Assembly: GCA_947503525.1 (NCBI GenBank)
Contig: CANNEA010000002.1
Location: 1,116,001 to 1,180,000, forward strand
Source of the DNA: an uncultured Carboxylicivirga sp.
Lineage (GTDB): Bacteria; Bacteroidota; Bacteroidia; Bacteroidales; Marinilabiliaceae
DNA length: 64,000 nucleotides
Direction: 5' to 3'
Shown: positions 1-64,000 of the stretch, one piece after another
Layout of the letters: each line of letters starts with the position of its first letter
Position numbering within the stretch: the first letter of the stretch is position 1
The notes under the pieces: generated by a model
Seen by the model: only the letters and a program-made list of their open reading frames with translations
Database searches by the model: none
What the model was told of the DNA's origin: nothing
Position numbers and translations under genes: made by a program

Positions 1-1
1 C

Positions 2-151
2 GGCCGTATTCTGGTAGAGCCAGATCTTTTCGGTTCGAATTATAGTCCATTGATTTTAAGATTCTGCTTAAACTTTGTTATACTTCCCAACGGTTGGTTG
101 TTCTACGGAAATGGTTTTGTTCCTTTCGGAGGTAGGTTACACTATTATTAA
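2..151 (+). CDS. C-terminal end of an unidentified protein (partial)
   Basis: A reading frame open at the left window edge runs for 49 codons and stops with TAA at 149-151. The tail is rich in aromatic and glycine residues and ends in ...FGGRLHYY. Alternating polar and hydrophobic residues with a terminal aromatic residue would suit the last strand of an outer-membrane barrel, but this is only an impression. It converges on the helicase gene with a 26-bp gap, which is a normal arrangement for two real genes. No family was recognised, and the frame could be open by chance. Confidence 0.35.
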   Translation, partial: GRILVEPDLFGSNYSPLILRFCLNFVILPNGWLFYGNGFVPFGGRLHYY

Positions 152-177
152 CTAGACAGGTAACTAATGCTACAAAA

Positions 178-2460
178 CTAAGGCAAAATTTTAAGTTTGG
201 CAAATTTGAGTAATAATTGTTTTTGCCCCGCATTTTTAAATAGTACGGTTGCTTTTTTATTGGGTTCAACTCCTTCAACATTAATAACCTTCCCTTGGCC
301 AAAGCGCTCATGTTCAACCATTACACCAGTAACGATTTGATCAGAAGATGCCGCATTAAAATTCAGCTTTATTTTCGCTTGTTCGTTTGAAGATGAATAA
401 TTCATTTTTATTTTAGGAGATTCACTACTTCTCGAAGATCCAAAACTTCGCGCAGCAGGTCTTTGAAATGTGGATGATTTGCTGCCTGCAATATCATCAG
501 GATTAAGTTCAAGAAAGGCCTGATCAATATCACCGATAAATCGGCTTGGACGGCTATAGGTCAGTTCACCATACTTGTATCTCGATCGGGCAAATGAGAT
601 GGTAGCATTTTCTTCTGCTCGCGTAACAGCTACATAAAACAAACGGCGCTCTTCCTCAAGTGCTTTTTCACTATCCACCGATTGTAGCGAGGGGAAAAGT
701 CCTTCTTCAACGCCAACTATGTATACATTTTTAAATTCAAGTCCTTTGGCTGAGTGAATGGTCATCAATGTAACCTTATCAATGTCTTCTTCACTTTCAT
801 TATCCTGATCGGTTAATAAGGATACCTCTTCCAAAAAGTTAACCAAATTTGGTTTTAAACCTTCTTCCTTTTTGGTGTCGCTAAAATCCTTAATCCCGTT
901 TAATAATTCATTGATATTATCAATTCGTCCTTGTCCTTCAATTGACTTATCGCCATGTAAATCATGCATTATTCCACTCGATGAAGCAATTTCTGCAGCA
1001 AGCTCATAGGCCGATAGTTGCTCAAGCTGCGCTGTGAACCGTGTAATTATGGCAACGAATGCATGCAGTTTTTTCAGAGTACCGGCATTGACTCCTAATT
1101 GCTGAGAACTAGAAGTTAATAATACATCCCATATGGTTTTACCGGAAGTGTCGGCTGCAACTACAATTTTATCCATTGTGGTTTTGCCAATGCCCCGTGC
1201 CGGATAATTAATGACCCGCTTTAAAGCTTCCTGGTCTGCAGGGTTAACAGTAAGTCTAAAATAGGCCAGCAAATCTTTTATTTCTTTACGCTGATAGAAG
1301 GAAAGGCCGCCGTATATTTTGTAAGGCAAGTTCTTTTTTCGAAGGGCTTCCTCAAATACCCTTGATTGCGCATTGGTACGATAAAGAATAGCAAAATCCT
1401 TAAAACTCTGTTGATGACGCATTCTTTTGTCAAAGATGTCATTCGTAATTAAGAAGCCTTCTTCAACATCAGAATAGGCCTTTAATATCTTAACCGGATT
1501 GCCTACCGCATTGTCAGAGAAGACATTCTTTTTAATCTGTCCTTGGTTTTTAGAAATGATGCTATTAGCAGCGTTCACAATATTCTGTGAAGAGCGATAG
1601 TTTTGTTCCAGCTTAAAAATATTATAACCTGGGTAATCGTTTCGGAAGTTAAGGATGTTTTCAATTTTAGCTCCTCTAAAACTGTAAATACTCTGTGCAT
1701 CATCGCCAACAACACAAATGTTTTTATGGATCTCTGCCAGTTTTTTTATTATCAGATATTGCGAAAAGTTGGTGTCCTGATACTCATCCACCATGATGTA
1801 GTCGTATTGACCCTGATACTTTTTAAGAACATCGGGAAAGTCACGAAACAAAATGTTTGTATTCAAAAGTAAGTCATCAAAGTCCATTACTCCTGATTTG
1901 AAACATTCACGCATGTATTGCGAATATATTTCGTAAACCATCGGAATTTGTGCAGCCTTGTCAGCTGCAATTCGATTAACATCCCTTGTATAGGCTACCG
2001 GTGCAATCAAATCATTTTTTGCAGCAGAAATTCTGGAGAGCACACTTCCCGGCTTGTAGGCTTTGTCATTCAGCTTCATTTTTTTAATGATGCTCTTGAC
2101 CAGATTTTTTGAGTCGGTGCTATCGTAAATGGTAAATGAAGACGGATATCCGAGGTGTTTCGATTCAAAACGTAATATGCGAGCGAATATTGAATGGAAG
2201 GTTCCCATCCATAAACTAGAAGCATTGTGCTGCCCAACAACAGTCGCAATTCGTTCTTTCATCTCTTTTGCAGCTTTGTTGGTAAAAGTCAGCGCAAGTA
2301 TTCGATACGGCTTTACACCTTGTTGCAACAAATGTGCAATACGATAGGTCAACACTCTCGTTTTTCCTGATCCGGCACCGGCAATAACCAAAGAGGGGCC
2401 CTTCGTCTCCACAACTGCAGCCCTTTGGGCTTCATTCAATTCTTCCAAATAATTTTGCAC
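178..2460 (-). CDS. pcrA: UvrD/PcrA-type ATP-dependent DNA helicase
   Basis: Superfamily 1A 3'-5' DNA helicase, 760 residues, used in nucleotide excision repair, removal of stalled RNA polymerase and replication restart. Visible motifs are the Walker A GAGSGKT at residues 28-34, the Walker B VDEYQDTN near residue 225, the GLEFKNVYIVG and VTRAEE motifs of the second RecA domain, and a C-terminal stretch (VEHERFGQGKVINVEG) matching the PcrA/UvrD Tudor-like domain that contacts RNA polymerase. Length is normal for the family. The start is GTG; the family N-terminus (YLEELNEAQRAAV) begins directly after it, so no upstream start is needed. It is transcribed alone and divergently from the T9SS client gene. 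Confidence 0.95.
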   Translation of the reverse strand: MQNYLEELNEAQRAAVVETKGPSLVIAGAGSGKTRVLTYRIAHLLQQGVKPYRILALTFTNKAAKEMKERIATVVGQHNASSLWMGTFHSIFARILRFESKHLGYPSSFTIYDSTDSKNLVKSIIKKMKLNDKAYKPGSVLSRISAAKNDLIAPVAYTRDVNRIAADKAAQIPMVYEIYSQYMRECFKSGVMDFDDLLLNTNILFRDFPDVLKKYQGQYDYIMVDEYQDTNFSQYLIIKKLAEIHKNICVVGDDAQSIYSFRGAKIENILNFRNDYPGYNIFKLEQNYRSSQNIVNAANSIISKNQGQIKKNVFSDNAVGNPVKILKAYSDVEEGFLITNDIFDKRMRHQQSFKDFAILYRTNAQSRVFEEALRKKNLPYKIYGGLSFYQRKEIKDLLAYFRLTVNPADQEALKRVINYPARGIGKTTMDKIVVAADTSGKTIWDVLLTSSSQQLGVNAGTLKKLHAFVAIITRFTAQLEQLSAYELAAEIASSSGIMHDLHGDKSIEGQGRIDNINELLNGIKDFSDTKKEEGLKPNLVNFLEEVSLLTDQDNESEEDIDKVTLMTIHSAKGLEFKNVYIVGVEEGLFPSLQSVDSEKALEEERRLFYVAVTRAEENATISFARSRYKYGELTYSRPSRFIGDIDQAFLELNPDDIAGSKSSTFQRPAARSFGSSRSSESPKIKMNYSSSNEQAKIKLNFNAASSDQIVTGVMVEHERFGQGKVINVEGVEPNKKATVLFKNAGQKQLLLKFAKLKILP

Positions 2461-2628
2461 TTCCTATTTCTTGAGATGAAAACTCGAATATGCAAAAATA
2501 TAAGTTCATTTGGGAAAATGAATTGAGGAGGCATTTTTTTATTCATTTTTGTGAAGATTGTTAAAGTGCCTAATCTCTTTTGTTTTGAGGTAATAAGTAT
2601 TGGGTTTTTACCGTTTAAAGAAATATTA

Positions 2629-2636
2629 TAGCTTTG
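2629..2636 (+). promoter_or_regulatory. Candidate Bacteroidota -7 element (TAGCTTTG)
   Basis: TAGCTTTG matches the Bacteroidota -7 consensus TAnnTTTG. It lies 42 bp before the ATG at 2679 and overlaps the upstream TTG at 2634, which argues that the TTG is not the start of the T9SS gene. A good -33 TTTG at the usual 19-21 bp spacing was not seen. Confidence 0.4.
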
Positions 2637-2678
2637 GATAAAAATGTAACATATAGGCCAATTTTAATTAATTTATTG

Positions 2679-3893
2679 ATGAGCCATCTTTTTAAGAAAC
2701 TTACTTTATTACTTGTTGTGGGTTGTTTACCATGGTATATGCATGCCCAAATAACTTCAAACGCTTTTTTCTCGGAGCAAACGGTTTATCCTAATGGGAA
2801 CAATGATCCGGTTTTTTACTATGCGGATATCAATGGAGCTCAATTAAGCATGACTTCAGTTACGAGTAGTACATTTACCTGGTATGCGTATAATGGCGCA
2901 AGCGGTACATTTGACAATGTGGTACAAACAGATGCCGGTACAACAATGTCAACATTGCTTACAATCGCTGAAAATGGTTATCGTGTTGAAGTGAATTCAG
3001 GTGCTGGCGCAGTGGATTATTATTGTTGGAATTTTGTCCCTGTCATACAATTAGATTCAATTGGAGTGCCGTCAGAAACTTGTAATAATGTACGACTTAC
3101 GGCCTATTCAAAATCAAAAACATTAGTATATTATAATCATAAAGATGATGGAAGTGCCATTAATGTTGATTATGGCTATTTATGGACATCAGTGCCAACG
3201 GGTCCAATGGATCAGGAGCAAGTTGATTCAAAATTGATAGCCGCACCAACGGATGATACCGAGTATAGTGTTGAACATGGTGCTAAATTTGCACCATCTT
3301 TAACTCCGGGTGTAGCAAGTTATGAATATGAATCTATAGCTGTTGAAGCTTCCTTTGAATATGAAACAGAAGGCACAGCTGATAACGAAGCAAAAGAAGG
3401 ATCGGCGCCTTTAGTGGTTCGTTTTTCGGATTCCTCATTAGGAAAGGTTTCGGATTGGGAATGGACCTTTGGTGAGGCAGGTAAAGATTTTGTGCCTGAT
3501 CCGATATTTACTTTTCAAAAAGCAGGAGAGTATCCGGTTGTTTTAATTGTTAAAAACCTGGATAGTGAGTGCGAATCAGAAACAGCTCCGGAAATATTTA
3601 CTGCCAATGAATTGGTAGTTAAAGTTCCCAACGCTTTTACCCCATTTAGCAGCCCTGGTCAAAATGATGAGTTTAAAGTACTTTATCGTTCGGTGAATAA
3701 GTTTAGTATGGTAATTTATAACCGCTGGGGACGAAAAGTGTATAGCGGTAGCAATCCAGCACAGGGATGGGATGGAAGAATCGGTAGCCAAAAGGCAGAA
3801 CCGGGCGTTTATTTTTATACCATAGAAGCGCAGGGATTTAATGAGGGAGAAAATTTAAAATTGGAAGGAGCCGTTCATTTAGTGGTGAATTAA
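2679..3893 (+). CDS. Type IX secreted protein with PKD domain and type B C-terminal sorting domain
   Basis: Predicted exported protein, 404 residues from the ATG. A signal peptide (hydrophobic LTLLLVVGCLPWYMHA) is followed by a domain of unknown function. A PKD-like fold comes next (APLVVRFSDSS ... WEWTFGEAG ... PIFTFQKAGEYPVVLIV), then an approximately 80-residue C-terminal domain with VPNAFTP, NRWGRKVY, WDGR and PGVYFYTI. The last domain is the gliding-motility-associated, type B T9SS sorting signal, so the protein should cross the outer membrane and attach to or leave the cell surface. A TTG 45 bp upstream extends the frame but overlaps a promoter-like element. Substrate or ligand is unknown; PKD domains are usually structural or binding modules. 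Confidence 0.85.
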   Translation: MSHLFKKLTLLLVVGCLPWYMHAQITSNAFFSEQTVYPNGNNDPVFYYADINGAQLSMTSVTSSTFTWYAYNGASGTFDNVVQTDAGTTMSTLLTIAENGYRVEVNSGAGAVDYYCWNFVPVIQLDSIGVPSETCNNVRLTAYSKSKTLVYYNHKDDGSAINVDYGYLWTSVPTGPMDQEQVDSKLIAAPTDDTEYSVEHGAKFAPSLTPGVASYEYESIAVEASFEYETEGTADNEAKEGSAPLVVRFSDSSLGKVSDWEWTFGEAGKDFVPDPIFTFQKAGEYPVVLIVKNLDSECESETAPEIFTANELVVKVPNAFTPFSSPGQNDEFKVLYRSVNKFSMVIYNRWGRKVYSGSNPAQGWDGRIGSQKAEPGVYFYTIEAQGFNEGENLKLEGAVHLVVN

Positions 3894-3908
3894 ATTAAAA
3901 GATACTTT

Positions 3909-3957
3909 AAAACAAAAGGGGTTGATCGTTATGATCAACCCCTTTTGTTTTTTATCC
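3909..3957. terminator. Bidirectional intrinsic terminator, 19-bp stem
   Basis: A perfect 19-bp inverted repeat (arms 3909-3927 and 3933-3951, loop GTTAT) starts with A-rich and ends with T-rich sequence, so it can terminate both the plus-strand T9SS gene (ends 3893) and the minus-strand EF-G2 gene (ends 3968). Confidence 0.85.
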
Positions 3958-3967
3958 AGATTAAATA

Positions 3968-6124
3968 TTAATCTTCGTTTTGCTCTGCTTCAAAGGCCTT
4001 CATTAGTTCAACCTGAATTTCTGGAGGTACTTTATCGTATTGAGAAAATGACATGTTGTAGAAAGCACGACCACCGGTAATACTACTTAATGAAGTAGAA
4101 TACTTGTTCATCTCCTTTAAAGGTACTTTAGCTTTAATTACTTCAAAGCCTTTTTCACTCGACATGCCTTCAATTAATGCACGACGTCCTTGAAGGTCAC
4201 TCATTACATCACCCATGCGATCACTAGGAACCTTCACCTCTACATCATATACAGGCTCCATAATCTTTGGCTTAGCATTTTTAAAGGCATCACTAAAGGC
4301 GTGACGACCAGCTAATTTAAATGAAATTTCATTCGAGTCAACCGCATGCATCTTACCATCATATATAAACACTCTGATATCACGAGCATAAGATCCGGTC
4401 AGAGGGCCTTCCTCCATTTTTTCCATTATTCCCTTGAGAATTGCAGGTAGGAAACGTGCATCAATAGCACCTCCAACAATACAGCTATTGTAAACCAATT
4501 TACCACCCCATGGTAATTCAACTACATCCGTATTCTTAACATTAAGTTTAATTTCCTGTCCGTCAATTTTCATTGTGGCCGGAGTCGGCATGTCTTCGTA
4601 GTATGGCTCAATAATCATATGCACCTCACCAAACTGACCTGATCCACCAGATTGTTTCTTATGACGATAATCAGCTCTGGCAATTTTCGTAATGGTTTCC
4701 CTATAAGGTATCCTGGGATTAAGGAATTCGATTTCTATTTTATCATTGTGTTCGATACGCCACTTCATAGTGTTCAAATGGAACTCACCCTGGCCGTGAA
4801 CAAGTATTTGCTTAAGCTCTTTTGAGTACTCTACACTTAAGGTTGGATCCTCTTCGTGTATGCGTTGCAATACTTCTCCAAGTTTTTCATCATCACTTTC
4901 GTTAACTGCGTTAATGGCAGCTCTGTATTTTGGATTTGGATAATCAATAGGATCAAAAATGTATTCAGTCCCTTTTTCATTAAGGGTATGGTTGGTGTGA
5001 GTTTCCTTCAATTTAACGGTTACTCCAATATCACCAGCAACTAATTCGTTTATTTTGTGCCTGTTATTTCCAGCAACACAATACATTTGAGCTATGCGCT
5101 CTTTGGCATTTCGGTTGGCATTAATTAAATCCATACCTTCCGTCACTTTGCCCGACATTACCTTAAAATAAGATACTTCGCCTAAGTGAGGTTCAATGCT
5201 TGTTTTAAATACGAAAATGGAAGTTGGTCCCGAAGGATCACATTTCACTTCAACTCCTTCGTTAGTCGAAGGTATTGGCATTTCAGATACGTTAGGAACA
5301 ACGTTTCCAAGAAATTCCATTAATCGGCGACCACCCATGTCTTTTTTTGCTGAAACACAGAATACCGGAAACATATCGCGAGCAATTAATCCTTTATGGA
5401 TACCTTGCCTCATCTGATCTTCATTTAAAGTGCCTTCTTCAAAGAAAAGCTCCATTAAAGGCTCGTCATTTTCGGCAGCCGCTTCAACTAAAGCATTATG
5501 TAATTCATTGGCCTTGTCTTTCTCACTGTCAGGAATCTCTAATATCTCTGGTTCTCCTCCGTCAGCAGCCCACTGGTACATTTTCATTTTCAATACATCA
5601 ATAACTGCATTGAAATCGTTTCCAACGGTAACAGGATATTGTACTACAATAACTTTATTGCCAAAAGTTTCGATCGCATTCTCAAGAGTTTGCTCGAAAT
5701 TGGCTTTCTCATGATCCAACTGGTTCATCAGAAAAATCACCGGCTTATTGTATTGCTCGGTATATCTAAATAAATTTTCAGTACCTACTTCAACTCCCTG
5801 AGTTGTATTCAAAAGCATTAAAGCGGTATCTGTAACGTTTAAAGAGGTGATTGCTCCACCAATAAAGTCATCCGAACCTGGGCAGTCCAGAATATTAAAT
5901 TTTCGACCCTGATATTCAGTAAACAATACAGATGAAAAAACCGAGTAGCCATATTCATGTTCAACCGGGAAATAATCTGACACAGTGTTGTTACTTTCAA
6001 TATCACCTCGTCTGCTAATAACACCACCTTCGAAAAGCATCGCTTCTGCAAGGGTGGTTTTACCCGAGCCGCTGCTACCAAGGAGCGCTAAATTTTTGAT
6101 TTGATCAGCCTGGTATACTTTCAT
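3968..6124 (-). CDS. EF-G2-type elongation factor G paralogue, probably GTPase-deficient
   Basis: Translation factor of the EF-G family, 718 residues with all five domains. The P-loop is GSSGSGKT (residues 16-23) rather than the canonical GHVDHGKT form. The G3 motif reads DCPGSDDF (80-87), so the catalytic His of DTPGHVDF is Ser84, and the G4 motif is NQLD (134-137) rather than NKxD. Domain IV keeps KKQSGGSGQFGEV. These features match the Bacteroidota EF-G2 paralogue, which in Bacteroides thetaiotaomicron has been reported to drive translocation without GTP hydrolysis and to accumulate during carbon starvation. The ATG at 6124 is preferred because the upstream 33 residues are unlike EF-G. It is not in a ribosomal operon, which also fits a second copy. 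Confidence 0.88.
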   Translation of the reverse strand: MKVYQADQIKNLALLGSSGSGKTTLAEAMLFEGGVISRRGDIESNNTVSDYFPVEHEYGYSVFSSVLFTEYQGRKFNILDCPGSDDFIGGAITSLNVTDTALMLLNTTQGVEVGTENLFRYTEQYNKPVIFLMNQLDHEKANFEQTLENAIETFGNKVIVVQYPVTVGNDFNAVIDVLKMKMYQWAADGGEPEILEIPDSEKDKANELHNALVEAAAENDEPLMELFFEEGTLNEDQMRQGIHKGLIARDMFPVFCVSAKKDMGGRRLMEFLGNVVPNVSEMPIPSTNEGVEVKCDPSGPTSIFVFKTSIEPHLGEVSYFKVMSGKVTEGMDLINANRNAKERIAQMYCVAGNNRHKINELVAGDIGVTVKLKETHTNHTLNEKGTEYIFDPIDYPNPKYRAAINAVNESDDEKLGEVLQRIHEEDPTLSVEYSKELKQILVHGQGEFHLNTMKWRIEHNDKIEIEFLNPRIPYRETITKIARADYRHKKQSGGSGQFGEVHMIIEPYYEDMPTPATMKIDGQEIKLNVKNTDVVELPWGGKLVYNSCIVGGAIDARFLPAILKGIMEKMEEGPLTGSYARDIRVFIYDGKMHAVDSNEISFKLAGRHAFSDAFKNAKPKIMEPVYDVEVKVPSDRMGDVMSDLQGRRALIEGMSSEKGFEVIKAKVPLKEMNKYSTSLSSITGGRAFYNMSFSQYDKVPPEIQVELMKAFEAEQNED

Positions 6125-6413
6125 AAAACTTGATTTTAAGAATTTGTTATTAAATTTTAGGTAATCTATGGGTATGTGTAAAATTAATAATATTTGAATA
6201 AGAATCAAGTTAAAGATGGCCAAAGTGAAATTGCAAAAGCTTATTTATTTTGGTTATAAAATATACCAGCTTTGAGTCAAGTAATATTGCCCATTATTCG
6301 CTGTAAGAATGACAAGTTAGGAAGTGATAAGTGGGCTGTTAAAGTTATTTAGTTGAAATTATGAGTTATAATACGTAATTTGATCAGATACATTCTAATT
6401 AACCTCACTGATT
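6125..6413. other. Intergenic region between EF-G2 and DUF190 genes
   Basis: A divergent AT-rich gap of 289 bp that must hold both promoters. No clear TAnnTTTG element, riboswitch fold, tRNA or short ORF was recognised. A near-match (GTAATTTG, one base short in spacing) lies at about 6375, ahead of the DUF190 gene. Confidence 0.3.
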
Positions 6414-6764
6414 ATGGTACTAGAAGGAGAAGCAATGAAGCTAAAGGTTATTATTGGGGAGGAAGGTATTGTATATCAACGACCATTGCACGAAGCTATC
6501 TTGTTTGCGGCAAAAAAATATAAAATGGCTGGGGTGACCATTTATAAAGGTATGCTTTCATATGGTGCTGATAGCATTATTAATAATGTTAAAGTTTTTG
6601 CTACTTCAAATGAGTTACCGGTCATTATAGAAATGGTAGATCGAGCAGAAAGAGTTTACGATTTTTCTGAGATTGTTTCCAAGCTCATGGATAAAGCCGG
6701 ATGTGGTGGGATTGTTTACGTTGAGAGTGTTGATGTGGTGGCTTACAAAAAAAGTACCGAGTAA
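6414..6764 (+). CDS. DUF190 family protein (PII-like fold)
   Basis: A 116-residue protein with the DUF190 pattern: LEGEAMKLKVIIGE near the N-terminus, RPLHEAIL, AGVTIYKGMLSYG and LPVIIEMVD. DUF190 proteins have a ferredoxin-like, PII-like fold and are thought to be small trimeric regulators. They are often next to the fluoride channel gene crcB/fluC, but no such gene is adjacent here. The start at 6414 retains the EGEA motif that belongs to the family; the internal Met at codon 8 would remove it. The function in this organism is not known. It lies 62 bp before the phosphatase-fold gene, so co-transcription is possible but not shown. Confidence 0.85.
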   Translation: MVLEGEAMKLKVIIGEEGIVYQRPLHEAILFAAKKYKMAGVTIYKGMLSYGADSIINNVKVFATSNELPVIIEMVDRAERVYDFSEIVSKLMDKAGCGGIVYVESVDVVAYKKSTE

Positions 6765-6826
6765 TTTCTATAACATCTTCGTTATGCTTTATGGTATGAT
6801 TATATTTGGCATCCAAATGTATTCTT

Positions 6827-8428
6827 ATGAAGAGCTATAGATTTATCCTATATATTATATTATCAGTTTGCTTTAGTGTATCTGCTTTTTCACAGCGACG
6901 TATTGCGTCTCAAAAACCAAAACTTGTGGTTTTTCTTCTGGTTGATGAATTAAGTACTGATCAACTGGTGGCTTTTCGCGATAAGTTTTCTGATGGAGGC
7001 TTTAATCGGATCATTGATGGAGGTTCTTTTTTTCGTCATGCATCATTCCCGGCAGGATCGGTTTATGCTGGTTGTAACTTGTCAACCTTTTACACCGGGA
7101 CTTTTCCAGCGACTCATGGGATTATTTCTGACAGATGGTTTGATCGTTTGAAATATAAGGAAATTAAAGCAACAGGATTTGATAAAGAAGCTGGTCTGAG
7201 ACCTTCTGTAGATAATCTTTTGGCTTCCACTCTTTCAGATGAGTTAAAATGGATGTATAACGGACAGTGTAAAGTTACATCCATTGGTTTTAATAACGAT
7301 ATTCTGGTTTGGACGGCAGGGCATAAGCCTGACTATATTTATTATGCAGATGCCACAACCGGAGATATTGTGCTTAATGCAGACTCGATTGAAACGCCTA
7401 TGCCGGATTGGGCCAATGAATTCAATACCAAAAAACTTCTGGACGTCTATTGCGATCGTCAATGGGGGCCTATAGCGGATCTAAAAAAATATCATCAACT
7501 AAAGTATTTTAGTGAAGACTTGCCGGAAGGACATAGTTTCCTGTATTCATTAAAAAAGACAAAAGGGAATGAACCTTACAAAATGGTGATGCAATCGCCA
7601 TATGGGAATAAATTAATTCGTGATTTTTCAATTGCACATATTTTGAATGAAGACTATGGTAAAGATGAAATTCCAGATATTATTACCATCCAGTTTACGG
7701 CTAAGTCAGCTATTCGAAGTAATGCATCTGCTTTTGAAGCCGAAACAGAGGATATGCTTTTACGTCTCGATCGCGAGATTGCAGATATGATCAATATTAT
7801 CGATGAAGAAGTTGGATTGGAAAATACCCTTATTGTTACTTCTGCAATAGGAGCTCCCGTGCGTTCAATGGAGGACAATGAAAGAGTGAATGTGTCCACT
7901 GGTTTATTTAATGGGAAAAAAGCAGCGTCTTTGCTTAACTTATATTTAATGGCATTGCATGGACAGGGAAAGTGGGTTCAAGCTTATCATGACGGACAGA
8001 TCTATTTAAATCATGAATTGTTGGAGCAATCTAAAATGTCCATTAAAGAGTTACTGGATCAATCAGCAAAATTTTTAATGCAGGTAGAAGGGGTGGCATA
8101 TGCCTTGCCTGCTGCAGAATTAATGGCTTCAACTTCTGATTTAGCATCGATGGAAAGTTTGAAATTAAATTATCATCCGAAACGTTCCGGAGATATAATG
8201 ATTAGGTTGCAGCCAGGTTGGAATGAGCAAATCGAAGGTGAGTCTCCGGTTAACAGACACTGGACAGATGCTCGATTACCATTGATCTTTTATGGATGGA
8301 AAGTGGGACGAAAGAATGTTTACCAATCTGTTTCAATGACAGATGTGGCGCCAACTATTTCTTCATTTTTGGAAATTCCTTTTCCTAATGGATGTGAAGG
8401 AAAACCCTTGAAGGAAGTACTTCCATAG
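6827..8428 (+). CDS. Alkaline-phosphatase-superfamily protein, predicted catalytically dead (PafA-like pseudoenzyme)
   Basis: Exported protein, 533 residues, with a signal peptide ending ...SVSAFS. The fold is that of the PafA-type alkaline phosphatases: KLVVFLLVDEL, FYTGTFPATHGII, RLDREIADMI and LPLIFYGW align with the family. Aligned by eye to PafA, Asp40 is the only metal ligand kept. The nucleophile Thr is Ala81, the Asp and His of DxxGH are Ser294 and Ser298, the Asp-His of TADHG are Ala340-Ile341, and the final zinc His is Arg483. The Lys/Arg pair that binds phosphate is Asn/Asp. The frame is intact and evenly composed, so this looks like a kept non-catalytic protein, not decay. The ATG at 6827 is chosen over an upstream TTG. 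Its role is unknown; it may bind a ligand in the periplasm. Confidence 0.85.
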   Translation: MKSYRFILYIILSVCFSVSAFSQRRIASQKPKLVVFLLVDELSTDQLVAFRDKFSDGGFNRIIDGGSFFRHASFPAGSVYAGCNLSTFYTGTFPATHGIISDRWFDRLKYKEIKATGFDKEAGLRPSVDNLLASTLSDELKWMYNGQCKVTSIGFNNDILVWTAGHKPDYIYYADATTGDIVLNADSIETPMPDWANEFNTKKLLDVYCDRQWGPIADLKKYHQLKYFSEDLPEGHSFLYSLKKTKGNEPYKMVMQSPYGNKLIRDFSIAHILNEDYGKDEIPDIITIQFTAKSAIRSNASAFEAETEDMLLRLDREIADMINIIDEEVGLENTLIVTSAIGAPVRSMEDNERVNVSTGLFNGKKAASLLNLYLMALHGQGKWVQAYHDGQIYLNHELLEQSKMSIKELLDQSAKFLMQVEGVAYALPAAELMASTSDLASMESLKLNYHPKRSGDIMIRLQPGWNEQIEGESPVNRHWTDARLPLIFYGWKVGRKNVYQSVSMTDVAPTISSFLEIPFPNGCEGKPLKEVLP

Positions 8429-8432
8429 TATG

Positions 8433-8807
8433 TTACTTACCGGCAATAGCTGAGTTGATGGATGATTTTATCTCAGTAATATTAAATGGTTTTCTAAAGT
8501 AATCCAGTATTAATCCACTTTCTAGTGCATGATTTATTTCTTCGGTAATTCCAAAACCGGTCAATATAAAAAACTTCTTTTCAGGATATTTTTCCTTCGC
8601 AATCTTAATAAACTCAATGCCATTCATTTTAGGCATTTTCATATCGCTTACAATAATTAAGGTGTCAGGATGTTTTTCTAATAATTCAAGCCCTTCAAAT
8701 CCATTAAAAGCCGTATGTACTTCAAATTGTTTCTTGAAATTAATGGCAAATAATTGAAGGTTAAGTTCCTCATCATCTACATACAATAACTTTACTCTAT
8801 TACTCAT
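8433..8807 (-). CDS. Single-domain response regulator (receiver only)
   Basis: CheY-like receiver domain of 124 residues with no output domain. The acidic pair is Asp11-Asp12, the phospho-acceptor is Asp55 in VSDMKMPKMNG, the conserved Thr lies in ILTGFG, and the Lys in FRKPFN. It starts 1 bp after the stop of the histidine kinase on the same strand, so the two are translationally linked and probably form a cognate pair. With no DNA-binding part it most likely acts through protein interaction or as a phosphate sink or relay. The gene converges on the phosphatase-fold gene with only 4 bp between stops. Confidence 0.92.
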   Translation of the reverse strand: MSNRVKLLYVDDEELNLQLFAINFKKQFEVHTAFNGFEGLELLEKHPDTLIIVSDMKMPKMNGIEFIKIAKEKYPEKKFFILTGFGITEEINHALESGLILDYFRKPFNITEIKSSINSAIAGK

Positions 8808-8808
8808 A

Positions 8809-10257
8809 CTAATTGTGGTTTGGCAATTTAATAATGATCGTTGTTCCTTTATTTAACACAGAATCAACTTCTAATGTTCCACCATGGTTTTGAATAATTG
8901 AATAACTTATTGATAAACCCAAACCTGTTCCCTCTCCGGGTGATTTAGTTGTGTAAAAAGGATCGGTTACTTCGCCAATGTTTTCTTCGCTAATTCCAAT
9001 GCCATTATCTATTGTTTCAATAACAATAGTCTCTTCTTCAATTCTCGTAGTAAGTTCTATTATGCCATTATTATTGATTGCCTGAATTGCGTTTGTAAGA
9101 ATATTAATAAATACCTGGTGCAGTTGACCGACATTGCCTTTAACCGTTATGGCATTTTCACTATAGTTTTTAATAACCTCTGCCTTATGCTTGTACTGAT
9201 TTTGCAGCATTAATAGACAATTATCTAATATGGAGTGAATATGGCACTCTTCATCTAAGTTGCTGTTGTTGCGGCTAAGTTGATCAAGCCCTGATAAAAT
9301 ATCGGAAACTCTTCCAATTCCTGTATTGATCCCCTTTAGGAAAAGTTCTGTCTTTGATGAATCGGCGCTTCCATGTTCGTCAAAATAGTCCTTAAGTCCA
9401 ACAGAACTACCCATTATATAATTTAAAGGATTATTAATTTCATGTGCAATGCCGGCAGTTAATGTGCCAAGCGAAGCCATCTTTTCCACCTGAATAAGTT
9501 GTGATTGTGTTTCCTTAAGGCTTTGTAGGGCTTTTTTTAACTCGGAATTTTGATTATTAATGACTTCATTTTTGCTTTCAAGTTCCTTATTGGTCGAAAT
9601 TAATTTAGCGTTGGCTTGATTTAATTTTTCAGTGCGCTCGTCAACCAGTTGGCTTAACTGTTCCTTGTGTTTGTTTAACTCATTATTTTGAATCTCAAGC
9701 TTATTAACAAGTTTATTATAGTAGCCTTTATATGAATTAAGAATGATAACAGCTATAAAAGATATAATTACCAGAAACAAGAGTTGCATCAACCAATGAA
9801 ACATATTGCCAATTCTGTCCAGCGGATTAGCGTCTAAAGCAATGATGTTGCTTGTATATGCGAAAGCAATGCCTAAGTATACCGCTATAAATATGGCTGA
9901 GAACAAAAGACTCAATCTATTGCTAACCGAAAGCCCCAGGAATAACGGTAGAATGATAAAAAGTAAAGTATTGTGCGATAAGTATCCATAATGGAACACA
10001 CCATGTGTCCATAGTGCAAATACCACTGTTATAATTAAAAAGGATTTTAGTTTTAGAGATAGTTTATGTCGGTAATACCAAAGACCAAATAAACCACTAA
10101 TTGAAACCATATCGATAATGAAGCGGAGGGCGGTATTGTTATCAGTGGTAAATGCGATTCGAATTATAAAGATGATAAATCCTACAATAACTCCAAACAA
10201 TAAAGAGTTGTTGATGATTTTATGTTTTATCTCATTTGCCGAATCGTTTGAAGCCAT
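8809..10257 (-). CDS. Membrane sensor histidine kinase
   Basis: Sensor kinase of 482 residues. About six hydrophobic helices occupy residues 15-175, followed by a long coiled coil (roughly 180-260, many Asn, Lys and Glu). The dimerisation/phosphotransfer domain has His272 in GIAHEINNPLNY, and a HATPase domain carries the N (ILTNAIQAI), DNGIG and GEGTGLGLSI boxes. There is no periplasmic sensor domain of size, so the signal is probably sensed in or at the membrane. It is the first gene of a two-gene unit with the receiver protein. The signal is not evident from the neighbours. Confidence 0.93.
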   Translation of the reverse strand: MASNDSANEIKHKIINNSLLFGVIVGFIIFIIRIAFTTDNNTALRFIIDMVSISGLFGLWYYRHKLSLKLKSFLIITVVFALWTHGVFHYGYLSHNTLLFIILPLFLGLSVSNRLSLLFSAIFIAVYLGIAFAYTSNIIALDANPLDRIGNMFHWLMQLLFLVIISFIAVIILNSYKGYYNKLVNKLEIQNNELNKHKEQLSQLVDERTEKLNQANAKLISTNKELESKNEVINNQNSELKKALQSLKETQSQLIQVEKMASLGTLTAGIAHEINNPLNYIMGSSVGLKDYFDEHGSADSSKTELFLKGINTGIGRVSDILSGLDQLSRNNSNLDEECHIHSILDNCLLMLQNQYKHKAEVIKNYSENAITVKGNVGQLHQVFINILTNAIQAINNNGIIELTTRIEEETIVIETIDNGIGISEENIGEVTDPFYTTKSPGEGTGLGLSISYSIIQNHGGTLEVDSVLNKGTTIIIKLPNHN

Positions 10258-10439
10258 ATATCTGTCTGGTAAGTAAAGCTTATTAGATGGAGCGATTCCA
10301 ACTGTAATGATCGAATGTAAATATTTTTTTTATTTTGAGATACTCAATTGAGCAGTATTCTGCCTAATTAGCATTAGAATTACATGAAGAATAGAAATCT
10401 TTATGTGAAGAGAAGTGGTTTACGGTCAGATCGTCTAAT

Positions 10440-11171
10440 CTAGAATGACTTAATAATAGAATTAAACTCCTTTAAAAGCGTTAAGTCTTTTTCCAAAGCA
10501 TTGCCAATTACAATAATATCGCCACCGGCCTCACATGCTGATTTAACTTTGAAGGAAGTATTTAAACCACCGCCTATCATAATGGGAATATCCAATTGTT
10601 CTTTCACAGCAGAAATCATTTGAGCTGGGATTGGTTTTTCGGCTCCACTTCCGGCATCCATATAAATTAATTTCATGCCCATATATTGTCCCGCTAAGGC
10701 TGTTGCAATGGCAATGTCATTTTTATCAGCAGGAATAGGTTGTGTTTGACTAATGTACTGTACTGAAGTAGGGCTTCCTCCATCTACCAATAAATATCCG
10801 GTTGAAATAGCTTCAGTTTTGTTAGCTTTAATTAACGGAGCGCTAGCTACATGATGGCTAATCAGAAATTCAGGATTACGTCCCGAAAGTAAAGAAAGAT
10901 AAAGAATGGCGTCTGCGTTGCTGGCATATTGTGCAGATGATCCTGGATATAAAATTACAGGAAGCTTGATCTTCGATTTAATTTTATTGATGAATTCAAA
11001 GGTGTCTGTGCTTACTAGGCTGCCTCCAACTAATAATAAATCAGGAGTGACGTCTTTCAGTAATGCGGCAAGCGAGTCAATAGCAGTGTCAGAAAACTTG
11101 TCAGGGTCCAATAATAAGGCCAACTGTTTTTCTTGCTTTGAATATGTATCTAATATCTGATTATATATCAT
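10440..11171 (-). CDS. Geranylgeranylglyceryl phosphate synthase family protein (PcrB/GGGPS group II)
   Basis: A TIM-barrel prenyltransferase of 243 residues. Family signatures are LLLDPDKF near the N-terminus, LLVGGSLVS, PVILYPGS, YMDAGSGAE and the phosphate-binding IMIGGGLNT ... DIIVIGNALE. Family members join a polyprenyl diphosphate to sn-glycerol-1-phosphate, making the first ether bond of archaeal-type lipids; Bacteroidota carry a group II form reported to use geranylgeranyl diphosphate. The gene lies 4 bp after the phosphopantetheinyl transferase in the gldE-gldD-PPTase run. The downstream lipid product in bacteria of this phylum is not settled. Confidence 0.9.
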   Translation of the reverse strand: MIYNQILDTYSKQEKQLALLLDPDKFSDTAIDSLAALLKDVTPDLLLVGGSLVSTDTFEFINKIKSKIKLPVILYPGSSAQYASNADAILYLSLLSGRNPEFLISHHVASAPLIKANKTEAISTGYLLVDGGSPTSVQYISQTQPIPADKNDIAIATALAGQYMGMKLIYMDAGSGAEKPIPAQMISAVKEQLDIPIMIGGGLNTSFKVKSACEAGGDIIVIGNALEKDLTLLKEFNSIIKSF

Positions 11172-11175
11172 GTCA

Positions 11176-11802
11176 TCATTTTAAATGATACACCAAAATG
11201 TAGTTAGACGTTACTTCATAGTGAAGCTCAAGATCTTTGTCGTAATCTTTAAAATTACAATGACTTTGAAAGGAAGACGATGATTCAATATCAAATTTTT
11301 TAATCCTGAAATGCTTCTTAAATACTACACCATATTCGTCAAAGTACTTATATAGCGTTTCTTTGGCACACCATATAATGGTTAAATAACTAATTTTATC
11401 CGACTGAACAAACTTCCATTCTTCTTCATGCATAAATCGGGATGCCGCCTTCTCAACCCTGGGTGAGCATAATTCAATGTCTAAAGCTGTTGGTGAATCT
11501 GATAGACTAACCGCAACGAAATTATTGGTATGAGATATACTTATATGTAAGCTGTTGTTTTTTAAAAATGGTTTCCCATTAGATGTATATTCAATATCAG
11601 GATAGTGGCCTAAAAGTTGCTTTAAGATAAGTCTGGAGCAAATCCATTCTTTCTTGCGTTTGTCTAACCTAAAGCCATCAAACGAGTCAGCATCCTTTGA
11701 AGACAGTACTATCAGTTTTGATAACTCCTCAAGACTTTCTGTGAGATGCCATATTGCAAGCTGCCCTTTTCCTTGATTCTTAATAATTCGTTCAAGTGGC
11801 AT
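11176..11802 (-). CDS. 4'-phosphopantetheinyl transferase superfamily protein
   Basis: A Sfp-like protein of 208 residues that should transfer phosphopantetheine from CoA to carrier proteins. The diagnostic residues are visible: TSNGKPFL, HISISHTNN, ALDIELCSPRVEK (the magnesium-binding Asp and Glu) and WCAKETLYK (W-x-x-KE-x-x-x-K). A holo-ACP synthase of the short AcpS type is not seen nearby, so the target could be acyl or other carrier proteins. The start is one base after the gldD stop region on the minus strand, and the gene runs directly into the GGGP synthase. Linkage to gldD is common in the phylum. Confidence 0.9.
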   Translation of the reverse strand: MPLERIIKNQGKGQLAIWHLTESLEELSKLIVLSSKDADSFDGFRLDKRKKEWICSRLILKQLLGHYPDIEYTSNGKPFLKNNSLHISISHTNNFVAVSLSDSPTALDIELCSPRVEKAASRFMHEEEWKFVQSDKISYLTIIWCAKETLYKYFDEYGVVFKKHFRIKKFDIESSSSFQSHCNFKDYDKDLELHYEVTSNYILVYHLK

Positions 11803-11803
11803 T

Positions 11804-12397
11804 TTAATTGTTTTTCCATTCGATGCTTTCGATCAGATGAATAATATCCTCTTTTACGAAATCAATAACTGGTGCAAGTGAATCTTTATTTGGAATAGCG
11901 TTGAAGTATAACGATCCTCTAAGAAAATGTTCAACACTATCGGTCGCAAAAAATTGAATAGGTGAAGCGGCATCACCCTTAATGTCATATAATATTCCGA
12001 TCACCTGTTTTTCGTTATCCTCAAAAAGGCGCTCGTTTATGGCATCAGCCTTGATGGAGTGTTTATAAGCCAACCTGCGACTGTCTTCAATCAACTCGTA
12101 AAAGTTATCGTCAATGGTTTTGTAGCTCATGTGAATTTGACCATCAAACTTCGGAAACAATACGTTACACCAATAGTCTTCGGAATTAAGCGATGCATCA
12201 ATGCTTACCTTTGCATATTCAGGATATTCAAATTTATAGGGGAAAGTTGAATCAAAGGCTTGATAACTTCTTTCCGGAAAATCTATTCTGAAATAACCTT
12301 TAGGTTTTGGAGAATGGTGACGCCTACAAGCGAAACTCAGCAGAATTATAATAGTCAGCAGGCTTAAATACTTAAGTCTTTTATACCCCTTAATCAT
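11804..12397 (-). CDS. gldD: Gliding motility lipoprotein GldD
   Basis: A 197-residue lipoprotein: a short hydrophobic signal ends in the lipobox LSFAC with the lipid-bearing Cys at residue 24. The mature part begins with KPKGYFRIDFPERSYQAFD, the typical GldD sequence. GldD is required for gliding and type IX secretion in Flavobacterium, where it lies beside gldE; the same pair is seen here. It should sit in the outer or inner membrane facing the periplasm. Its presence does not prove motility, as non-gliding T9SS carriers also keep it. Confidence 0.93.
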   Translation of the reverse strand: MIKGYKRLKYLSLLTIIILLSFACRRHHSPKPKGYFRIDFPERSYQAFDSTFPYKFEYPEYAKVSIDASLNSEDYWCNVLFPKFDGQIHMSYKTIDDNFYELIEDSRRLAYKHSIKADAINERLFEDNEKQVIGILYDIKGDAASPIQFFATDSVEHFLRGSLYFNAIPNKDSLAPVIDFVKEDIIHLIESIEWKNN

Positions 12398-12407
12398 CTT
12401 CTCGTAT

Positions 12408-13724
12408 CTATTTTAATTCAAGTTTAAGTTTCTTAATTCGGCGATTGTCAGCCGCAAGTACAGTGAACTTAAAATTTTTAATTTCAATAATTTCATTCTT
12501 CTGAGGGATTTCCCCTTTTACCTCTAAAATCAATCCGGCTAAGGTTTCCGCCTCGCCTCTGATGCTGTCAAATATTTCTTCATCAGTGTTGGTCACCTTG
12601 TGGAAATCATTGAGAAGCGTTTTTCCTTCAAAGCTAAAGGATCCATCTGGCATCAGGTTGTAAAATTCATCATCATCATCAAGTTCATCACTAATGTCGC
12701 CAACGATTTCCTCAAGAATATCTTCCAAGGTTACAATGCCGGATGTTCCGCCATACTCATCCACTACAATGGCCATATGAATTTTTCGAGACTGAAATTC
12801 CTCGAGCAAGTCGTTTATCATTTTTGTTTCCGGCACGTAGTAAGCCTTTCGGATAAGTGTTTGCCATTCAAAATCATTATCATGATCCAGATGAGCTAAC
12901 AAATCCTTTACATATAAGATGCCTTTTACATTGTCCGGTGTTTCATCAAAAACAGGAATGCGTGAGTAGCCCGAATCGATAATGATCTGTAAAACTTTAC
13001 TGTAATCACTTTTAATCTCCACATCCATTACATCAACACGGGCTGTCATAATTTCCGACACATCGATATTTCCGAATTTAACTATTCCTTCAAGAATTTC
13101 TTTTTCTTCCGAGATGTCATTACCCGTCAGTTCCAATGCGTGTGAGATATCATCCATCGAAAGGTTTTTTATCTTTCGGGATAATCTTTTATTGACAAAT
13201 CCTGTCGATTTCGTGAGAATGAGACTTAAAGGCTTAAGTAAGCGTGAGAGAAGCCAAATGGGATAAGCCATAAATCCAGCGAATTTTGCCGGAGACTTAG
13301 CCGCGTATACCTTTGGTAGTATCTCTCCAAAAAAGAGAATGATACCGGTAATGAAGACAATCTCAAATACAATACTGATAATGCTCCCCGTCTCAAATAT
13401 AACAAGTTGATGAGTAATAAAGGATGTGAGGATTACAATGGCAACATTAACAAAGTTATTGCTTATTAAAATTGTGGCCAAGAGTAACTCCTTGTCCTCT
13501 AGGTTATTTTGTGTTAATCTGTTTTTTCTTGACTTTTTCTCTTTTAATTTATCCAGATCAGTAGGCTCAAGAGAAAAATAAGCCACTTCGGAACCTGATA
13601 TTAAGGCAGATGATAATAACAAAAAGGCATTAATTAATATAGCAATAACAGTACCAGCTGTTAAAGGCAAAAATTGAATGCCTTGAGTTATTTGCACAAT
13701 AAAGGGAATACTTTCAGCTTCCAA
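12408..13724 (-). CDS. gldE: GldE, CNNM/CorC-like membrane protein with CBS pair
   Basis: Membrane protein of 438 residues. The N-terminal DUF21/CNNM domain (residues about 15-190) contains several hydrophobic helices and FFGEILPKVYA. A CBS pair follows (IMTARVDVMDVEIK ... VKGILYVKDLLAHL and the MAIVVDEYGGTSGIVTLEDILEEIVG motif), and then the CorC/HlyC transporter-associated domain. This family is linked to divalent cation export. With GldD 10 bp downstream, the gene is GldE, whose high copy suppresses gldD-related defects in Flavobacterium. Its N-terminus overlaps no other gene, and ssb lies 20 bp upstream. Confidence 0.93.
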   Translation of the reverse strand: MEAESIPFIVQITQGIQFLPLTAGTVIAILINAFLLLSSALISGSEVAYFSLEPTDLDKLKEKKSRKNRLTQNNLEDKELLLATILISNNFVNVAIVILTSFITHQLVIFETGSIISIVFEIVFITGIILFFGEILPKVYAAKSPAKFAGFMAYPIWLLSRLLKPLSLILTKSTGFVNKRLSRKIKNLSMDDISHALELTGNDISEEKEILEGIVKFGNIDVSEIMTARVDVMDVEIKSDYSKVLQIIIDSGYSRIPVFDETPDNVKGILYVKDLLAHLDHDNDFEWQTLIRKAYYVPETKMINDLLEEFQSRKIHMAIVVDEYGGTSGIVTLEDILEEIVGDISDELDDDDEFYNLMPDGSFSFEGKTLLNDFHKVTNTDEEIFDSIRGEAETLAGLILEVKGEIPQKNEIIEIKNFKFTVLAADNRRIKKLKLELK

Positions 13725-13744
13725 TCAATTTAATTTTAAGTGAA

Positions 13745-14215
13745 TTAAAATGGAAGATCGTCAGTTTCATCTTCCTTCAAAAAATTATCGTTTTGAGGAG
13801 GTGAAGAAATTGCCTGGCTTTGCGGATTTGCTGATGCTTGAGGCGCTGAAGAGCTTTCGTTTCCTGTGGCCTGATTATCTGACCTACGTCCTAATAATTG
13901 AATGTTATCAGCATATACTTCAGTCATGTATCTTTTTATGCCGTCTTTGTCGTCATAAGATCTGGTACGAATTTTTCCTTCAATAAAAATTTGAGTGCCT
14001 TTTTTTACATAGCTCTCAACAATTTTAGCCAAGCCTCTCCAAGCAACAATGTTATGCCACTCCGTGCGTTCGGGAATTTCTTGCCCGCTACGGGTGGTAT
14101 ATCCGCGTTCTGTTGTAGCAATCGGAAAATTTGCAACGGCTCCATCGTTTTCGAAGTGTCTGACTTCAGGATCTTTACCTACGTTTCCTACTAAGATTAC
14201 TTTATTGACTGACAT
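13745..14215 (-). CDS. ssb: Single-stranded DNA-binding protein
   Basis: OB-fold SSB of 156 residues. It begins with SVNKVILVGNVGKDPEVR and contains RTEWHNIVAWRGLAKI and the usual YADNIQLLGRR end of the OB fold. A low-complexity Ser/Gln/Asn linker follows, and the acidic tip ends DDLPF, the tail that recruits repair and replication proteins. It is cotranscribed with mutY upstream (60 bp) and gldE downstream, the usual Bacteroidota order. Confidence 0.96.
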   Translation of the reverse strand: MSVNKVILVGNVGKDPEVRHFENDGAVANFPIATTERGYTTRSGQEIPERTEWHNIVAWRGLAKIVESYVKKGTQIFIEGKIRTRSYDDKDGIKRYMTEVYADNIQLLGRRSDNQATGNESSSAPQASANPQSQAISSPPQNDNFLKEDETDDLPF

Positions 14216-14274
14216 TGATTGTATATTAATATTTAAGAGATTAAAAGTACAAAACTTTAGTCTTAAAACAAATG

Positions 14275-15321
14275 TTAGCTTGTGCCATAACCGGGCAGTT
14301 TTTGTTCCTTTAAAAAATTAACTACAAGCTGAGGAAAGGCATATGATTCGCATTTACTGGTATTTATTTGTTCAAAGTTATTGTTTTCGAACTGATCAAT
14401 GCTGGTTTTATCAGCTGCAAAAAATCGAGTGTAAATGATTTGATGGCTTAAAATGTGTTTGGTCTCACTAATTAAGTTGGCTTGTATTCCCGTTTTTCGA
14501 TTCAATTGTTTCTCAGAAAGCTTTTCATCCGATTCAATTAGCGGCAGTTGATAGAGGTTTTGCCAAATGTCTTTGCCATTGCGTTTATCAATCATAATTT
14601 CATTGGCCTTAGGTTGAATCAGGAAAAAGTTGAAATATCTGGTACGTTGTTTGATTTTCTTGCTTTTAATAGGGAATTCCATTATAGTACCCGTCTGATA
14701 GGCAAGGCATTCATCATGAAATGGGCACTCATCGCAAGTTGGATTCTTGGGGCGACAAACCAAGGCACCCATTTCCATCATGGCTTGGTTGTGGTTTGCC
14801 GGATTTTTGATGTTGAGGATCTCATTTGCAAGTTTTTCAAATTTCTTTTTGCCTTCGGCTGAGTCAATGGGAGTAGAGATGCCTTTAAGCCGGCTAAGAA
14901 AACGATAAACGTTGCCGTCTAGAACAGGATAAGGAAGTCCGAAAGCAATAGATGCTATTGCTGCAGCGGTGTATGGACCAATTCCTTTAAGTTTAATAAT
15001 TTCTTCGTGGCTTGATGGAAAGTTAGAGTCGTATTTTTCAACAACTGTTTTTGCGGTGAAATGTAAATTTCTTGCCCTTGAATAATAGCCCAAACCTTGC
15101 CACTGGCGCAATACCTCGTCTTCGCTTGCCAGTGCTAAAGCATCAATATTAGGGAATGCATCTAAAAAGCGATGGTAATATGACGTGCCTTGAATTACTT
15201 GTGTTTGTTGAAGAATAATTTCGGAAATCCAGATCCTGTAGGGATCGCTTGTTTTCCTCCATGGCAAGGGTCTGCCATTGATATTATACCATTCTTGTAA
15301 TGTTGTTCCGAAATCAGTCAT
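14275..15321 (-). CDS. mutY: A/G-specific adenine glycosylase MutY
   Basis: Base-excision glycosylase of 348 residues that removes adenine paired with 8-oxoguanine. Visible features are the catalytic region ISEIILQQTQV, the helix-hairpin-helix LKGIGPYTAAAIASIAFG with VLDGNVYRFLSR, and a 4Fe-4S loop with C-x6-C-x2-C-x5-C spacing (CRPKNPTCDECPFHDEC). A NUDIX-like C-terminal domain senses 8-oxoG. The ATG at 15321 is preferred; the frame extends 18 residues upstream, but those residues are Lys-rich and overlap the divergent HU promoter region. Confidence 0.95.
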   Translation of the reverse strand: MTDFGTTLQEWYNINGRPLPWRKTSDPYRIWISEIILQQTQVIQGTSYYHRFLDAFPNIDALALASEDEVLRQWQGLGYYSRARNLHFTAKTVVEKYDSNFPSSHEEIIKLKGIGPYTAAAIASIAFGLPYPVLDGNVYRFLSRLKGISTPIDSAEGKKKFEKLANEILNIKNPANHNQAMMEMGALVCRPKNPTCDECPFHDECLAYQTGTIMEFPIKSKKIKQRTRYFNFFLIQPKANEIMIDKRNGKDIWQNLYQLPLIESDEKLSEKQLNRKTGIQANLISETKHILSHQIIYTRFFAADKTSIDQFENNNFEQINTSKCESYAFPQLVVNFLKEQKLPGYGTS

Positions 15322-15349
15322 TATTAAAATTTTATGCAAAAATAATGCT

Positions 15350-15384
15350 TTTGTTTTTTTTTCTTGAGATTTCATTTATCTTTG
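15350..15384 (+). promoter_or_regulatory. Predicted promoter of the HU gene
   Basis: TTTG at 15350-15353 and TATCTTTG at 15377-15384 resemble the Bacteroidota -33/-7 pair, with a slightly long 23-bp spacer. Transcription would start about 50 bp before the HU start codon. The region lies between the divergent mutY and HU genes. Confidence 0.5.
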
Positions 15385-15443
15385 CAATCTGAATTTTAGA
15401 GAATTAGCTGTAAATAATTGATAATAAATAATTTTAAGAGAAA

Positions 15444-15728
15444 ATGACAAAGGCTGATATCGTAAACGAAATTTCTAAAAATACTGGAATAGAGAAAGTT
15501 ACAGTTCAGAAGACTGTAGAGGCATTCATGGACACTATCAAGGGTTCATTAGTTAAAGGTAAAAACGTGTATTTGAGAGGGTTTGGTTCTTTCGTAGTGA
15601 AGAAGAGAGCTGAGAAGACTGCACGTAATATCTCTAAGAATACCACAATCATTATTCCAGAGCACTTTATTCCTTCATTCAAGCCTTCAAAAAGCTTTGT
15701 GACTAAAGTGAAGAATAACGTTAAGTAG
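15444..15728 (+). CDS. HU family DNA-binding protein
   Basis: Nucleoid protein of 94 residues: it starts MTKADIVNEISKNTGI and contains the HU/IHF signature GFGSFVVKKRAEKTARN, followed by the DNA-contacting arm and FKPSKSF. Such proteins bend and compact DNA as dimers. It is the first gene of a plus-strand set with the 30-residue basic protein and RNase E/G, a well-kept neighbourhood in Bacteroidota. Confidence 0.95.
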   Translation: MTKADIVNEISKNTGIEKVTVQKTVEAFMDTIKGSLVKGKNVYLRGFGSFVVKKRAEKTARNISKNTTIIIPEHFIPSFKPSKSFVTKVKNNVK

Positions 15729-15755
15729 AGTAATAACCTTTTAAAAAGTTAAGCC

Positions 15756-15848
15756 ATGCCGAGCGGAAAAAAGCGGAAAAGACATAAAATGGCTACGCAC
15801 AAGCGTAAAAAGAGACTAAGAAAAAATCGTCATAAGAAGAAGAAATAA
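15756..15848 (+). CDS. Small basic protein resembling mS38/bS22 (AURKAIP1/COX24 domain)
   Basis: A 30-codon ORF 27 bp after the HU stop, ending TAA at 15846-15848. About 60 percent of its residues are Lys or Arg, with GKKRKRHKMATHKRKK and LRKNRHKKK as the core. An 18-column comparison with the actinobacterial ribosomal protein bS22 aligns the single Met and the Lys/Leu/Arg pattern around it, as in the mitochondrial mS38 (AURKAIP1/COX24) domain. From family knowledge it would be a small-subunit ribosomal protein that threads into rRNA. A poly-Lys stretch of this sort could also arise by chance, but the position, start codon and conserved pattern argue for a gene. Confidence 0.75.
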   Translation: MPSGKKRKRHKMATHKRKKRLRKNRHKKKK

Positions 15849-15872
15849 TTTTCTTTAGTCTGGAAAATATTT

Positions 15873-15912
15873 ACAAACAGAAAGTGTTTCGCTTTCTGTT
15901 TGTTTGTATTTG
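15873..15912 (+). terminator. Hairpin after the small basic protein gene (possible terminator)
   Basis: A 12-bp perfect stem (15873-15884 with 15892-15903, loop 15885-15891) followed by a T-rich but interrupted run. It may partly separate HU and the small protein from the RNase E/G gene, or only protect the 3' end of the message. Confidence 0.45.
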
Positions 15913-15948
15913 TATAAACGTTCTTTGAAATAAAATTGCGATCATATA

Positions 15949-17499
15949 GTGAATGCAGAACTGTTTGTAGATGTTACTCCTGAGCATCTTTCGTTAGCAT
16001 TAATGGAAGATAAACGCTTAGTAGAGCTCCGAAAGGAGAAAAGTAATGTTCAGTTTGCTGTAGGAGATATTTATCTCGGCCGGGTAAAGAAAATTATGCC
16101 AGGTCTTAATGCAGCATTTATTGATGTAGGATATGAAAAGGATGCCTTTTTGCATTATCTGGATCTTGGACCACAATTTCGATCCCTACAAAAATTCCTG
16201 AATATTGCTTCTAATAAGAAAGGAGTGGTTGCATTGCACAAGCTTAAACCGGAGCAGGATATCAATAAAAATGGTACCATTCCGGAAGTTCTAACAGCAG
16301 GTCAAAATGTTTTGGTTCAAGTGGCAAAAGAGCCAATATCAACCAAAGGACCACGATTAACATCAGAATTATCGATTGCTGGACGAAATATAGTTCTCTT
16401 ACCTTTTTCTGACAAAGTGTCTGTTAGCCAAAAACTCTCTTCATCGGAAGAGCGTAATCGGTTGAAACGATTATTGACGAGTATAAAGCCAAAAAATTAT
16501 GGTGTTATTATCCGTACCGTTGCCGAGGGCAAGCAAGCCGCAGAATTGGATAAGGAATTAAAAATGTTGGTAAAGCGTTGGGAGGAAAATACATCCCGCA
16601 TTAAAGACGTTAATATACCAGGTTTAGTAATTGGTGAAATAGGCAGAACCTCTGCTTTATTAAGAGATATTCTTAATCCATCATTTAATTCAGTATTTGT
16701 TAATGATGAGGAGGTTTGCGAAGAAATTAAGCAGTATGTGGGACTAATTGCCCCAGATCGTCAAAGTATTGTAAAGCATTATAAAGGCTCAGCGCCTATA
16801 TTTGACCAGTTTCAAGTACACCGTCAAATAAAGGCATTGTTCGGAACTACCGTTTCTTTTAAAAGCGGAGCTTATCTGATTATCGAACATACAGAAGCCC
16901 TACATGTTATTGATGTTAATAGTGGAAATCGTTCCAAGTCAGCTTCCAATCAAGAAAACAATGCCCTGGAAGTCAATTTAGCTGCAGCAGATGAAATTGC
17001 TCGTCAGTTAAGATTAAGGGATATGGGTGGAATCATTGTTGTTGATTTTATCGATATGCAGAATAATGAGAATCGTCAAAAGGTTTTCGAAAGGATGAAA
17101 CAGGCCATGGCGCCTGATCGTACCAAACACAATATCTTGCCATTAAGCAAGTTTGGTTTGATGCAGATTACTCGCCAACGTGTAAGACCTGAAATGCATA
17201 TTGTTACAACAGAAGGATGCCCAACTTGTAATGGAACAGGGACAATTCAGCCAGCTTTATTCTGGCCAAAGACATTGGAAGATGCTGTTAAGAAAGCTGT
17301 GCAAGCGCTTAAAATGAAGAAGTTGATCCTGAAGGTTCATCCTATGGTATATGCTTATCTTAAAAAGGGATTTCCATCGAAAGTATTGAGATGGAAGTTT
17401 AAGTATAGCCAAGGTTTGAAAGTAATGCCTTCCGACTCATTAGGCTTTTTAGAGTTCAAGATTGTAGATAATGAAAATAATGAGGTTGACCTAAGTTAG
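15949..17499 (+). CDS. rng: Ribonuclease E/G family endoribonuclease
   Basis: Endoribonuclease of 516 residues for rRNA and mRNA processing. An S1 domain (about residues 36-125, FAVGDIYLGRVKKIMPGLNAAFIDVG) is followed by the DNase I-like catalytic core with DVNSGN and GGIIVVDFIDM. The latter two supply the magnesium-binding aspartates. The zinc-link CPTCNGTG comes next. It lacks the long RNase E scaffold tail, so it is RNase G-like in size. The start is GTG; the family N-terminus (ELFVDVTPEHLSLALMEDKRLVEL) begins right there. The stop codon lies within the intrinsic terminator. Confidence 0.93.
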   Translation: MNAELFVDVTPEHLSLALMEDKRLVELRKEKSNVQFAVGDIYLGRVKKIMPGLNAAFIDVGYEKDAFLHYLDLGPQFRSLQKFLNIASNKKGVVALHKLKPEQDINKNGTIPEVLTAGQNVLVQVAKEPISTKGPRLTSELSIAGRNIVLLPFSDKVSVSQKLSSSEERNRLKRLLTSIKPKNYGVIIRTVAEGKQAAELDKELKMLVKRWEENTSRIKDVNIPGLVIGEIGRTSALLRDILNPSFNSVFVNDEEVCEEIKQYVGLIAPDRQSIVKHYKGSAPIFDQFQVHRQIKALFGTTVSFKSGAYLIIEHTEALHVIDVNSGNRSKSASNQENNALEVNLAAADEIARQLRLRDMGGIIVVDFIDMQNNENRQKVFERMKQAMAPDRTKHNILPLSKFGLMQITRQRVRPEMHIVTTEGCPTCNGTGTIQPALFWPKTLEDAVKKAVQALKMKKLILKVHPMVYAYLKKGFPSKVLRWKFKYSQGLKVMPSDSLGFLEFKIVDNENNEVDLS

Positions 17500-17514
17500 G
17501 TCAACCTTTTTTTT
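17483..17514 (+). terminator. Intrinsic terminator overlapping the rng stop codon
   Basis: A perfect 10-bp stem (17483-17492 and 17498-17507) with loop AAGTT is followed by eight T. The TAG stop at 17497-17499 lies across the loop and right arm. Confidence 0.85.
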
Positions 17515-17958
17515 ATGCCTTTTTTTTCTCTTCGGCCATATTACATGCCCCTTTACATCCTATCATTGAGCAATAGTGATTAATGTCATGTTAATATTTA
17601 GTTAATGGAGTCACCCAGTTTGAATTGTAAAGTGTCTTTAAACTATATTGCCCGTAAATTTGACATTTTGACATGACGAAAGTGTTCGATATCATATTGT
17701 GTACATGATATTATTTAGGTTTTAGCTATCGTTAAAGTTATAACTTTGCATATATAAAGATGTAGATACGTAAGGGTAGAGCATTTTATGCGTCAAAGTT
17801 GAATATTGAATTGCGTTAAGCGTGGAGTATGGTGTTGGTTTGAATCATGCTTGGCAAGAAAATTGACAATCAAAATCATTAATTAAGTAATTGAGATTGG
17901 GTTTTAGTATTTTTGTAAGAAGTCATTCTCATTGTGCATATAAAATAATCGTAAAGAG
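17515..17958. other. Intergenic region upstream of the DsbD-like gene
   Basis: About 440 bp without a gene. Three TAnnTTTG matches face the DsbD-like gene: TAAATTTG at 17655-17662, TAACTTTG at 17741-17748 and TATTTTTG at 17908-17915. None has a perfect -33 partner. The last is the closest to the start codon. No tRNA, riboswitch or small ORF was recognised; an unknown small RNA from one of the upstream elements cannot be excluded. Confidence 0.35.
17908..17915 (+). promoter_or_regulatory. Candidate -7 element of the DsbD-like gene (TATTTTTG)
   Basis: TATTTTTG fits TAnnTTTG and lies 43 bp before the ATG at 17959. No clear -33 TTTG at 19-21 bp upstream was seen, so the call rests on the -7 match and position. 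Confidence 0.35.
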
Positions 17959-19914
17959 ATGAAAAGAACGCTAACTACAGTAGTCCTTTTGATATCCATT
18001 ATGGGTGCAGTATTCGCACAGATGGAGCAACATATTAATTGGAAGTTTTCAACCAAGATGCTTGAAGGTAATAAGGTTGAAGTTATTTGCGAGGCTAGTG
18101 TCGATGAAGGTTGGCATGTGTACTCATCGGATTTGCCAGATAATACAGCAATACCAACTTCTATTGAGATAGAGGAAAGTGATGCCTATGTAGTTGTGGA
18201 AGGTATAGAAGAAATGCCAGCTCCAACAAAGTATTATGATGACTCCTATAAGGCAGAATTAAAGTGGTTTGAAGGAAAGGCTACATTTAAGAAAATTGTG
18301 GAACTTAAGCGAAGTGGAGAAATTGTTATAAAGGGATACATTGAGTCCATGATTTGTAATGACGAAACATGCATGCCTCCTGAAATGGTTGATTTTGAGT
18401 TGACTGTTAATGCAGGTGCTTCTTCGTCGAATGAAATGGCTGCTCAATCTGGTGAAGAGAAGAGTGATAATGAAGAGGATGAATCATACTGGGGAATCTT
18501 TTTATTGGCATTTGGTGGTGGATTAGCCGCTTTATTAACTCCATGTGTGTTTCCAATGATTCCAATGACGGTGAGTTTCTTCACTAAACAAAGTGCCACT
18601 AAAGCAGCCGGAATTAAAAACGCAATAACATACGGAATATCCATTATTGCCATTTATGTTTTCTTAGGGGTGGCAGTATCAGCTATATTTGGAGCTAGTG
18701 CTCTAAATGCTTTATCAACCAATGTATGGTTTAATTTATTTTTCTTTTTGCTTTTGGTTGTATTTGCTGCATCGTTCTTTGGAGCTTTTGAGATCGTGAT
18801 CCCATCATCATGGGTTAATTTCTCAACCAAAAATGAGGAAAAAGGTGGATTCTTGGGGATCTTCTTTATGGCCTTTACCTTAGCTCTTGTGTCGTTTAGT
18901 TGTACTGGACCAATCGTTGGGGCTTTACTAGTAAAAGCTGCCACCGGCGGGTATATGGGACCTATAGTTGGAATGCTTGGATTCTCGAGTGCATTGGCTT
19001 TACCTTTTGCCTTGTTTGCTGCATTCCCGGGATATCTTAATTCACTTCCAAAATCAGGTGGATGGTTGAATTCAGTAAAAGTTATTCTTGGTTTCCTTGA
19101 ATTGGCATTTGCATTTAAATTTCTTTCAATTGCTGATATGACAATGGGGTGGCATATTTTAGAAAGGGAAGTGTTTATTGCCATTTGGATTGCTATATTC
19201 GGAGCAATGGGTTTCTACCTAATGGGAAAAATTCGTTTGCCTCATGATTCACCTATGGATCATACACCAGTGTCTCGTTTCTTAATGGCATTGCTTGTGT
19301 TTAGTTTTACCATATACTTAATTCCTGGATTATGGGGTGCACCTGTAAATCTTATAAGTGGTTTTCCACCTCCGAAGGATTATGCAGAATCACCATTTGG
19401 AGTTGGAGATCAAACACCTATTCAAGGTATTGTGAGTGCATCCGGTGAACACGGCGGAATGCCTGATGGAATGCATTACGGGCCACAAGGTATTCCTGCA
19501 TTTGAAGATTATGATCTTGCTTTGGAGTATTCTAAAAAAGTGAACAAGCCTTTATTGCTTGATTTTACAGGGAAGGGATGTACGAATTGTCGCAAAATGG
19601 AAGACAAGGTGTGGAGTAATGCCGGTATCAAAGGTATGCTAAGTAATGACTTTATTCTTGTGTCATTATATGTTGATACTCGTGAAAAACTCGAAACACC
19701 ATATGTTTCAGAAGTTACAGGTAAAAAAATACGTACAGTTGGTCAGAAATGGGCTGAGTTTCAAATGGAGCGTTATCAGCAGCAAGGGCAACCTTACTAT
19801 GTGATTATTGATGAAAATGAGAAAACCTTAAACACACCGGTAGCTTATGATCCGGATATTGAAAGGTATAAAAACTGGTTAGAAGATGGCTTAAGTAAGT
19901 ACAAGGCCAATTAA
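17959..19914 (+). CDS. DsbD-like thiol:disulfide interchange protein
   Basis: Inner-membrane reductant carrier of 651 residues. Signal peptide (LLISIMGAVFA), then a periplasmic DsbD-alpha-like domain with MICNDETCMPPE, which includes a Cys pair. Next come about eight membrane helices with the redox cysteines in TPCVFPMIP and SFSCTGPIVG. A C-terminal periplasmic thioredoxin-like domain carries GKGCTNCRKME (CxxC). Electrons from cytoplasmic thioredoxin are moved to periplasmic thiols or cytochrome maturation partners. It is single, with its own terminator. Confidence 0.92.
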   Translation: MKRTLTTVVLLISIMGAVFAQMEQHINWKFSTKMLEGNKVEVICEASVDEGWHVYSSDLPDNTAIPTSIEIEESDAYVVVEGIEEMPAPTKYYDDSYKAELKWFEGKATFKKIVELKRSGEIVIKGYIESMICNDETCMPPEMVDFELTVNAGASSSNEMAAQSGEEKSDNEEDESYWGIFLLAFGGGLAALLTPCVFPMIPMTVSFFTKQSATKAAGIKNAITYGISIIAIYVFLGVAVSAIFGASALNALSTNVWFNLFFFLLLVVFAASFFGAFEIVIPSSWVNFSTKNEEKGGFLGIFFMAFTLALVSFSCTGPIVGALLVKAATGGYMGPIVGMLGFSSALALPFALFAAFPGYLNSLPKSGGWLNSVKVILGFLELAFAFKFLSIADMTMGWHILEREVFIAIWIAIFGAMGFYLMGKIRLPHDSPMDHTPVSRFLMALLVFSFTIYLIPGLWGAPVNLISGFPPPKDYAESPFGVGDQTPIQGIVSASGEHGGMPDGMHYGPQGIPAFEDYDLALEYSKKVNKPLLLDFTGKGCTNCRKMEDKVWSNAGIKGMLSNDFILVSLYVDTREKLETPYVSEVTGKKIRTVGQKWAEFQMERYQQQGQPYYVIIDENEKTLNTPVAYDPDIERYKNWLEDGLSKYKAN

Positions 19915-19934
19915 TGATATTAGTGACGTTTTTG

Positions 19935-19970
19935 AAAAGCTCTTTCGTATTGAAAGAGCTTTTTTTATGC
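19935..19970 (+). terminator. Intrinsic terminator after the DsbD-like gene
   Basis: Perfect 12-bp stem (19935-19946 with 19952-19963), loop GTATT, followed by a T tract to about 19966. Confidence 0.85.
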
Positions 19971-20073
19971 TCTATTGTTATTTCGTGTAAGATTTTAGTG
20001 CATTGGTAAAAAATACATTGGGGTCGTTTTATCGGCATACCTAATTGTCTTAGATTTACTTGTTAGTGCTAAA

Positions 20074-21432
20074 ATGTTGTATATGAACCGTTTTTTTACC
20101 CTGATCTATCTGCTTTTGTTCGGCTTGCTTAGCCAGCATGTAAACGCACAAATCGATTTCTCACAACTTGAAGAAGAGCAAATTTACCGCAAAGGAAACA
20201 AGTACAATACATGGGCTGTCACGGTAGGCTATGGCCCTGTGATTTATTACGTCGATGTAATTGACTACACAGTCTTTCCTAAGAATAATTGGAAGTTTGG
20301 TCCAACAGTAATGTTGAGTAAGCAGTTTAATCGACCATGGGGCTTAGATGCTCAGTTTATGATGGCGGATATGTACGGACAAAAGAATGGTCGATATTTT
20401 AGCGGCGATCTTCTTGATTTCTCTTTAAATGTGACATTCGCTATAAATCAATTCGCTATTTTCGGGCCAATCAGCGACCGCTGGAATATCTACGGTAAAC
20501 TTGGCTTTGGCTTGGTTTATTTTCGTAGTCGTCAACAAAGCCAATATGATCGTACAATTGGCGGAGAGCCTGTGGCAAAAGATCAATATCTTCAGGTCAA
20601 ACATGTTTATCCATACATTTCGGGCTACCCTGATCCTCATGGTTGGGAAGCAGATGATTATCTTGCTTTAGGGTATAATAGACGCGGAGGCTTACCGGTT
20701 AATAAAACAAGTAGAAGAAATGAAATTGTTATTCCATGGGGAGTTGGTGCTAAATATCGTATTAATAAAAACTTTGATGTTGGCGTTGAGCTTTTAATGC
20801 GCAGTATGAATGCCGACAACCTGGATGTGAATTTAAGTGGGGCTGATAATGACAGTTACATGTATACGGCTTTTAACCTTACCTATAAAATTGGGAAGAA
20901 GAATAAGCGTCATGCAGCCTGGACATATAAGGATTTTAACATGGAATACAGACGGAAACGTCAGCATGATCCATTGGCCATTAAGTTAGATTCCTTAAGA
21001 TCGGAGATTGAATTTATGGCAGCGAATGATTCAGTTTTGTCGGATACTACAACAATTTATACCGAATCAATTATTTACCAGGAAGGCATTTCTGAATCTG
21101 TATTTTTTGATTTTGACAAGTCGAATATTGATAGGCGATCGCACCGAACACTTGCAAAATTAGCACGTGTAATGAAATTGAATGAGCATATTCGAATACG
21201 AATTGTTGGTTACTGCGATGAAAGAGGATCGGTAGAATATAACCTTAAATTAAGTAATCGCAGATGTAACTCGGTGCTTAATACCTTGGTTAATGACTTT
21301 AAGATACCGGCTGATCGATTCCAGATTGACCCACGAGGCGAGAGCGAGATGCTTTCAGATACCGAGAACCTGAAGCCTCATGGATTGCATTTGGTAAATC
21401 GACGTGTGGATATGTTTGTAATAATTGAATAA
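20074..21432 (+). CDS. OmpA family outer-membrane protein, copy 1
   Basis: Outer-membrane protein of 452 residues. A signal peptide (LIYLLLFGLLSQHVNA) is followed by a beta-strand-rich N-terminal half (roughly 40-290), likely a barrel. A Lys/Arg-rich linker then leads to an OmpA C-terminal peptidoglycan-binding domain: VFFDFDKSNIDRRSHRTLAKLA, IVGYCDERGSVEYNLKLSNRR and VNRRVDMFVI. The Asp and Arg that bind diaminopimelate are kept. A second, related gene starts one base after the stop, so the pair is an operon from a duplication. In the phylum OmpA-domain proteins anchor surface machinery to the wall; the specific role is unknown. Confidence 0.88.
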   Translation: MLYMNRFFTLIYLLLFGLLSQHVNAQIDFSQLEEEQIYRKGNKYNTWAVTVGYGPVIYYVDVIDYTVFPKNNWKFGPTVMLSKQFNRPWGLDAQFMMADMYGQKNGRYFSGDLLDFSLNVTFAINQFAIFGPISDRWNIYGKLGFGLVYFRSRQQSQYDRTIGGEPVAKDQYLQVKHVYPYISGYPDPHGWEADDYLALGYNRRGGLPVNKTSRRNEIVIPWGVGAKYRINKNFDVGVELLMRSMNADNLDVNLSGADNDSYMYTAFNLTYKIGKKNKRHAAWTYKDFNMEYRRKRQHDPLAIKLDSLRSEIEFMAANDSVLSDTTTIYTESIIYQEGISESVFFDFDKSNIDRRSHRTLAKLARVMKLNEHIRIRIVGYCDERGSVEYNLKLSNRRCNSVLNTLVNDFKIPADRFQIDPRGESEMLSDTENLKPHGLHLVNRRVDMFVIIE

Positions 21433-21433
21433 G

Positions 21434-22729
21434 ATGATGAAGGTGTATATAAAAATTACCGCCTTGATGGTCTTGTTACTTCTGCCACTTGGGGCATCAG
21501 GGCAATTTTCAACCGACGATAGAGTGATCTACGAGCATATGCGCTATAGTGCTGAAAAACCTTTTAATACCTGGTCGATTAGTGTTGGTTATGGTCCTTT
21601 GATTATGTACAACGATTTGGGTGATTATACCATTTTTCCAACGCATTGGAATTTTGGTCCAAATATTATGGTTGCGAAACAAGTCTTCCCGGCATGGGCT
21701 TTTGATTTTCAATTCTTATCAGGTAAATATCGAGCAGGAAATTCAAAGTATTATAGTGAAGGTGAATTGTTAGATTTTTCATTAAATAGCAGAACCTATA
21801 TCAACCAACTTCTGGCTCTTCCGGGTCCGATTAATGACAAATGGAACTTCTATTTTAAACTTGGAATAGGATTATCCGCTTTTAGAACGCGAGTGCATTA
21901 TGCCGAAAATGATCAGGTTGTACATTATGGAGATTTTGGACCGGAGAATGCTGATGAAGGGTACATTGTGCTTGGTTACGACAAACATGATCCCTATAAA
22001 AAAACTAATCGAGCCAAAGAATTAATTGTTCCGCTGGGCATTGGTATTCAGTATAGAATCAACAGAAGCTTCGATGTCGGTTTTGAATCAACGATGCGTT
22101 TTTCCTTGGAGGATAAGCTTGATAATATTTTGGTGGGCTCTGAGAATGATAAATACTGGAGCAATAGCATCAGCATATCATATAAAATTGGAAAGAAAAA
22201 TAAGCGACATAGTAAATGGACTTATCGGGGATATGGGATAAATGTATTTGGCGCTCCAAAAAACGATCCGTTGGTTGATGAAATTAGAGTGCTTGAAGAG
22301 GAACTGGCTAAGTATAAAGATGGGAAAGTAATTAAAACAGATTCGATTACTCAAATTCATAATGCAAAGAAAATTTACGGAACAGCTAATTTGGTTACGG
22401 TTTTCTTTGAATATAAAAAGCATAATGAAGTAGAAATGGAAGCTCTTGTTGAATTGGCAACACTGGCATTAAATATGGTCAAGAATAAATCATGGAAGGC
22501 AGACATTCATGGATATGCCAACGATATGGAAAGTGCTGAAGAGAACCTGGAGATAAGCAAAAAACGTTGTGAAAGAGTATTGCAATTTTTTGTTCGTGAC
22601 TTAGGTTTAAGTGAAGATCGATTTAATATTTTACCTCAGGGACAAGAGGATGTCCTTCCAAGTGATTTAGAATCAGCTGGTGGGAAATTAAGCATAAACA
22701 GAAGGGTAGATGTTGTTCTGAAAAAGTAA
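21434..22729 (+). CDS. OmpA family outer-membrane protein, copy 2
   Basis: Paralogue of the preceding gene, 431 residues from the first ATG. The two share FNTWSISVGYGPLIMYNDLGDYTIFP-like sequence at the start of the barrel, IGKKNKRH before the linker, and NRRVDV at the end. The OmpA domain has diverged: ANDMESAEENLEISKKR replaces the usual CDERGS...SNRR, while the Arg of the second motif remains. The gap to copy 1 is one base, so translation is probably coupled. A TTG upstream extends the frame by three residues but overlaps copy 1. Loss of the canonical motif may change wall binding. Confidence 0.85.
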   Translation: MMKVYIKITALMVLLLLPLGASGQFSTDDRVIYEHMRYSAEKPFNTWSISVGYGPLIMYNDLGDYTIFPTHWNFGPNIMVAKQVFPAWAFDFQFLSGKYRAGNSKYYSEGELLDFSLNSRTYINQLLALPGPINDKWNFYFKLGIGLSAFRTRVHYAENDQVVHYGDFGPENADEGYIVLGYDKHDPYKKTNRAKELIVPLGIGIQYRINRSFDVGFESTMRFSLEDKLDNILVGSENDKYWSNSISISYKIGKKNKRHSKWTYRGYGINVFGAPKNDPLVDEIRVLEEELAKYKDGKVIKTDSITQIHNAKKIYGTANLVTVFFEYKKHNEVEMEALVELATLALNMVKNKSWKADIHGYANDMESAEENLEISKKRCERVLQFFVRDLGLSEDRFNILPQGQEDVLPSDLESAGGKLSINRRVDVVLKK

Positions 22730-22750
22730 ATATTACTGAACTTTTATGTA

Positions 22751-22783
22751 AAGGCGGTGTTCTAATAGAGACCGCCTTTGTTG
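22751..22783 (+). terminator. Intrinsic terminator after the OmpA pair
   Basis: Stem AAGGCGGT (22751-22758) with ACCGCCTT (22771-22778), 12-base loop and a short T-rich tail (TTTGTTGTG). Confidence 0.6.
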
Positions 22784-22896
22784 TGTTGTTATCTCAATTG
22801 CATTACCTGTTATATAATTTAATTATTAGCTAACACTAAAGTAAAATAAGTTTTGGCTGATATGCTTAGTTTTAATTAATCTTAAAAACAACGCTT

Positions 22897-23100
22897 ATGA
22901 CTAAGAAAAATGTAGTGTGTTTTTGCGATGGGATTAGCGATAGAGATTTTATCTTCGATGTTTTTTCGGATAAAGGCTTTGTTGCAAATGCAAGTCATTT
23001 TTTGCAATCTGAAGATGCAGTAAAGAATGCTGATGCAGATAAGGGAGTTTTAAAATCAGACTCTCAATTGGATTGCGAAGAGTGTGGTATAAATCTCTAG
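22897..23100 (+). CDS. Small cysteine-containing protein of unknown function
   Basis: A 67-residue ORF with an ATG start and a TAG stop three bases before the DCC-family gene. It holds four cysteines in two pairs: CFC near the N-terminus (residues 8-10) and CEEC at the C-terminus (about 61-64). No family is recognised. The paired cysteines, acidic character and close linkage to a thiol-disulfide protein suggest a redox or metal-binding role, which is inference. It has no signal peptide. The tight spacing and plausible codon usage favour a real gene. Confidence 0.6.
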   Translation: MTKKNVVCFCDGISDRDFIFDVFSDKGFVANASHFLQSEDAVKNADADKGVLKSDSQLDCEECGINL

Positions 23101-23103
23101 CAA

Positions 23104-23502
23104 ATGAATGTTAATACTAAAAAGTATGAATCTGGCTTAATCATCTTGTACGATGGTTGGTGCAGGTTCTGCTCAGGTATTATCGGTTGGATATCACGTA
23201 GTAAGGCAGGTAAGGGTTTAAATTATATGCCTTTACAATATATAGAAGAAAGTGGATTGTTTCAGTCCAAAACAGTCACCTCTCAAATGAGCTTTGAAGA
23301 GATTTGGGTGATTAATAACTCTCAGGTAGTTAAAGGAGTAGATGGAATTTTACTCATTCTTGTTGAAATGGGAGGTGTATATTGGGTTGTCGCGAAAGTC
23401 CTTAGGCTATTCCCAATGTTCATCCTGGATTATTTGTATAAGCTTATCGCCAAAAATCGTTACCGTATTTTTGGTAAGAATAAGCAATGCACAATTCCTT
23501 AA
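23104..23502 (+). CDS. DCC family thiol-disulfide oxidoreductase (DUF393)
   Basis: A 132-residue protein with the family signature DGWCRFCSG (D-x-x-C-x-x-C) directly after ILY, and a hydrophobic C-terminal part. Members of this family are predicted thiol oxidoreductases, with few characterised functions. It begins three bases after the small cysteine protein, probably in one transcript, and its stop overlaps that of the convergent DUF4924 gene by 4 bp. Confidence 0.88.
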   Translation: MNVNTKKYESGLIILYDGWCRFCSGIIGWISRSKAGKGLNYMPLQYIEESGLFQSKTVTSQMSFEEIWVINNSQVVKGVDGILLILVEMGGVYWVVAKVLRLFPMFILDYLYKLIAKNRYRIFGKNKQCTIP

Positions 23503-24041
23503 ATATCTAAATCTCCTTCTTGATCCTTCTTATATTTATTTGCTAAGGTGGCTAGGAATTTGCTGAGAACTTTTACAGCCTGTTCTGTTTGAGTTGATAC
23601 CTCTTGTTGTTTCAGTTTCAGCAAAAAAGTACTATAGATTGCCGTAACGCAAATTTCAATATCATTCGATAGTTTACCGCCGGTTTTTGTGTCAAACTCT
23701 TTAATGGTTGCAGCCACACTATTAAATAGATGTTGATATGCTACCTCGTTGGGAGCTTTCATTAAGCGAAGATGAAGTTGGTGAACATCATTAAGGCTAT
23801 TAATATTAATCTGAAGATGACCTGAAGATTGTTTGTTTTCAAGACGCATCATTTCGGTAAGGTTAGCCCACCAATCTCTAATCTCTAATAACACATCTTC
23901 TGATTGCTTATAGCTGCTGATAATGTATTTGTCAATCTTGGACATGTCAAGATCATTGGCGCGAATCAAATCTTCAATTTGCCACATGTATAATATATAC
24001 TCAATAATATTCTCTTTTTTCTTTTGGCTAGCTATTATCAT
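23499..24041 (-). CDS. DUF4924 family protein
   Basis: A 180-residue protein confined to Bacteroidota, recognisable by its N-terminal KKENIIEYILYMWQIEDLIRAN. The sequence is mostly helical, without a signal peptide or membrane segments, so it is likely cytoplasmic. The function is unknown. It is followed on the minus strand by nothing else and preceded (10 bp) by the S4-domain gene, so it forms the last gene of a pth-S4-DUF4924 run. This association with tRNA/ribosome factors is suggestive only. Confidence 0.8.
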   Translation of the reverse strand: MIIASQKKKENIIEYILYMWQIEDLIRANDLDMSKIDKYIISSYKQSEDVLLEIRDWWANLTEMMRLENKQSSGHLQININSLNDVHQLHLRLMKAPNEVAYQHLFNSVAATIKEFDTKTGGKLSNDIEICVTAIYSTFLLKLKQQEVSTQTEQAVKVLSKFLATLANKYKKDQEGDLDI

Positions 24042-24051
24042 GATGCTTGTA

Positions 24052-24447
24052 TTAATCTATATCCCAATCGCCTTGTTGAAGGCGTTCAATTTCTCTTCTG
24101 TCCTTTTTAGTTGGTCGTCCTAGTCCACGGCTTCTGTTGGTACTACTGGCAAGTTTGGCCAGTTCCAGCATTTCTAGTTGATCATCTGAAGTAATATCCT
24201 TAATGAAATCAGGTGTAAGTTTAGCACCCATTCGTTTTTCAGCAACGGCAAGTACTTTGTATGATCGAGTTATTGGAGGAACACGAATAGCTATAATTTC
24301 ACCTTCCTTGATAAGGCGCGATGATTTTAAAGTCTGCTTGTCAATGGTTACTCGTCCTTTCTTACATGCTTCGGAGGCAATGCTTCGCGTTTTAAACAAG
24401 CGAACAGCCCATAAAAACTTGTCGATTCGTACTCCGTTATTACTCAT
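24052..24447 (-). CDS. S4 RNA-binding domain protein (Hsp15-like)
   Basis: A 131-residue protein with an N-terminal S4 fold: RIDKFLWAVRLFKTRSIASEACKKGRVTID and SRLIKEGEIIAIR. The C-terminal tail is basic (GRPTKKDRREIERLQQGDWD). It resembles Hsp15/HslR, which in Escherichia coli rescues 50S subunits carrying peptidyl-tRNA. Its direct neighbour (zero-base gap) is pth, which hydrolyses free peptidyl-tRNA, so the two may deal with stalled translation products. Confidence 0.9.
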   Translation of the reverse strand: MSNNGVRIDKFLWAVRLFKTRSIASEACKKGRVTIDKQTLKSSRLIKEGEIIAIRVPPITRSYKVLAVAEKRMGAKLTPDFIKDITSDDQLEMLELAKLASSTNRSRGLGRPTKKDRREIERLQQGDWDID

Positions 24448-25011
24448 CTATTTATTGTTGAATTGGTTCATGGCTTGCGATGCTCCAATGGTTCCAAATG
24501 CTTTGATGATGTCAATGGCTAATTTTTTACGATCCTTTAAAGTAGCATTCTCTTCATCACTCCATCGGCCCAACACAAAATCGACTTGTTTGCCTTTTGA
24601 GAATTCATCGCCGATACCAAATCGAAGTCGGCTGTAGCTTCCTGTTGAAAGGGTGCTTTGAATGCTTTTTAGGCCATTGTGTCCAGCATCACCACCTTTT
24701 GTTTTTAATCGTAACGATCCAAAAGGCAATGCTAAATCATCCACAACAATGAGTAGATTAGATACAGGTATTTTTTCTTTCTGTAGCCAATAGTTAACAG
24801 CCCGTCCACTAAGGTTAACAAAGGTGTTTGGCTTTAAAAGAATAAACTGACGCGATTTAAATTTATAAGTGCAAACAGCGCCATACCTTTGGTCCTTAAA
24901 TGTTAAATCATTCTGTTCTGCCAATTCATCAAGAACATCAAATCCAATATTATGTCTTGTGCGGGCATATTCTTCTCCAATATTGCCCAAGCCAACAATA
25001 AGGTATTTCAT
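24448..25011 (-). CDS. pth: Peptidyl-tRNA hydrolase
   Basis: Pth1 family, 187 residues from the ATG at 25011. Signatures are [27 protein letters not shown] (which includes the Asn and catalytic His) and [29 protein letters not shown]. It frees tRNA from peptides released prematurely. The frame extends upstream for 27 residues to a possible earlier start, but that part is unlike Pth. It lies between rplY and the S4-domain gene, and is often linked to rplY in bacteria. Confidence 0.94.
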
Positions 25012-25123
25012 GGTGTAATCTTCCTTCTTGTTATTATTTATTGCAAATAAGGATTTAATAAGCTTAAGCATTGCTAATTCTAATTTGGCCAAATTTACAA
25101 AAATACTATTGCATTAAAACACA

Positions 25124-25151
25124 AAACCTCCATATCGAAATATGGAGGTTT
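25124..25151 (-). terminator. Intrinsic terminator after rplY (minus strand)
   Basis: An 11-bp stem (25124-25134 with 25141-25151, loop TCGAAA). On the minus strand it is followed by a T-rich run, and it lies just after the rplY stop at 25171. Confidence 0.7.
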
Positions 25152-25170
25152 ATATATGGTAAATTTAAAT

Positions 25171-25785
25171 TTACTCTTCTGATGCAGCTTCTTCAGCCGG
25201 AGCTTCTTCTGTCGCTGCAGTTCCTGTTTGTGCTGCACGAGCTGCTCTTGTCAGTCTAACAGCAACTACTACCGCATTTTTAGCATTAGTTAACTCAAGG
25301 TTGTCAAATGATAATGATCCAACCTGAATTGTTTTACCTAAAGTTAGGTTCGTGATATCAATTTTTAATGTATCAGGAAGATGCTTAGCTAAAGCGCGAA
25401 CTTTAAGCTTACGTTTTTCTAATAGAAGTTTACCACCTTCTTTAACACCTTCTGCAAAACCTTGTAATTCTACAGGGATTTCGATATTCACTGGTTTAGT
25501 GTCGTTAATTTGCAAGAAATCAGCATGGATAAGCTGGTCAACTACAGGGTGGAATTGAGAGTCTTGAAGAATACAGTTGTAATCTGCACCATCAATCACT
25601 AATTTCACCAAGTAAATGTTAGGAGTGTAAATTAAATTTCTGAATTCTTTTTCAGGAGCTGAAAAATGAACGACTTCTTTTCCACCGTAAATTACACATG
25701 GAACCTGCTCCTCTTTGCGAAGCTGTTTAGTGGCTTTTTTGCCAAGGTCGGTACGCTTAGTACCTTTAATTTCAATTGTTTGCAT
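25171..25785 (-). CDS. rplY: 50S ribosomal protein L25/general stress protein Ctc
   Basis: Ctc-type L25 of 204 residues, with the N-terminal 5S-rRNA-binding L25 domain (TIEIKGTKRTDLGKKATKQLRKEEQVPCVIYGG) and the extra beta domain of the TL5/Ctc form. A low-complexity Ala/Glu tail (TEEAPAEEAASEE) closes it. The ATG at 25785 is chosen; eight residues of upstream frame are unlike the family. A terminator follows. Downstream neighbour pth is a common partner. Confidence 0.95.
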   Translation of the reverse strand: MQTIEIKGTKRTDLGKKATKQLRKEEQVPCVIYGGKEVVHFSAPEKEFRNLIYTPNIYLVKLVIDGADYNCILQDSQFHPVVDQLIHADFLQINDTKPVNIEIPVELQGFAEGVKEGGKLLLEKRKLKVRALAKHLPDTLKIDITNLTLGKTIQVGSLSFDNLELTNAKNAVVVAVRLTRAARAAQTGTAATEEAPAEEAASEE

Positions 25786-25878
25786 AATTAAATTTTTAGT
25801 GCTACTCAAAATTAAGTACGTTGTGTGGCTTAATTTCCCATCACACGCTTGCTTTAAAGCGGCTGCAAAGATAATGCT

Positions 25879-26817
25879 TTATAGTAAGAATTGGTTACTT
25901 ATTGACTGATAATTATATACTTTTTCAATAGTATCAGCAAAAAGTTGAGCAACTGATAAGACTTTTATTTTACTACTCTCCTTTTTCAGTGGAATAGAAT
26001 CGGTTACATATAATTCTGTAAGCGAAGAATTTTCGATGCGTTCATATGCCGGACCGGAAAGAACTGCATGCGTGGTGAATGCTCGTACGCTTTTAGCACC
26101 AGCTTCCATCATCATGTCGGCGGCTTTAGCCATTGTGCCTGCCGTATCAATCATGTCATCAACGATGATAACATTTTTGCCTTCAACATCACCAATTATT
26201 CTCATTTCATCAACAACATTGGCTTTTGACCTTTGCTTGTGGCAAATTACCATTGGAGTTTCAAGAAACTTTGCATAGGTATTGGCTCTTTTTGTGCCAC
26301 CTACATCAGGCGAAGCAATCACCAAATCTTCAAGGTTCATGTGCTTAATGTGCGGAACAAAAATGGAAGATGCATATAAATGATCAACAGGTATATTGAA
26401 AAAACCTTGGATCTGATCAGCATGAAGATCCATGGTAATTACTCTGTCAACACCAGCAGTCATCAACATATCAGCCACTAATTTAGCGCCTATTGATACT
26501 CTTGGCTGATCTTTACGATCTTGGCGAGCATAGCCAAAGTAGGGCATAACAGCAACAATTTTGTATGCCGATGCTCGCTTTGCTGCATCTACCAACATCA
26601 GTAACTCCATTAAGTTATCAGCTGGCGGAAAAGTAGATTGAATCAAGAATACATGTGAGCCCCGAACTGTTTCTTCGTAAGCTGTAGCAAACTCGCCATC
26701 ACTAAACCTTAAGGTGTTAATACTTCCTAGTTCGCGACCTGAACATAGGCTAATTTTTTCTGCCAGATATCTGGTAGTTGTTCCCGAGAATATCTTTATT
26801 GGAGCTTTCGGTGGCAT
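25879..26817 (-). CDS. prs: Ribose-phosphate pyrophosphokinase
   Basis: PRPP synthetase of 312 residues, making PRPP from ribose-5-phosphate and ATP for nucleotide, histidine and tryptophan synthesis. Visible elements are FSDGEFATAYEETVRGSHVFLIQS, the ATP-binding YFGYARQDRK, the metal-binding ITMDLHADQIQGFF and the PRPP-binding VIIVDDMIDTAGTM. Length is normal. A TACCTTTG -7 element lies upstream. Confidence 0.96.
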   Translation of the reverse strand: MPPKAPIKIFSGTTTRYLAEKISLCSGRELGSINTLRFSDGEFATAYEETVRGSHVFLIQSTFPPADNLMELLMLVDAAKRASAYKIVAVMPYFGYARQDRKDQPRVSIGAKLVADMLMTAGVDRVITMDLHADQIQGFFNIPVDHLYASSIFVPHIKHMNLEDLVIASPDVGGTKRANTYAKFLETPMVICHKQRSKANVVDEMRIIGDVEGKNVIIVDDMIDTAGTMAKAADMMMEAGAKSVRAFTTHAVLSGPAYERIENSSLTELYVTDSIPLKKESSKIKVLSVAQLFADTIEKVYNYQSISNQFLL

Positions 26818-26865
26818 TTAATTTGATGTTTATCAGATTAATTAAATGAATTTAGCATTCTGGCG

Positions 26866-26873
26866 CAAAGGTA
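26866..26873 (-). promoter_or_regulatory. Candidate -7 element of prs (TACCTTTG on the minus strand)
   Basis: The minus-strand sequence TACCTTTG matches TAnnTTTG and lies 49 bp upstream of the prs ATG. No clear TTTG -33 partner was found. Confidence 0.45.
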
Positions 26874-26953
26874 AGAATTTCATATTTTCTTAACATGGGA
26901 TAAGGTCATAAAAAACGCTAAATGTTTTTTGAGATTGCTTAAAGTTCTTGTAA

Positions 26954-27562
26954 TTAGTGTTGTTGCCAGGTTTTGTTTAGCTCTTCAATGTAATTTAGTA
27001 TCTCTTCTGATCCTTCTCCATTAATGGCTGAGGAATAAAAGATTGGAGGAAGTTCTTCCCAATATTCAAGCAAACCTTCTTCGTATACCTTCATGTTTTT
27101 GGCGTATTCAGTTTTATTAAGTTTGTCTGTTTTGGTGAATATCAAAGCTATTGGGACACCATTCTCAACCATTAGATTCATAAACTCTAAATCTGATTTT
27201 TGCATAGGAATACGTGAATCCAGCAATATGAATAGGCAGATCATATTCTCACGTTTACCGATGTAATCAGTTATAATCTTGCTAAAGCCAGAACGAAGTT
27301 TTTTTGATACTTTAGCATATCCAAAGCCAGGTAAATCAACCAAGTACCATTGATCATTATTAATGGAAAAGTGATTGATAAGTTGAGTTTTGCCAGGAGT
27401 AGATGACGTTTTTGCAAGCGATTTTCGCTTGCAAAGTTTGTTGATCAATGATGATTTACCAACATTTGAGCGACCAATAAAGGCATATTCTGGTTTATTA
27501 GGCTTGGGGCATTGGCTAATACTAGCGCTGCTCTTTAAGAAAGCTGAATGTGTAATCACCAT
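26954..27562 (-). CDS. engB: Ribosome biogenesis GTP-binding protein YihA/YsxC
   Basis: TRAFAC-class GTPase of 202 residues for 50S assembly. G motifs are GRSNVGKS (G1), a switch region with SSTPGKTQ (G2), DLPGFG (G3), TKTDKLN (G4) and SSAINGEG (G5). The ATG at 27562 is preferred over an in-frame TTG two codons upstream. A TACCTTTG -7 element lies close upstream; the gene is divergent from manA. Confidence 0.94.
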   Translation of the reverse strand: MVITHSAFLKSSASISQCPKPNKPEYAFIGRSNVGKSSLINKLCKRKSLAKTSSTPGKTQLINHFSINNDQWYLVDLPGFGYAKVSKKLRSGFSKIITDYIGKRENMICLFILLDSRIPMQKSDLEFMNLMVENGVPIALIFTKTDKLNKTEYAKNMKVYEEGLLEYWEELPPIFYSSAINGEGSEEILNYIEELNKTWQQH

Positions 27563-27578
27563 GATCAATTATTTTGCA

Positions 27579-27586
27579 CAAAGGTA
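27579..27586 (-). promoter_or_regulatory. Candidate -7 element of engB (TACCTTTG on the minus strand)
   Basis: Minus-strand TACCTTTG lies 17 bp upstream of the engB ATG, which would give a very short leader of about ten bases. No obvious -33 element. Confidence 0.4.
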
Positions 27587-27686
27587 AGCTCTGATAATGA
27601 ATAATAAAATTGCTTGCCTATTTGTAGTTGAAACTTATAGTATCATGGCAAATTATTGTACTATCTCAAGTATTACAAATAATTCA

Positions 27687-27718
27687 TTGGTGAATAAGAA
27701 TACAGAAGTGTACATTTG
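27687..27718 (+). promoter_or_regulatory. Predicted promoter of manA
   Basis: TTG at 27687-27689 and TACATTTG at 27711-27718 are separated by 21 bp, the normal spacing for the Bacteroidota primary sigma factor. The start codon is 25 bp downstream. Confidence 0.55.
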
Positions 27719-27742
27719 TGTTAGCAAAAAAAACTATAAACT

Positions 27743-28723
27743 ATGAGTACGTTGTATCCAATTAAGTTCGCGCCTATATTAAAAGATAAAATTTGGGGTG
27801 GTCACAAACTGGAAAGTGAATTAAATAAAACAATTGAACCTTTACCAAATGCTGGAGAGAGTTGGGAGATTTCTGGTGTTCCTGGAGATGTATCAGTAGT
27901 ATCAAATGGATTTTTAAAAGGTAATACCTTAAATGAGATTCTTGAGATTTACATGGGGGATCTGGTTGGAGATAAGGTTTTTCAGAAATTTGGACACGAG
28001 TTTCCCTTGCTAATAAAGTTCATTGATGCAAATGACGTGTTGAGTATTCAGGTTCATCCGGATGATGAATTGGCTGAGAAGCGACATAATTCGTTTGGTA
28101 AAACAGAAATGTGGTATGTCGTGCAGGCAGATAAGGGAGCGTCGCTTATTTCAGGTTTTGCCGAGAAGGTGGATAAGGATACTTATCTGGAGAAATTAGA
28201 AGTAAATGAATTAGAATCTATTTTGGCTTCACATGAAGTTTCTCCTGGTGATGCGTTTTTTATTCCTGCAGGACGAGTGCATGCGATTGGTAAAGGGATT
28301 TTGCTTGCTGAGATTCAACAGACATCAGATGTTACTTATAGAATTTACGATTTTAACAGAAAGGATGATCAAGGGAACGGAAGAGAGTTACACACCGAGG
28401 AAGCATTGGATGCAATAGACTATTCATTACAGAAGGAATTGAAAACGGATTATTCGGTTGAACTAAACCAATCGAGTGAGATAGTTAAGTGTGACTATTT
28501 TAAAACAAATGTATTAGAATTAGATAAAGCTATTGATAAGGATTTTTATGGTCTGGACTCGTTTCTGATATATATGTGTGTTGATGGCGAGGTGGAAATT
28601 ACTTATGGCGATGATAAAAAGGAATTGCTAACTAAGGGAGAAACAGTTCTTATTCCTTCGGAATTAAGAAATATTGGACTGGTTCCAAAAGATACTTCAC
28701 GACTTTTGGAAGTGTACGTATAA
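27743..28723 (+). CDS. manA: Type I mannose-6-phosphate isomerase
   Basis: Zinc-dependent cupin isomerase of 326 residues linking fructose-6-phosphate and mannose-6-phosphate. Metal ligands appear in SIQVHPDDELAE (Gln, His), KTEMWYV (Glu) and PAGRVHAIGKG (His). The short form without the eukaryotic insert is usual for bacteria. It stands alone between its own promoter and a terminator and probably supplies mannose for surface glycans. Confidence 0.93.
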   Translation: MSTLYPIKFAPILKDKIWGGHKLESELNKTIEPLPNAGESWEISGVPGDVSVVSNGFLKGNTLNEILEIYMGDLVGDKVFQKFGHEFPLLIKFIDANDVLSIQVHPDDELAEKRHNSFGKTEMWYVVQADKGASLISGFAEKVDKDTYLEKLEVNELESILASHEVSPGDAFFIPAGRVHAIGKGILLAEIQQTSDVTYRIYDFNRKDDQGNGRELHTEEALDAIDYSLQKELKTDYSVELNQSSEIVKCDYFKTNVLELDKAIDKDFYGLDSFLIYMCVDGEVEITYGDDKKELLTKGETVLIPSELRNIGLVPKDTSRLLEVYV

Positions 28724-28746
28724 AGATTCATTACGATATGGTAAAG

Positions 28747-28777
28747 TCCAGTTCCATTATGGAGCTGGATTTTTTTG
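28747..28777 (+). terminator. Intrinsic terminator after manA
   Basis: A 9-bp stem with one G-U pair (28747-28755 with 28761-28769, loop ATTAT), followed by eight T. Confidence 0.75.
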
Positions 28778-28902
28778 TTAGGAATTATTCGAAGCCAAAT
28801 TTAGTTGTGTGAATTTGGTTAAATATTCATCTTTTAAGTTAATAAATACAACTAATGTGAATAAATTAACAAAACGAATAAAGATTTTACACGTTTTTAT
28901 TT

Positions 28903-28910
28903 TAGCTTTG
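28903..28910 (+). promoter_or_regulatory. Candidate -7 element of lysC (TAGCTTTG)
   Basis: TAGCTTTG fits TAnnTTTG and lies 45 bp upstream of the lysC ATG. The -33 element is not clear. No lysine riboswitch fold was recognised in the leader. Confidence 0.45.
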
Positions 28911-28954
28911 TAGCGCTTATTTAACTAAGTGCGAATTTTTTAAGACTGTAAAAC

Positions 28955-30268
28955 ATGAAAGTACTTAAATTTGGTGGGACATCCGTTGGTTCAGCACAGC
29001 GAATGAAGGAAGTTGCTGAGTTGATTACCGACAAAAGTAAAAAGATTGTTGTTCTGTCGGCTATGTCTGGAACTACGAATAGTTTAGTGGAGATTGCTAA
29101 CTATTTGTACAAGAAGAATCATGACGGAGCTAATGAGTTAATAAATCAACTTGAACAGAAATATAAACAGGAAATTGATCTGTTGTATTCAAGTGATGAG
29201 TTTAAACAGAAAGGATTAGAGCTTGTTAAGTCGCATTTTGAGTATATCAAATCTTTTACGATTGACATGTTTACTGTATTTGAAGAGAAAACAATATTGG
29301 CTCAGGGAGAATTGCTTTCCACAGCCATGTTTGATTATTATCTTCAGGAACAAGGAGAAGATTCGGTTTTGTTGCCTGCTCTTGACTATATGCGAATTGA
29401 TAAGAATAATGAACCCGATAATATCTATATCCGGGAGAATCTTAACAAGATACTGGAACAACATGAAGGTAAAAACATCTTCATAACGCAAGGTTATATT
29501 TGTAGAAATGCTTTCGGTGAAATAGATAATCTACAACGTGGTGGAAGTGATTATTCTGCATCTATAATAGGTACTGCCAGTCAAGCCGAAGAAATTCAAA
29601 TCTGGACGGATATAGATGGGATGCATAATAATGATCCTCGTTATGTCGAAAATACCAAATCCATTTCAGAATTATCGTTTGATGAGGCAGCTGAGTTAGC
29701 ATATTTCGGGGCTAAGATACTCCATCCTACAAGTGTTTTACCGGCTAAGTTGGCAAATATTCCTGTTCGTTTATTGAATACTATGGAGCCAAATGCAGCA
29801 GGTACTTTAATATCATCAAAGCAGCGAAAAGAACGTATGGCTGCTGTGGCTGCCAAGGATGGGATTACAGCCATTAAAATCAAGTCGGGACGAATGTTGT
29901 TGGCTTATGGTTTTCTTCGCAAAGTATTTGAGATTTTTGAAAGTTATAAGACACCTATCGATATGATTTCCACATCTGAGGTTGGAGTTTCAGTTACCAT
30001 CGATGATAATAGACATCTTGAAGAAATTGTTGACGATCTCAAAAAGTATGGAACCGTGGATGTAGATACGGATCAGGTTATAGTATGTGTGGTGGGCGAT
30101 TTAGTAGCTGAGAACAAAGGATACGCACATGCTATCTTAGATGCAATGAAAGAAGTGCCTATCAGAATGATTTCATATGGCGGAAGTAATTACAACGTGT
30201 CCTTACTGATTAATGCCAAAGACAAGAAGAAGGCTTTAAATTTATTGAGTGATAAACTGTTTAATTAG
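28955..30268 (+). CDS. lysC: Aspartate kinase
   Basis: Monofunctional aspartokinase of 437 residues, the first step of lysine, threonine and methionine synthesis. It begins KVLKFGGTSVGSAQRM. The substrate site RGGSDYSASIIG and DIDGMHNNDPR follow, and a C-terminal ACT pair (IDMISTSEVGVSVTIDD) provides feedback control. With lysA 9 bp downstream it is probably the lysine-linked isozyme. No homoserine dehydrogenase domain is fused. Confidence 0.94.
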   Translation: MKVLKFGGTSVGSAQRMKEVAELITDKSKKIVVLSAMSGTTNSLVEIANYLYKKNHDGANELINQLEQKYKQEIDLLYSSDEFKQKGLELVKSHFEYIKSFTIDMFTVFEEKTILAQGELLSTAMFDYYLQEQGEDSVLLPALDYMRIDKNNEPDNIYIRENLNKILEQHEGKNIFITQGYICRNAFGEIDNLQRGGSDYSASIIGTASQAEEIQIWTDIDGMHNNDPRYVENTKSISELSFDEAAELAYFGAKILHPTSVLPAKLANIPVRLLNTMEPNAAGTLISSKQRKERMAAVAAKDGITAIKIKSGRMLLAYGFLRKVFEIFESYKTPIDMISTSEVGVSVTIDDNRHLEEIVDDLKKYGTVDVDTDQVIVCVVGDLVAENKGYAHAILDAMKEVPIRMISYGGSNYNVSLLINAKDKKKALNLLSDKLFN

Positions 30269-30277
30269 AAGAGGGGT

Positions 30278-31432
30278 ATGAATTTTAAATTTCCTTTAAA
30301 TTCATTTGAAAATATACAAACACCGTTTTACTACTACGACATGGATTTGTTGAATGCAACTCTCGATTCAGTATCGGGCGAAGCTGGTAAATATGGGTTT
30401 AAAGTACATTATGCGGTTAAAGCCAATGCTAATGATCGTATTTTAGAAGCAATTAGAGCTAAGGGTTTTGGTGCCGACTGTGTAAGTGGTGGAGAAGTGA
30501 AAAAATCTCTCGAATGTGGTTTTCCTTCAAGCAGTGTTGTTTTTGCAGGAGTAGGAAAAGCGGATTGGGAAATCAACCTGGGGCTTGATAATGATATTTC
30601 ATGTTTTAATGTGGAATCGATTCCTGAATTAGAGATTATTGATGAGTTGGCAGCGAAGAAAGGAAAGGTAGCACGAGTGGCTTTACGACTTAATCCAAAT
30701 GTGAATGCCAATACACACCATTACATCACAACAGGATTGGAAGAGAATAAGTTTGGGATTAATCAATGGGATCTTGAAAAAGTGGTAGCTTGTTTGGCCG
30801 GACTGAAAAATGTGGAGCTGGAGGGAATCCATTTTCATATAGGATCACAGATTACTGACCTGCTATCATTCAAAGATTTATGTTTGCGTGTTAATGAGCT
30901 TCAGAAATGGTTTGTGTCGCAACGAATTTTTCCTAAAGTAGTTAATGTTGGAGGTGGATTAGGAATAAATTATGAACAACCTGATGAACATTCTATTCCT
31001 GATTTCGAAAGCTTTTTTAAACTGTTTGACGAATTTCTGGAATTAATGCCTGGTCAGGAGCTTCATTTTGAATTGGGGCGTTCCATGGTGTGCCAGAGTG
31101 GTGTTTTAATGAGTCGTGTGTTATATATTAAAAATGGAGTGCAAACACATTTTGCCATTGTGGATGCCGGAATGAGTGACTTGATAAGACCAGCACTATA
31201 TCAGGCCTATCATAAAATTGAAAACCTGTCCTCTCAATTGGAAAATGAAAAGTACGATGTGGTTGGGCCAATTTGTGAATCGAGCGACTGTTTTGGTAAA
31301 GCAGTTGATTTACCTCAGACCAAACGAGGCGATTTAATTGCCATTCGCTCTGCTGGTGCTTATGGCGAAGTTATGGCGAATCAGTATAATTTGCGCGAAT
31401 TACCAAAAGCCTATTATTCCGATACCATTTAA
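30278..31432 (+). CDS. lysA: Diaminopimelate decarboxylase
   Basis: PLP enzyme of the alanine-racemase fold, 384 residues, last step of lysine synthesis. The PLP lysine lies in HYAVKANAN. GIHFHIGSQ, VNVGGGLGINY and the substrate motif GPICESSDCF are all present. It is transcribed with aspartate kinase and ends at a strong terminator shared with the convergent Dabb gene. Confidence 0.94.
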   Translation: MNFKFPLNSFENIQTPFYYYDMDLLNATLDSVSGEAGKYGFKVHYAVKANANDRILEAIRAKGFGADCVSGGEVKKSLECGFPSSSVVFAGVGKADWEINLGLDNDISCFNVESIPELEIIDELAAKKGKVARVALRLNPNVNANTHHYITTGLEENKFGINQWDLEKVVACLAGLKNVELEGIHFHIGSQITDLLSFKDLCLRVNELQKWFVSQRIFPKVVNVGGGLGINYEQPDEHSIPDFESFFKLFDEFLELMPGQELHFELGRSMVCQSGVLMSRVLYIKNGVQTHFAIVDAGMSDLIRPALYQAYHKIENLSSQLENEKYDVVGPICESSDCFGKAVDLPQTKRGDLIAIRSAGAYGEVMANQYNLRELPKAYYSDTI

Positions 31433-31450
31433 ACTATAGATATAAATATG

Positions 31451-31486
31451 AAAGCACGTAGTGAAATTCGCTACGTGCTTTTTTGT
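31451..31486. terminator. Intrinsic terminator between lysA and the Dabb gene
   Basis: An 11-bp perfect stem (31451-31461 with 31471-31481), with possible extra pairing toward the loop, and a T tract after it. On the minus strand the A-rich flank gives weaker termination of the convergent gene. Confidence 0.8.
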
Positions 31487-31488
31487 TG

Positions 31489-31788
31489 CTAGAATTCGTA
31501 ATCTACGCATGATCGGCTTTGAAGTACTTCTCGAACTATTTTTCCTACAGCCAGATGATCGGGATGTTTGGCATAAATTTCAAGGTCATCCATCGATTCA
31601 AAAGTAGTGTCAAGTGCAATGTCGAAATTTTCCTTGGGGTTGGAGTTTAAACCAACTTCGATTGATTTTAATTGAGGAATTTTACTTTTTAAAGAAAGTA
31701 GTCCAGTTTTAATTTCTTCCAACTTGTTATTTTTATTGTATTCGTTATCAAATGGTTTCACCTGAAATAGTACGATGTGTTTTATCAT
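31489..31788 (-). CDS. Dabb family protein (stress-responsive A/B barrel)
   Basis: A 99-residue dimeric alpha+beta barrel protein: IKHIVLFQVKP at the N-terminus and FESMDDLEIYAKHPDHLAVGKIV, the usual Dabb pattern. Members are of mixed or unknown function. There are two in-frame ATG codons (31794 and 31788); the second matches the family N-terminus. It lies divergent from udk and convergent with lysA. Confidence 0.88.
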   Translation of the reverse strand: MIKHIVLFQVKPFDNEYNKNNKLEEIKTGLLSLKSKIPQLKSIEVGLNSNPKENFDIALDTTFESMDDLEIYAKHPDHLAVGKIVREVLQSRSCVDYEF

Positions 31789-31841
31789 AGTCATTATTTT
31801 TTCTTAATTTGCTACACTAAATAAGTTACAAAAGTAGAAAA

Positions 31842-32459
31842 ATGCTCATAATTGGTATAGCCGGGGGTACTGGTTCTGGAAAAACGACAGTTGTTAGAAA
31901 AATAATTGAACGATTGCCAAAAGATGAGGTTGTTGTATTGCCTCAGGATTCTTACTATAAAGATAATAGTCAAATATCTCTGGAGGAGAGGCAGAAGATC
32001 AATTTTGATCATCCCGATGCCATTGAGTTTGATTTGCTAATTGATCACATCAGGCAACTGAAACAGAATAATTCGATCGAACAACCTGTATATTCATATC
32101 TTACATGTACCCGCGCAGAAGAAACAATTACAATTTTGCCTTGTGACGTTGTAATTGTGGAAGGCATTTTGATTTTAGGTAATGAAAAGCTACGCGAATT
32201 AATGGATCTTAAGGTGTTTGTTGATGCGGAAGCTGATGATCGATTGGCACGGGTAATCCAGAGAGATATTGAAGAACGAGGAAGAACTGTGGACAAGGTT
32301 TTGAAACGTTATGGAGAAACAGTTAAGCCTATGCATTTGCAGTTTATTGAACCTACAAAGCGATATGCCGACTTGATTGTTCCGCAGGGAGGAAATAACC
32401 ATATTGCTATAAATATTTTGAGCAATTTTATAGAGCGCAATCTTTCGTGTTTAAACTAA
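31842..32459 (+). CDS. udk: Uridine kinase
   Basis: Nucleoside kinase of 205 residues for pyrimidine salvage. It has the P-loop GGTGSGKTT, the substrate-binding QDSYYKD and FDHPDAIEFD, the VEGILIL strand, and RDIEERGRTVDKVL of the lid. It is followed 11 bp later by the exonuclease gene, likely one unit. Confidence 0.94.
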   Translation: MLIIGIAGGTGSGKTTVVRKIIERLPKDEVVVLPQDSYYKDNSQISLEERQKINFDHPDAIEFDLLIDHIRQLKQNNSIEQPVYSYLTCTRAEETITILPCDVVIVEGILILGNEKLRELMDLKVFVDAEADDRLARVIQRDIEERGRTVDKVLKRYGETVKPMHLQFIEPTKRYADLIVPQGGNNHIAINILSNFIERNLSCLN

Positions 32460-32470
32460 ATCCATAGCTT

Positions 32471-33190
32471 ATGCTTGAAAAAGTACGAGTTGAAGATGTT
32501 TTGTTTCTGGATATTGAAACGGTTCCTGATCAGCCATCGTTTAATGACGTAAGTCCGGAAATGCAAGCACTATGGGATAAGAAATCTCAGTACTTCCGTC
32601 AAGATGAAGAATCTGCTGCTGAGGTTTATGGACGCGCTGGAATTTATGCCGAGTTTGGAAAGATTGTATGTATATCGGTTGGTGTTTTGGCTCATAGAGA
32701 TGGACAACCAATATTTCGATTAAAATCCTTTGCCGGAGAAGATGAGAAGCAATTGCTGATTGATTTTAAGCAAATGATCGATCATTTTGCTAATAAGGCA
32801 AGCAGAAATATTTGTGGTCATAACGCACGTGAATTTGATTTCCCTTTTATTGCACGCCGAATGTTGATTCATGGCATTAAATTACCTGCAATTTTAGATG
32901 TTGCAGGAAAGAAACCATGGGAAGTGCGGTTTTTAGATACACTTGATTTATGGAAGTTTGGTGATTATAAGCATTACACATCTCTTAATTTATTGACAAC
33001 CATTTTCAATATCCCATCACCCAAGGACGATATTGATGGCAGTCAGGTGGCTTCAGTGTTTTATGAAGATAAAGATATCGAACGTATAGCGCGTTACTGC
33101 GAAAAAGATGTGTTGGCTACTGCACAATTATTCCTCCGGTTTAAAGGTGAGCCACTCATTGAAGACGATACCATTGAATTGGCCAATTAA
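32471..33190 (+). CDS. DnaQ/PolB-like 3'-5' exonuclease
   Basis: A 239-residue DEDD-family exonuclease without a polymerase domain. The first acidic motif is FLDIETVPD (Asp, Glu). CGHNAREFDFPF supplies the second, and RYCEKDVLATAQLF the last Tyr/Asp-type motif. It resembles the PolB-type exonuclease-only proteins frequent in Bacteroidota. Its substrate is not known. Its stop overlaps that of the convergent hydrolase by 4 bp. Confidence 0.85.
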   Translation: MLEKVRVEDVLFLDIETVPDQPSFNDVSPEMQALWDKKSQYFRQDEESAAEVYGRAGIYAEFGKIVCISVGVLAHRDGQPIFRLKSFAGEDEKQLLIDFKQMIDHFANKASRNICGHNAREFDFPFIARRMLIHGIKLPAILDVAGKKPWEVRFLDTLDLWKFGDYKHYTSLNLLTTIFNIPSPKDDIDGSQVASVFYEDKDIERIARYCEKDVLATAQLFLRFKGEPLIEDDTIELAN

Positions 33191-33993
33191 TCGAGTAGGA
33201 AATAGGCTAAGGTTTTAACTAGAAGTTCAGGTTGTTCGGCATGTAGCCAGTGGCCAGCCTCCGGAATCGAAACTACCTCCGCATCTTTAAAGAACTTACG
33301 AATAATCAAGGTGTCTTCATCCATTATATAGCCCGATTTTTCTCCTCTGATAAAAATGCTTGGGATTTTAACTCTGCTGTCCTCAGGATTTAATTTGGAG
33401 AAACCATCCATAAGTCCTTCCAAACTATCTTGAATAATCTGCAGGTTAAGACGCCATTGATATTCACCGGATTTTGTTCGCTCTATATTTTTAAGTAAAA
33501 ACTGTCGGAGTTTTTGATCCGGCAGTTTGTTTGATAGCTGTTTGTCTATATCACTCCGACTGCCAGCCATCTTGCAATCCACATCTAACATTGCCTGGAT
33601 TATGCTGGCATGATCGTTGGTTATCTGGGCATAATTGCTGAACGATGCATATGATTTTGGTGCAATGTCCAGTATCACAAGTTTATCAATAAGTTCAGGA
33701 TTAGCCAAGGCAAAACGCATTGCAGTTTTGCCTCCCATAGAATGACCTATCAGGTGAGCCTTTGTAATGTTCTTTTCATTGTAGAATTCCTGCAGGTCAT
33801 TAGCCATAAGCTCATAATTCTGCTCATCAGAGTGAGGCGATTGACCATGGTTGCGTTGATCCAATATATATACATGATAATCATCTTGCAATTGGCGAGC
33901 GATAGAAACCCAATTATCTGATGCTCCATAAAGTCCATGAAGGATTATCAAAGTAGGGCCATTGGATCCGAATTCTCTATGAAAAAGTTTCAT
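33187..33993 (-). CDS. Alpha/beta hydrolase (YbfF-like esterase family)
   Basis: A 268-residue serine hydrolase with the HGLYGASDNW oxyanion region, DQRNHGQS, nucleophile elbow GHSMGG, and PEAGHWLHAEQP supplying the catalytic His. This matches the YbfF group of acyl-CoA or short ester hydrolases; the natural substrate is unknown. The ATG at 33993 is preferred over TTG at 33999. It lies 6 bp after pdxJ, so the two are likely cotranscribed. Confidence 0.85.
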   Translation of the reverse strand: MKLFHREFGSNGPTLIILHGLYGASDNWVSIARQLQDDYHVYILDQRNHGQSPHSDEQNYELMANDLQEFYNEKNITKAHLIGHSMGGKTAMRFALANPELIDKLVILDIAPKSYASFSNYAQITNDHASIIQAMLDVDCKMAGSRSDIDKQLSNKLPDQKLRQFLLKNIERTKSGEYQWRLNLQIIQDSLEGLMDGFSKLNPEDSRVKIPSIFIRGEKSGYIMDEDTLIIRKFFKDAEVVSIPEAGHWLHAEQPELLVKTLAYFLLD

Positions 33994-33999
33994 GGACAA

Positions 34000-34716
34000 C
34001 TATTTAATCAATAATTCCTTATACATGTGAATAGTGCGTTCCAGGCCAATGTAGATAGCATCACTAATTAAAGCATGACCTATTGAAACTTCCTTCAAAA
34101 ACGGAATTCGTTCTTTAAAATATTTAAGGTTCTCAAGATTTAAATCGTGTCCTGCGTTTATTTTTAATCCAATTTTATTAGCCAGATTGGCTGCTTCAAC
34201 AAAGGGGGCAATCGCTTGCTCCTTGTTTTTAGCGTAGTTGGCAGCGTAAGGTTCAGTGTATAACTCTATTCGATCCGTATTGGTTTTAACCGCATTATTG
34301 ATGTTTTCCAGATCAGTATCAATAAAAATAGAAGTGCGAATGCCTGCATCACTAAACTTCCCAATTACATCTTGTAGAAAAGTAAGATTGTTAACCGTAT
34401 CCCATCCCGCATTTGAAGTTAAAGCTTCCGGTGGATCAGGCACTAAAGTTACCTGATTGGGCTTGACTTTAAGAACGAGATCCATAAACTCTTTTGAAGG
34501 ATAGCCTTCAATATTAAATTCTGTGGTAATATGGGGGTGAATGTCAATGACATCCTGATATCGAATATGACGTTCGTCGGGGCGAGGATGAACGGTAACG
34601 CCATCGCCACCAAATTTTTGAACATCAATTGCAGCTTTTACTACATTAGGCGTATCTCCGCCTCTTGAGTTTCGAAGGGTTGCAATTTTATTTATATTAA
34701 CGCTTAGTTTTGTCAT
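34000..34716 (-). CDS. pdxJ: Pyridoxine 5'-phosphate synthase
   Basis: TIM-barrel enzyme of 238 residues that joins 1-deoxyxylulose-5-phosphate and 3-amino-2-oxopropyl phosphate to form pyridoxine phosphate. It starts [23 protein letters not shown]. It also has [12 protein letters not shown] and [11 protein letters not shown], which carry catalytic residues. It is the first of a two-gene unit with the hydrolase, and is divergent from the CBS protein. Confidence 0.94.
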
Positions 34717-34886
34717 TTTGGATATAATTGATGAACAAGCTCTTTTTTGTGGTTAAAAAACCTTAATAAACTATCGTGTGTATTGATTGTTTAATACATT
34801 GACGCTATTTTTAATTAACAAACAAGCACACGCGAAAAGGGTTTTTATTATTTGGCAAAATTATAAAGTATTTCTAAAAGTATTCT

Positions 34887-35552
34887 ATGTTGGCTAAAGA
34901 ATTAATATCAGATGTTGTACCAGCCTTAAAAACTTCGGACTCAGGACTGGATGCCTTGAATTGGATGGAAGTTTTTAGAATTTCGCATTTGCCAATAGTT
35001 AATAATGCTGTTTTTTTGGGTTTAATCTCTGATATTGACATCTATGATATGAACACAGCGGATGAACCACTTGGAAATCACACCTTGTCGTATGATAAGC
35101 CATATGTTTATGAACACCAGCATATATATGATATAATTGAACTGGCGTCAAGATTAAAATTAACAGTGGTGCCAGTACTTAATAAAAAAGAAGAGTATCA
35201 GGGATTAATTACGCAGAGTGAGTTGTTGGGGAAGTTTGCAGACCTTATTGCAGCACATACCCCAGGTGGAATTGTTGAATTGGAATTACTGCCTCGCGAC
35301 TATTCGTTATCAGAAATAGCGAGAATTGTTGAAGATGCAGAAGCGAAAATATTAAGTTTATATGTCTCTCAAACGCATGGAGATAATTTATTTACTGTAG
35401 CAATAAAACTGAACAGAACTGATTTGTCTGCAGTTCTAAGTGCATTTGAGCGGTATGAATATTCTGTCAAGACTACCTATGCGGGTAATGATCTATATGA
35501 CGATACCGTTAAAAAGAACTATGACTCATTGATGAGGTACTTGACTATGTAA
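34887..35552 (+). CDS. CBS-domain protein
   Basis: A 221-residue cytoplasmic protein with a CBS pair in the first 130 residues (LNWMEVFRISHLPIVNNAVFLGLISDID; RLKLTVVPVLNKKEEYQGLITQSELL). A C-terminal ACT-like domain follows (GGIVELELLPRDYSLSEIARIVEDAEAKILSL). Such proteins usually sense adenosyl nucleotides. The gene is 12 bp before the BamA/TamA-like gene. The combination is common in Bacteroidota but the function is not known. Confidence 0.82.
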   Translation: MLAKELISDVVPALKTSDSGLDALNWMEVFRISHLPIVNNAVFLGLISDIDIYDMNTADEPLGNHTLSYDKPYVYEHQHIYDIIELASRLKLTVVPVLNKKEEYQGLITQSELLGKFADLIAAHTPGGIVELELLPRDYSLSEIARIVEDAEAKILSLYVSQTHGDNLFTVAIKLNRTDLSAVLSAFERYEYSVKTTYAGNDLYDDTVKKNYDSLMRYLTM

Positions 35553-35564
35553 ATTACTACATAT

Positions 35565-37001
35565 ATGATAAAAACTGAATATGGCACAGACATATTTTTT
35601 TTAGTTTGGCTAATGGTCTTTACGACATGTTCAGTTAATGGGTATGCTAATGTAACTGTACCCGATACTTCAATTGGAGGCTTAAAGGATAGTACTCAGG
35701 TTCGACAAATCATTATATCAGGAAATAAAGTAACCAAGTCGAGGGTTATTTTAAATGAGATGGTGTTTAAAATTGGGGATAGTATTGTTGTTACTCAATT
35801 GGGCTCGGCATTAAAACGTAGCAGAGAAAACCTATTGAATACCTCGCTTTTTAATTTTGTTTCAATTACTTATGCTATTCAGTCCGATGGAGGTGTGATT
35901 TTCCACGTTAAAGTTGACGAACGTTGGTATTGGTGGGTCTTTCCGATATTTGAACATGCAGACAGAAACCTTAGTTCATTTCTTGAAAACGGTGATTGGT
36001 CAAGAATGAATTATGGTGTTTATCTTAAGAAGGATAATTTTAGAGGACGAAAAGAAGTATTGAAATTAAAGGTAAAAGCGGGCTTTTCTACCGATATAGC
36101 TTTAAGTTTTCATTCTCCGGAATACAAGCGTAAGACAGGTTGGGGCTTGGAGCTTAATGCTAAAGGTAATAATGAGTTGCCATTTGTTACCTATGCGAAT
36201 CAACCTATTTTTCTGTCGCTTCAGAATGAGATGGCCCAGTATTATTCAAAAATATCACTTTATTATACTATTCGAACTGATTTATACCAAAGGCATGAGA
36301 TACGCCTTTCGCATGATGGGTATAGTGTTAATGATACCATAATTGAATTAAATCCGAATTATCTGACCGAAGGAAACTCTGAAATGCAGTATGTGAGTTT
36401 GTCTTATCAATATCATTATGATAGGAGAGATTCAAAAGCTTATCCACTGAATGGTACCAACGTGAAACTGCAGCTTAAACAAATGGGTTTTGGGATATTT
36501 AGTGACGAATTAAATGATTTAAGCTTAAAGGCAAGATTTCAGCAGTTTGCAGGATTGGCAAACAGGTTGCATTGGGGAGGAACCATTGAAGGCAGAGTGT
36601 CGACAAGTGACCAGTTGCCTTATGTCTTGAATTCTGGTTTAGGGTATAAAAGTTTTATGAATGGCTATGAATTATATGTTATTGATGGAACTAATAATGC
36701 TATGGTTCAAAACAAATTATTGTTCACCATCCTTGAACCCAAGGTGAAGAATATTGGGTTTATTCCGCTGACTCAATTTGCTAAAATTCATTACGCGTTT
36801 TATCTAAAGGCTTATTTTGATTTTGGATATGCCTGGCAATTGCATCCCGACCCAAGCAATACCTTGGTTAACGATTGGCAATATGGCTATGGTCTTGGTT
36901 TGGATTTGGTAACCTTCTATGATAAAGTGTTGAGTTTTAATTATTCTGCAAACAAACAAGGGCAGCATGGTTTTTTTATTCACCTTAATCTTGATTTGTA
37001 A
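35565..37001 (+). CDS. BamA/TamA family outer-membrane protein with one POTRA domain
   Basis: A 478-residue outer-membrane protein. An N-terminal signal (FFLVWLMVFTTCSVNG) precedes one POTRA-like domain (QVRQIIISGNKVTKSRVILNEMVFKIGDSI) and DERWYWW. The rest forms a barrel with many aromatic residues and a final ...HLNLDL. It is half the length of BamA, so it resembles a minimal TamA/Omp85-type protein. It should insert or move substrates in the outer membrane, but the substrate is not known. It follows the CBS gene by 12 bp and precedes nadK. Confidence 0.82.
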   Translation: MIKTEYGTDIFFLVWLMVFTTCSVNGYANVTVPDTSIGGLKDSTQVRQIIISGNKVTKSRVILNEMVFKIGDSIVVTQLGSALKRSRENLLNTSLFNFVSITYAIQSDGGVIFHVKVDERWYWWVFPIFEHADRNLSSFLENGDWSRMNYGVYLKKDNFRGRKEVLKLKVKAGFSTDIALSFHSPEYKRKTGWGLELNAKGNNELPFVTYANQPIFLSLQNEMAQYYSKISLYYTIRTDLYQRHEIRLSHDGYSVNDTIIELNPNYLTEGNSEMQYVSLSYQYHYDRRDSKAYPLNGTNVKLQLKQMGFGIFSDELNDLSLKARFQQFAGLANRLHWGGTIEGRVSTSDQLPYVLNSGLGYKSFMNGYELYVIDGTNNAMVQNKLLFTILEPKVKNIGFIPLTQFAKIHYAFYLKAYFDFGYAWQLHPDPSNTLVNDWQYGYGLGLDLVTFYDKVLSFNYSANKQGQHGFFIHLNLDL

Positions 37002-37045
37002 GCTTTAATGTACCTTTGTTATTTAAATAATATAAAAGGGGTAGT

Positions 37046-37924
37046 ATGCGTATTGCAGTTTTTGGTAAAAAATTCGGAAAGCTTTTTTATTCTTCCTGCG
37101 TCAATCTTTTTCAGATATTGAAAGAGAATGAGGTTGAAGTTATTATTTATAAACCCTTCTATGAGTTTTTGTTGTCCAATGTAAAAATGAAACCTGATGT
37201 TGTTGGTTTCTTTGAAAATGGGGCAGGGATAAAAGACGTAGATCAGTTTTTTAGCATTGGGGGCGATGGTACTTTTCTCGATGCCGTTAATTTTGTCCAT
37301 GACTCTGGTATTCCAATTGTAGGCATCAATAGTGGAAGGCTTGGTTTCTTAGCCGATGTATCTCAACAGGAAATGGGAACTGTAATTACTGATGTTATAC
37401 GAGGGCATTATAAAATTCATAAGCTTGATCTTCTTTCACTAAAAACGGATGTGCAGTTATTCGATGCTAATCACTATGCATTAAATGAATTATCAATTGT
37501 TAAGCGGGATAGTGCTTCGATGATTACCATACATACCTATGTGAATGATGAATTTGTTAATTCGTACTGGGCTGATGGTTTAATTATTTCCACACCAACC
37601 GGATCAACGGCATATTCGTTAAGTGTTGGAGGACCCATTATTCATCCGGATTCACAAAATTTTGTTATTACACCAATTGCTCCTCATAATTTAACGGTAA
37701 GGCCTATGGTTGTCCCAAATAATGTTGAGATCACCCTTAAGGTGGAAGGGCGTGATACTAAGTTTCTGGCATCATTGGATTCAAGAAGTGAGGTGTTTGA
37801 AGAAAGTGTTCAACTAAGAGTAAAAAAGGCAGATTTTAGTATTAATGTGATCAAGCTACCGGAGTATTCTTTTTTCACAACCCTAAGAAATAAACTAATG
37901 TGGGGGCTTGACAAGCGGAATTGA
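37046..37924 (+). CDS. nadK: NAD kinase
   Basis: ATP-NAD kinase of 292 residues, making NADP. It has FSIGGDGTFLDA (the GGDG loop), GINSGRLGFL, NELSIVKR and the substrate region STPTGSTAYSLSVGGPI. It lies in the conserved Bacteroidota run nadK-DUF6089-uppS-bamA-ompH. Confidence 0.95.
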   Translation: MRIAVFGKKFGKLFYSSCVNLFQILKENEVEVIIYKPFYEFLLSNVKMKPDVVGFFENGAGIKDVDQFFSIGGDGTFLDAVNFVHDSGIPIVGINSGRLGFLADVSQQEMGTVITDVIRGHYKIHKLDLLSLKTDVQLFDANHYALNELSIVKRDSASMITIHTYVNDEFVNSYWADGLIISTPTGSTAYSLSVGGPIIHPDSQNFVITPIAPHNLTVRPMVVPNNVEITLKVEGRDTKFLASLDSRSEVFEESVQLRVKKADFSINVIKLPEYSFFTTLRNKLMWGLDKRN

Positions 37925-38019
37925 TGGCTGATAACAATATTTTATCAAAAAAAGTGTTTGTATAGTAGTTGAAATAAATCGAAACTAGCTAGCTAACCCT
38001 AGATTCAAAAATTAAATAA

Positions 38020-38027
38020 TACATTTG
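38020..38027 (+). promoter_or_regulatory. Possible -7 element (TACATTTG) at the start of the DUF6089 gene
   Basis: TACATTTG is a consensus TAnnTTTG, but it overlaps the GTG usually read as the DUF6089 start and has no clear -33 partner. If used, translation must begin downstream, for example at TTG 38048 or GTG 38051. Confidence 0.3.
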
Positions 38028-38827
38028 TGTTAACTGTCAATAAGTTCTTGGTGATACTCCGCAAAAATCAAATAAATAAGTGTTTTAATTGTAAGGCGTA
38101 TGGAAGTTTGTTGTTGCTTGCCATATTGTTCCTATTCGCAATAGACACCACCAAAGCTCAAGATCGAATTGAGCTTGGAGGATTTATTGGAACGTCATAT
38201 TATTTTGGAGATCTAAATCCATCCAGACAATTTTATCGACCGCATCTAGCCATTGGAGGAATTGGACGTTACGCTTATTCTGACCGTTTGGCCTTGAAAG
38301 CTACCGCTCTATATGGAAAGATTAGTGGTGCTTATTCGCCTGATTTAAATTACAAAGACCTTAGACAACCCGCTCAGCAGATTGGAGATCCTGAATATGC
38401 TTTTCAGAATGTAGTAGGTGATGTATCGGTGCAAGCGGAGTTTAATTTTCTATCCTATGACCATAAATTTATTTCAAGTACTAATTTTACGCCTTATCTT
38501 TCAGTAGGCTTAGGTACAACCTTTTATAATAGAAAATCCGGTGATGCCGGAAATCTTACCAGTAAACCAACTTTTATATTATCTTTGCCGTTCGGTGTTG
38601 GAGTCAAGTATAAGGTCAACAAGTGGGTGAGAGTAGGCGCAGAGTGGTCTTTTCGAAAAACATTTGTCGACGATCTGGATTATGAAGGTCCGGGTGATAT
38701 TGATCCTTCAGATCCTTATGGGTTTGGCAACACTGTGACACATAATAATGATTGGATCTCATATGCAGGCGTTTACGTTACAATAAGTATGTTGAAGCGT
38801 AAAAGTTCATGTAATGGAGGCTATTAA
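38027..38827 (+). CDS. DUF6089 family outer-membrane protein
   Basis: A 266-residue protein with a signal peptide (GSLLLLAILFLFAIDTTKA, cut before QDRIELGGF). Its strand-rich body is typical of a small eight-stranded barrel (ELGGFIGTSYYFGDLNP at the start, WRVGAEWSFRKTF-like strands near the end). DUF6089 proteins lie between nadK and uppS in many Bacteroidota and are of unknown role in envelope building. There is no ATG before the signal peptide; GTG 38027 is used, though a -7 element overlaps it and a later GTG/TTG is possible. Confidence 0.8.
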   Translation: MLTVNKFLVILRKNQINKCFNCKAYGSLLLLAILFLFAIDTTKAQDRIELGGFIGTSYYFGDLNPSRQFYRPHLAIGGIGRYAYSDRLALKATALYGKISGAYSPDLNYKDLRQPAQQIGDPEYAFQNVVGDVSVQAEFNFLSYDHKFISSTNFTPYLSVGLGTTFYNRKSGDAGNLTSKPTFILSLPFGVGVKYKVNKWVRVGAEWSFRKTFVDDLDYEGPGDIDPSDPYGFGNTVTHNNDWISYAGVYVTISMLKRKSSCNGGY

Positions 38828-38842
38828 AAGAGGACAGTTGAA

Positions 38843-39583
38843 ATGTCATTACAAGACCAACTGATAAAAGATAGATTACCTAGTCATGTTGCCATTATAA
38901 TGGATGGTAATGGACGTTGGGCCAAAAAAAGAGGCAACTCACGAGTGTTTGGTCATAAACACGGAGTTACTGCTGTGCGGGAAGTCACCGAAACTTCTGC
39001 GGAGCTGGGTATTGAGTACCTTACTCTTTATGCCTTTAGTACCGAAAACTGGAGTCGACCAAAAACAGAAGTTGATGCATTAATGAGTTTATTAGTTTCA
39101 ACGATTAGTTCAGAAACAAAAACTCTGATGAAAAACAACGTTAAGTTGAATGCGATTGGATGTAAAGAGAATTTACCAAGTGGCGTTCAAAAACGATTGA
39201 ATGAATGTATTGATAAAACTTCGGGAAATACAGGCTTGACTCTGACCTTAGCTTTAAGTTATAGCTCAAGGTGGGAAATTTTGGAGGCGATTAAAAAGAT
39301 TGTTATAGAAGTTGAAGATAAGCAGTTTGATATAAGTCAATTAGATGATGAGGCATTTGGTTCGTATTTGGCAACACAAGGGATGCCAGATCCTGAATTA
39401 ATGATCAGAACCAGTGGTGAACATCGAATAAGTAACTTTTTGCTTTGGCAATTAGCGTATTCTGAGCTATATTTCTGCGATATTTTGTGGCCCGACTTTA
39501 GGAGAGAAGATTATTACCGGGCTTTGATAGATTATCAGGGACGTGAGAGACGTTTTGGAAAAACTGGTGATCAAATTAAATAA
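38843..39583 (+). CDS. uppS: Isoprenyl transferase (undecaprenyl diphosphate synthase type)
   Basis: Cis-prenyltransferase of 246 residues that makes the lipid carrier for cell wall and O-antigen synthesis. Signatures are VAIIMDGNGRWAKKRG, YLTLYAFSTENWSRP and LMIRTSGEHRISNFLLWQLAYSELYF. It lies 15 bp after the DUF6089 gene and directly precedes bamA, so wall and outer-membrane synthesis are grouped. Confidence 0.95.
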   Translation: MSLQDQLIKDRLPSHVAIIMDGNGRWAKKRGNSRVFGHKHGVTAVREVTETSAELGIEYLTLYAFSTENWSRPKTEVDALMSLLVSTISSETKTLMKNNVKLNAIGCKENLPSGVQKRLNECIDKTSGNTGLTLTLALSYSSRWEILEAIKKIVIEVEDKQFDISQLDDEAFGSYLATQGMPDPELMIRTSGEHRISNFLLWQLAYSELYFCDILWPDFRREDYYRALIDYQGRERRFGKTGDQIK

Positions 39584-39674
39584 TGATTTATAGGAACAAT
39601 ATTTTAAAAGGATTTGTGAAAGATGACGTGTGAAATATTGATCTATAACCTTAACGAGCAAACTATTAAAATAA

Positions 39675-42266
39675 ATGAAAGGTATCTACCACTATAAGTT
39701 TTTATTGGTTTTCATATTTATATTATCCTACGTGTTTGCTACAGGTCAGGATATTCCCAATATTTCATATTCTGGCTCACCAAAAAAATACGAGATTGCA
39801 AACATCGAAGTTATTGGTGTTGAGAATCTTGATCCCAAAATATTAGTTAACATTAGTGGATTGAAGGTTGGACAGATGATATCTGTTCCTGGAGATGAAG
39901 TATCAGAAGCCATTCGCAGATATTGGAATCATGGCTTGTTTTCTGATGTGAAGATCAAAGCTGCAAAGATTGAAGGAAGAAAGATATTTCTTGAAATATT
40001 ACTTCAAGAACGTCCGAGACTATCCGATATGAGTTTCTACGGTCTTAAAAAGAGTGAAGTAGAAACTGTTGAAGAAAAGGTGGCAATGATGAAGGGGTCT
40101 CAGGTTACTCCTTATATGATTGCTCGTGCCGAAAAATACATCACGGACTATTTCGTATCGAAGGGTTTTTACAATACCGAGGTTAACATTATTCAAAAAG
40201 ATGATCCGGCTAAAGCTAATCATGTTAAGCTGGAAATTAATGTTGATAAAAAAGACAAGGTGAAGGTAAATTCATTGATTTTTGAAGGTAATACCGTCTT
40301 AACAGATGGTAAGCTGAATAAAGCCATGAAAAAGACCAATGCCAAAGGAAATATGTTTAACTTCTTTAAAACAAAGAAATTTGTTGTTGAGAAGTATGAA
40401 GAAGATTTAGTAGCTGTTATCGATAAGTATAATGAACTTGGTCATCGTGATGCACGTATTGTATCAGAAGACGTAATTAGAAATATCGAAGATAATACGG
40501 TTGATGTCAAGATTACAATTGAAGAAGGTCGTAAGTATTACTTTGGTGATATTAGCTGGGTTGGTAATACTATATATCCGGGAGAATATTTGTCTTATAA
40601 ATTACGTATTCAAAAGGGTGATATATTTAACCAGAAATTATTAGCAGAGCGATTAACTGACGATGAAGATGCTGTTCATAACGAATACATGGATAAAGGG
40701 TATCTTTTTTCTAATATCAGTCCGGTTGAAGTTGGTGTTCAAGGTGATACGATTAACCTTGAAATGCGCATCTATGAAGGACAGCAGGCCACCATTAACA
40801 ATGTTGTAATTCGCGGTAACAGTAAAACTCATGAGCACGTTGTTCGTCGTGAGATTAGAACTAAGCCGGGGCAGTTGTTTAGTAAATCCGAATTAATTCG
40901 TACGGTTCGAGAATTGGCTCAATTAGGGCACTTCGATCCTGAAAAAATTGTTCCGGATGTACAACCTAATCAGGATAATGGTACTGTAGATTTAGTTTAT
41001 CAGCTTGAAGAAAAAGCAAATGACCAGATTGAATTATCCGGAGGTTGGGGTGCAGGAATGTTTGTTGGATCATTAGGACTTAAGTTTACAAACTTCTCGA
41101 TTCGAAATATTTTTAATCCCGAGGCATGGAGACCATTACCTACCGGAGATGGACAAACTCTGGCACTTAGGGCTCAAACCAATGGTAAGTTTTATCAGTC
41201 ATATAGTCTTTCTTTCACTGAACCATGGTTAGGTGGTAAGAAACCAAATTCACTTAGCTTTTCGGTTTATCACTCTATTCAAACTGGTGTTAGTGGAAGT
41301 TATTATAATCCATCATATGGGTATGGTGGAGGATATGGTGGCTATGGTGGTTACGGCGGAGGCTATGGCAGTGGTTATGGTGGTGGTTATGACCAATCAG
41401 CCATTGATCAACATATGAAAATTACCGGGGCTTCACTTGGTTTTGGTAAACGTTTGAGTTGGCCTGATGACTGGTTTACTTTGTATACCGAAGCAAGTTA
41501 CCAACGCTACGACCTTAGAGACTGGAATTACTTCATCATGCAGAATGGTATTTCGCATAACCTGAACTTTAAAGTTATTCTTAGTCGTCGTTCAATAGAT
41601 AATCCAATCTATACTCGTCGCGGATCTGACTTTTCTGTGGGATTAGAATTTACTCCTCCATGGTCAATGTGGTCTGACACTGACTGGTCGAGAGAAGATA
41701 TTTCTCAGGAAGAAAGATACCAAAGAATTGAATACCATAAGTGGACCTTTAAAGGAGCCGTATATAAGCCAATTGATAATCTGGAGAAATTGGTTGTGAT
41801 GGGCCGTATGGAAATGGGATTCTTAGGGTATTATAATAAAGACTTACAATCACCATTTGAAAAGTATGTACTAGGTGGTGATGGTATGTCGGGTTATAGT
41901 ATGTATGGTAGTGAAACTATTGGTTTACGTGGTTATGAAAATTCATCACTTACACCATATAATACTCAAGGTTCATACGATGGTAATATCTATAATAAGT
42001 TAACTCTTGAAGTTAGATATCCATTAGCATTGCAACCTTCGGCAACAGTATTTGCTTTAGGATTTTTAGAAGCGGGTAATGCCTGGAGTCAATATGAAGA
42101 TTATAATCCATTTGAGTTAAAACGTGCAGCCGGTGTTGGTTTAAGAATATTCTTACCGATATTTGGATTGATGGGTATTGATTGGGGTTATGGATTTGAT
42201 GATAGTCAGTACCGAAGTAATGCAGGTGGAAGTCAATTCCATTTTGTTATCGGTCAAAGTTTCTAG
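39675..42266 (+). CDS. bamA: Outer-membrane protein assembly factor BamA
   Basis: Omp85-family insertase of 863 residues. Signal peptide, then about five POTRA domains (residues about 40-450; repeats such as KVNSLIFEGNTVLTDGKLNKAM and ATINNVVIRGNSKTHEHVVRREI). A 16-stranded barrel follows, with GLRGYE and a C-terminal FHFVIGQSF. A Gly/Tyr-rich insertion at about residues 545-573 interrupts the barrel, probably in a surface loop. Upstream uppS and downstream Skp-like chaperones form the usual envelope cluster. Confidence 0.95.
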   Translation: MKGIYHYKFLLVFIFILSYVFATGQDIPNISYSGSPKKYEIANIEVIGVENLDPKILVNISGLKVGQMISVPGDEVSEAIRRYWNHGLFSDVKIKAAKIEGRKIFLEILLQERPRLSDMSFYGLKKSEVETVEEKVAMMKGSQVTPYMIARAEKYITDYFVSKGFYNTEVNIIQKDDPAKANHVKLEINVDKKDKVKVNSLIFEGNTVLTDGKLNKAMKKTNAKGNMFNFFKTKKFVVEKYEEDLVAVIDKYNELGHRDARIVSEDVIRNIEDNTVDVKITIEEGRKYYFGDISWVGNTIYPGEYLSYKLRIQKGDIFNQKLLAERLTDDEDAVHNEYMDKGYLFSNISPVEVGVQGDTINLEMRIYEGQQATINNVVIRGNSKTHEHVVRREIRTKPGQLFSKSELIRTVRELAQLGHFDPEKIVPDVQPNQDNGTVDLVYQLEEKANDQIELSGGWGAGMFVGSLGLKFTNFSIRNIFNPEAWRPLPTGDGQTLALRAQTNGKFYQSYSLSFTEPWLGGKKPNSLSFSVYHSIQTGVSGSYYNPSYGYGGGYGGYGGYGGGYGSGYGGGYDQSAIDQHMKITGASLGFGKRLSWPDDWFTLYTEASYQRYDLRDWNYFIMQNGISHNLNFKVILSRRSIDNPIYTRRGSDFSVGLEFTPPWSMWSDTDWSREDISQEERYQRIEYHKWTFKGAVYKPIDNLEKLVVMGRMEMGFLGYYNKDLQSPFEKYVLGGDGMSGYSMYGSETIGLRGYENSSLTPYNTQGSYDGNIYNKLTLEVRYPLALQPSATVFALGFLEAGNAWSQYEDYNPFELKRAAGVGLRIFLPIFGLMGIDWGYGFDDSQYRSNAGGSQFHFVIGQSF
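41312..41393 (+). repeat. Gly/Tyr-rich low-complexity repeat inside bamA
   Basis: Degenerate GGT-GGN-TAT-type units encode repeated GYGG motifs. The DNA repeat is not exact, so it probably grew by codon duplication in an exposed loop of the barrel. Confidence 0.75.
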
Positions 42267-42333
42267 TGTTGAGAGAATTAGAAAAGTGGTTTGATTTTTG
42301 TTTGTTTTGGGTATAAACCAAAATTATTGAGCT

Positions 42334-42846
42334 ATGAAAAATATACTTTTAGTAGGATTACTTTTAATTAGCAGTTTACTTAGTGCACAAAAATATGCCT
42401 TTGTCGATTCAGAGTATATCTTGCGTAATATTCCAGCTTACGAAGCAGCCAATGAACAACTGAGTCAGTTGTCAGCCAAATGGCAAACAGAAATTGAAAC
42501 TCGTTTCGAAGAAATATCTCAACTTTATCAGACCTATCAAACGGAGAATGTTTTTCTTTCGAATGAAATGAAGATTAAACGAGAGAATGAAATTGTGGAG
42601 AAAGAAAAACAAGCCAAGCAACTGCAACAAAGTTATTTTGGTCAGGATGGTGAGTTGTTTAAACGAAGAGAGTCATTAGTTAAGCCAATACAAGACGATA
42701 TATTTAATGCGATATCCGAAATTGCTGCAGATAAAAATATAGCAGCAGTTTTCGACAAGGCATCAGGAATGGGTATCATGTATGTTGATTCGAAAAATGA
42801 TATCAGCGATGAAGTATTGGTTAAACTTGGGTATAAGAGTGAATAA
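42334..42846 (+). CDS. OmpH/Skp-family periplasmic chaperone, copy 1
   Basis: A 170-residue Skp-like chaperone: signal peptide (LLVGLLLISSLLSA), a strand (KYAFVDSEYILRNIPAY), a long helical coiled arm with many Glu, Gln and Lys, and a C-terminal strand (NIAAVFDKASGMGIMYVD). Such proteins hold outer-membrane proteins before BamA inserts them. It is the first of three tandem copies, 67 bp after bamA. Confidence 0.9.
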   Translation: MKNILLVGLLLISSLLSAQKYAFVDSEYILRNIPAYEAANEQLSQLSAKWQTEIETRFEEISQLYQTYQTENVFLSNEMKIKRENEIVEKEKQAKQLQQSYFGQDGELFKRRESLVKPIQDDIFNAISEIAADKNIAAVFDKASGMGIMYVDSKNDISDEVLVKLGYKSE

Positions 42847-42880
42847 TAAAAACCAGAATAGAGATTAAAACATTTCAATA

Positions 42881-43393
42881 ATGAATAAAGTATACGCAAT
42901 ATTTACATTGATTTTGCTTGGCACATTCGGAGCATTCGCGCAGCAGCCGATGAAGTTTGGGCATATTAATACGGCAGAGCTAATGGCAGTAATGCCTGAA
43001 CTTAAAGTTGTAGAAACTGCTTTGGAAACTGAGTTTAAGGAAAAAGAAGGGCAGTTAACGGTTATGCAGGAAGAGCTTCAAGGTAAACAACAGGCTTACC
43101 AACAGATGGCTTCCACTTTAACTCCAGGTGAAAGAGCCGCTCAAGAGCAGGCTTTGGGCGAAATGGGTCAGAAAGTTCAGAATTACTATTTGTTGGCTCA
43201 ACAACAGATGAAAGCCAAAGAGCAAGAGTTGAAAGCACCTATCATGCAGAAGTTAAGAACGGCTATAGAAGAAGTTGGCGAAGAAGGTGGATTTCTTTAT
43301 ATATTTGATATGACATCACGTGTGCCGGTTTTTAATTCGGAGAAAAGCATTGATGTTACACCATTGGTGAAAACAAAATTAGGGATACAATAA
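42881..43393 (+). CDS. OmpH/Skp-family periplasmic chaperone, copy 2
   Basis: A 170-residue Skp-like protein with signal peptide ending GAFAQ, the strand MKFGHINTAELMAVMPE and a Gln-rich coiled arm. The C-terminal strand contains GFLYIFDMTSRVPVFN. It is closer to copy 3 than to copy 1 (both keep KFGHIN), so it probably arose by a later duplication. Cotranscribed with its neighbours. Confidence 0.9.
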   Translation: MNKVYAIFTLILLGTFGAFAQQPMKFGHINTAELMAVMPELKVVETALETEFKEKEGQLTVMQEELQGKQQAYQQMASTLTPGERAAQEQALGEMGQKVQNYYLLAQQQMKAKEQELKAPIMQKLRTAIEEVGEEGGFLYIFDMTSRVPVFNSEKSIDVTPLVKTKLGIQ

Positions 43394-43421
43394 AGAGTAG
43401 AATAAGATAAAATTTAAGCAT

Positions 43422-43943
43422 ATGAAATTTTTAAAAGTTATAGTAGTTCTAGTTGCCTTTACCTTATCTGGAAAGGCTGTTGCACAGGATTTAAAATTTG
43501 GTCATATTAATATACAAGAATTAGTTGCTCAGCTTCCTGAAAAGTTGACTGCTGATAAAACCTTGCAAGATGAGGCCACTAAGTTGCAGAACCAATTGCA
43601 AGTGATGCAAAGTGATTTAGAGAAGAGATATACAGAGTACATGGCACAACGTGATACTTTACCTGATCTAATTCGTGCGACGAAAGAGAAAGAAATTCAG
43701 GATCAAGATCAACGTCTTCAGCAATACAGCCAGATGGCTCAGCAATCATTAGGTCAGAAAGAGCAGCAATTGCTTCAGCCTATTATTGTGAAAGTACAGA
43801 AGGCTATTGAAGAAGTAGGCCAGGAGCAAGGATTAATTTACATCTTTGATATTAGTACACAGGTTGTAGTATACCACTCACCTACAAGTATTGATTGTGC
43901 TGAATTTGTTAGAGCTAAATTAACTGCAGCGCCAGCACTTTAA
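43422..43943 (+). CDS. OmpH/Skp-family periplasmic chaperone, copy 3
   Basis: A 173-residue Skp-like protein. Signal peptide ending GKAVAQ, strand DLKFGHINIQELVAQLPE, and a helical arm rich in Gln (QQYSQMAQQSLGQKEQQLLQP). The C-terminal part keeps GLIYIFDISTQVVVY. It ends the bamA-ompH run, which closes with a strong terminator. Confidence 0.9.
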   Translation: MKFLKVIVVLVAFTLSGKAVAQDLKFGHINIQELVAQLPEKLTADKTLQDEATKLQNQLQVMQSDLEKRYTEYMAQRDTLPDLIRATKEKEIQDQDQRLQQYSQMAQQSLGQKEQQLLQPIIVKVQKAIEEVGQEQGLIYIFDISTQVVVYHSPTSIDCAEFVRAKLTAAPAL

Positions 43944-43966
43944 GAAATAGATAGTATTCAAATATT

Positions 43967-44000
43967 AGCGGGTGACTTTTATAAGTCACCCGCTTTTGTA
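43967..44000 (+). terminator. Intrinsic terminator after the third ompH gene
   Basis: A perfect 12-bp stem (43967-43978 with 43983-43994) with loop TTAT, followed by a short T run. Confidence 0.8.
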
Positions 44001-44025
44001 TCTTTAAGGTTTAGATGTTATAATT

Positions 44026-44850
44026 ATGAAAAAGGCAGGCCCAATTGCAGTTTTTGACTCAGGTTATGGTGGATTAACAGTATTGGATAAGATCGTTAAA
44101 CACCTTCCTGAATATGATTATATCTATTTAGGTGATAATGCTCGTACGCCATACGGGACCAGATCCTTTGATGTGGTTTATGAGTATACCTTGCAGGCTG
44201 TTGAGAAGTTATTCTCTCTTGGAGCACACCTTATTATATTGGCCTGCAATACCGCATCCGCTAAGGCTTTGCGTAATATTCAACAAAAGGACTTGCCACG
44301 GATTGATCCGGAAAGAAGGGTTCTTGGAGTTATTCGTCCGAGTGTCGAAAGAGTAAATGATCTCTCTAAAAGTAAGCATATAGGTGTTCTAGGCACAATA
44401 GGTACCGTACAGTCGGAATCGTATGTGATGGAAATAGAAAAGCTTTTCCCTGAAATGACCGTTAAACAAGAGGCTTGCCCAATGTGGGTGCCTCTGGTTG
44501 AGAATAATGAATTTAATGATATTGGCTCGGATTATTTTGTCGCAAAAAACATTAATCGTCTCATACAATCGGATGAGGAAATAGACGCTGTTATTCTTGG
44601 TTGTACCCACTACCCTCTATTATTGCCTAAGATAAGACAATATCTAAAGAATGATATTAATGTGATTGAGCAAGGTGATATTGTTGGTGAAAGCTTAATT
44701 GACTATCTGGAGAGGCATCCTGAAATGGATGAGAAATGTTCCAAAGGAGGAGAAGTGAAATTCTTTACAACCGAAAACGTTGAAAAGTTTAAGCAAACTG
44801 CGGGAATTTTCTTCGAAGGTGAAATCAGTGTTGAGAACATACACTTATAA
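44026..44850 (+). CDS. murI: Glutamate racemase
   Basis: Cofactor-independent racemase of 274 residues that supplies D-glutamate for peptidoglycan. The two catalytic cysteines are in LACNTASA and LGCTHYPLL, and the N-terminal substrate motif is VFDSGYGGLTVL. It directly follows the Skp cluster but has the terminator between, so it likely has its own promoter. Confidence 0.95.
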   Translation: MKKAGPIAVFDSGYGGLTVLDKIVKHLPEYDYIYLGDNARTPYGTRSFDVVYEYTLQAVEKLFSLGAHLIILACNTASAKALRNIQQKDLPRIDPERRVLGVIRPSVERVNDLSKSKHIGVLGTIGTVQSESYVMEIEKLFPEMTVKQEACPMWVPLVENNEFNDIGSDYFVAKNINRLIQSDEEIDAVILGCTHYPLLLPKIRQYLKNDINVIEQGDIVGESLIDYLERHPEMDEKCSKGGEVKFFTTENVEKFKQTAGIFFEGEISVENIHL

Positions 44851-44851
44851 T

Positions 44852-44888
44852 AGCTCCCAAGAATTATCTCTCAGGAGCTCAGTTTTTT
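44852..44888 (+). terminator. Probable terminator after murI
   Basis: AGCTCC (44852-44857) pairs with GGAGCT (44874-44879) across a 16-base loop and is followed by AGTTTTTT. The stem is short, so the call is tentative. Confidence 0.45.
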
Positions 44889-44890
44889 CT

Positions 44891-45409
44891 TTATTCATCC
44901 TTATACCAATCTGAATACATCAGATAGTTATTGGCGATTTTATTAATCATTTCTTTGGTTTGGTTTGGTTCAATCTCCTTGACTTTTTTAGCAGGAACAC
45001 CAGCGTATACGCTATTTGGTTCTACAATGGTTCCTGTTAATACAAGAGAATTGGCAGCAATAATTGAATTATGTCCTATGACGGCATGATCCAGAACTGT
45101 TGCCCCAATTCCTACCAATACGTTATCCTCAATTTTGGCACCGTGAATTGTAACATTATGACCAATCGATACATTATCTCCAATTTCAACCGTTGATTTT
45201 TGATATAACGTGTGCAGAACCGATCCATCCTGAATATTCACCTTGTTTCCAATTCGAATTGAATTAACATCTCCACGAAGAACAGCGTTAAACCAAATAC
45301 TGCAATCGTTGCCCATTTCTACATCACCAATTATTGTAGCGTTTTCAGCTAGATATACATTTTCACCAAATTTAGGTGTAAAACCACGTACTTCTTTTAT
45401 TAAGGCCAT
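44891..45409 (-). CDS. Gamma-class carbonic anhydrase family protein
   Basis: A left-handed beta-helix protein of 172 residues built from hexapeptide repeats (for example AENATIIGDVEMGNDCSIW). The family zinc-binding His residues appear in GHNVTIHG and DHAVIGHNS. It is the YrdA/CaiE type, of which some members are active carbonic anhydrases and others not. Divergent from korA and near the SulP/beta-carbonic anhydrase pair, which fits a role in bicarbonate supply, though this is only contextual. Confidence 0.88.
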   Translation of the reverse strand: MALIKEVRGFTPKFGENVYLAENATIIGDVEMGNDCSIWFNAVLRGDVNSIRIGNKVNIQDGSVLHTLYQKSTVEIGDNVSIGHNVTIHGAKIEDNVLVGIGATVLDHAVIGHNSIIAANSLVLTGTIVEPNSVYAGVPAKKVKEIEPNQTKEMINKIANNYLMYSDWYKDE

Positions 45410-45744
45410 CTTGTTGTTATGAAAAGTTATTAATTTCTTTGATTATAATTTGTGCAAAAATACAATCCTCTGCTTAAGAATCGATCATTCAACTTAAATA
45501 AAGTAACAGATCATTATTATATACAGCTATCCTCTGCTAGATGTTCAAAATGTGTTATATAACACTACTAAAATACTAGTGAAATATGACAAACATCAAT
45601 TGGTGGTCTTATTCATATCAATACCTTTACTTTAAATTTGTAAGAAATTAATGTATTCATAACTTAGATGAAGCCATTGCTTTCATTTTTAATTTTGACT
45701 AATTTTATTTTAACAGAGATATTCTAATCAGAACTTTGTCGATC
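45410..45744. other. Divergent intergenic region between gamma-carbonic anhydrase and korA
   Basis: A 335-bp AT-rich gap holding both promoters. A minus-strand TATTTTTG (45455-45462) could serve the gamma-carbonic anhydrase, and plus-strand TAAATTTG (45633-45640) could serve korA, leaving a leader of about 100 bases. No -33 partner fits well. No RNA gene or riboswitch was recognised. Confidence 0.35.
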
Positions 45745-47592
45745 ATGGGTAAAAGATCAAAAGTTATCGAGAAAGAGGAAGTGGTTGTAAGGTTTTCTGG
45801 AGATTCCGGTGACGGAATGCAATTGACAGGAACTTTATTCTCGTACACCTCAGCAATTTTTGGAAATGATATTTCAACATTTCCCGATTATCCTTCAGAA
45901 ATTAGAGCACCACAGGGTACAATAAGTGGAGTTTCAGGGTTCCAAATACATTTTGGGCACTCTGAGGTTTTTACGCCTGGTGATTATTGCGATGTGCTTG
46001 TTGCGATGAATCCGGCTGCACTGAAGGCCAATGCCAAATGGATGAAACCAGGAGGTACCATTATTTTAGATGTAGATAGTTGTGATGAAAAAAACCTGAA
46101 AAAAGCAGGTTATGAAACCAACGATCCTATCATTGAAGGTAAACTAGGTGACTACCATATTGTAAAGGCTCCAATTACAACGCTTACTAAGGAGAGTCTT
46201 AAAGATATGGGCTTAGACAATAAGAGTATTCTTCGAAGTAAGAATATGTATGCTCTTGGTCTGGTGTATTGGTTATTCGATAGGCCTTTAACACATACCC
46301 AGGATTACATTAAAAAGAAATTTGCCAAAAATCCTTTAGTGGTTGAAGCCAACCTTAAAGTGTTGGATGATGGATATAATTATGGTGGAATTATTCAAGC
46401 CATGACTCCTTCGTATCATATTCATCCGGCTGACATCAAAAAAGGAAAGTACCGTAATTTAAGTGGTAACGTTGCTGTGGCTTGGGGATTTTTAGCTGCC
46501 GCCGAAAAGAGTAAGCTTAAATTATTTTTAGGTTCTTACCCTATTACTCCGGCAACAGAAATATTACAAGAGCTTAGTGCACGTAAAGATTTAGGTGTAA
46601 AAGTATTTCAGGCAGAAGATGAAATTGCCGGTATTTGTACGGCTATTGGTGCAAGCTTCACCGGTAATCTTGCAATCACTACCACTTCAGGTCCTGGTTT
46701 AGCTTTAAAAGGTGAAGCAATTGGTTTGGCTATTATTGCTGAACTTCCACTTGTTGTTGTGAATGTGCAGCGAGGTGGACCATCTACAGGATTACCTACC
46801 AAAACGGAACAATCGGATTTGATGCAAGCCTTGTACGGTCGTAATGGAGAGAGCCCTGCGATTGTAATTGCTGCAAGCTCGCCAACCAACTGTTTTGATT
46901 ATGCATTTTATGCTGCAAAGATTGCAGTTGAGCATATGACTCCTGTTATATTATTAACGGATGGTTTCTTAGCAAATGGTACTCAACCTTGGCGTTTACC
47001 TAATTTGGAAGAATGGCCGGATATTGAGGTTCCTTATGCGGATGAAAATGATGAAGACTGGCATCCGTATAAAAGAGATGCGGTTAAGTTAGCGCGTTAT
47101 TGGGCTACTCCGGGAACGAAAGGCATGAATCATCGTATTGGCGGTTTAGAAAAAGATGAGCATACAGGTGCGGTTTCTCATGATGCATTGAACCATCAAA
47201 ATATGGTTGAGTTACGTGAAGAGAAAATTAAACGAGTTGCCAAATTTGTACCAGAGCTGGAAGTTATTGGTGAGGAAGATGCCGATATTCTTGTTGTTGG
47301 CTGGGGTGGTACGTTTGGGCATCTGTATACAGCGGTTGATGAATTAGATCATGAAGGTCATAAATTTGCCTTGGCTCATTTTAATTATATAAATCCACTT
47401 CCTGTTAATACTTATGATGTTCTTAAGAAGTACAAAAAGATAGTAGTATGTGAATTGAACCTTGGGCAATTTGCAAATTACCTATTGATGAATTTCCCTG
47501 ACTTAGAATATTTAAGGTTTAATAAAGTGCAAGGGCAGCCATTTACGGTTGTTGAATTAAAAGAACATTTTAAATCATTGCTGGAGGAATAA
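45745..47592 (+). CDS. korA: 2-oxoacid:acceptor oxidoreductase, fused gamma-alpha subunit
   Basis: A 615-residue subunit with an N-terminal gamma domain (RFSGDSGDGMQLTGTLF ... about residues 15-190). The alpha domain then has GSYPITPATEILQELS and AEDEIAGICTAIGASFTG, the pyrimidine-binding glutamate region. With KorB it makes a CoA-dependent oxidoreductase that converts 2-oxoglutarate (or a similar oxoacid) to the acyl-CoA with ferredoxin reduction. It can also run in reverse as a carboxylase. Start at ATG 45745; an upstream TTG adds three residues. korB starts 4 bp after the stop. Confidence 0.93.
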   Translation: MGKRSKVIEKEEVVVRFSGDSGDGMQLTGTLFSYTSAIFGNDISTFPDYPSEIRAPQGTISGVSGFQIHFGHSEVFTPGDYCDVLVAMNPAALKANAKWMKPGGTIILDVDSCDEKNLKKAGYETNDPIIEGKLGDYHIVKAPITTLTKESLKDMGLDNKSILRSKNMYALGLVYWLFDRPLTHTQDYIKKKFAKNPLVVEANLKVLDDGYNYGGIIQAMTPSYHIHPADIKKGKYRNLSGNVAVAWGFLAAAEKSKLKLFLGSYPITPATEILQELSARKDLGVKVFQAEDEIAGICTAIGASFTGNLAITTTSGPGLALKGEAIGLAIIAELPLVVVNVQRGGPSTGLPTKTEQSDLMQALYGRNGESPAIVIAASSPTNCFDYAFYAAKIAVEHMTPVILLTDGFLANGTQPWRLPNLEEWPDIEVPYADENDEDWHPYKRDAVKLARYWATPGTKGMNHRIGGLEKDEHTGAVSHDALNHQNMVELREEKIKRVAKFVPELEVIGEEDADILVVGWGGTFGHLYTAVDELDHEGHKFALAHFNYINPLPVNTYDVLKKYKKIVVCELNLGQFANYLLMNFPDLEYLRFNKVQGQPFTVVELKEHFKSLLEE

Positions 47593-47595
47593 AAG

Positions 47596-48612
47596 ATGTC
47601 TGAACAGTGTCAATTAAAATATACCGATTTTAAGAGTGATCAGAGTGTGAAATGGTGTCCTGGTTGTGGTGACCATGCCGTTTTAAATTCCGTACAGAAA
47701 GCAATGGCCAATCTTGGATATTCCAAAGAAGAAGTCGCTGTTATTTCTGGTATTGGATGTTCATCTCGTTTCCCATATTATATGGATACTTATGGTTTTC
47801 ATACCATTCATGGACGAGGCTCAGCAATTGCTTCTGGCGTAAAAGTGGCGAACCCTGATTTAAAAGTTTGGCAAATCACCGGTGATGGTGATGCCTTGGC
47901 TATTGGAGGTAATCACTTTATTCATACCATTCGCCGTAATATTGATTTGAATGTTATTCTTTTTAACAATCAGATTTATGGACTAACAAAAGGGCAGTAT
48001 TCTCCAACTTCAAAACGAGGTTTTATTTCAAAGACCTCTCCTTTTGGAACAGTTGAGGCACCATTTCGTCCGGGCGAGTTATGCATTGGAGCAAGAGGAC
48101 AGTTCTTTGCCAGATGTATTGATAAAGACCTTAAGCATTCTGTTAAAATGATGGAAGAAGCAGCTGGTCATGAAGGTACCTCTATAGTTGAAGTGTTACA
48201 AAACTGTGTAATCTATAACGATAAAACGCACAATGCAATTACGGATAAAGCTCATTCTGCCGACAGAACAATTAAATTGGAACATGGTGAGCCAATGCTT
48301 TATGGTAAAGACCAAAATAAGGGTTTACTGTTGGATGGCTTGAATGTGAAAACAGTTACAATAGGTGAGAACGGAGTAACATTGGACGACATATTAGTAC
48401 ATGACGCACATTGTGAAGATATTACCTTACATCTAAAATTGGCTGATATGGAATATCCTGATTATCCGGTTGCCTTAGGAGTTATTCGTTCTGTTAAAGG
48501 TCCTGTCTACGACCAATGTGTAGAAAGACAATTAGAAGAAGTACAAGAAATTTCTAAGATAAAATCCTTTAACGACTTAATACATTCGGGTGATGTATGG
48601 GACGTTGAATAA
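47596..48612 (+). CDS. korB: 2-oxoacid:ferredoxin oxidoreductase beta subunit
   Basis: A 338-residue TPP-binding subunit. SVKWCPGCGDHAVLN and GIGCSSRFPYY provide cysteines of the 4Fe-4S site, and GDGDALAIGGNH ... NNQIYGLTKGQ form the TPP/Mg motif. The gene starts 4 bp after korA. Together they lack a separate ferredoxin-like delta subunit, so they use a free ferredoxin, as in the KorAB of aerobes and Bacteroidota. Confidence 0.93.
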   Translation: MSEQCQLKYTDFKSDQSVKWCPGCGDHAVLNSVQKAMANLGYSKEEVAVISGIGCSSRFPYYMDTYGFHTIHGRGSAIASGVKVANPDLKVWQITGDGDALAIGGNHFIHTIRRNIDLNVILFNNQIYGLTKGQYSPTSKRGFISKTSPFGTVEAPFRPGELCIGARGQFFARCIDKDLKHSVKMMEEAAGHEGTSIVEVLQNCVIYNDKTHNAITDKAHSADRTIKLEHGEPMLYGKDQNKGLLLDGLNVKTVTIGENGVTLDDILVHDAHCEDITLHLKLADMEYPDYPVALGVIRSVKGPVYDQCVERQLEEVQEISKIKSFNDLIHSGDVWDVE

Positions 48613-48639
48613 GACTTTGTTGAGTTAGCTACTTATGAG

Positions 48640-48673
48640 GCCGCTTTGATTAATTTCAGGCGGCTTTTTTTAT
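48640..48673 (+). terminator. Intrinsic terminator after korB
   Basis: GCCGC (48640-48644) pairs with GCGGC (48660-48664), with partial pairing toward the loop, followed by seven T. Confidence 0.6.
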
Positions 48674-48686
48674 TTCTTTTGTTTGA

Positions 48687-49364
48687 TTACGAATCCAATA
48701 GCTTCCCTGTGAAAAAAGAGAGCATGTTTTTTACTTGTTCGTAGCTGTTGTTTTCGATTTTAATATCGGTCATGCGAGGTAGATGCATGGCATAGTAACT
48801 GTGGTTGTTGGCCATTTCAATTAAGTTGCTTGCCAAGGCATGTGGATATGGAAATTCTGAATTAACTTCTTCAATTACTCCAGCTATCTTTTCTGAAAGC
48901 GCTTTAAAATTACTAAAAAGACCATCTTTATTGTCTTTATCTACTTCTTTGGTATGATAAGCCTTTGTTCCTTCCGCAATGACTACACGATGAAGAATAC
49001 TTTCATTCACATATTCAATGGCCGGATTTTCCTGATTGGCATCCACCAAGGTTTCAATGATAATCTGAAGCTTCTTTTCAGGCGATTCAATATTTTTAGT
49101 ATTAATGTCGATAAGGTAGTTAAGCCACTCCCAATACCAGGCCAGTAAATAAATTAAAAGGAAGTGTTTGTTCTCAAAGTATCGGTATACCGATGCTTCT
49201 GTGGATTGCATACAGCAGCCAAGCTTTTTAAAAGTAAAGGCTTCAAATCCGAGTTTGTCAATTTGTATAATACTGTGTTTGATGATCTTCCGCCCAAGCA
49301 TTGTTTCTTGCGGATCTCTTAAATAAAGTTTAGGATTTAAACTGATTTTAATACCTATTGACAT
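48687..49364 (-). CDS. TetR/AcrR family transcriptional regulator
   Basis: A 225-residue regulator with an N-terminal helix-turn-helix (about 25-75, KHSIIQIDKLGFEAFTFKKLG ... STEASVYRYFENKHFLLIYLL). The helical ligand-binding part is of unknown specificity. It is divergent from the SulP/carbonic anhydrase operon; a palindrome in the 157-bp gap could be its operator. Such regulators usually repress their divergent neighbour. No effector is evident. Confidence 0.88.
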   Translation of the reverse strand: MSIGIKISLNPKLYLRDPQETMLGRKIIKHSIIQIDKLGFEAFTFKKLGCCMQSTEASVYRYFENKHFLLIYLLAWYWEWLNYLIDINTKNIESPEKKLQIIIETLVDANQENPAIEYVNESILHRVVIAEGTKAYHTKEVDKDNKDGLFSNFKALSEKIAGVIEEVNSEFPYPHALASNLIEMANNHSYYAMHLPRMTDIKIENNSYEQVKNMLSFFTGKLLDS

Positions 49365-49447
49365 GCCTTGATTTATTTCTTACAAAAATATGCTTTTCAA
49401 TAGAACAAAAATATTACTGGGATGTTTAAGTAAAACAAAAAAGAATG

Positions 49448-49463
49448 ATAGTAATACTATTAC
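49448..49463. promoter_or_regulatory. Candidate TetR operator palindrome
   Basis: ATAGTA-A-TACTAT (49448-49460) is a perfect inverted repeat of two 6-bp arms around one base. It overlaps a second, GTAATA-C-TATTAC (49451-49463). It lies between the divergent tetR and sulP genes, 59 bp before the SulP start, and is the only such palindrome in that gap. Confidence 0.45.
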
Positions 49464-49521
49464 AAAATGAAGTAATGGCTTTACCGAAACGTTTTTATAG
49501 AGATTTTAAAAAGGAAAGAAT

Positions 49522-51120
49522 ATGAGTGAGAAAAAAAACGGAGGTTTTTTTCAAAACCTAAAGCAAGATTTACCGGCTTCGATTGTTGTATTTTTAGTGG
49601 CTGTACCACTGTGCTTAGGTATTGCATTAGCTTCGGGAGCACCATTGTTTTCTGGTGTCATAGCAGGTATCGTTGGAGGTATTGTTGTAGGTGTTGTTAG
49701 TGGATCTCAGTTAGGAGTAAGCGGACCAGCAGCTGGTCTGGCTGTAATCGTATTAGCTGCAATTAGCGAATTGGGTTCATTTGAATTATTCTTGACGGCG
49801 GTGGTTATCAGTGGTGTAATTCAAATTATTCTTGGTTTTGCCAAAGCTGGTATTATAGGTTATTACTTTCCTTCATCCGTCATTAAGGGTATGTTGTCAG
49901 GAATTGGAATAATTATAATTCTTAAACAAATTCCGCACGCATTTGGATATGACAAGGATTTTGAAGGTAGTTTAGCTTTTGTTCAAGCAGATGGACATAA
50001 TACATTTACAGAACTTTATCACATGTTTGGAGCCCTTAGTCCCGGTGCAGTAATTATAACTCTTCTATCAATGTTAGTATTGATATTGTGGGAGCAGCCT
50101 TTTATTAAAAAGCTTAAGGCTACCAATATTATTCAAGGACCATTAGTGGTGGTAATTTTAGGAATTGTATTGAATCTTGTATTTTCAGGTTTCTCTCAAT
50201 TTAGTTTAAAACCTGAGCAAGTTGTGGCTATACCAGTAGCAGAGAGTTTATCAGGCTTTTTTGGCCAGTTCACATTTCCTGATTTCAGTCAGATTTTTAG
50301 TGGTCAGGTATGGATAATAGGAGCAACCATTGCTGTTGTGGCAAGTTTAGAAACACTTTTGTGTTTGGAGGCAACTGATAAGTTAGATCCACAAAAACGA
50401 ATTACTCCAGTTAATTTAGAACTAAAAGCGCAAGGTATTGGTAACATTCTTTCAGGATTAATTGGAGGATTGCCAATTACACAGGTAATCGTTCGTAGTT
50501 CAACAAATATTCAATCAGGTGGACGTACCAAACTGTCTGCAATATTTCATGGAGTAATTTTGCTTGTAAGTGCAATGGCGATTCCAAAGTTGCTGAATCT
50601 GATTCCTTTGGCCAGTTTAGCTGCAATTCTGTTTGTGGTTGGTTATAAGTTGGCTAAGCCTGTAGTATTTAAACAAATGTATAATCTTGGAGTTTCGCAT
50701 TTTGCACCATTTATGGTTACTATTGTAGGTATTATTTTTACCGATCTTTTAATTGGTATTGTTATGGGATTGGTTGTAGCAGTGATGTATATCCTTTATA
50801 ATAACTTCAAGAAGCCATTTTTATTTGAACATGGAGAACATCTTAAAGATGGTGTTTTAAGACTTGAATTAGCAGAGGATGTTACCTTTATCAACAAGGC
50901 CAGTATTCTAAATACGCTGAGTAAAATTCCTAATGAATCAAAAGTGGTTATTGACGCTTCTAAGTGTATTAACATTGATCAGGATGTTATTGAAATTATT
51001 AATGAGTTTGAAACTGGTGCAGAGTTTCGCGATATTGAGGTAGAAATTATCAAGCGTAAACGAAGAGGTGTTAAGAACCAGCATAAACTTATTGAGTCAG
51101 CTCTAAATATGAGTAACTAA
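49522..51120 (+). CDS. SulP family anion transporter (likely bicarbonate or sulfate)
   Basis: A 532-residue inner-membrane transporter with about 12-14 helices (LPASIVVFLVAVPLCLGIALASGAPLFSGVIAG). The SulP loop LGVSGPAAGLAVIVLAA follows, and a C-terminal STAS domain (about 430-510, LRLELAEDVTFINKASIL). The beta-carbonic anhydrase 12 bp downstream points to bicarbonate as the substrate, as in BicA-type systems; sulfate remains possible. Confidence 0.92.
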   Translation: MSEKKNGGFFQNLKQDLPASIVVFLVAVPLCLGIALASGAPLFSGVIAGIVGGIVVGVVSGSQLGVSGPAAGLAVIVLAAISELGSFELFLTAVVISGVIQIILGFAKAGIIGYYFPSSVIKGMLSGIGIIIILKQIPHAFGYDKDFEGSLAFVQADGHNTFTELYHMFGALSPGAVIITLLSMLVLILWEQPFIKKLKATNIIQGPLVVVILGIVLNLVFSGFSQFSLKPEQVVAIPVAESLSGFFGQFTFPDFSQIFSGQVWIIGATIAVVASLETLLCLEATDKLDPQKRITPVNLELKAQGIGNILSGLIGGLPITQVIVRSSTNIQSGGRTKLSAIFHGVILLVSAMAIPKLLNLIPLASLAAILFVVGYKLAKPVVFKQMYNLGVSHFAPFMVTIVGIIFTDLLIGIVMGLVVAVMYILYNNFKKPFLFEHGEHLKDGVLRLELAEDVTFINKASILNTLSKIPNESKVVIDASKCINIDQDVIEIINEFETGAEFRDIEVEIIKRKRRGVKNQHKLIESALNMSN

Positions 51121-51132
51121 AAAATCACGATT

Positions 51133-51768
51133 ATGGATAACAAAATAACACAAACAGCAACTTCTCAATCTGAGATTACACCTGGAAAAGCACTTGATTT
51201 CTTAAAGGATGGTAATAAGCGTTTTTTAGAGAAAAAACCTTTATCACGTGACTTAATTCAGCAAGTAAACGAAACCGCCTCGGGTCAGTTTCCTTTTGCT
51301 GCAATAGTAAGTTGCATAGATTCACGTATTCCTACAGAAGTGGTTTTTGATCAGGGAATTGGTGATGTGTTTAATGCAAGAGTAGCTGGTAATATTGTAA
51401 ATGAAGATATTCTTGGTAGCCTTGAATTTGCTTGCAAGTTAGCCGGTTCAAAATTGATAGTTGTGTTGGGCCATACCTCATGCGGAGCCGTAAAAGGAGC
51501 ATGTGATAATGCGCAGTTAGGTAATCTTACTACCCTATTAGCCAAGATAAAACCTGCTGTTGACGAAATTAAAACACCTTCCGGTGTTGAGCGCAATTCT
51601 TCAAACTTAAGTTTTGTAAATGATGTTGCAGAAAAAAATGTAGAGCTCACCATTCAGAATATTAAGGACCAGAGTGAGGTTCTTAAAGAGATGAATGCCA
51701 ATGGTGACATTAACATTATTGGAGCCATGTATGATGTTAAGACAGGTAAAGTAGTATTTGACTCTTAA
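51133..51768 (+). CDS. Beta-class carbonic anhydrase
   Basis: Zinc enzyme of 211 residues interconverting CO2 and bicarbonate. The ligands are in VSCIDSRIPTE (Cys and the Asp-Arg dyad) and GHTSCGAVKGA (His, Cys). FNARVAGNIVN is also typical. No signal peptide, so it is cytoplasmic. It forms a two-gene unit with the SulP transporter. Confidence 0.94.
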   Translation: MDNKITQTATSQSEITPGKALDFLKDGNKRFLEKKPLSRDLIQQVNETASGQFPFAAIVSCIDSRIPTEVVFDQGIGDVFNARVAGNIVNEDILGSLEFACKLAGSKLIVVLGHTSCGAVKGACDNAQLGNLTTLLAKIKPAVDEIKTPSGVERNSSNLSFVNDVAEKNVELTIQNIKDQSEVLKEMNANGDINIIGAMYDVKTGKVVFDS

Positions 51769-51824
51769 ATGATAAACTAATTGAGAATTGGAATCACCTC
51801 TTCTCAAATAATTCTTACATATAA

Positions 51825-51870
51825 ATAAAGGTTTGTACCTGGTAAAACTTGGGTGCAGACCTTTATTTTT
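51825..51870. terminator. Terminator between beta-carbonic anhydrase and DUF3592 gene
   Basis: A 15-bp stem with G-U pairs (51825-51839 with 51852-51866) is followed by TTTTT. The stem overlaps the end of the convergent DUF3592 gene. Confidence 0.65.
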
Positions 51871-52264
51871 TCAATACAATACCTGTAAGCGCCAGCCAAA
51901 CGAAACAAGCTGCTATAAATAGTAATGTAGGCATAAAGAATATGCCACTAGGTGACTTGATTGCGCCTTGGTCAGGGAAATGAGGGTTGTAGATAATTTT
52001 CACTTCTCTGAAATCATTGATGTAAAAATCAGAAGCCTCAATCTGATGGATTTCACCATTCACTTCATAGGAATAAAAATAGGTATCATAATTTGCAGTG
52101 CCAGCACCATTTGTGTTTCTCATGGTGTTTGATTTGTTGTTTTCGAACTCACCAATCATTGTTTTACCTGCAATGGATAGATAAATTCGAGGAACAATAA
52201 ATAGGAAGAAAAGAACAATCAGGCCAATTTTTTCGATGACGGATTTAAACTTTTTTGGCGACAT
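51863..52264 (-). CDS. DUF3592 domain-containing membrane protein
   Basis: A 133-residue protein with a membrane helix near each end (LIVLFFLFIVPRIYLSI and FFMPTLLFIAACFVWLAL). Between them lies a small domain with YSYEVNGEIHQIEASDFYIND and VKIIYNPHFPDQG, the DUF3592 pattern. The function is unknown. The ATG at 52264 is used; the frame extends upstream by 13 residues only from a weaker start. It sits convergent to the carbonic anhydrase and divergent from the trp operon. Confidence 0.78.
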   Translation of the reverse strand: MSPKKFKSVIEKIGLIVLFFLFIVPRIYLSIAGKTMIGEFENNKSNTMRNTNGAGTANYDTYFYSYEVNGEIHQIEASDFYINDFREVKIIYNPHFPDQGAIKSPSGIFFMPTLLFIAACFVWLALTGIVLKK

Positions 52265-52340
52265 ATTGTAAATTAATTGGGGGTATATCTGTAAAACTAA
52301 CACATTTATTGAAATAGTATTGTAAAAACGTAATTGATCG

Positions 52341-52373
52341 TTTGGAATTCTAATTTATTATTGCAAATATTTG
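52341..52373 (+). promoter_or_regulatory. Predicted promoter of the trp operon
   Basis: TTTG at 52341-52344 and AATATTTG at 52366-52373 (one mismatch to TAnnTTTG) are separated by 21 bp. Transcription should begin near 52380, giving about 13 bases before the leader peptide start codon. Confidence 0.55.
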
Positions 52374-52392
52374 TGCACAGAAAAAAGAAGAA

Positions 52393-52455
52393 ATGAATTT
52401 GAATTCAAGACATAATTGGCATTGGCACCATTCTAATCTTTCAGCACGGAGTTGA
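52393..52455 (+). CDS. trpL: trp operon leader peptide
   Basis: A 20-codon ORF with ATG 52393 and TGA 52453-52455, preceded by an A-rich start region (GAAAAAAGAAGAAATG) of the kind Bacteroidota use. Codons 9 and 11 are TGG (Trp) in a NWHWHH core, while Trp is otherwise rare in proteins. It lies just after the promoter and before an intrinsic terminator upstream of trpE. A ribosome stalled at the Trp codons would free the following RNA to form the antiterminator. The peptide is too short for normal ORF calls, so it will be missing from most annotations. Confidence 0.78.
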   Translation: MNLNSRHNWHWHHSNLSARS

Positions 52456-52526
52456 GGGCCATAGCCGTATATCTATAAAAGAACTATATGAAGGCTTACC
52501 TAACTCAAGGTAAGCCTTCTTTTTTT
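52418..52526 (+). promoter_or_regulatory. trp attenuator: alternative RNA pairings
   Basis: Segment 1 over the Trp codons (GGCATTGGC, 52418-52426) pairs with segment 2 (GCCATAGCC, 52458-52466) at 7 of 9 positions. Segment 2's AGCC (52463-52466) can instead pair with GGCT (52493-52496), which is in the left arm of the terminator; flanking ATAT elements may extend this antiterminator. Segments 3 and 4 form the 11-bp terminator. This is the order expected of Trp-dependent transcription attenuation. Confidence 0.65.
52491..52526 (+). terminator. Attenuator terminator upstream of trpE
   Basis: A perfect 11-bp stem (AAGGCTTACCT at 52491-52501 with AGGTAAGCCTT at 52508-52518, loop AACTCA) followed by a run of seven T, located 23 bp before the trpE ATG. 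A strong terminator directly in front of an operon has no sense unless it is regulated. Confidence 0.88.
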
Positions 52527-52548
52527 GACATTTTTTGAAAACCTAAAC

Positions 52549-53964
52549 ATGAAAACTAAAAATATAAAGTGTGTTACATCGCCCATCCCGGCTAATATTG
52601 CGGATGTTACCACACCCGTTAGCCTTTATTTAAAGTTGCGTGATGCTTATCCCAATACCATTCTATTGGAAAGTAGCGATTATCATGGCAACTCTAATTC
52701 CATGTCGTTCATTTGTTTCAATCCTATATTTGAATTTATTGCTGATAAAGGAGTCGTTTCGTTCGGTGAAGCACATAAAGAATTAGATCAAATTAACATT
52801 GATCAATCCAACAATGTACCTGCACTGTTAGATCAGTTTATTAGGAGTTTTCAAGTTGAAAAAGGAGACTGCCCGATTAAGGTGAATGGTTTGTTTGGAT
52901 ATACCACCTTTGATGCAGTTCAGTACTTCGATACATTAAGCTTTGAGGCGCCGATTAAAGATGAACATCAAATACCGGAGATGCGTTATACTTTCTATAA
53001 GTATATTATTGCATTTAACCACTTTAGTAATCAATTATATCTGATTGAAAATTTACAAGTTGGTGAAGTATCAAAAGGAAGTGAATTAATTGAAGCTTTG
53101 TATAATCGTACCATTCCATCTTTTAATTTCGAAGCCAATAACGAAGAAGTTTCGAATCTTACGGACGAGGAATATATGGCGATGGTAAGTAAAGGGAAAG
53201 AACATTGTTTTAGAGGTGATGTTTTCCAGATTGTTTTGTCGCGTCAGTTTAATCAATCGTTTAAAGGAGATGAGTTTAATGTCTATCGTGCTTTACGCAA
53301 TGTTAATCCATCACCATATTTATTTTACTTCGATTACGGGGCTTATAAAATTTTTGGTTCCTCACCTGAAGCTCAATTGATTATTGATAATAATGAAGCT
53401 ACAATTAACCCTATAGCAGGGACTTTTAAACGAACTGGTGATGATATTAAAGATCAGGAGTTAGCGATAAAATTAAGTGCAGACAAAAAGGAGAATGCTG
53501 AACATGTAATGTTGGTTGATTTGGCTCGAAACGATTTAAGTCGGAATTGTGCAGGTGTGAAAGTAAATACTTATAAAGAAGTACAATATTATTCGCATGT
53601 GCTGCATTTGGTTTCTGACGTGAGTGGTCAATTACAGGAAGGTTCAATCGCCTCAAGAGTGATGGCTGATACATTTCCTGCCGGTACCTTATCCGGGGCT
53701 CCTAAATACAAAGCTATGCAGTTAATTGATTCTATCGAGAATCAGAATAGAGGATACTATGGAGGTTGTATTGGAAATATAGGATTAGATGGAAGCTTTA
53801 ATCAGGCCATTATGATTCGTTCATTTTTAAGTAAAAACAATACCTTGTTTTATCAGGCAGGTGCTGGTGTTGTGAGTGAGTCAAAAGAGGAAAGTGAGTT
53901 GGCTGAAGTGAACAATAAACTAGGGGCCTTAAAGAAAGCCATTGAAATGGCTAAAGAATTTTAA
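52549..53964 (+). CDS. trpE: Anthranilate synthase component I
   Basis: Chorismate-using enzyme of 471 residues, the first step of tryptophan synthesis, working with TrpG. The feedback Trp-site motif appears as LLESSDYHG. The active site includes FQIVLSRQF, PSPYLFYFDYG, GSSPEA, INPIAGTFKR and the C-terminal GYYGGCIGNIG. The ATG at 52549 is chosen since the frame upstream runs into the attenuator. It heads a complete trpEGDCFBA set. Confidence 0.95.
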   Translation: MKTKNIKCVTSPIPANIADVTTPVSLYLKLRDAYPNTILLESSDYHGNSNSMSFICFNPIFEFIADKGVVSFGEAHKELDQINIDQSNNVPALLDQFIRSFQVEKGDCPIKVNGLFGYTTFDAVQYFDTLSFEAPIKDEHQIPEMRYTFYKYIIAFNHFSNQLYLIENLQVGEVSKGSELIEALYNRTIPSFNFEANNEEVSNLTDEEYMAMVSKGKEHCFRGDVFQIVLSRQFNQSFKGDEFNVYRALRNVNPSPYLFYFDYGAYKIFGSSPEAQLIIDNNEATINPIAGTFKRTGDDIKDQELAIKLSADKKENAEHVMLVDLARNDLSRNCAGVKVNTYKEVQYYSHVLHLVSDVSGQLQEGSIASRVMADTFPAGTLSGAPKYKAMQLIDSIENQNRGYYGGCIGNIGLDGSFNQAIMIRSFLSKNNTLFYQAGAGVVSESKEESELAEVNNKLGALKKAIEMAKEF

Positions 53965-53992
53965 TTAGCTAACCTTAAGAAAAAACAAGAAG

Positions 53993-54562
53993 ATGAAGAT
54001 ATTAATCCTGGATAATTACGATTCATTTACCTATAACCTTGTGCATTATGTGGAGGAAATAGTTGATGATAAAGTCGATGTATTTCGGAATGATGAAATA
54101 AGCATTGCTGATATAGCTAAGTACGATAAGATTCTTTTATCCCCAGGTCCGGGTATTCCTGATGAGGCTGGTATTTTGAAGGAGTTAATTAAAACTTACC
54201 TCTCTACTAAAAGCATTTTGGGTGTTTGTTTAGGTTGTCAGGCCATAGCAGAAGTATGTGGTGGAAGCATCAGAAATTTAAACAAAGTTTATCATGGAGT
54301 GGCAACACCAGTTACGGTGACAAGTCGTGATGAATTTCTGTTTGATTCATTGCCGGATGAGTTTCTGGCAGGGCGTTATCATAGCTGGGTGGTAAATGAA
54401 GAAGATTTGCCCAAAGAACTGGAAATTACTACGCGCGAGGCAGAAGGTCAAATTATGGGTGTTCGCCATCGTGAATTTGATGTGCGCGGAGTTCAGTTTC
54501 ATCCCGAATCTGTGTTAACAGAACATGGCAAACAAATGATTCGGAATTGGTTAAAAAACTAG
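53993..54562 (+). CDS. trpG: Anthranilate synthase glutamine amidotransferase
   Basis: Class I glutaminase of 189 residues that feeds ammonia to TrpE. The catalytic Cys lies in GVCLGCQAIAE and the His-Glu pair in VQFHPESVLTEHG; DNYDSFTYNLVHYVEE begins the family. It lies 28 bp after trpE. The Cys is in GCQAIAE, whereas PabA types often have GHQ, which still fits TrpG. Confidence 0.95.
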   Translation: MKILILDNYDSFTYNLVHYVEEIVDDKVDVFRNDEISIADIAKYDKILLSPGPGIPDEAGILKELIKTYLSTKSILGVCLGCQAIAEVCGGSIRNLNKVYHGVATPVTVTSRDEFLFDSLPDEFLAGRYHSWVVNEEDLPKELEITTREAEGQIMGVRHREFDVRGVQFHPESVLTEHGKQMIRNWLKN

Positions 54563-54603
54563 TTGCAGAATGAAAAGGATGACTAATAGCTAAAGCGAAA
54601 ACA

Positions 54604-55599
54604 ATGATCAAAACCATACTTAAACAATTACTTAACCATAAAACACTTAGTCGTGAACAGGCAAAGGAGGTGTTGGTAAATATTGCAAAGGAATCCTATA
54701 ATCAAAGTGAAGTTGTGGCTTTTCTTACCGTATTTATGATGCGTCCGGTAACGGTTGATGAATTAACCGGCTTTCGAGATGCCTTGCTGGAATTGTGTCT
54801 GCGTATCGACCTGTCTGATTATAATACCATTGATATGTGCGGGACAGGCGGTGACGGTAAAAATACATTTAATGTCTCCACTTTAGCTTCACTAATTGTT
54901 GCCGGTGCAGGAGCTAAAGTATCCAAACATGGTAATTACGGTGTGTCTTCTTCATGTGGATCATCTAACGTAATGGAGCATCTTGGATATACCTTTACCA
55001 ACGATTCGGATAAATTAAAACAACAATTGGATAAGGCCAATATTTGCTTTCTGCATGCTCCTTTATTTCACCCGGCTATGAAGGCAATTGGACCCATTCG
55101 AAGAGAATTAGGTCTGAAAACATTTTTTAATATGTTGGGACCTATGGTTAATCCTTCTTTCCCACAGAACCAGTTAGTTGGTGTGTTTAGTTTGGAGTTG
55201 GCCCGGATATATAATTACATTTATCAAAAGGGTACAAAAAATTATAGTATCATTCATTCATTGGATGGATATGATGAAATTTCTTTAACCGGGGATTTTA
55301 AGTCCATCACTCAGAATGGTGAGCACATGTATGCGCCGCGCGATTTTGAAATGAATGCGGTAAAACCAGATGAAATTTTTGGAGGAGATACTGTTCCTGA
55401 GGCAGCTAATATATTTAAAAGCATTCTGAATGGTACGGGCACGGATGCGCAAAACAATGTTGTGGTTGCCAATGCAGCACTGGCTTTACAATGTTATTAT
55501 CCGACAAAAGATTTAATGCAATGCATTGATGATGCCAGACAATCCTTAATGGAAGGGAAAGCGGCTAAAGTATTAACTACTCTTTTGAGTCTTTCTTAA
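54604..55599 (+). CDS. trpD: Anthranilate phosphoribosyltransferase
   Basis: Joins PRPP to anthranilate; 331 residues. PRPP-binding MCGTGGDGKNTFNVS and the anthranilate region KHGNYGVSSSCGSSNVMEHLG (read as separate motifs) are present, with LGPMVNPSFPQNQLVGV near the middle. It lies 41 bp after trpG and is not fused to it. Confidence 0.95.
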   Translation: MIKTILKQLLNHKTLSREQAKEVLVNIAKESYNQSEVVAFLTVFMMRPVTVDELTGFRDALLELCLRIDLSDYNTIDMCGTGGDGKNTFNVSTLASLIVAGAGAKVSKHGNYGVSSSCGSSNVMEHLGYTFTNDSDKLKQQLDKANICFLHAPLFHPAMKAIGPIRRELGLKTFFNMLGPMVNPSFPQNQLVGVFSLELARIYNYIYQKGTKNYSIIHSLDGYDEISLTGDFKSITQNGEHMYAPRDFEMNAVKPDEIFGGDTVPEAANIFKSILNGTGTDAQNNVVVANAALALQCYYPTKDLMQCIDDARQSLMEGKAAKVLTTLLSLS

Positions 55600-55610
55600 T
55601 TGAAGAACAA

Positions 55611-56411
55611 ATGACCATTTTAGATAAAATTATAGAGCGTAAGAAAGAAGAAGTTGCAGCAGCTAAGTTAAATATTAGCCAGGATGAGCTTGTGGCCAGT
55701 GAATGGTTTGGACTTAAGGTTCCTTCCCTGAAATCATCTCTATTAGATCCTGAAAAATCTGGTGTAATCACTGAGTTTAAGCGTCAGTCACCTTCGAAAG
55801 GTGTAATTAATGGCAAAGCAAAAGTTGCGCATGTGGTTAAGGCCTATGAATCTGCAGGAGCTTCAGGTTTGTCGGTGTTAACCGATACTGATTTTTTTGG
55901 TGGCACGTATGATGATTTGCGACAAGCCAGAGCTGTGACTTCGATACCCATATTACGAAAGGATTTTATGATAGATCCTTATCAGGTATATGAAGCAAAA
56001 GCGATGGGAGCCAGTGCAATACTGCTAATTGCAGCCTGTCTTAGTAATGATCAGGCAAAAGAATTGGGAGCCATGGCTCATTATTTAGGTTTAGAGGTAT
56101 TGATGGAATTACATGATGAAAGAGAACTCAAATGCCTGAATCCTTTTGTTGATGTGGTAGGTATTAATAATCGCAATCTTAAAACCTTTGAAGTAAGCTT
56201 AAGCAAGTCAGTTCAGTTAGCGAATCTTTTACCAAAGGATAAAATCAAAATTTCAGAGAGTGGAATTCACTCAAAAGAAGATGTGTTTTATCTACGTGAG
56301 AATGGATTTGAAGGATTTTTAATCGGGGAGAATTTCATGAAAACTGAAGATCCAGGACAGTCGTGTATCGACTTTTGTCAATCTATTTCTAAACAACAGA
56401 TTAATTCATAA
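55611..56411 (+). CDS. trpC: Indole-3-glycerol phosphate synthase
   Basis: TIM barrel of 266 residues. The catalytic Lys is in ITEFKRQSPSKG and the second in LRKDFMIDPYQVYEAKAMGA. Phosphate-binding motifs are VGINNRNLKTFEV and ISESGIHSKED. It is separate from trpF, which follows 3 bp later. Confidence 0.95.
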   Translation: MTILDKIIERKKEEVAAAKLNISQDELVASEWFGLKVPSLKSSLLDPEKSGVITEFKRQSPSKGVINGKAKVAHVVKAYESAGASGLSVLTDTDFFGGTYDDLRQARAVTSIPILRKDFMIDPYQVYEAKAMGASAILLIAACLSNDQAKELGAMAHYLGLEVLMELHDERELKCLNPFVDVVGINNRNLKTFEVSLSKSVQLANLLPKDKIKISESGIHSKEDVFYLRENGFEGFLIGENFMKTEDPGQSCIDFCQSISKQQINS

Positions 56412-56414
56412 TGT

Positions 56415-57038
56415 ATGAATGATTCAATGAAAATAAAAGTCTGTGGTATGCGAGAGCCTTCAAATATTAAAGATTTGATTGCTTTGGCTCCGGATTATAT
56501 GGGTTTTATTTTTTATAAGAAATCACCGCGTTATATTAATCGATGGCCAGATGTAGATTTTCCAGATTCGATTAAAAAAGTAGGCGTCTTTGTTAATGAA
56601 TCAGAACGAGTTATTAATGAAAAGCGAATAAGCTTTGGTTTAGATCTTTTGCAATTGCATGGTGATGAGTCACCGGAACTGTGTTATTTGCTAAAACAAT
56701 CGGGTGCTCAAATAATAAAGGTGTTCAGAGTTGATAAGGATTTTGATTTTGAACTAACAAGAAGGTATGAGGATTATGTCGACTATTTTTTATTCGACAC
56801 TGCAACAAAAGCATATGGTGGGAGTGGAGCGAAATTTAATTGGGATCTGTTGAAAAAATACAATAACTCCCGTCCTGTGTTTCTAAGTGGAGGAATTTCG
56901 AAGGATGACGCTGAGGCCATAACAAAGATTAAAGGAATTAATATTGTAGCCATTGATCTCAACAGCAAATTTGAATTGGAACCTGGAAAGAAGAATATCG
57001 AATTATTAAAGGACTTTTTTGGAAAGGTCAGAGAGTAA
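56415..57038 (+). CDS. trpF: Phosphoribosylanthranilate isomerase
   Basis: Amadori isomerase, TIM barrel of 207 residues. KVCGMREPSNI carries the catalytic Cys, LLQLHGDES the next strand, VDYFLFDTATKAYGGSGAKFNW the catalytic Asp, and FLSGGISKDDA the phosphate site. It starts 3 bases after trpC, so the two are translationally coupled. Confidence 0.95.
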   Translation: MNDSMKIKVCGMREPSNIKDLIALAPDYMGFIFYKKSPRYINRWPDVDFPDSIKKVGVFVNESERVINEKRISFGLDLLQLHGDESPELCYLLKQSGAQIIKVFRVDKDFDFELTRRYEDYVDYFLFDTATKAYGGSGAKFNWDLLKKYNNSRPVFLSGGISKDDAEAITKIKGINIVAIDLNSKFELEPGKKNIELLKDFFGKVRE

Positions 57039-57070
57039 GTCCAAATAGAAAAGATTTAACTAGTACTTGA

Positions 57071-58267
57071 ATGATGAGTGATAAAAATAAATATAAGGTT
57101 GACGAAAAAGGCATGTATGGCCGCTTTGGGGGTGCATTCATTCCAGAAATGCTTCAGCCAAATATCGAGAATCTGAAAAATGTTTATCTGGATATTATTA
57201 ATTCAGATGCTTTTCAAAAGGAATATAAGTCACTACTTAAAGATTATGTTGGGCGACCGTCACCATTGTATTTTGCCAAACGTTTATCTGAAAAATACGA
57301 TACCAACATCTACTTAAAACGAGAGGACCTCAATCATACTGGTGCACATAAAGTGAATAATACGGTGGGGCAAATATTAATTGCCAAACATATGGGCAAG
57401 GACCGAATAATTGCCGAAACAGGTGCCGGTCAGCATGGCGTAGCAACGGCCACAGCTTGTGCCTTAATGGGATTGAGGTGTGTCGTTTATATGGGTGAGA
57501 TCGACATCAAACGTCAGGCACCAAATGTTGCTCGAATGAAAATGTTGGGCGCAGAAGTTGTTGCTGCAACATCAGGTAGTAAAACGCTGAAAGATGCAAC
57601 CAACGAAGCTTTGCGTGATTGGATTTGTAATCCTGAGGATACTTTCTATTTGATAGGCTCAGTTGTTGGCCCTCATCCTTATCCTGATATGGTGGCTCGC
57701 TTGCAGGCGATTATAAGTGAAGAAATAGCATGGCAGATTAAGGAAAAAACTTCAAAAGATTATCCTGATTATGTTGTGGCTTGTGTTGGAGGAGGTAGTA
57801 ATGCTGCGGGTTCATTTTATCACTTTATGGATGATGAGCGAGTGAATCTGATTGCTGTTGAAGCGTCCGGAATGGGAGTTGATTCAGGAGAAACGGCAGC
57901 AACAATTGCTTTGGGAGATTTGGGAGTTATTCATGGGAGTAAGACTTTTTTAATGCAGAGCGATGATGGTCAGATCACCGAGCCTTATTCGATTTCGGCT
58001 GGCCTGGATTATCCTGGTATTGGGCCCTTACATGCCCATTTGCACGATACTAAACGAGCCAGTATTTTATCGGCAACAGATCAGGATGCACTGGATTCGG
58101 CCATGGAATTAACCCAGCTTGAAGGAATTATCCCTGCTTTGGAATCATCGCATGCCTTGGCTGTTTTGAAAAAGAAAAAGTTTAAAAAGAATGATTCGGT
58201 AGTCATCACTTTATCAGGTAGAGGAGATAAGGATATGGAAACTTACATGAAGCATTTTGGTTTCTGA
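57071..58267 (+). CDS. trpB: Tryptophan synthase beta chain
   Basis: PLP enzyme of 398 residues that joins indole and serine. [13 protein letters not shown] begins it; the PLP lysine is in [11 protein letters not shown], and [10 protein letters not shown] and [13 protein letters not shown] bind the cofactor. It is the long TrpB1 type that pairs with TrpA, encoded 42 bp downstream. Confidence 0.96.
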
Positions 58268-58309
58268 TGATACTTTTATTCGAATTTTAACGCATTGTTT
58301 TACTTTGGT

Positions 58310-59083
58310 ATGAATAGATTACAAAAACTCCTAAAGGAGCAAAAAGATATATTTTCAGTTTATTATACAGCGGGTTATCCAAACTTAAACGATACGATGC
58401 CTGTATTAAATGCCTTGCAGAAATCAGGCACTCATTTGGTTGAATTAGGCATGCCTTTTTCTGACCCATTGGCTGACGGACCAACTATTCAAAAGAGTAG
58501 TGAACAAGCTCTTGAGAATGGTATGAGCCTTAAAGTGTTGTTTGAGCAAATTAAGGATATGCGTTCAAGCATTGATATGCCTATTGTTCTGATGGGCTAT
58601 TTTAATCCGGTGTTTAAATATGGCGTTGAAGCATTTGTTAAGAAATGCAGTGAAGTTGGTGTGGATGGAGTAATACTGCCAGATCTGCCCTTTGATGAAT
58701 ATCAGGATAATTATCAGGATCTGTTTGAGCAAAATGGGATATCAAACATCTTCTTAATTACACCTCAAACACCCGATGAGCGCATTAAATTAATTGATGA
58801 CAATAGTAACGGGTTTATTTATATGGTTTCATCGGCCTCAGTAACCGGAGCTAAAAAGGGCTTATCCGATGAGCAAATCACATATTTCAATCGAGTGAAT
58901 AATCTTGGCCTTTCAACCGGTCGTTTAATAGGCTTTGGGATAAGTAACAAGGAAACCTTTCAGACTGCTTGTGATTTTGCATCCGGTGCAATAATCGGAA
59001 GTGCCTTTGTGAAGCTTCTGGATGAAAATGGCGCATCAGAAAAGGCGATTGCCGATTTTGTAAAAAACATAAAGAACAACTAA
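58310..59083 (+). CDS. trpA: Tryptophan synthase alpha chain
   Basis: TIM barrel of 257 residues that cleaves indole-3-glycerol phosphate. The catalytic Glu and Asp are in VELGMPFSDPLADGP, and IYMVSSASVTGAK and GFGISNKE form the phosphate site. ATG 58310 is preferred over TTG 58295. It ends the trp set, and purU starts 9 bp later. Confidence 0.95.
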   Translation: MNRLQKLLKEQKDIFSVYYTAGYPNLNDTMPVLNALQKSGTHLVELGMPFSDPLADGPTIQKSSEQALENGMSLKVLFEQIKDMRSSIDMPIVLMGYFNPVFKYGVEAFVKKCSEVGVDGVILPDLPFDEYQDNYQDLFEQNGISNIFLITPQTPDERIKLIDDNSNGFIYMVSSASVTGAKKGLSDEQITYFNRVNNLGLSTGRLIGFGISNKETFQTACDFASGAIIGSAFVKLLDENGASEKAIADFVKNIKNN

Positions 59084-59092
59084 ACTTTAACA

Positions 59093-59950
59093 ATGAGAGA
59101 AACGGCAATTTTACGTATCCATTGTCCCGACCAAAGAGGAATAGTGGCTAAGGTAACAGATTTTATTCATCGTAATAATGGAAATGTGGTTTACCTTGAT
59201 CAACATACAGATTATGGGGAAGATCGGTTTTTTATGCGCGTTGAATGGGATTTGGATGGTTTTAGTATTCCGGTTGATAAAATAAAAGATGCTATAGAAG
59301 AGAAAATGGCCTGGCCAATGCAAATGGTTTGGTCGCTTAAATTCTCGAGTCAAGTGCCACGAATGGCCATTTTTGTGAGTAGATCGTCTCATTGTTTATA
59401 TGACTTATTAGCGAGGTATAGTGCCGGTGAATTAAATGTAGAAATACCCTTGATCATTTCAAACCACAAGGATTTAGAGGCGGTGGCTAAACAGTTTGGA
59501 TTGCCATATTATCATATTCCTGTTACAAAAGAGAATAAGCAGGAAGTAGAAAAAGAGCATATTAGATTATTGGAAGAGCATAATGTGGACTTTATTGTTT
59601 TAGCCAGATATATGCAAATTCTTTCTCCTGAGTTTAATGAATTATATCCCAATAGAATAATTAATATTCACCACTCATTTTTACCTGCCTTTGCCGGTGC
59701 TAAGCCATATCATGCTGCACATTCGCGTGGTGTTAAAATAATTGGTGCTACAGGTCATTATGTGACATCCGATTTGGATGCAGGTCCAATAATTGAACAG
59801 GATGTAGTGAAAATTACCCATCACGATACAGTGAAAACATTAGTCCAAAAAGGAAAAGATATTGAGAAAATTGTACTTTCGAAAGCCGTTCAAGCTCATG
59901 TTGAGCGTAAGACTTTAGTGTATAAAAACAAGACTATAATTTTTGCTTAA
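59093..59950 (+). CDS. purU: Formyltetrahydrofolate deformylase
   Basis: A 285-residue enzyme that hydrolyses 10-formyl-THF to formate and THF. The N-terminal ACT domain (ILRIHCPDQRGIVAKVTDFI) allows methionine/glycine control. The catalytic domain has INIHHSFLPAF and GATGHYVTSDLDAGPII (His and Asp). It starts 9 bp after trpA and so is probably part of the trp transcript, though it has no direct role in tryptophan synthesis. Confidence 0.94.
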   Translation: MRETAILRIHCPDQRGIVAKVTDFIHRNNGNVVYLDQHTDYGEDRFFMRVEWDLDGFSIPVDKIKDAIEEKMAWPMQMVWSLKFSSQVPRMAIFVSRSSHCLYDLLARYSAGELNVEIPLIISNHKDLEAVAKQFGLPYYHIPVTKENKQEVEKEHIRLLEEHNVDFIVLARYMQILSPEFNELYPNRIINIHHSFLPAFAGAKPYHAAHSRGVKIIGATGHYVTSDLDAGPIIEQDVVKITHHDTVKTLVQKGKDIEKIVLSKAVQAHVERKTLVYKNKTIIFA

Positions 59951-59973
59951 ACCAATCAATTAAATACAATATC

Positions 59974-60495
59974 ATGCAAAAAACCTTTTTATTTATTCTC
60001 CTCGCAGTTTTCACAACTACAATTATTGCTCAAAATCAAGCTGATGATAGAGGCTACCTTGTAAAAGTTGGCGATATGGCTCCTGATTTTGAAATGGAAT
60101 TAACCGACGGAACCAAAATTAAGTTATCTGAATTGAGAGGTAGTGTCGTAATGCTTCAATTCACAGCTAGCTGGTGTAGCGTTTGTCGTAAGGAAATGCC
60201 ACATATCGAAAAAGATATTTGGCAAGCTTATAAAGACAAAGGTCTTAAACTTTATGGCGTCGACAGAGATGAACCAGTTGAGAAAGCATTGAAAATGAAG
60301 GAAGCTACAAAAATAACATACGAACTTGGCTTAGATCCTGGTGCTAATATATTCGGATTGTTTGCTGATAAAAAATCTGGTGTAACAAGGAATGTTTTAA
60401 TTGACAAAGAAGGTAAAATAATATTCCTGACCCGCTTATTTGATAAGAAGGAGTTTAAGGCATTGGTTAAGCGGATTGATGAGGAGATGGAATAA
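59974..60495 (+). CDS. TlpA-like thioredoxin-fold protein
   Basis: Exported 173-residue redox protein. A signal peptide (LFILLAVFTTTIIA) precedes an AhpC/TlpA-type fold: VGDMAPDFEMELTDGTKIKLSELRG and the active site ASWCSVCRKEMP (CxxC). It lies 23 bp after purU. A role in periplasmic thiol reduction or cytochrome maturation is likely; reducing power might come from the DsbD-like protein at 18-20 kb, which is inference. Confidence 0.9.
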   Translation: MQKTFLFILLAVFTTTIIAQNQADDRGYLVKVGDMAPDFEMELTDGTKIKLSELRGSVVMLQFTASWCSVCRKEMPHIEKDIWQAYKDKGLKLYGVDRDEPVEKALKMKEATKITYELGLDPGANIFGLFADKKSGVTRNVLIDKEGKIIFLTRLFDKKEFKALVKRIDEEME

Positions 60496-60505
60496 GTTGA
60501 TTCAT

Positions 60506-60605
60506 CCCCCTTCGCCTTCGGCATTTCCCCAATGGGAAGATTCTTTTCTAAAGTTTAGCTGAAAAATATGCTCCCCTTGGGGAGCTGTCGGAACGACTGA
60601 GGGGG
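60506..60605. repeat. REP/MITE-like imperfect palindrome, 100 bp
   Basis: The ends CCCCC (60506-60510) and GGGGG (60601-60605) frame two arms of about 36 bases. The right arm, reversed and complemented, matches the left arm imperfectly. Each arm has its own small hairpin (CCCC-AATGGG, and CTCCCC-TTGGGGAG at 60571-60584), and the middle is AT-rich. It has GC-rich arms unlike its surroundings. This form is typical of short dispersed intergenic repeats in Bacteroidota and other bacteria. Only one copy is visible here. Confidence 0.65.
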
Positions 60606-60635
60606 CTTTACATTTTGATACTAAAAGGTATGTAA

Positions 60636-61235
60636 ATGAATATAGTAATAATAAAATATAATGCAGGTAATATCAGGTCAGTTCTTAATGCTCTTAATCG
60701 CTTAGGATATGAGGCTGAAATTTCAGCTGATCCTGAAATAATTGAGGCCGCTGATAAAGTCATTTTTCCGGGTGTTGGAGAAGCCAGTACCACTATGGAA
60801 TACCTGAGAAGAACGGAATTGGATAAATTAATTATTGGATTGAAGCAACCGGTTCTAGGTATCTGTCTTGGAATGCAATTAATGTGTAGCTGGTCGGAAG
60901 AAGGAGCAGTGGATTGTTTGGGCATTTTTGATGAGAAGGTTTGTAAGTTTCAACTACCAGTTGACAACCAGGATAATATCAAAATTCCTCACATGGGTTG
61001 GAATACAATAAACAACGTAAAAACATCATTATTTGATGCTTCGTTGGAGGCAAGCTATGTTTATTTTGTTCATAGTTTTTATGTAGCTATAGGACCGGAT
61101 ACAGCTGCGACAACAAATTATATTTTAGAATACAGTTCAGCCTTGCAAAAGGATAATTTCTATGCCACACAATTCCATCCTGAAAAGAGTGGGTCCGTTG
61201 GAGAAAGTATTCTTTCTAATTTCTTAAAACTCTAA
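60636..61235 (+). CDS. hisH: Imidazole glycerol phosphate synthase, glutamine amidotransferase subunit
   Basis: Class I glutaminase of 199 residues giving ammonia to HisF. The catalytic Cys is in LGICLGMQLM and the His-Glu pair in ATQFHPEKSGSVGE; IIKYNAGNIRSVLNALNRLG begins it. It heads a four-gene his run, with no hisG, hisD, hisC or hisB upstream. Confidence 0.95.
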   Translation: MNIVIIKYNAGNIRSVLNALNRLGYEAEISADPEIIEAADKVIFPGVGEASTTMEYLRRTELDKLIIGLKQPVLGICLGMQLMCSWSEEGAVDCLGIFDEKVCKFQLPVDNQDNIKIPHMGWNTINNVKTSLFDASLEASYVYFVHSFYVAIGPDTAATTNYILEYSSALQKDNFYATQFHPEKSGSVGESILSNFLKL

Positions 61236-61241
61236 CTATTA

Positions 61242-61967
61242 ATGGGAAAGATTGATTTAATACCGGCAATTGATATTATTGAAGGTAAATGTGTTCGTTT
61301 GAGTCAAGGAGATTATGCCAGTAAGAAAGTTTACAATGAGGATCCTCTGGAAGTCGCCCGGGAATTTGAAGATTCAGGTATCACAAGGCTTCATGTAGTA
61401 GATTTGGATGGTGCCAAAGCAGGGCATATCATCAACTATAAAACTTTAGAGAAGATAGCTGGCAAGACCAATTTAATTGTAGATTTTGGAGGAGGATTAA
61501 AAACTTCGGATGATTTGAAAATTGCTTTTGAATGTGGAGCACAAATGGTCACTGGAGGAAGTATTGCAGTTAAAAATCCGGGTGAGTTTGAAAGCTGGAT
61601 AAAGAAGTATGGAAGTGATAAAATTATCTTAGGCGCCGATGCCAAAGATGGAAATATTGCAGTGACGGGATGGCTTGAAGAAACAGATCAGAAGTTAATC
61701 CCCTTTATTAAGAATTATCATACTAAAGGCATTAGTAAAGTTATTTGCACAGATATCAGTAAAGACGGTATGTTGCAAGGAACATCCGTTGATTTGTACA
61801 AAGAAATATTGAAGGAGATACCTGATCTTTATTTGGTGGCTAGTGGAGGAGTAAGCCAAATCAAAGACATTGAGCTACTGATTGAGGCTAAGGTGCCGGC
61901 AGTAATATTTGGAAAAGCCATCTATGAAGGACGAATTACACTAAAGGAGCTAAGACCTTTTTTGTAG
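61242..61967 (+). CDS. hisA: Phosphoribosylformimino-AICAR isomerase HisA
   Basis: TIM barrel of 241 residues for the fourth histidine step. The N-terminal [20 protein letters not shown] contains the catalytic Asp; the opposite Asp is in [24 protein letters not shown] and [10 protein letters not shown] bind the two phosphates. It starts 6 bp after hisH. Confidence 0.95.
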
Positions 61968-62009
61968 GCGAAAGCTACGGATTTATAACATAGCACTAAT
62001 AACTAATAA

Positions 62010-62765
62010 ATGTTAGCCAAACGAATAATACCATGCCTCGATATAAAAAACGGTCAGACCGTTAAAGGGGTGAAGTTTTTGGAGATAAAGGAGGTGGGTG
62101 ATCCCGTTGAACTGGGAGCACTTTATGCAGAGCAAGGTGCGGATGAATTAGTCTTTCTGGACATTACGGCCACTCATGAAGGACGTAAAACCTTTGTTGA
62201 TTTAGTTAGGCGTATTGCCCGAAATATCAATATCCCATTTACAGTTGGTGGCGGAATAAGTGAATTAAGTGATGCTGATGCTTTGCTAAATGCAGGGGCT
62301 GATAAGATCTCAGTGAATTCTTCTGCGGTAAGAAACCCTCAATTAATTAATGATCTGGCTAGGAATTTTGGAAGTCAGTTTGTTGTAGCTGCAATAGATG
62401 CAAAACACCAACATGGAGATGATTGGGTAGTTACTGTAAACGGAGGACGAATTCCAACGGATAAGAAACTATTTTCTTGGGCTAAGGAGGCAGAAGACAG
62501 AGGTGCAGGTGAGATCCTTTTTACAAGTATGGATCATGATGGGGTGAAGACCGGGTTTGCCAATGAAGCCTTGGCTAAATTAAGTGATGAATTATCAATT
62601 CCGCTTATTGCCTCAGGAGGTGCAGGCGCTATGGAACATTTTAAAGATGTGTTTACCAATGGTAAAGCGGATGCGGGATTAGCAGCAAGTATTTTTCATT
62701 TTAAGGAAATACCGATACCTCAGCTCAAAAAGTATTTAAGAGAACAAGGAATAGTAGTGAGGTAG
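62010..62765 (+). CDS. hisF: Imidazole glycerol phosphate synthase, cyclase subunit
   Basis: TIM barrel of 251 residues that closes the imidazole ring with ammonia from His[19 protein letters not shown] carries the catalytic Asp and [14 protein letters not shown] the second. [12 protein letters not shown] and [11 protein letters not shown] bind phosphate. The paralogy to hisA is visible. Gap to hisA is 42 bp. Confidence 0.96.
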
Positions 62766-62848
62766 AAACAGCAGATAGTTGAGTAAACAAAAAATATAAT
62801 GATTTCAAAGCCGTAAGTAATAAGCTATCGGTACTAAGCTAAAGGGTA

Positions 62849-63448
62849 ATGAAAATAAATTTCGATAAACTAGGAAATGGCCTTGTGCCAGCAGTAATAC
62901 AAGACAATACCACAAATAAGGTTCTGATGTTAGGCTTTATGAATGAAGAAGCTTACAGCAAAACACAGGAAAGTGGTAAGGTAACATTCTATAGTAGAAC
63001 AAAAGAGCGACTTTGGACAAAAGGCGAAGAATCTGGTAATTTTTTAAACGTGATATCCATAGCCTTGGATTGCGATGAAGATTCACTTTTAATTAAAGTC
63101 GATCCTGTTGGACCTGTTTGTCATAAAGGAACAGATACGTGTTGGAAAGAAGAAAATTCGTCGGAAGATGTGCTATTTTTAAAGACACTCCAAGATTTCA
63201 TTGACAAACGTAAAGAAGAAATGCCTGAAGGTTCTTATACAACCAAATTGTTTACGAAGGGAGTTAGAACCATTACCCAGAAGGTAGGTGAAGAGGCTAT
63301 TGAAACCGTAATTGGAGCTATGGCAAACGACGATGAAAACTTTCTTTATGAAGGAGCCGATTTACTATATCATCTCATCGTATTATTAACACACAAAGGC
63401 TATCGTATTGAAGATCTAGCTAGAGAATTAAAAAGCAGGCACAAGTAG
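62849..63448 (+). CDS. hisI: Bifunctional phosphoribosyl-AMP cyclohydrolase/phosphoribosyl-ATP pyrophosphatase
   Basis: A HisIE fusion of 199 residues. HisI domain: VLMLGFMNEEAYSKT, TFYSRTKERLWTKGEESGN and the zinc/metal motif LDCDEDSLLIKV with VCHKGTDTCW. HisE domain: GSYTTKLFTKG and KVGEEAIETVIGA, a MazG-like fold. It catalyses steps two and three of histidine synthesis. It ends the his run. Confidence 0.95.
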   Translation: MKINFDKLGNGLVPAVIQDNTTNKVLMLGFMNEEAYSKTQESGKVTFYSRTKERLWTKGEESGNFLNVISIALDCDEDSLLIKVDPVGPVCHKGTDTCWKEENSSEDVLFLKTLQDFIDKRKEEMPEGSYTTKLFTKGVRTITQKVGEEAIETVIGAMANDDENFLYEGADLLYHLIVLLTHKGYRIEDLARELKSRHK

Positions 63449-63510
63449 AACAAAAGCTTGTTTAATAACAATCTTATAGTGCCATGCTTTGGCTAGATTA
63501 ATATAATACA

Positions 63511-64000
63511 ATGGACCCTCAACAAATAATAGATAAATATTACAGGCCTGACAGTCCAGTGTGGACCATTTTAACAGAGCATAGTAGGGCTGTGCGTGAT
63601 ATGGCATTGGAAATCTGTCAGAACCATCCTGAACTTAATGCAGATGAGATTTTTATTTCTGAGGCCAGCATGCTACACGATATTGGTATTTTTTTAACTG
63701 ATGCGCCGGGCATTCAGTGTAAGGGAAATATGCCCTATATCTGCCATGGATACTTGGGGCGTGAGCTATTGGAAAAAGAAGGCTATCAAAAGCATGCCTT
63801 AGTTTGCGAGCGCCATACTGGTACAGGTTTGACCATTGCCAATATCAAAAGCCAAGGCCTGCCTATTCCTCTACGTGAAATGATGCCTTTGTCAATTGAA
63901 GAGCAAATCATCTGTTTTGCCGATAAGTTTTATAGTAAAAGCGGCGAGCTAAGCAAAGCAAAAAGTATTGATAAAATCAGGAAGTCAATTTTGAAACACG
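63511..64000 (+). CDS. HD-domain phosphohydrolase-like protein (partial, runs off the window)
   Basis: An ORF beginning at ATG 63511 remains open to the right edge (163 codons seen). The HD-domain signature is visible: a first His in LTEHSRAVRDMAL, the HD pair in SMLHDIGIF, His in CHGYLGREL and in CERHTGTG, and a later ICFADKFYSKS that may supply the final Asp. Such small HD proteins hydrolyse phosphate esters or nucleotides; the substrate here is unknown. It lies 62 bp after hisI. Confidence 0.82.
   Translation, partial: MDPQQIIDKYYRPDSPVWTILTEHSRAVRDMALEICQNHPELNADEIFISEASMLHDIGIFLTDAPGIQCKGNMPYICHGYLGRELLEKEGYQKHALVCERHTGTGLTIANIKSQGLPIPLREMMPLSIEEQIICFADKFYSKSGELSKAKSIDKIRKSILKH

Follow-up and report, generated by a model that had tools for sequence, protein, structure and literature searches.

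A probable ribosome-mediated transcription attenuator of the trp operon in an uncultured Carboxylicivirga sp. and its counterparts in relatives

Introduction

The enterobacterial trpL region comprises a short leader with two near-adjacent Trp codons, the mutually exclusive helices 1:2, 2:3 and 3:4, and a U-run terminator before trpE. TRAP and TrpR are established alternative controls of trp operons. For the Bacteroidota, the Rfam family RF01692 is described as 'Bacteroidete tryptophan peptide leader RNA'; under the name Bacteroid-trp, Table 1 of Weinberg et al. (2010) lists it for Bacteroidetes as an RNA (yes), as cis-regulatory (yes) and as a switch (no) (PMC2864571). In the accessible text of two further reports, leader-peptide attenuation before amino acid operons was proposed in Flavobacterium psychrophilum (PMC6414381, PMC9723704), and the former describes the Bacteroid-trp element as conserved upstream of the F. 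psychrophilum trp operon and compares it with the E. coli leader. Leader-peptide trp attenuation as such is already proposed for Bacteroidota. In the full-text literature searched (main texts without supplements, mostly outside the subscription journals), no direct experiment on trp attenuation in Bacteroidota and no tandem trp leader-peptide attenuators were found. The initial annotation of the locus described here knew of no experimental description of trp attenuation in this phylum, and this part of its statement stood; the novelty it implied did not, since RF01692 and the accessible text of PMC6414381 and PMC9723704 already propose leader-peptide attenuation.

Results

Organization of the trp leader region

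The window analyzed here is a 64,000-nucleotide stretch of DNA from an uncultured Carboxylicivirga sp. (GCA_947503525.1, contig CANNEA010000002.1). Region 52341-52548 lies directly 5' of trpE, and the gene order after it is trpEGDCFBA (Table 1). In the family search, trpG/pabA, trpD, trpC, trpB and trpA passed the curated cut-off; trpE and trpF matched their own families, both below the cut-offs.

Table 1. Features of the trp leader region, its surroundings and a His leader in the same genome
Feature	Position	Strand	Details and evidence
Carbonic anhydrase family gene, upstream of trp leader	51133-51768	+	ORF and family match
ORF between carbonic anhydrase family gene and trp leader	51863-52303	-	
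Promoter-like pair	52341-52373	+	TTTG (52341-52344), 21-nt spacer, AATATTTG (52366-52373)
Leader peptide ORF	52393-52455	+	20 codons, MNLNSRHNWHWHHSNLSARS; ATG to stop TGA (52453-52455); counterparts in relatives
Control codons	52417-52425	+	Trp 9 (52417-52419), His 10, Trp 11 (52423-52425)
Helix 1:2 (anti-antiterminator)	52417-52467	+	52417-52420:52464-52467, 52423-52426:52458-52461, 52428-52429:52456-52457; fold, own-versus-cross test
Antiterminator 2:3	52449-52506	+	GAGUU 52449-52453:AACUC 52502-52506, AGG 52455-52457:CCU 52499-52501, AGCC 52463-52466:GGCU 52493-52496; fold, pairing tests
Intrinsic terminator 3:4	52490-52526	+	stem 52490-52501/52508-52519, loop 52502-52507, T7 52520-52526
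trpE, anthranilate synthase component I	52549-53964	+	start ATG 52549; TIGR00564 E 4.7e-124, below family cut-off
trpG, trpD, trpC, trpF, trpB, trpA	53993-59083	+	ORFs and family matches
His leader MTNCIHHHHHFILRLW	L118 1486-1536, near 1197455 on same contig		hisG-like ORF assigned from its sequence

The Bacteroidota promoter consensus is TTTG/TAnnTTTG, and AATATTTG matches five of the six specified positions of TAnnTTTG. The spacing of the boxes was identical in two relatives (L083, TTTG/CATATTTG; L086, TTAG/CATATTTG). In 60 of the 84 loci scanned, the first leader was preceded by a promoter pair scoring at least 9/10, as against 6.2% of mononucleotide shuffles; the scan covered all of the 85 leader loci defined below except one that was too short. 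Reading of the sequence confirmed both the TTTG-N21-AATATTTG pair and the 20-codon ORF with Trp at codons 9 and 11 as they had been described in the initial annotation.

The terminator between the leader and the first structural gene consists of 12 uninterrupted base pairs, a 6-nt loop and seven T. It had been described as perfect and followed by seven T, which was correct, and as 11 bp long, which was one pair too short. Seven terminator-like sites were detected in 51000-54000 (shuffles average 1.4), among which the one before trpE has the most pairs; under a second set of scoring rules, the site at 51826-51865 outscored it (22 versus 18). Further strong terminator-like sites of the window lie at 51826-51865 and 3912-3948, and no short ORF rich in one amino acid was seen upstream of either.

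Conservation of the leader-terminator unit

Upstream sequences were collected from two sets of TrpE loci, namely, the best 80 of 589 matches in a search of named records, and 30 loci from a search of the window's own genome and its relatives, 60 genomes in all, of which 55 held a match. The 110 upstream sequences included 6 duplicates, leaving 104 distinct loci. TrpE of the window showed 83% identity to that of Carboxylicivirga sediminis (L003) and adjoined Carboxylicivirga on the TrpE tree with a support of 89. The unit was counted where two near-adjacent Trp codons stood in a leader ORF and a terminator followed at most 60 nt past the stop codon of that ORF. Among these best 80 of 589 matches and 30 further loci, it was found before trpE in 85 of the 104 distinct loci and in none of 2,080 dinucleotide-shuffled upstream sequences.

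The remaining 19 loci included 13 with trpB directly upstream of trpE. In 11 of these 13 trpB-first operons, the unit preceded trpB (L041, L043, L045, L051, L053, L054, L056, L071, L078, L080 and L081); the other two, L055 and L064, had 212 and 1 nt available before the trpB match. The Trp leader-terminator unit thus goes with the first gene of the operon. In L040 and L074, a terminator accompanied an ORF containing a single Trp; L012 and L024 offered upstream sequences of only 229 and 304 nt; and neither a Trp leader nor a terminator was found upstream of trpE in L042 and L058.

The 85 leaders contained 241 Trp among 1,637 residues, with three Trp in 57 leaders, two in 21 and four in 7, two Trp being the entry condition for a counted leader. 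The Trp slot in relatives was mostly WWW, WW or WxW. The W-H-W slot of the window was also present in L004, other close relatives having G-W-W and L097 W-W-W; from these sequences, the slot positions lost seem to differ among close relatives. At least two Trp were kept in every distinct locus among L002-L009 and L082-L111. The leader has the form of a short ORF that looks translated and whose control codons specify the amino acid made by its operon.

This distribution also bears on the reading of the terminator as that of an upstream transcript, next to a chance ORF with two Trp codons. A carbonic anhydrase family gene does lie upstream on the same strand, but a separate terminator, at 51826-51865, follows it, so the terminator before trpE is most likely part of the trp transcript. 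A minus-strand ORF intervenes as well, and the leader-terminator unit accompanies trp operons in relatives and is absent from shuffles, which makes this explanation highly improbable.

Alternative helices and their covariation

In the fold of RNA 52380-52478, the strand holding the two Trp codons paired with 52456-52467 to give helix 1:2. For a ribosome stalled at Trp 9, the RNA 3' of it, as far as the terminator loop, folded into the antiterminator 2:3, with the leader stop codon within the 5' strand of this helix. Helix 1:2 and the terminator each use bases of the antiterminator, which is therefore exclusive with both. Folding energies of single stretches in the window were unremarkable and would not alone have revealed the switch: the antiterminator stretch had a z of -0.62 (44 of 200 shuffles folded as well) and the stretch with the Trp-codon helix a z of -1.45 (18 of 200). 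For 52370-52530, which includes the terminator, z was -4.05 (0 of 200).

Covariation was evaluated by an own-versus-cross test, in which the pairing of a 5' segment with its own partner was compared with its pairings with the partners from all other loci. From 103 leader rows, the 85 first leaders were used and 18 second rows excluded (14 distal tandem leaders and 4 further upstream ORFs); with identity across the two arms kept below 75%, 55 loci remained. Pairing of the leader end with the terminator 5' half plus loop averaged -12.0 kcal/mol with the own partner versus -8.7 with others (z -9.8), the own partner being better in 49 of 55 loci and none of 5,000 permutations reaching this. Pairing of the Trp codons with the post-stop stretch averaged -13.6 versus -11.3 (44 of 55; 0 of 5,000; z -8.0). 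As controls, the leader 5' end gave z 1.1 against the terminator half and z -3.2 (8 of 5,000) against the post-stop stretch; the second control is not clean, and shared composition may explain part of the 1:2 signal. The segments had been widened between two runs of the test; with the narrower ones, z was -9.4 for the leader end and the loop and -5.1 for the Trp codons and the post-stop stretch, the 1:2 signal rising to -8.0 on widening. No preference for the own partner was seen in the inner part of the antiterminator, where the post-stop stretch was tested against only the 5' arm of the terminator (z -1.2; 607 of 5,000 permutations).

In the window's family, for which 18 representatives were drawn from the 32 rows of L002-L009 and L082-L111 (L009 falling outside the family's clade on the TrpE tree), z was -5.5 for the leader end and the terminator half, -2.6 for the Trp codons and the post-stop stretch, and -0.2 and -0.8 for the controls. 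Alignment A1 contained 27 of the 32 family rows (L006, L007, L008, L009 and L109 excluded). Its ten terminator pairs were 99.6% paired, and 18 cells were changed on both sides versus 5.2 in shuffles. The seven antiterminator pairs were paired in 78.6% of cells versus 70.1% in shuffles, and 19 cells were changed on both sides versus 7.1 (0 of 500). Five antiterminator pairs showed two-sided change versus 3.0 in shuffles (39 of 500), chiefly through slid registers.

The terminator 5' arm was also considered as the sole partner of the antiterminator, and proved weak; the loop was found to take part. In the arm-only fold test of the 85 loci, the pairing probability exceeded 0.5 in 39 with a stalled ribosome versus 6 with the ribosome at the stop codon, and in just 6 of 85 loci did at most 5 of 100 shuffles reach the observed value; the window had 0.38 when stalled versus a shuffle mean of 0.46, and 65 of 100 shuffles reached 0.38. 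When the loop was included, its pairing with the leader end under a stalled ribosome had a mean probability of 0.44 versus 0.14 in shuffles across the 85 loci. In this loop-aware test, 64 of 85 loci lay above their own shuffle mean, and in 40 of 85 at most 2 of 40 shuffles reached the observed value. The window had 0.64 versus 0.055, with none of 40 shuffles reaching it, and pairing of the loop was weak at several loci outside the family.

The antiterminator is thus exclusive with the terminator and supported by covariation, its inner part alone being without signal, and the control-codon helix 1:2 is exclusive with the antiterminator (z -8.0 in all loci, -2.6 in the family, with one control at -3.2). 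The two mutually exclusive pairings linking the Trp codons to the terminator, as initially claimed, both fold in the window and covary in relatives; the comparison of upstream regions that had been suggested as a check likewise found conserved Trp codons and covarying stems.

Tandem leader-terminator units

Two leader-terminator units in series were found before trpE in 14 of the 104 loci (L010, L014, L017-L019, L021-L023, L025, L027, L034-L036 and L061), and tandem loci were also present among L120-L149. The first unit consists of a distal leader with the motif xxINTIWLPWWGLLT, for example MKKINTIWLPWWGLLT or MTRFKSIWLWWGNTFLC, and a terminator; the second likewise has a Trp-rich leader and a terminator. 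Ten tandem loci grouped on the TrpE tree with Prolixibacteraceae records, in a starred clade of 15 rows of which 4 have a single unit and 1 is without a leader call. Three more, all from uncultured Bacteroidia MAGs, formed another starred clade, and L061 was a distant Ichthyobacteriaceae MAG. The distance from terminator 1 to the second ATG was at most 37 nt in 10 of 14 loci, and the interval between terminator 1 and leader 2 held no promoter candidate in 12 of 14, with weak ones in L025 and L035. With such short gaps and no intervening promoter candidate, a single transcript through both units is likely.

Across the window's order, the distal motif was present in 1 of 247 genomes; in the family of that one match (f72), it was present in 42 of 90. 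This family is taken as Prolixibacteraceae because its leaders match. Among 30 loci that were fetched, strict rules identified both leaders, both terminators and trpE in 17; 12 lacked a part and one was unparsed. The own-versus-cross test of the distal leaders (9 representatives of 14) gave z -2.6 (36 of 5,000) for the stop and the loop and z -2.4 for the stop and the terminator half; the Trp codons and the post-stop stretch gave no signal (z 0.4) among these 9 representatives, whose sequences are much alike. In Sunxiuqinia and Gaoshiqia (L026, L029 and L033), distal Trp codons are kept about 230-275 nt before the trpE match, and neither an in-frame start codon nor a following terminator was found for them; judging from these sequences, the distal leader has apparently decayed there.

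Searches for other tryptophan regulators in the genome

Control by TRAP-like protein-mediated attenuation or by TrpR repression has the merit that both are established for trp operons, but TRAP (PF02081) and TrpR (PF01371) had no match in the whole 6.56-Mb genome, and both models were detected in control genomes. The chances of such control are rated as very slight, although a different protein, or one working in addition to the attenuator, may play a part. An RNA that senses Trp or tRNA independently of translation, such as a T-box-like element or a Trp aptamer, with an incidental ORF, would agree with a structured leader RNA preceding trpE. Against it, scoring of 150 of the 278 first-look candidates gave no T-box in the 6.56-Mb genome, whereas the T-box was detected in control genomes; the window had no Rfam match above the gathering cut-off; and the Trp codons of relatives stay in frame within a short ORF while the surroundings diverge; we regard this explanation as scarcely credible.

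In the same genome, 17 kb past the end of the window, a His leader, MTNCIHHHHHFILRLW, and a terminator precede a hisG-like ORF, an arrangement that is likely a his attenuator.

Discussion

The conserved Trp codons and terminator, the covarying exclusive helices, the promoter-like pair and the negative genome searches for TrpR, TRAP and the T-box are best fitted by leader-peptide attenuation, and support the earlier proposal that the operon is controlled by ribosome stalling at Trp codons. The His leader and terminator before the hisG-like ORF of this genome also speak for this reading. From sequence, we put the probability that the element attenuates transcription of the trp operon in a ribosome-mediated manner at about 93%. 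Its parts, their conservation and the covariation of its helices and terminator were observed directly; from them we infer where transcription starts, that the leader is translated, that the ribosome stalls, that transcription terminates and that the system responds to Trp. The transcript would begin near 52380, and a ribosome would translate the leader. When charged tRNA-Trp is scarce, the ribosome would stall at Trp 9 or 11 and cover the 5' strand of helix 1:2, leaving the leader 3' end free to pair with the emerging terminator 5' arm and loop. This antiterminator would block the terminator from closing, and trpEGDCFBA would be transcribed. When Trp is plentiful, a ribosome at the stop codon would mask the antiterminator 5' strand, so that the terminator could form and transcription would end before trpE. 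Were no ribosome present, helix 1:2 would form and termination would likewise be favoured.

Taking the results together, we lean slightly towards a broader reading in which the trp attenuator is an ancestral Bacteroidota device that moves with the lead gene of the operon. Its antiterminator would be built on the leader stop, so that reaching the stop signals termination. Prolixibacteraceae-like genomes would carry two such devices in series on a single transcript, first an IWLPWW leader and its terminator and then a WWW leader and its terminator, as two Trp-sensing gates that must both open and that may sharpen the response. The attenuation scheme is concrete and testable, and concerns how members of this phylum can control trp synthesis without the textbook Trp regulators, which were not found in the one genome searched.

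Among described systems, RF01692 shares with the window a Trp-codon leader before trp genes in Bacteroidota. The window scored 22.4 bits against this model (E 3.5), below its gathering threshold of 49, and only 2 of 20 chosen relatives passed, so that the curated family misses 18 of the 20 tried. The alignment of the window nevertheless spans the full length of the model and keeps ATG and AAGGCUU in register; in both, the Trp-codon stretch lies in the 5' strand of a helix and the model end corresponds to the terminator 5' arm. In contrast, the structure line of the model has one long helix (1:2) and no antiterminator. The F. psychrophilum attenuators belong to the same phylum and are proposed to act by the same mechanism, the accessible text of PMC6414381 naming the trp operon; they differ in coming from a flavobacterium, and the proposals in the accessible text of PMC9723704 and PMC6414381 do not include an antiterminator.

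Compared at the level of general layout, enterobacterial trpL has the same arrangement of leader, helices and terminator as the window. The promoter type differs, however, and the genome has no TrpR match. The stop codon of the window's leader also lies inside the antiterminator 5' strand, and that strand reaches the terminator loop. This stop-codon antiterminator and the tandem trp attenuators of Prolixibacteraceae-like genomes go beyond the prior record seen, and the latter offer a natural case for what a second gate adds.
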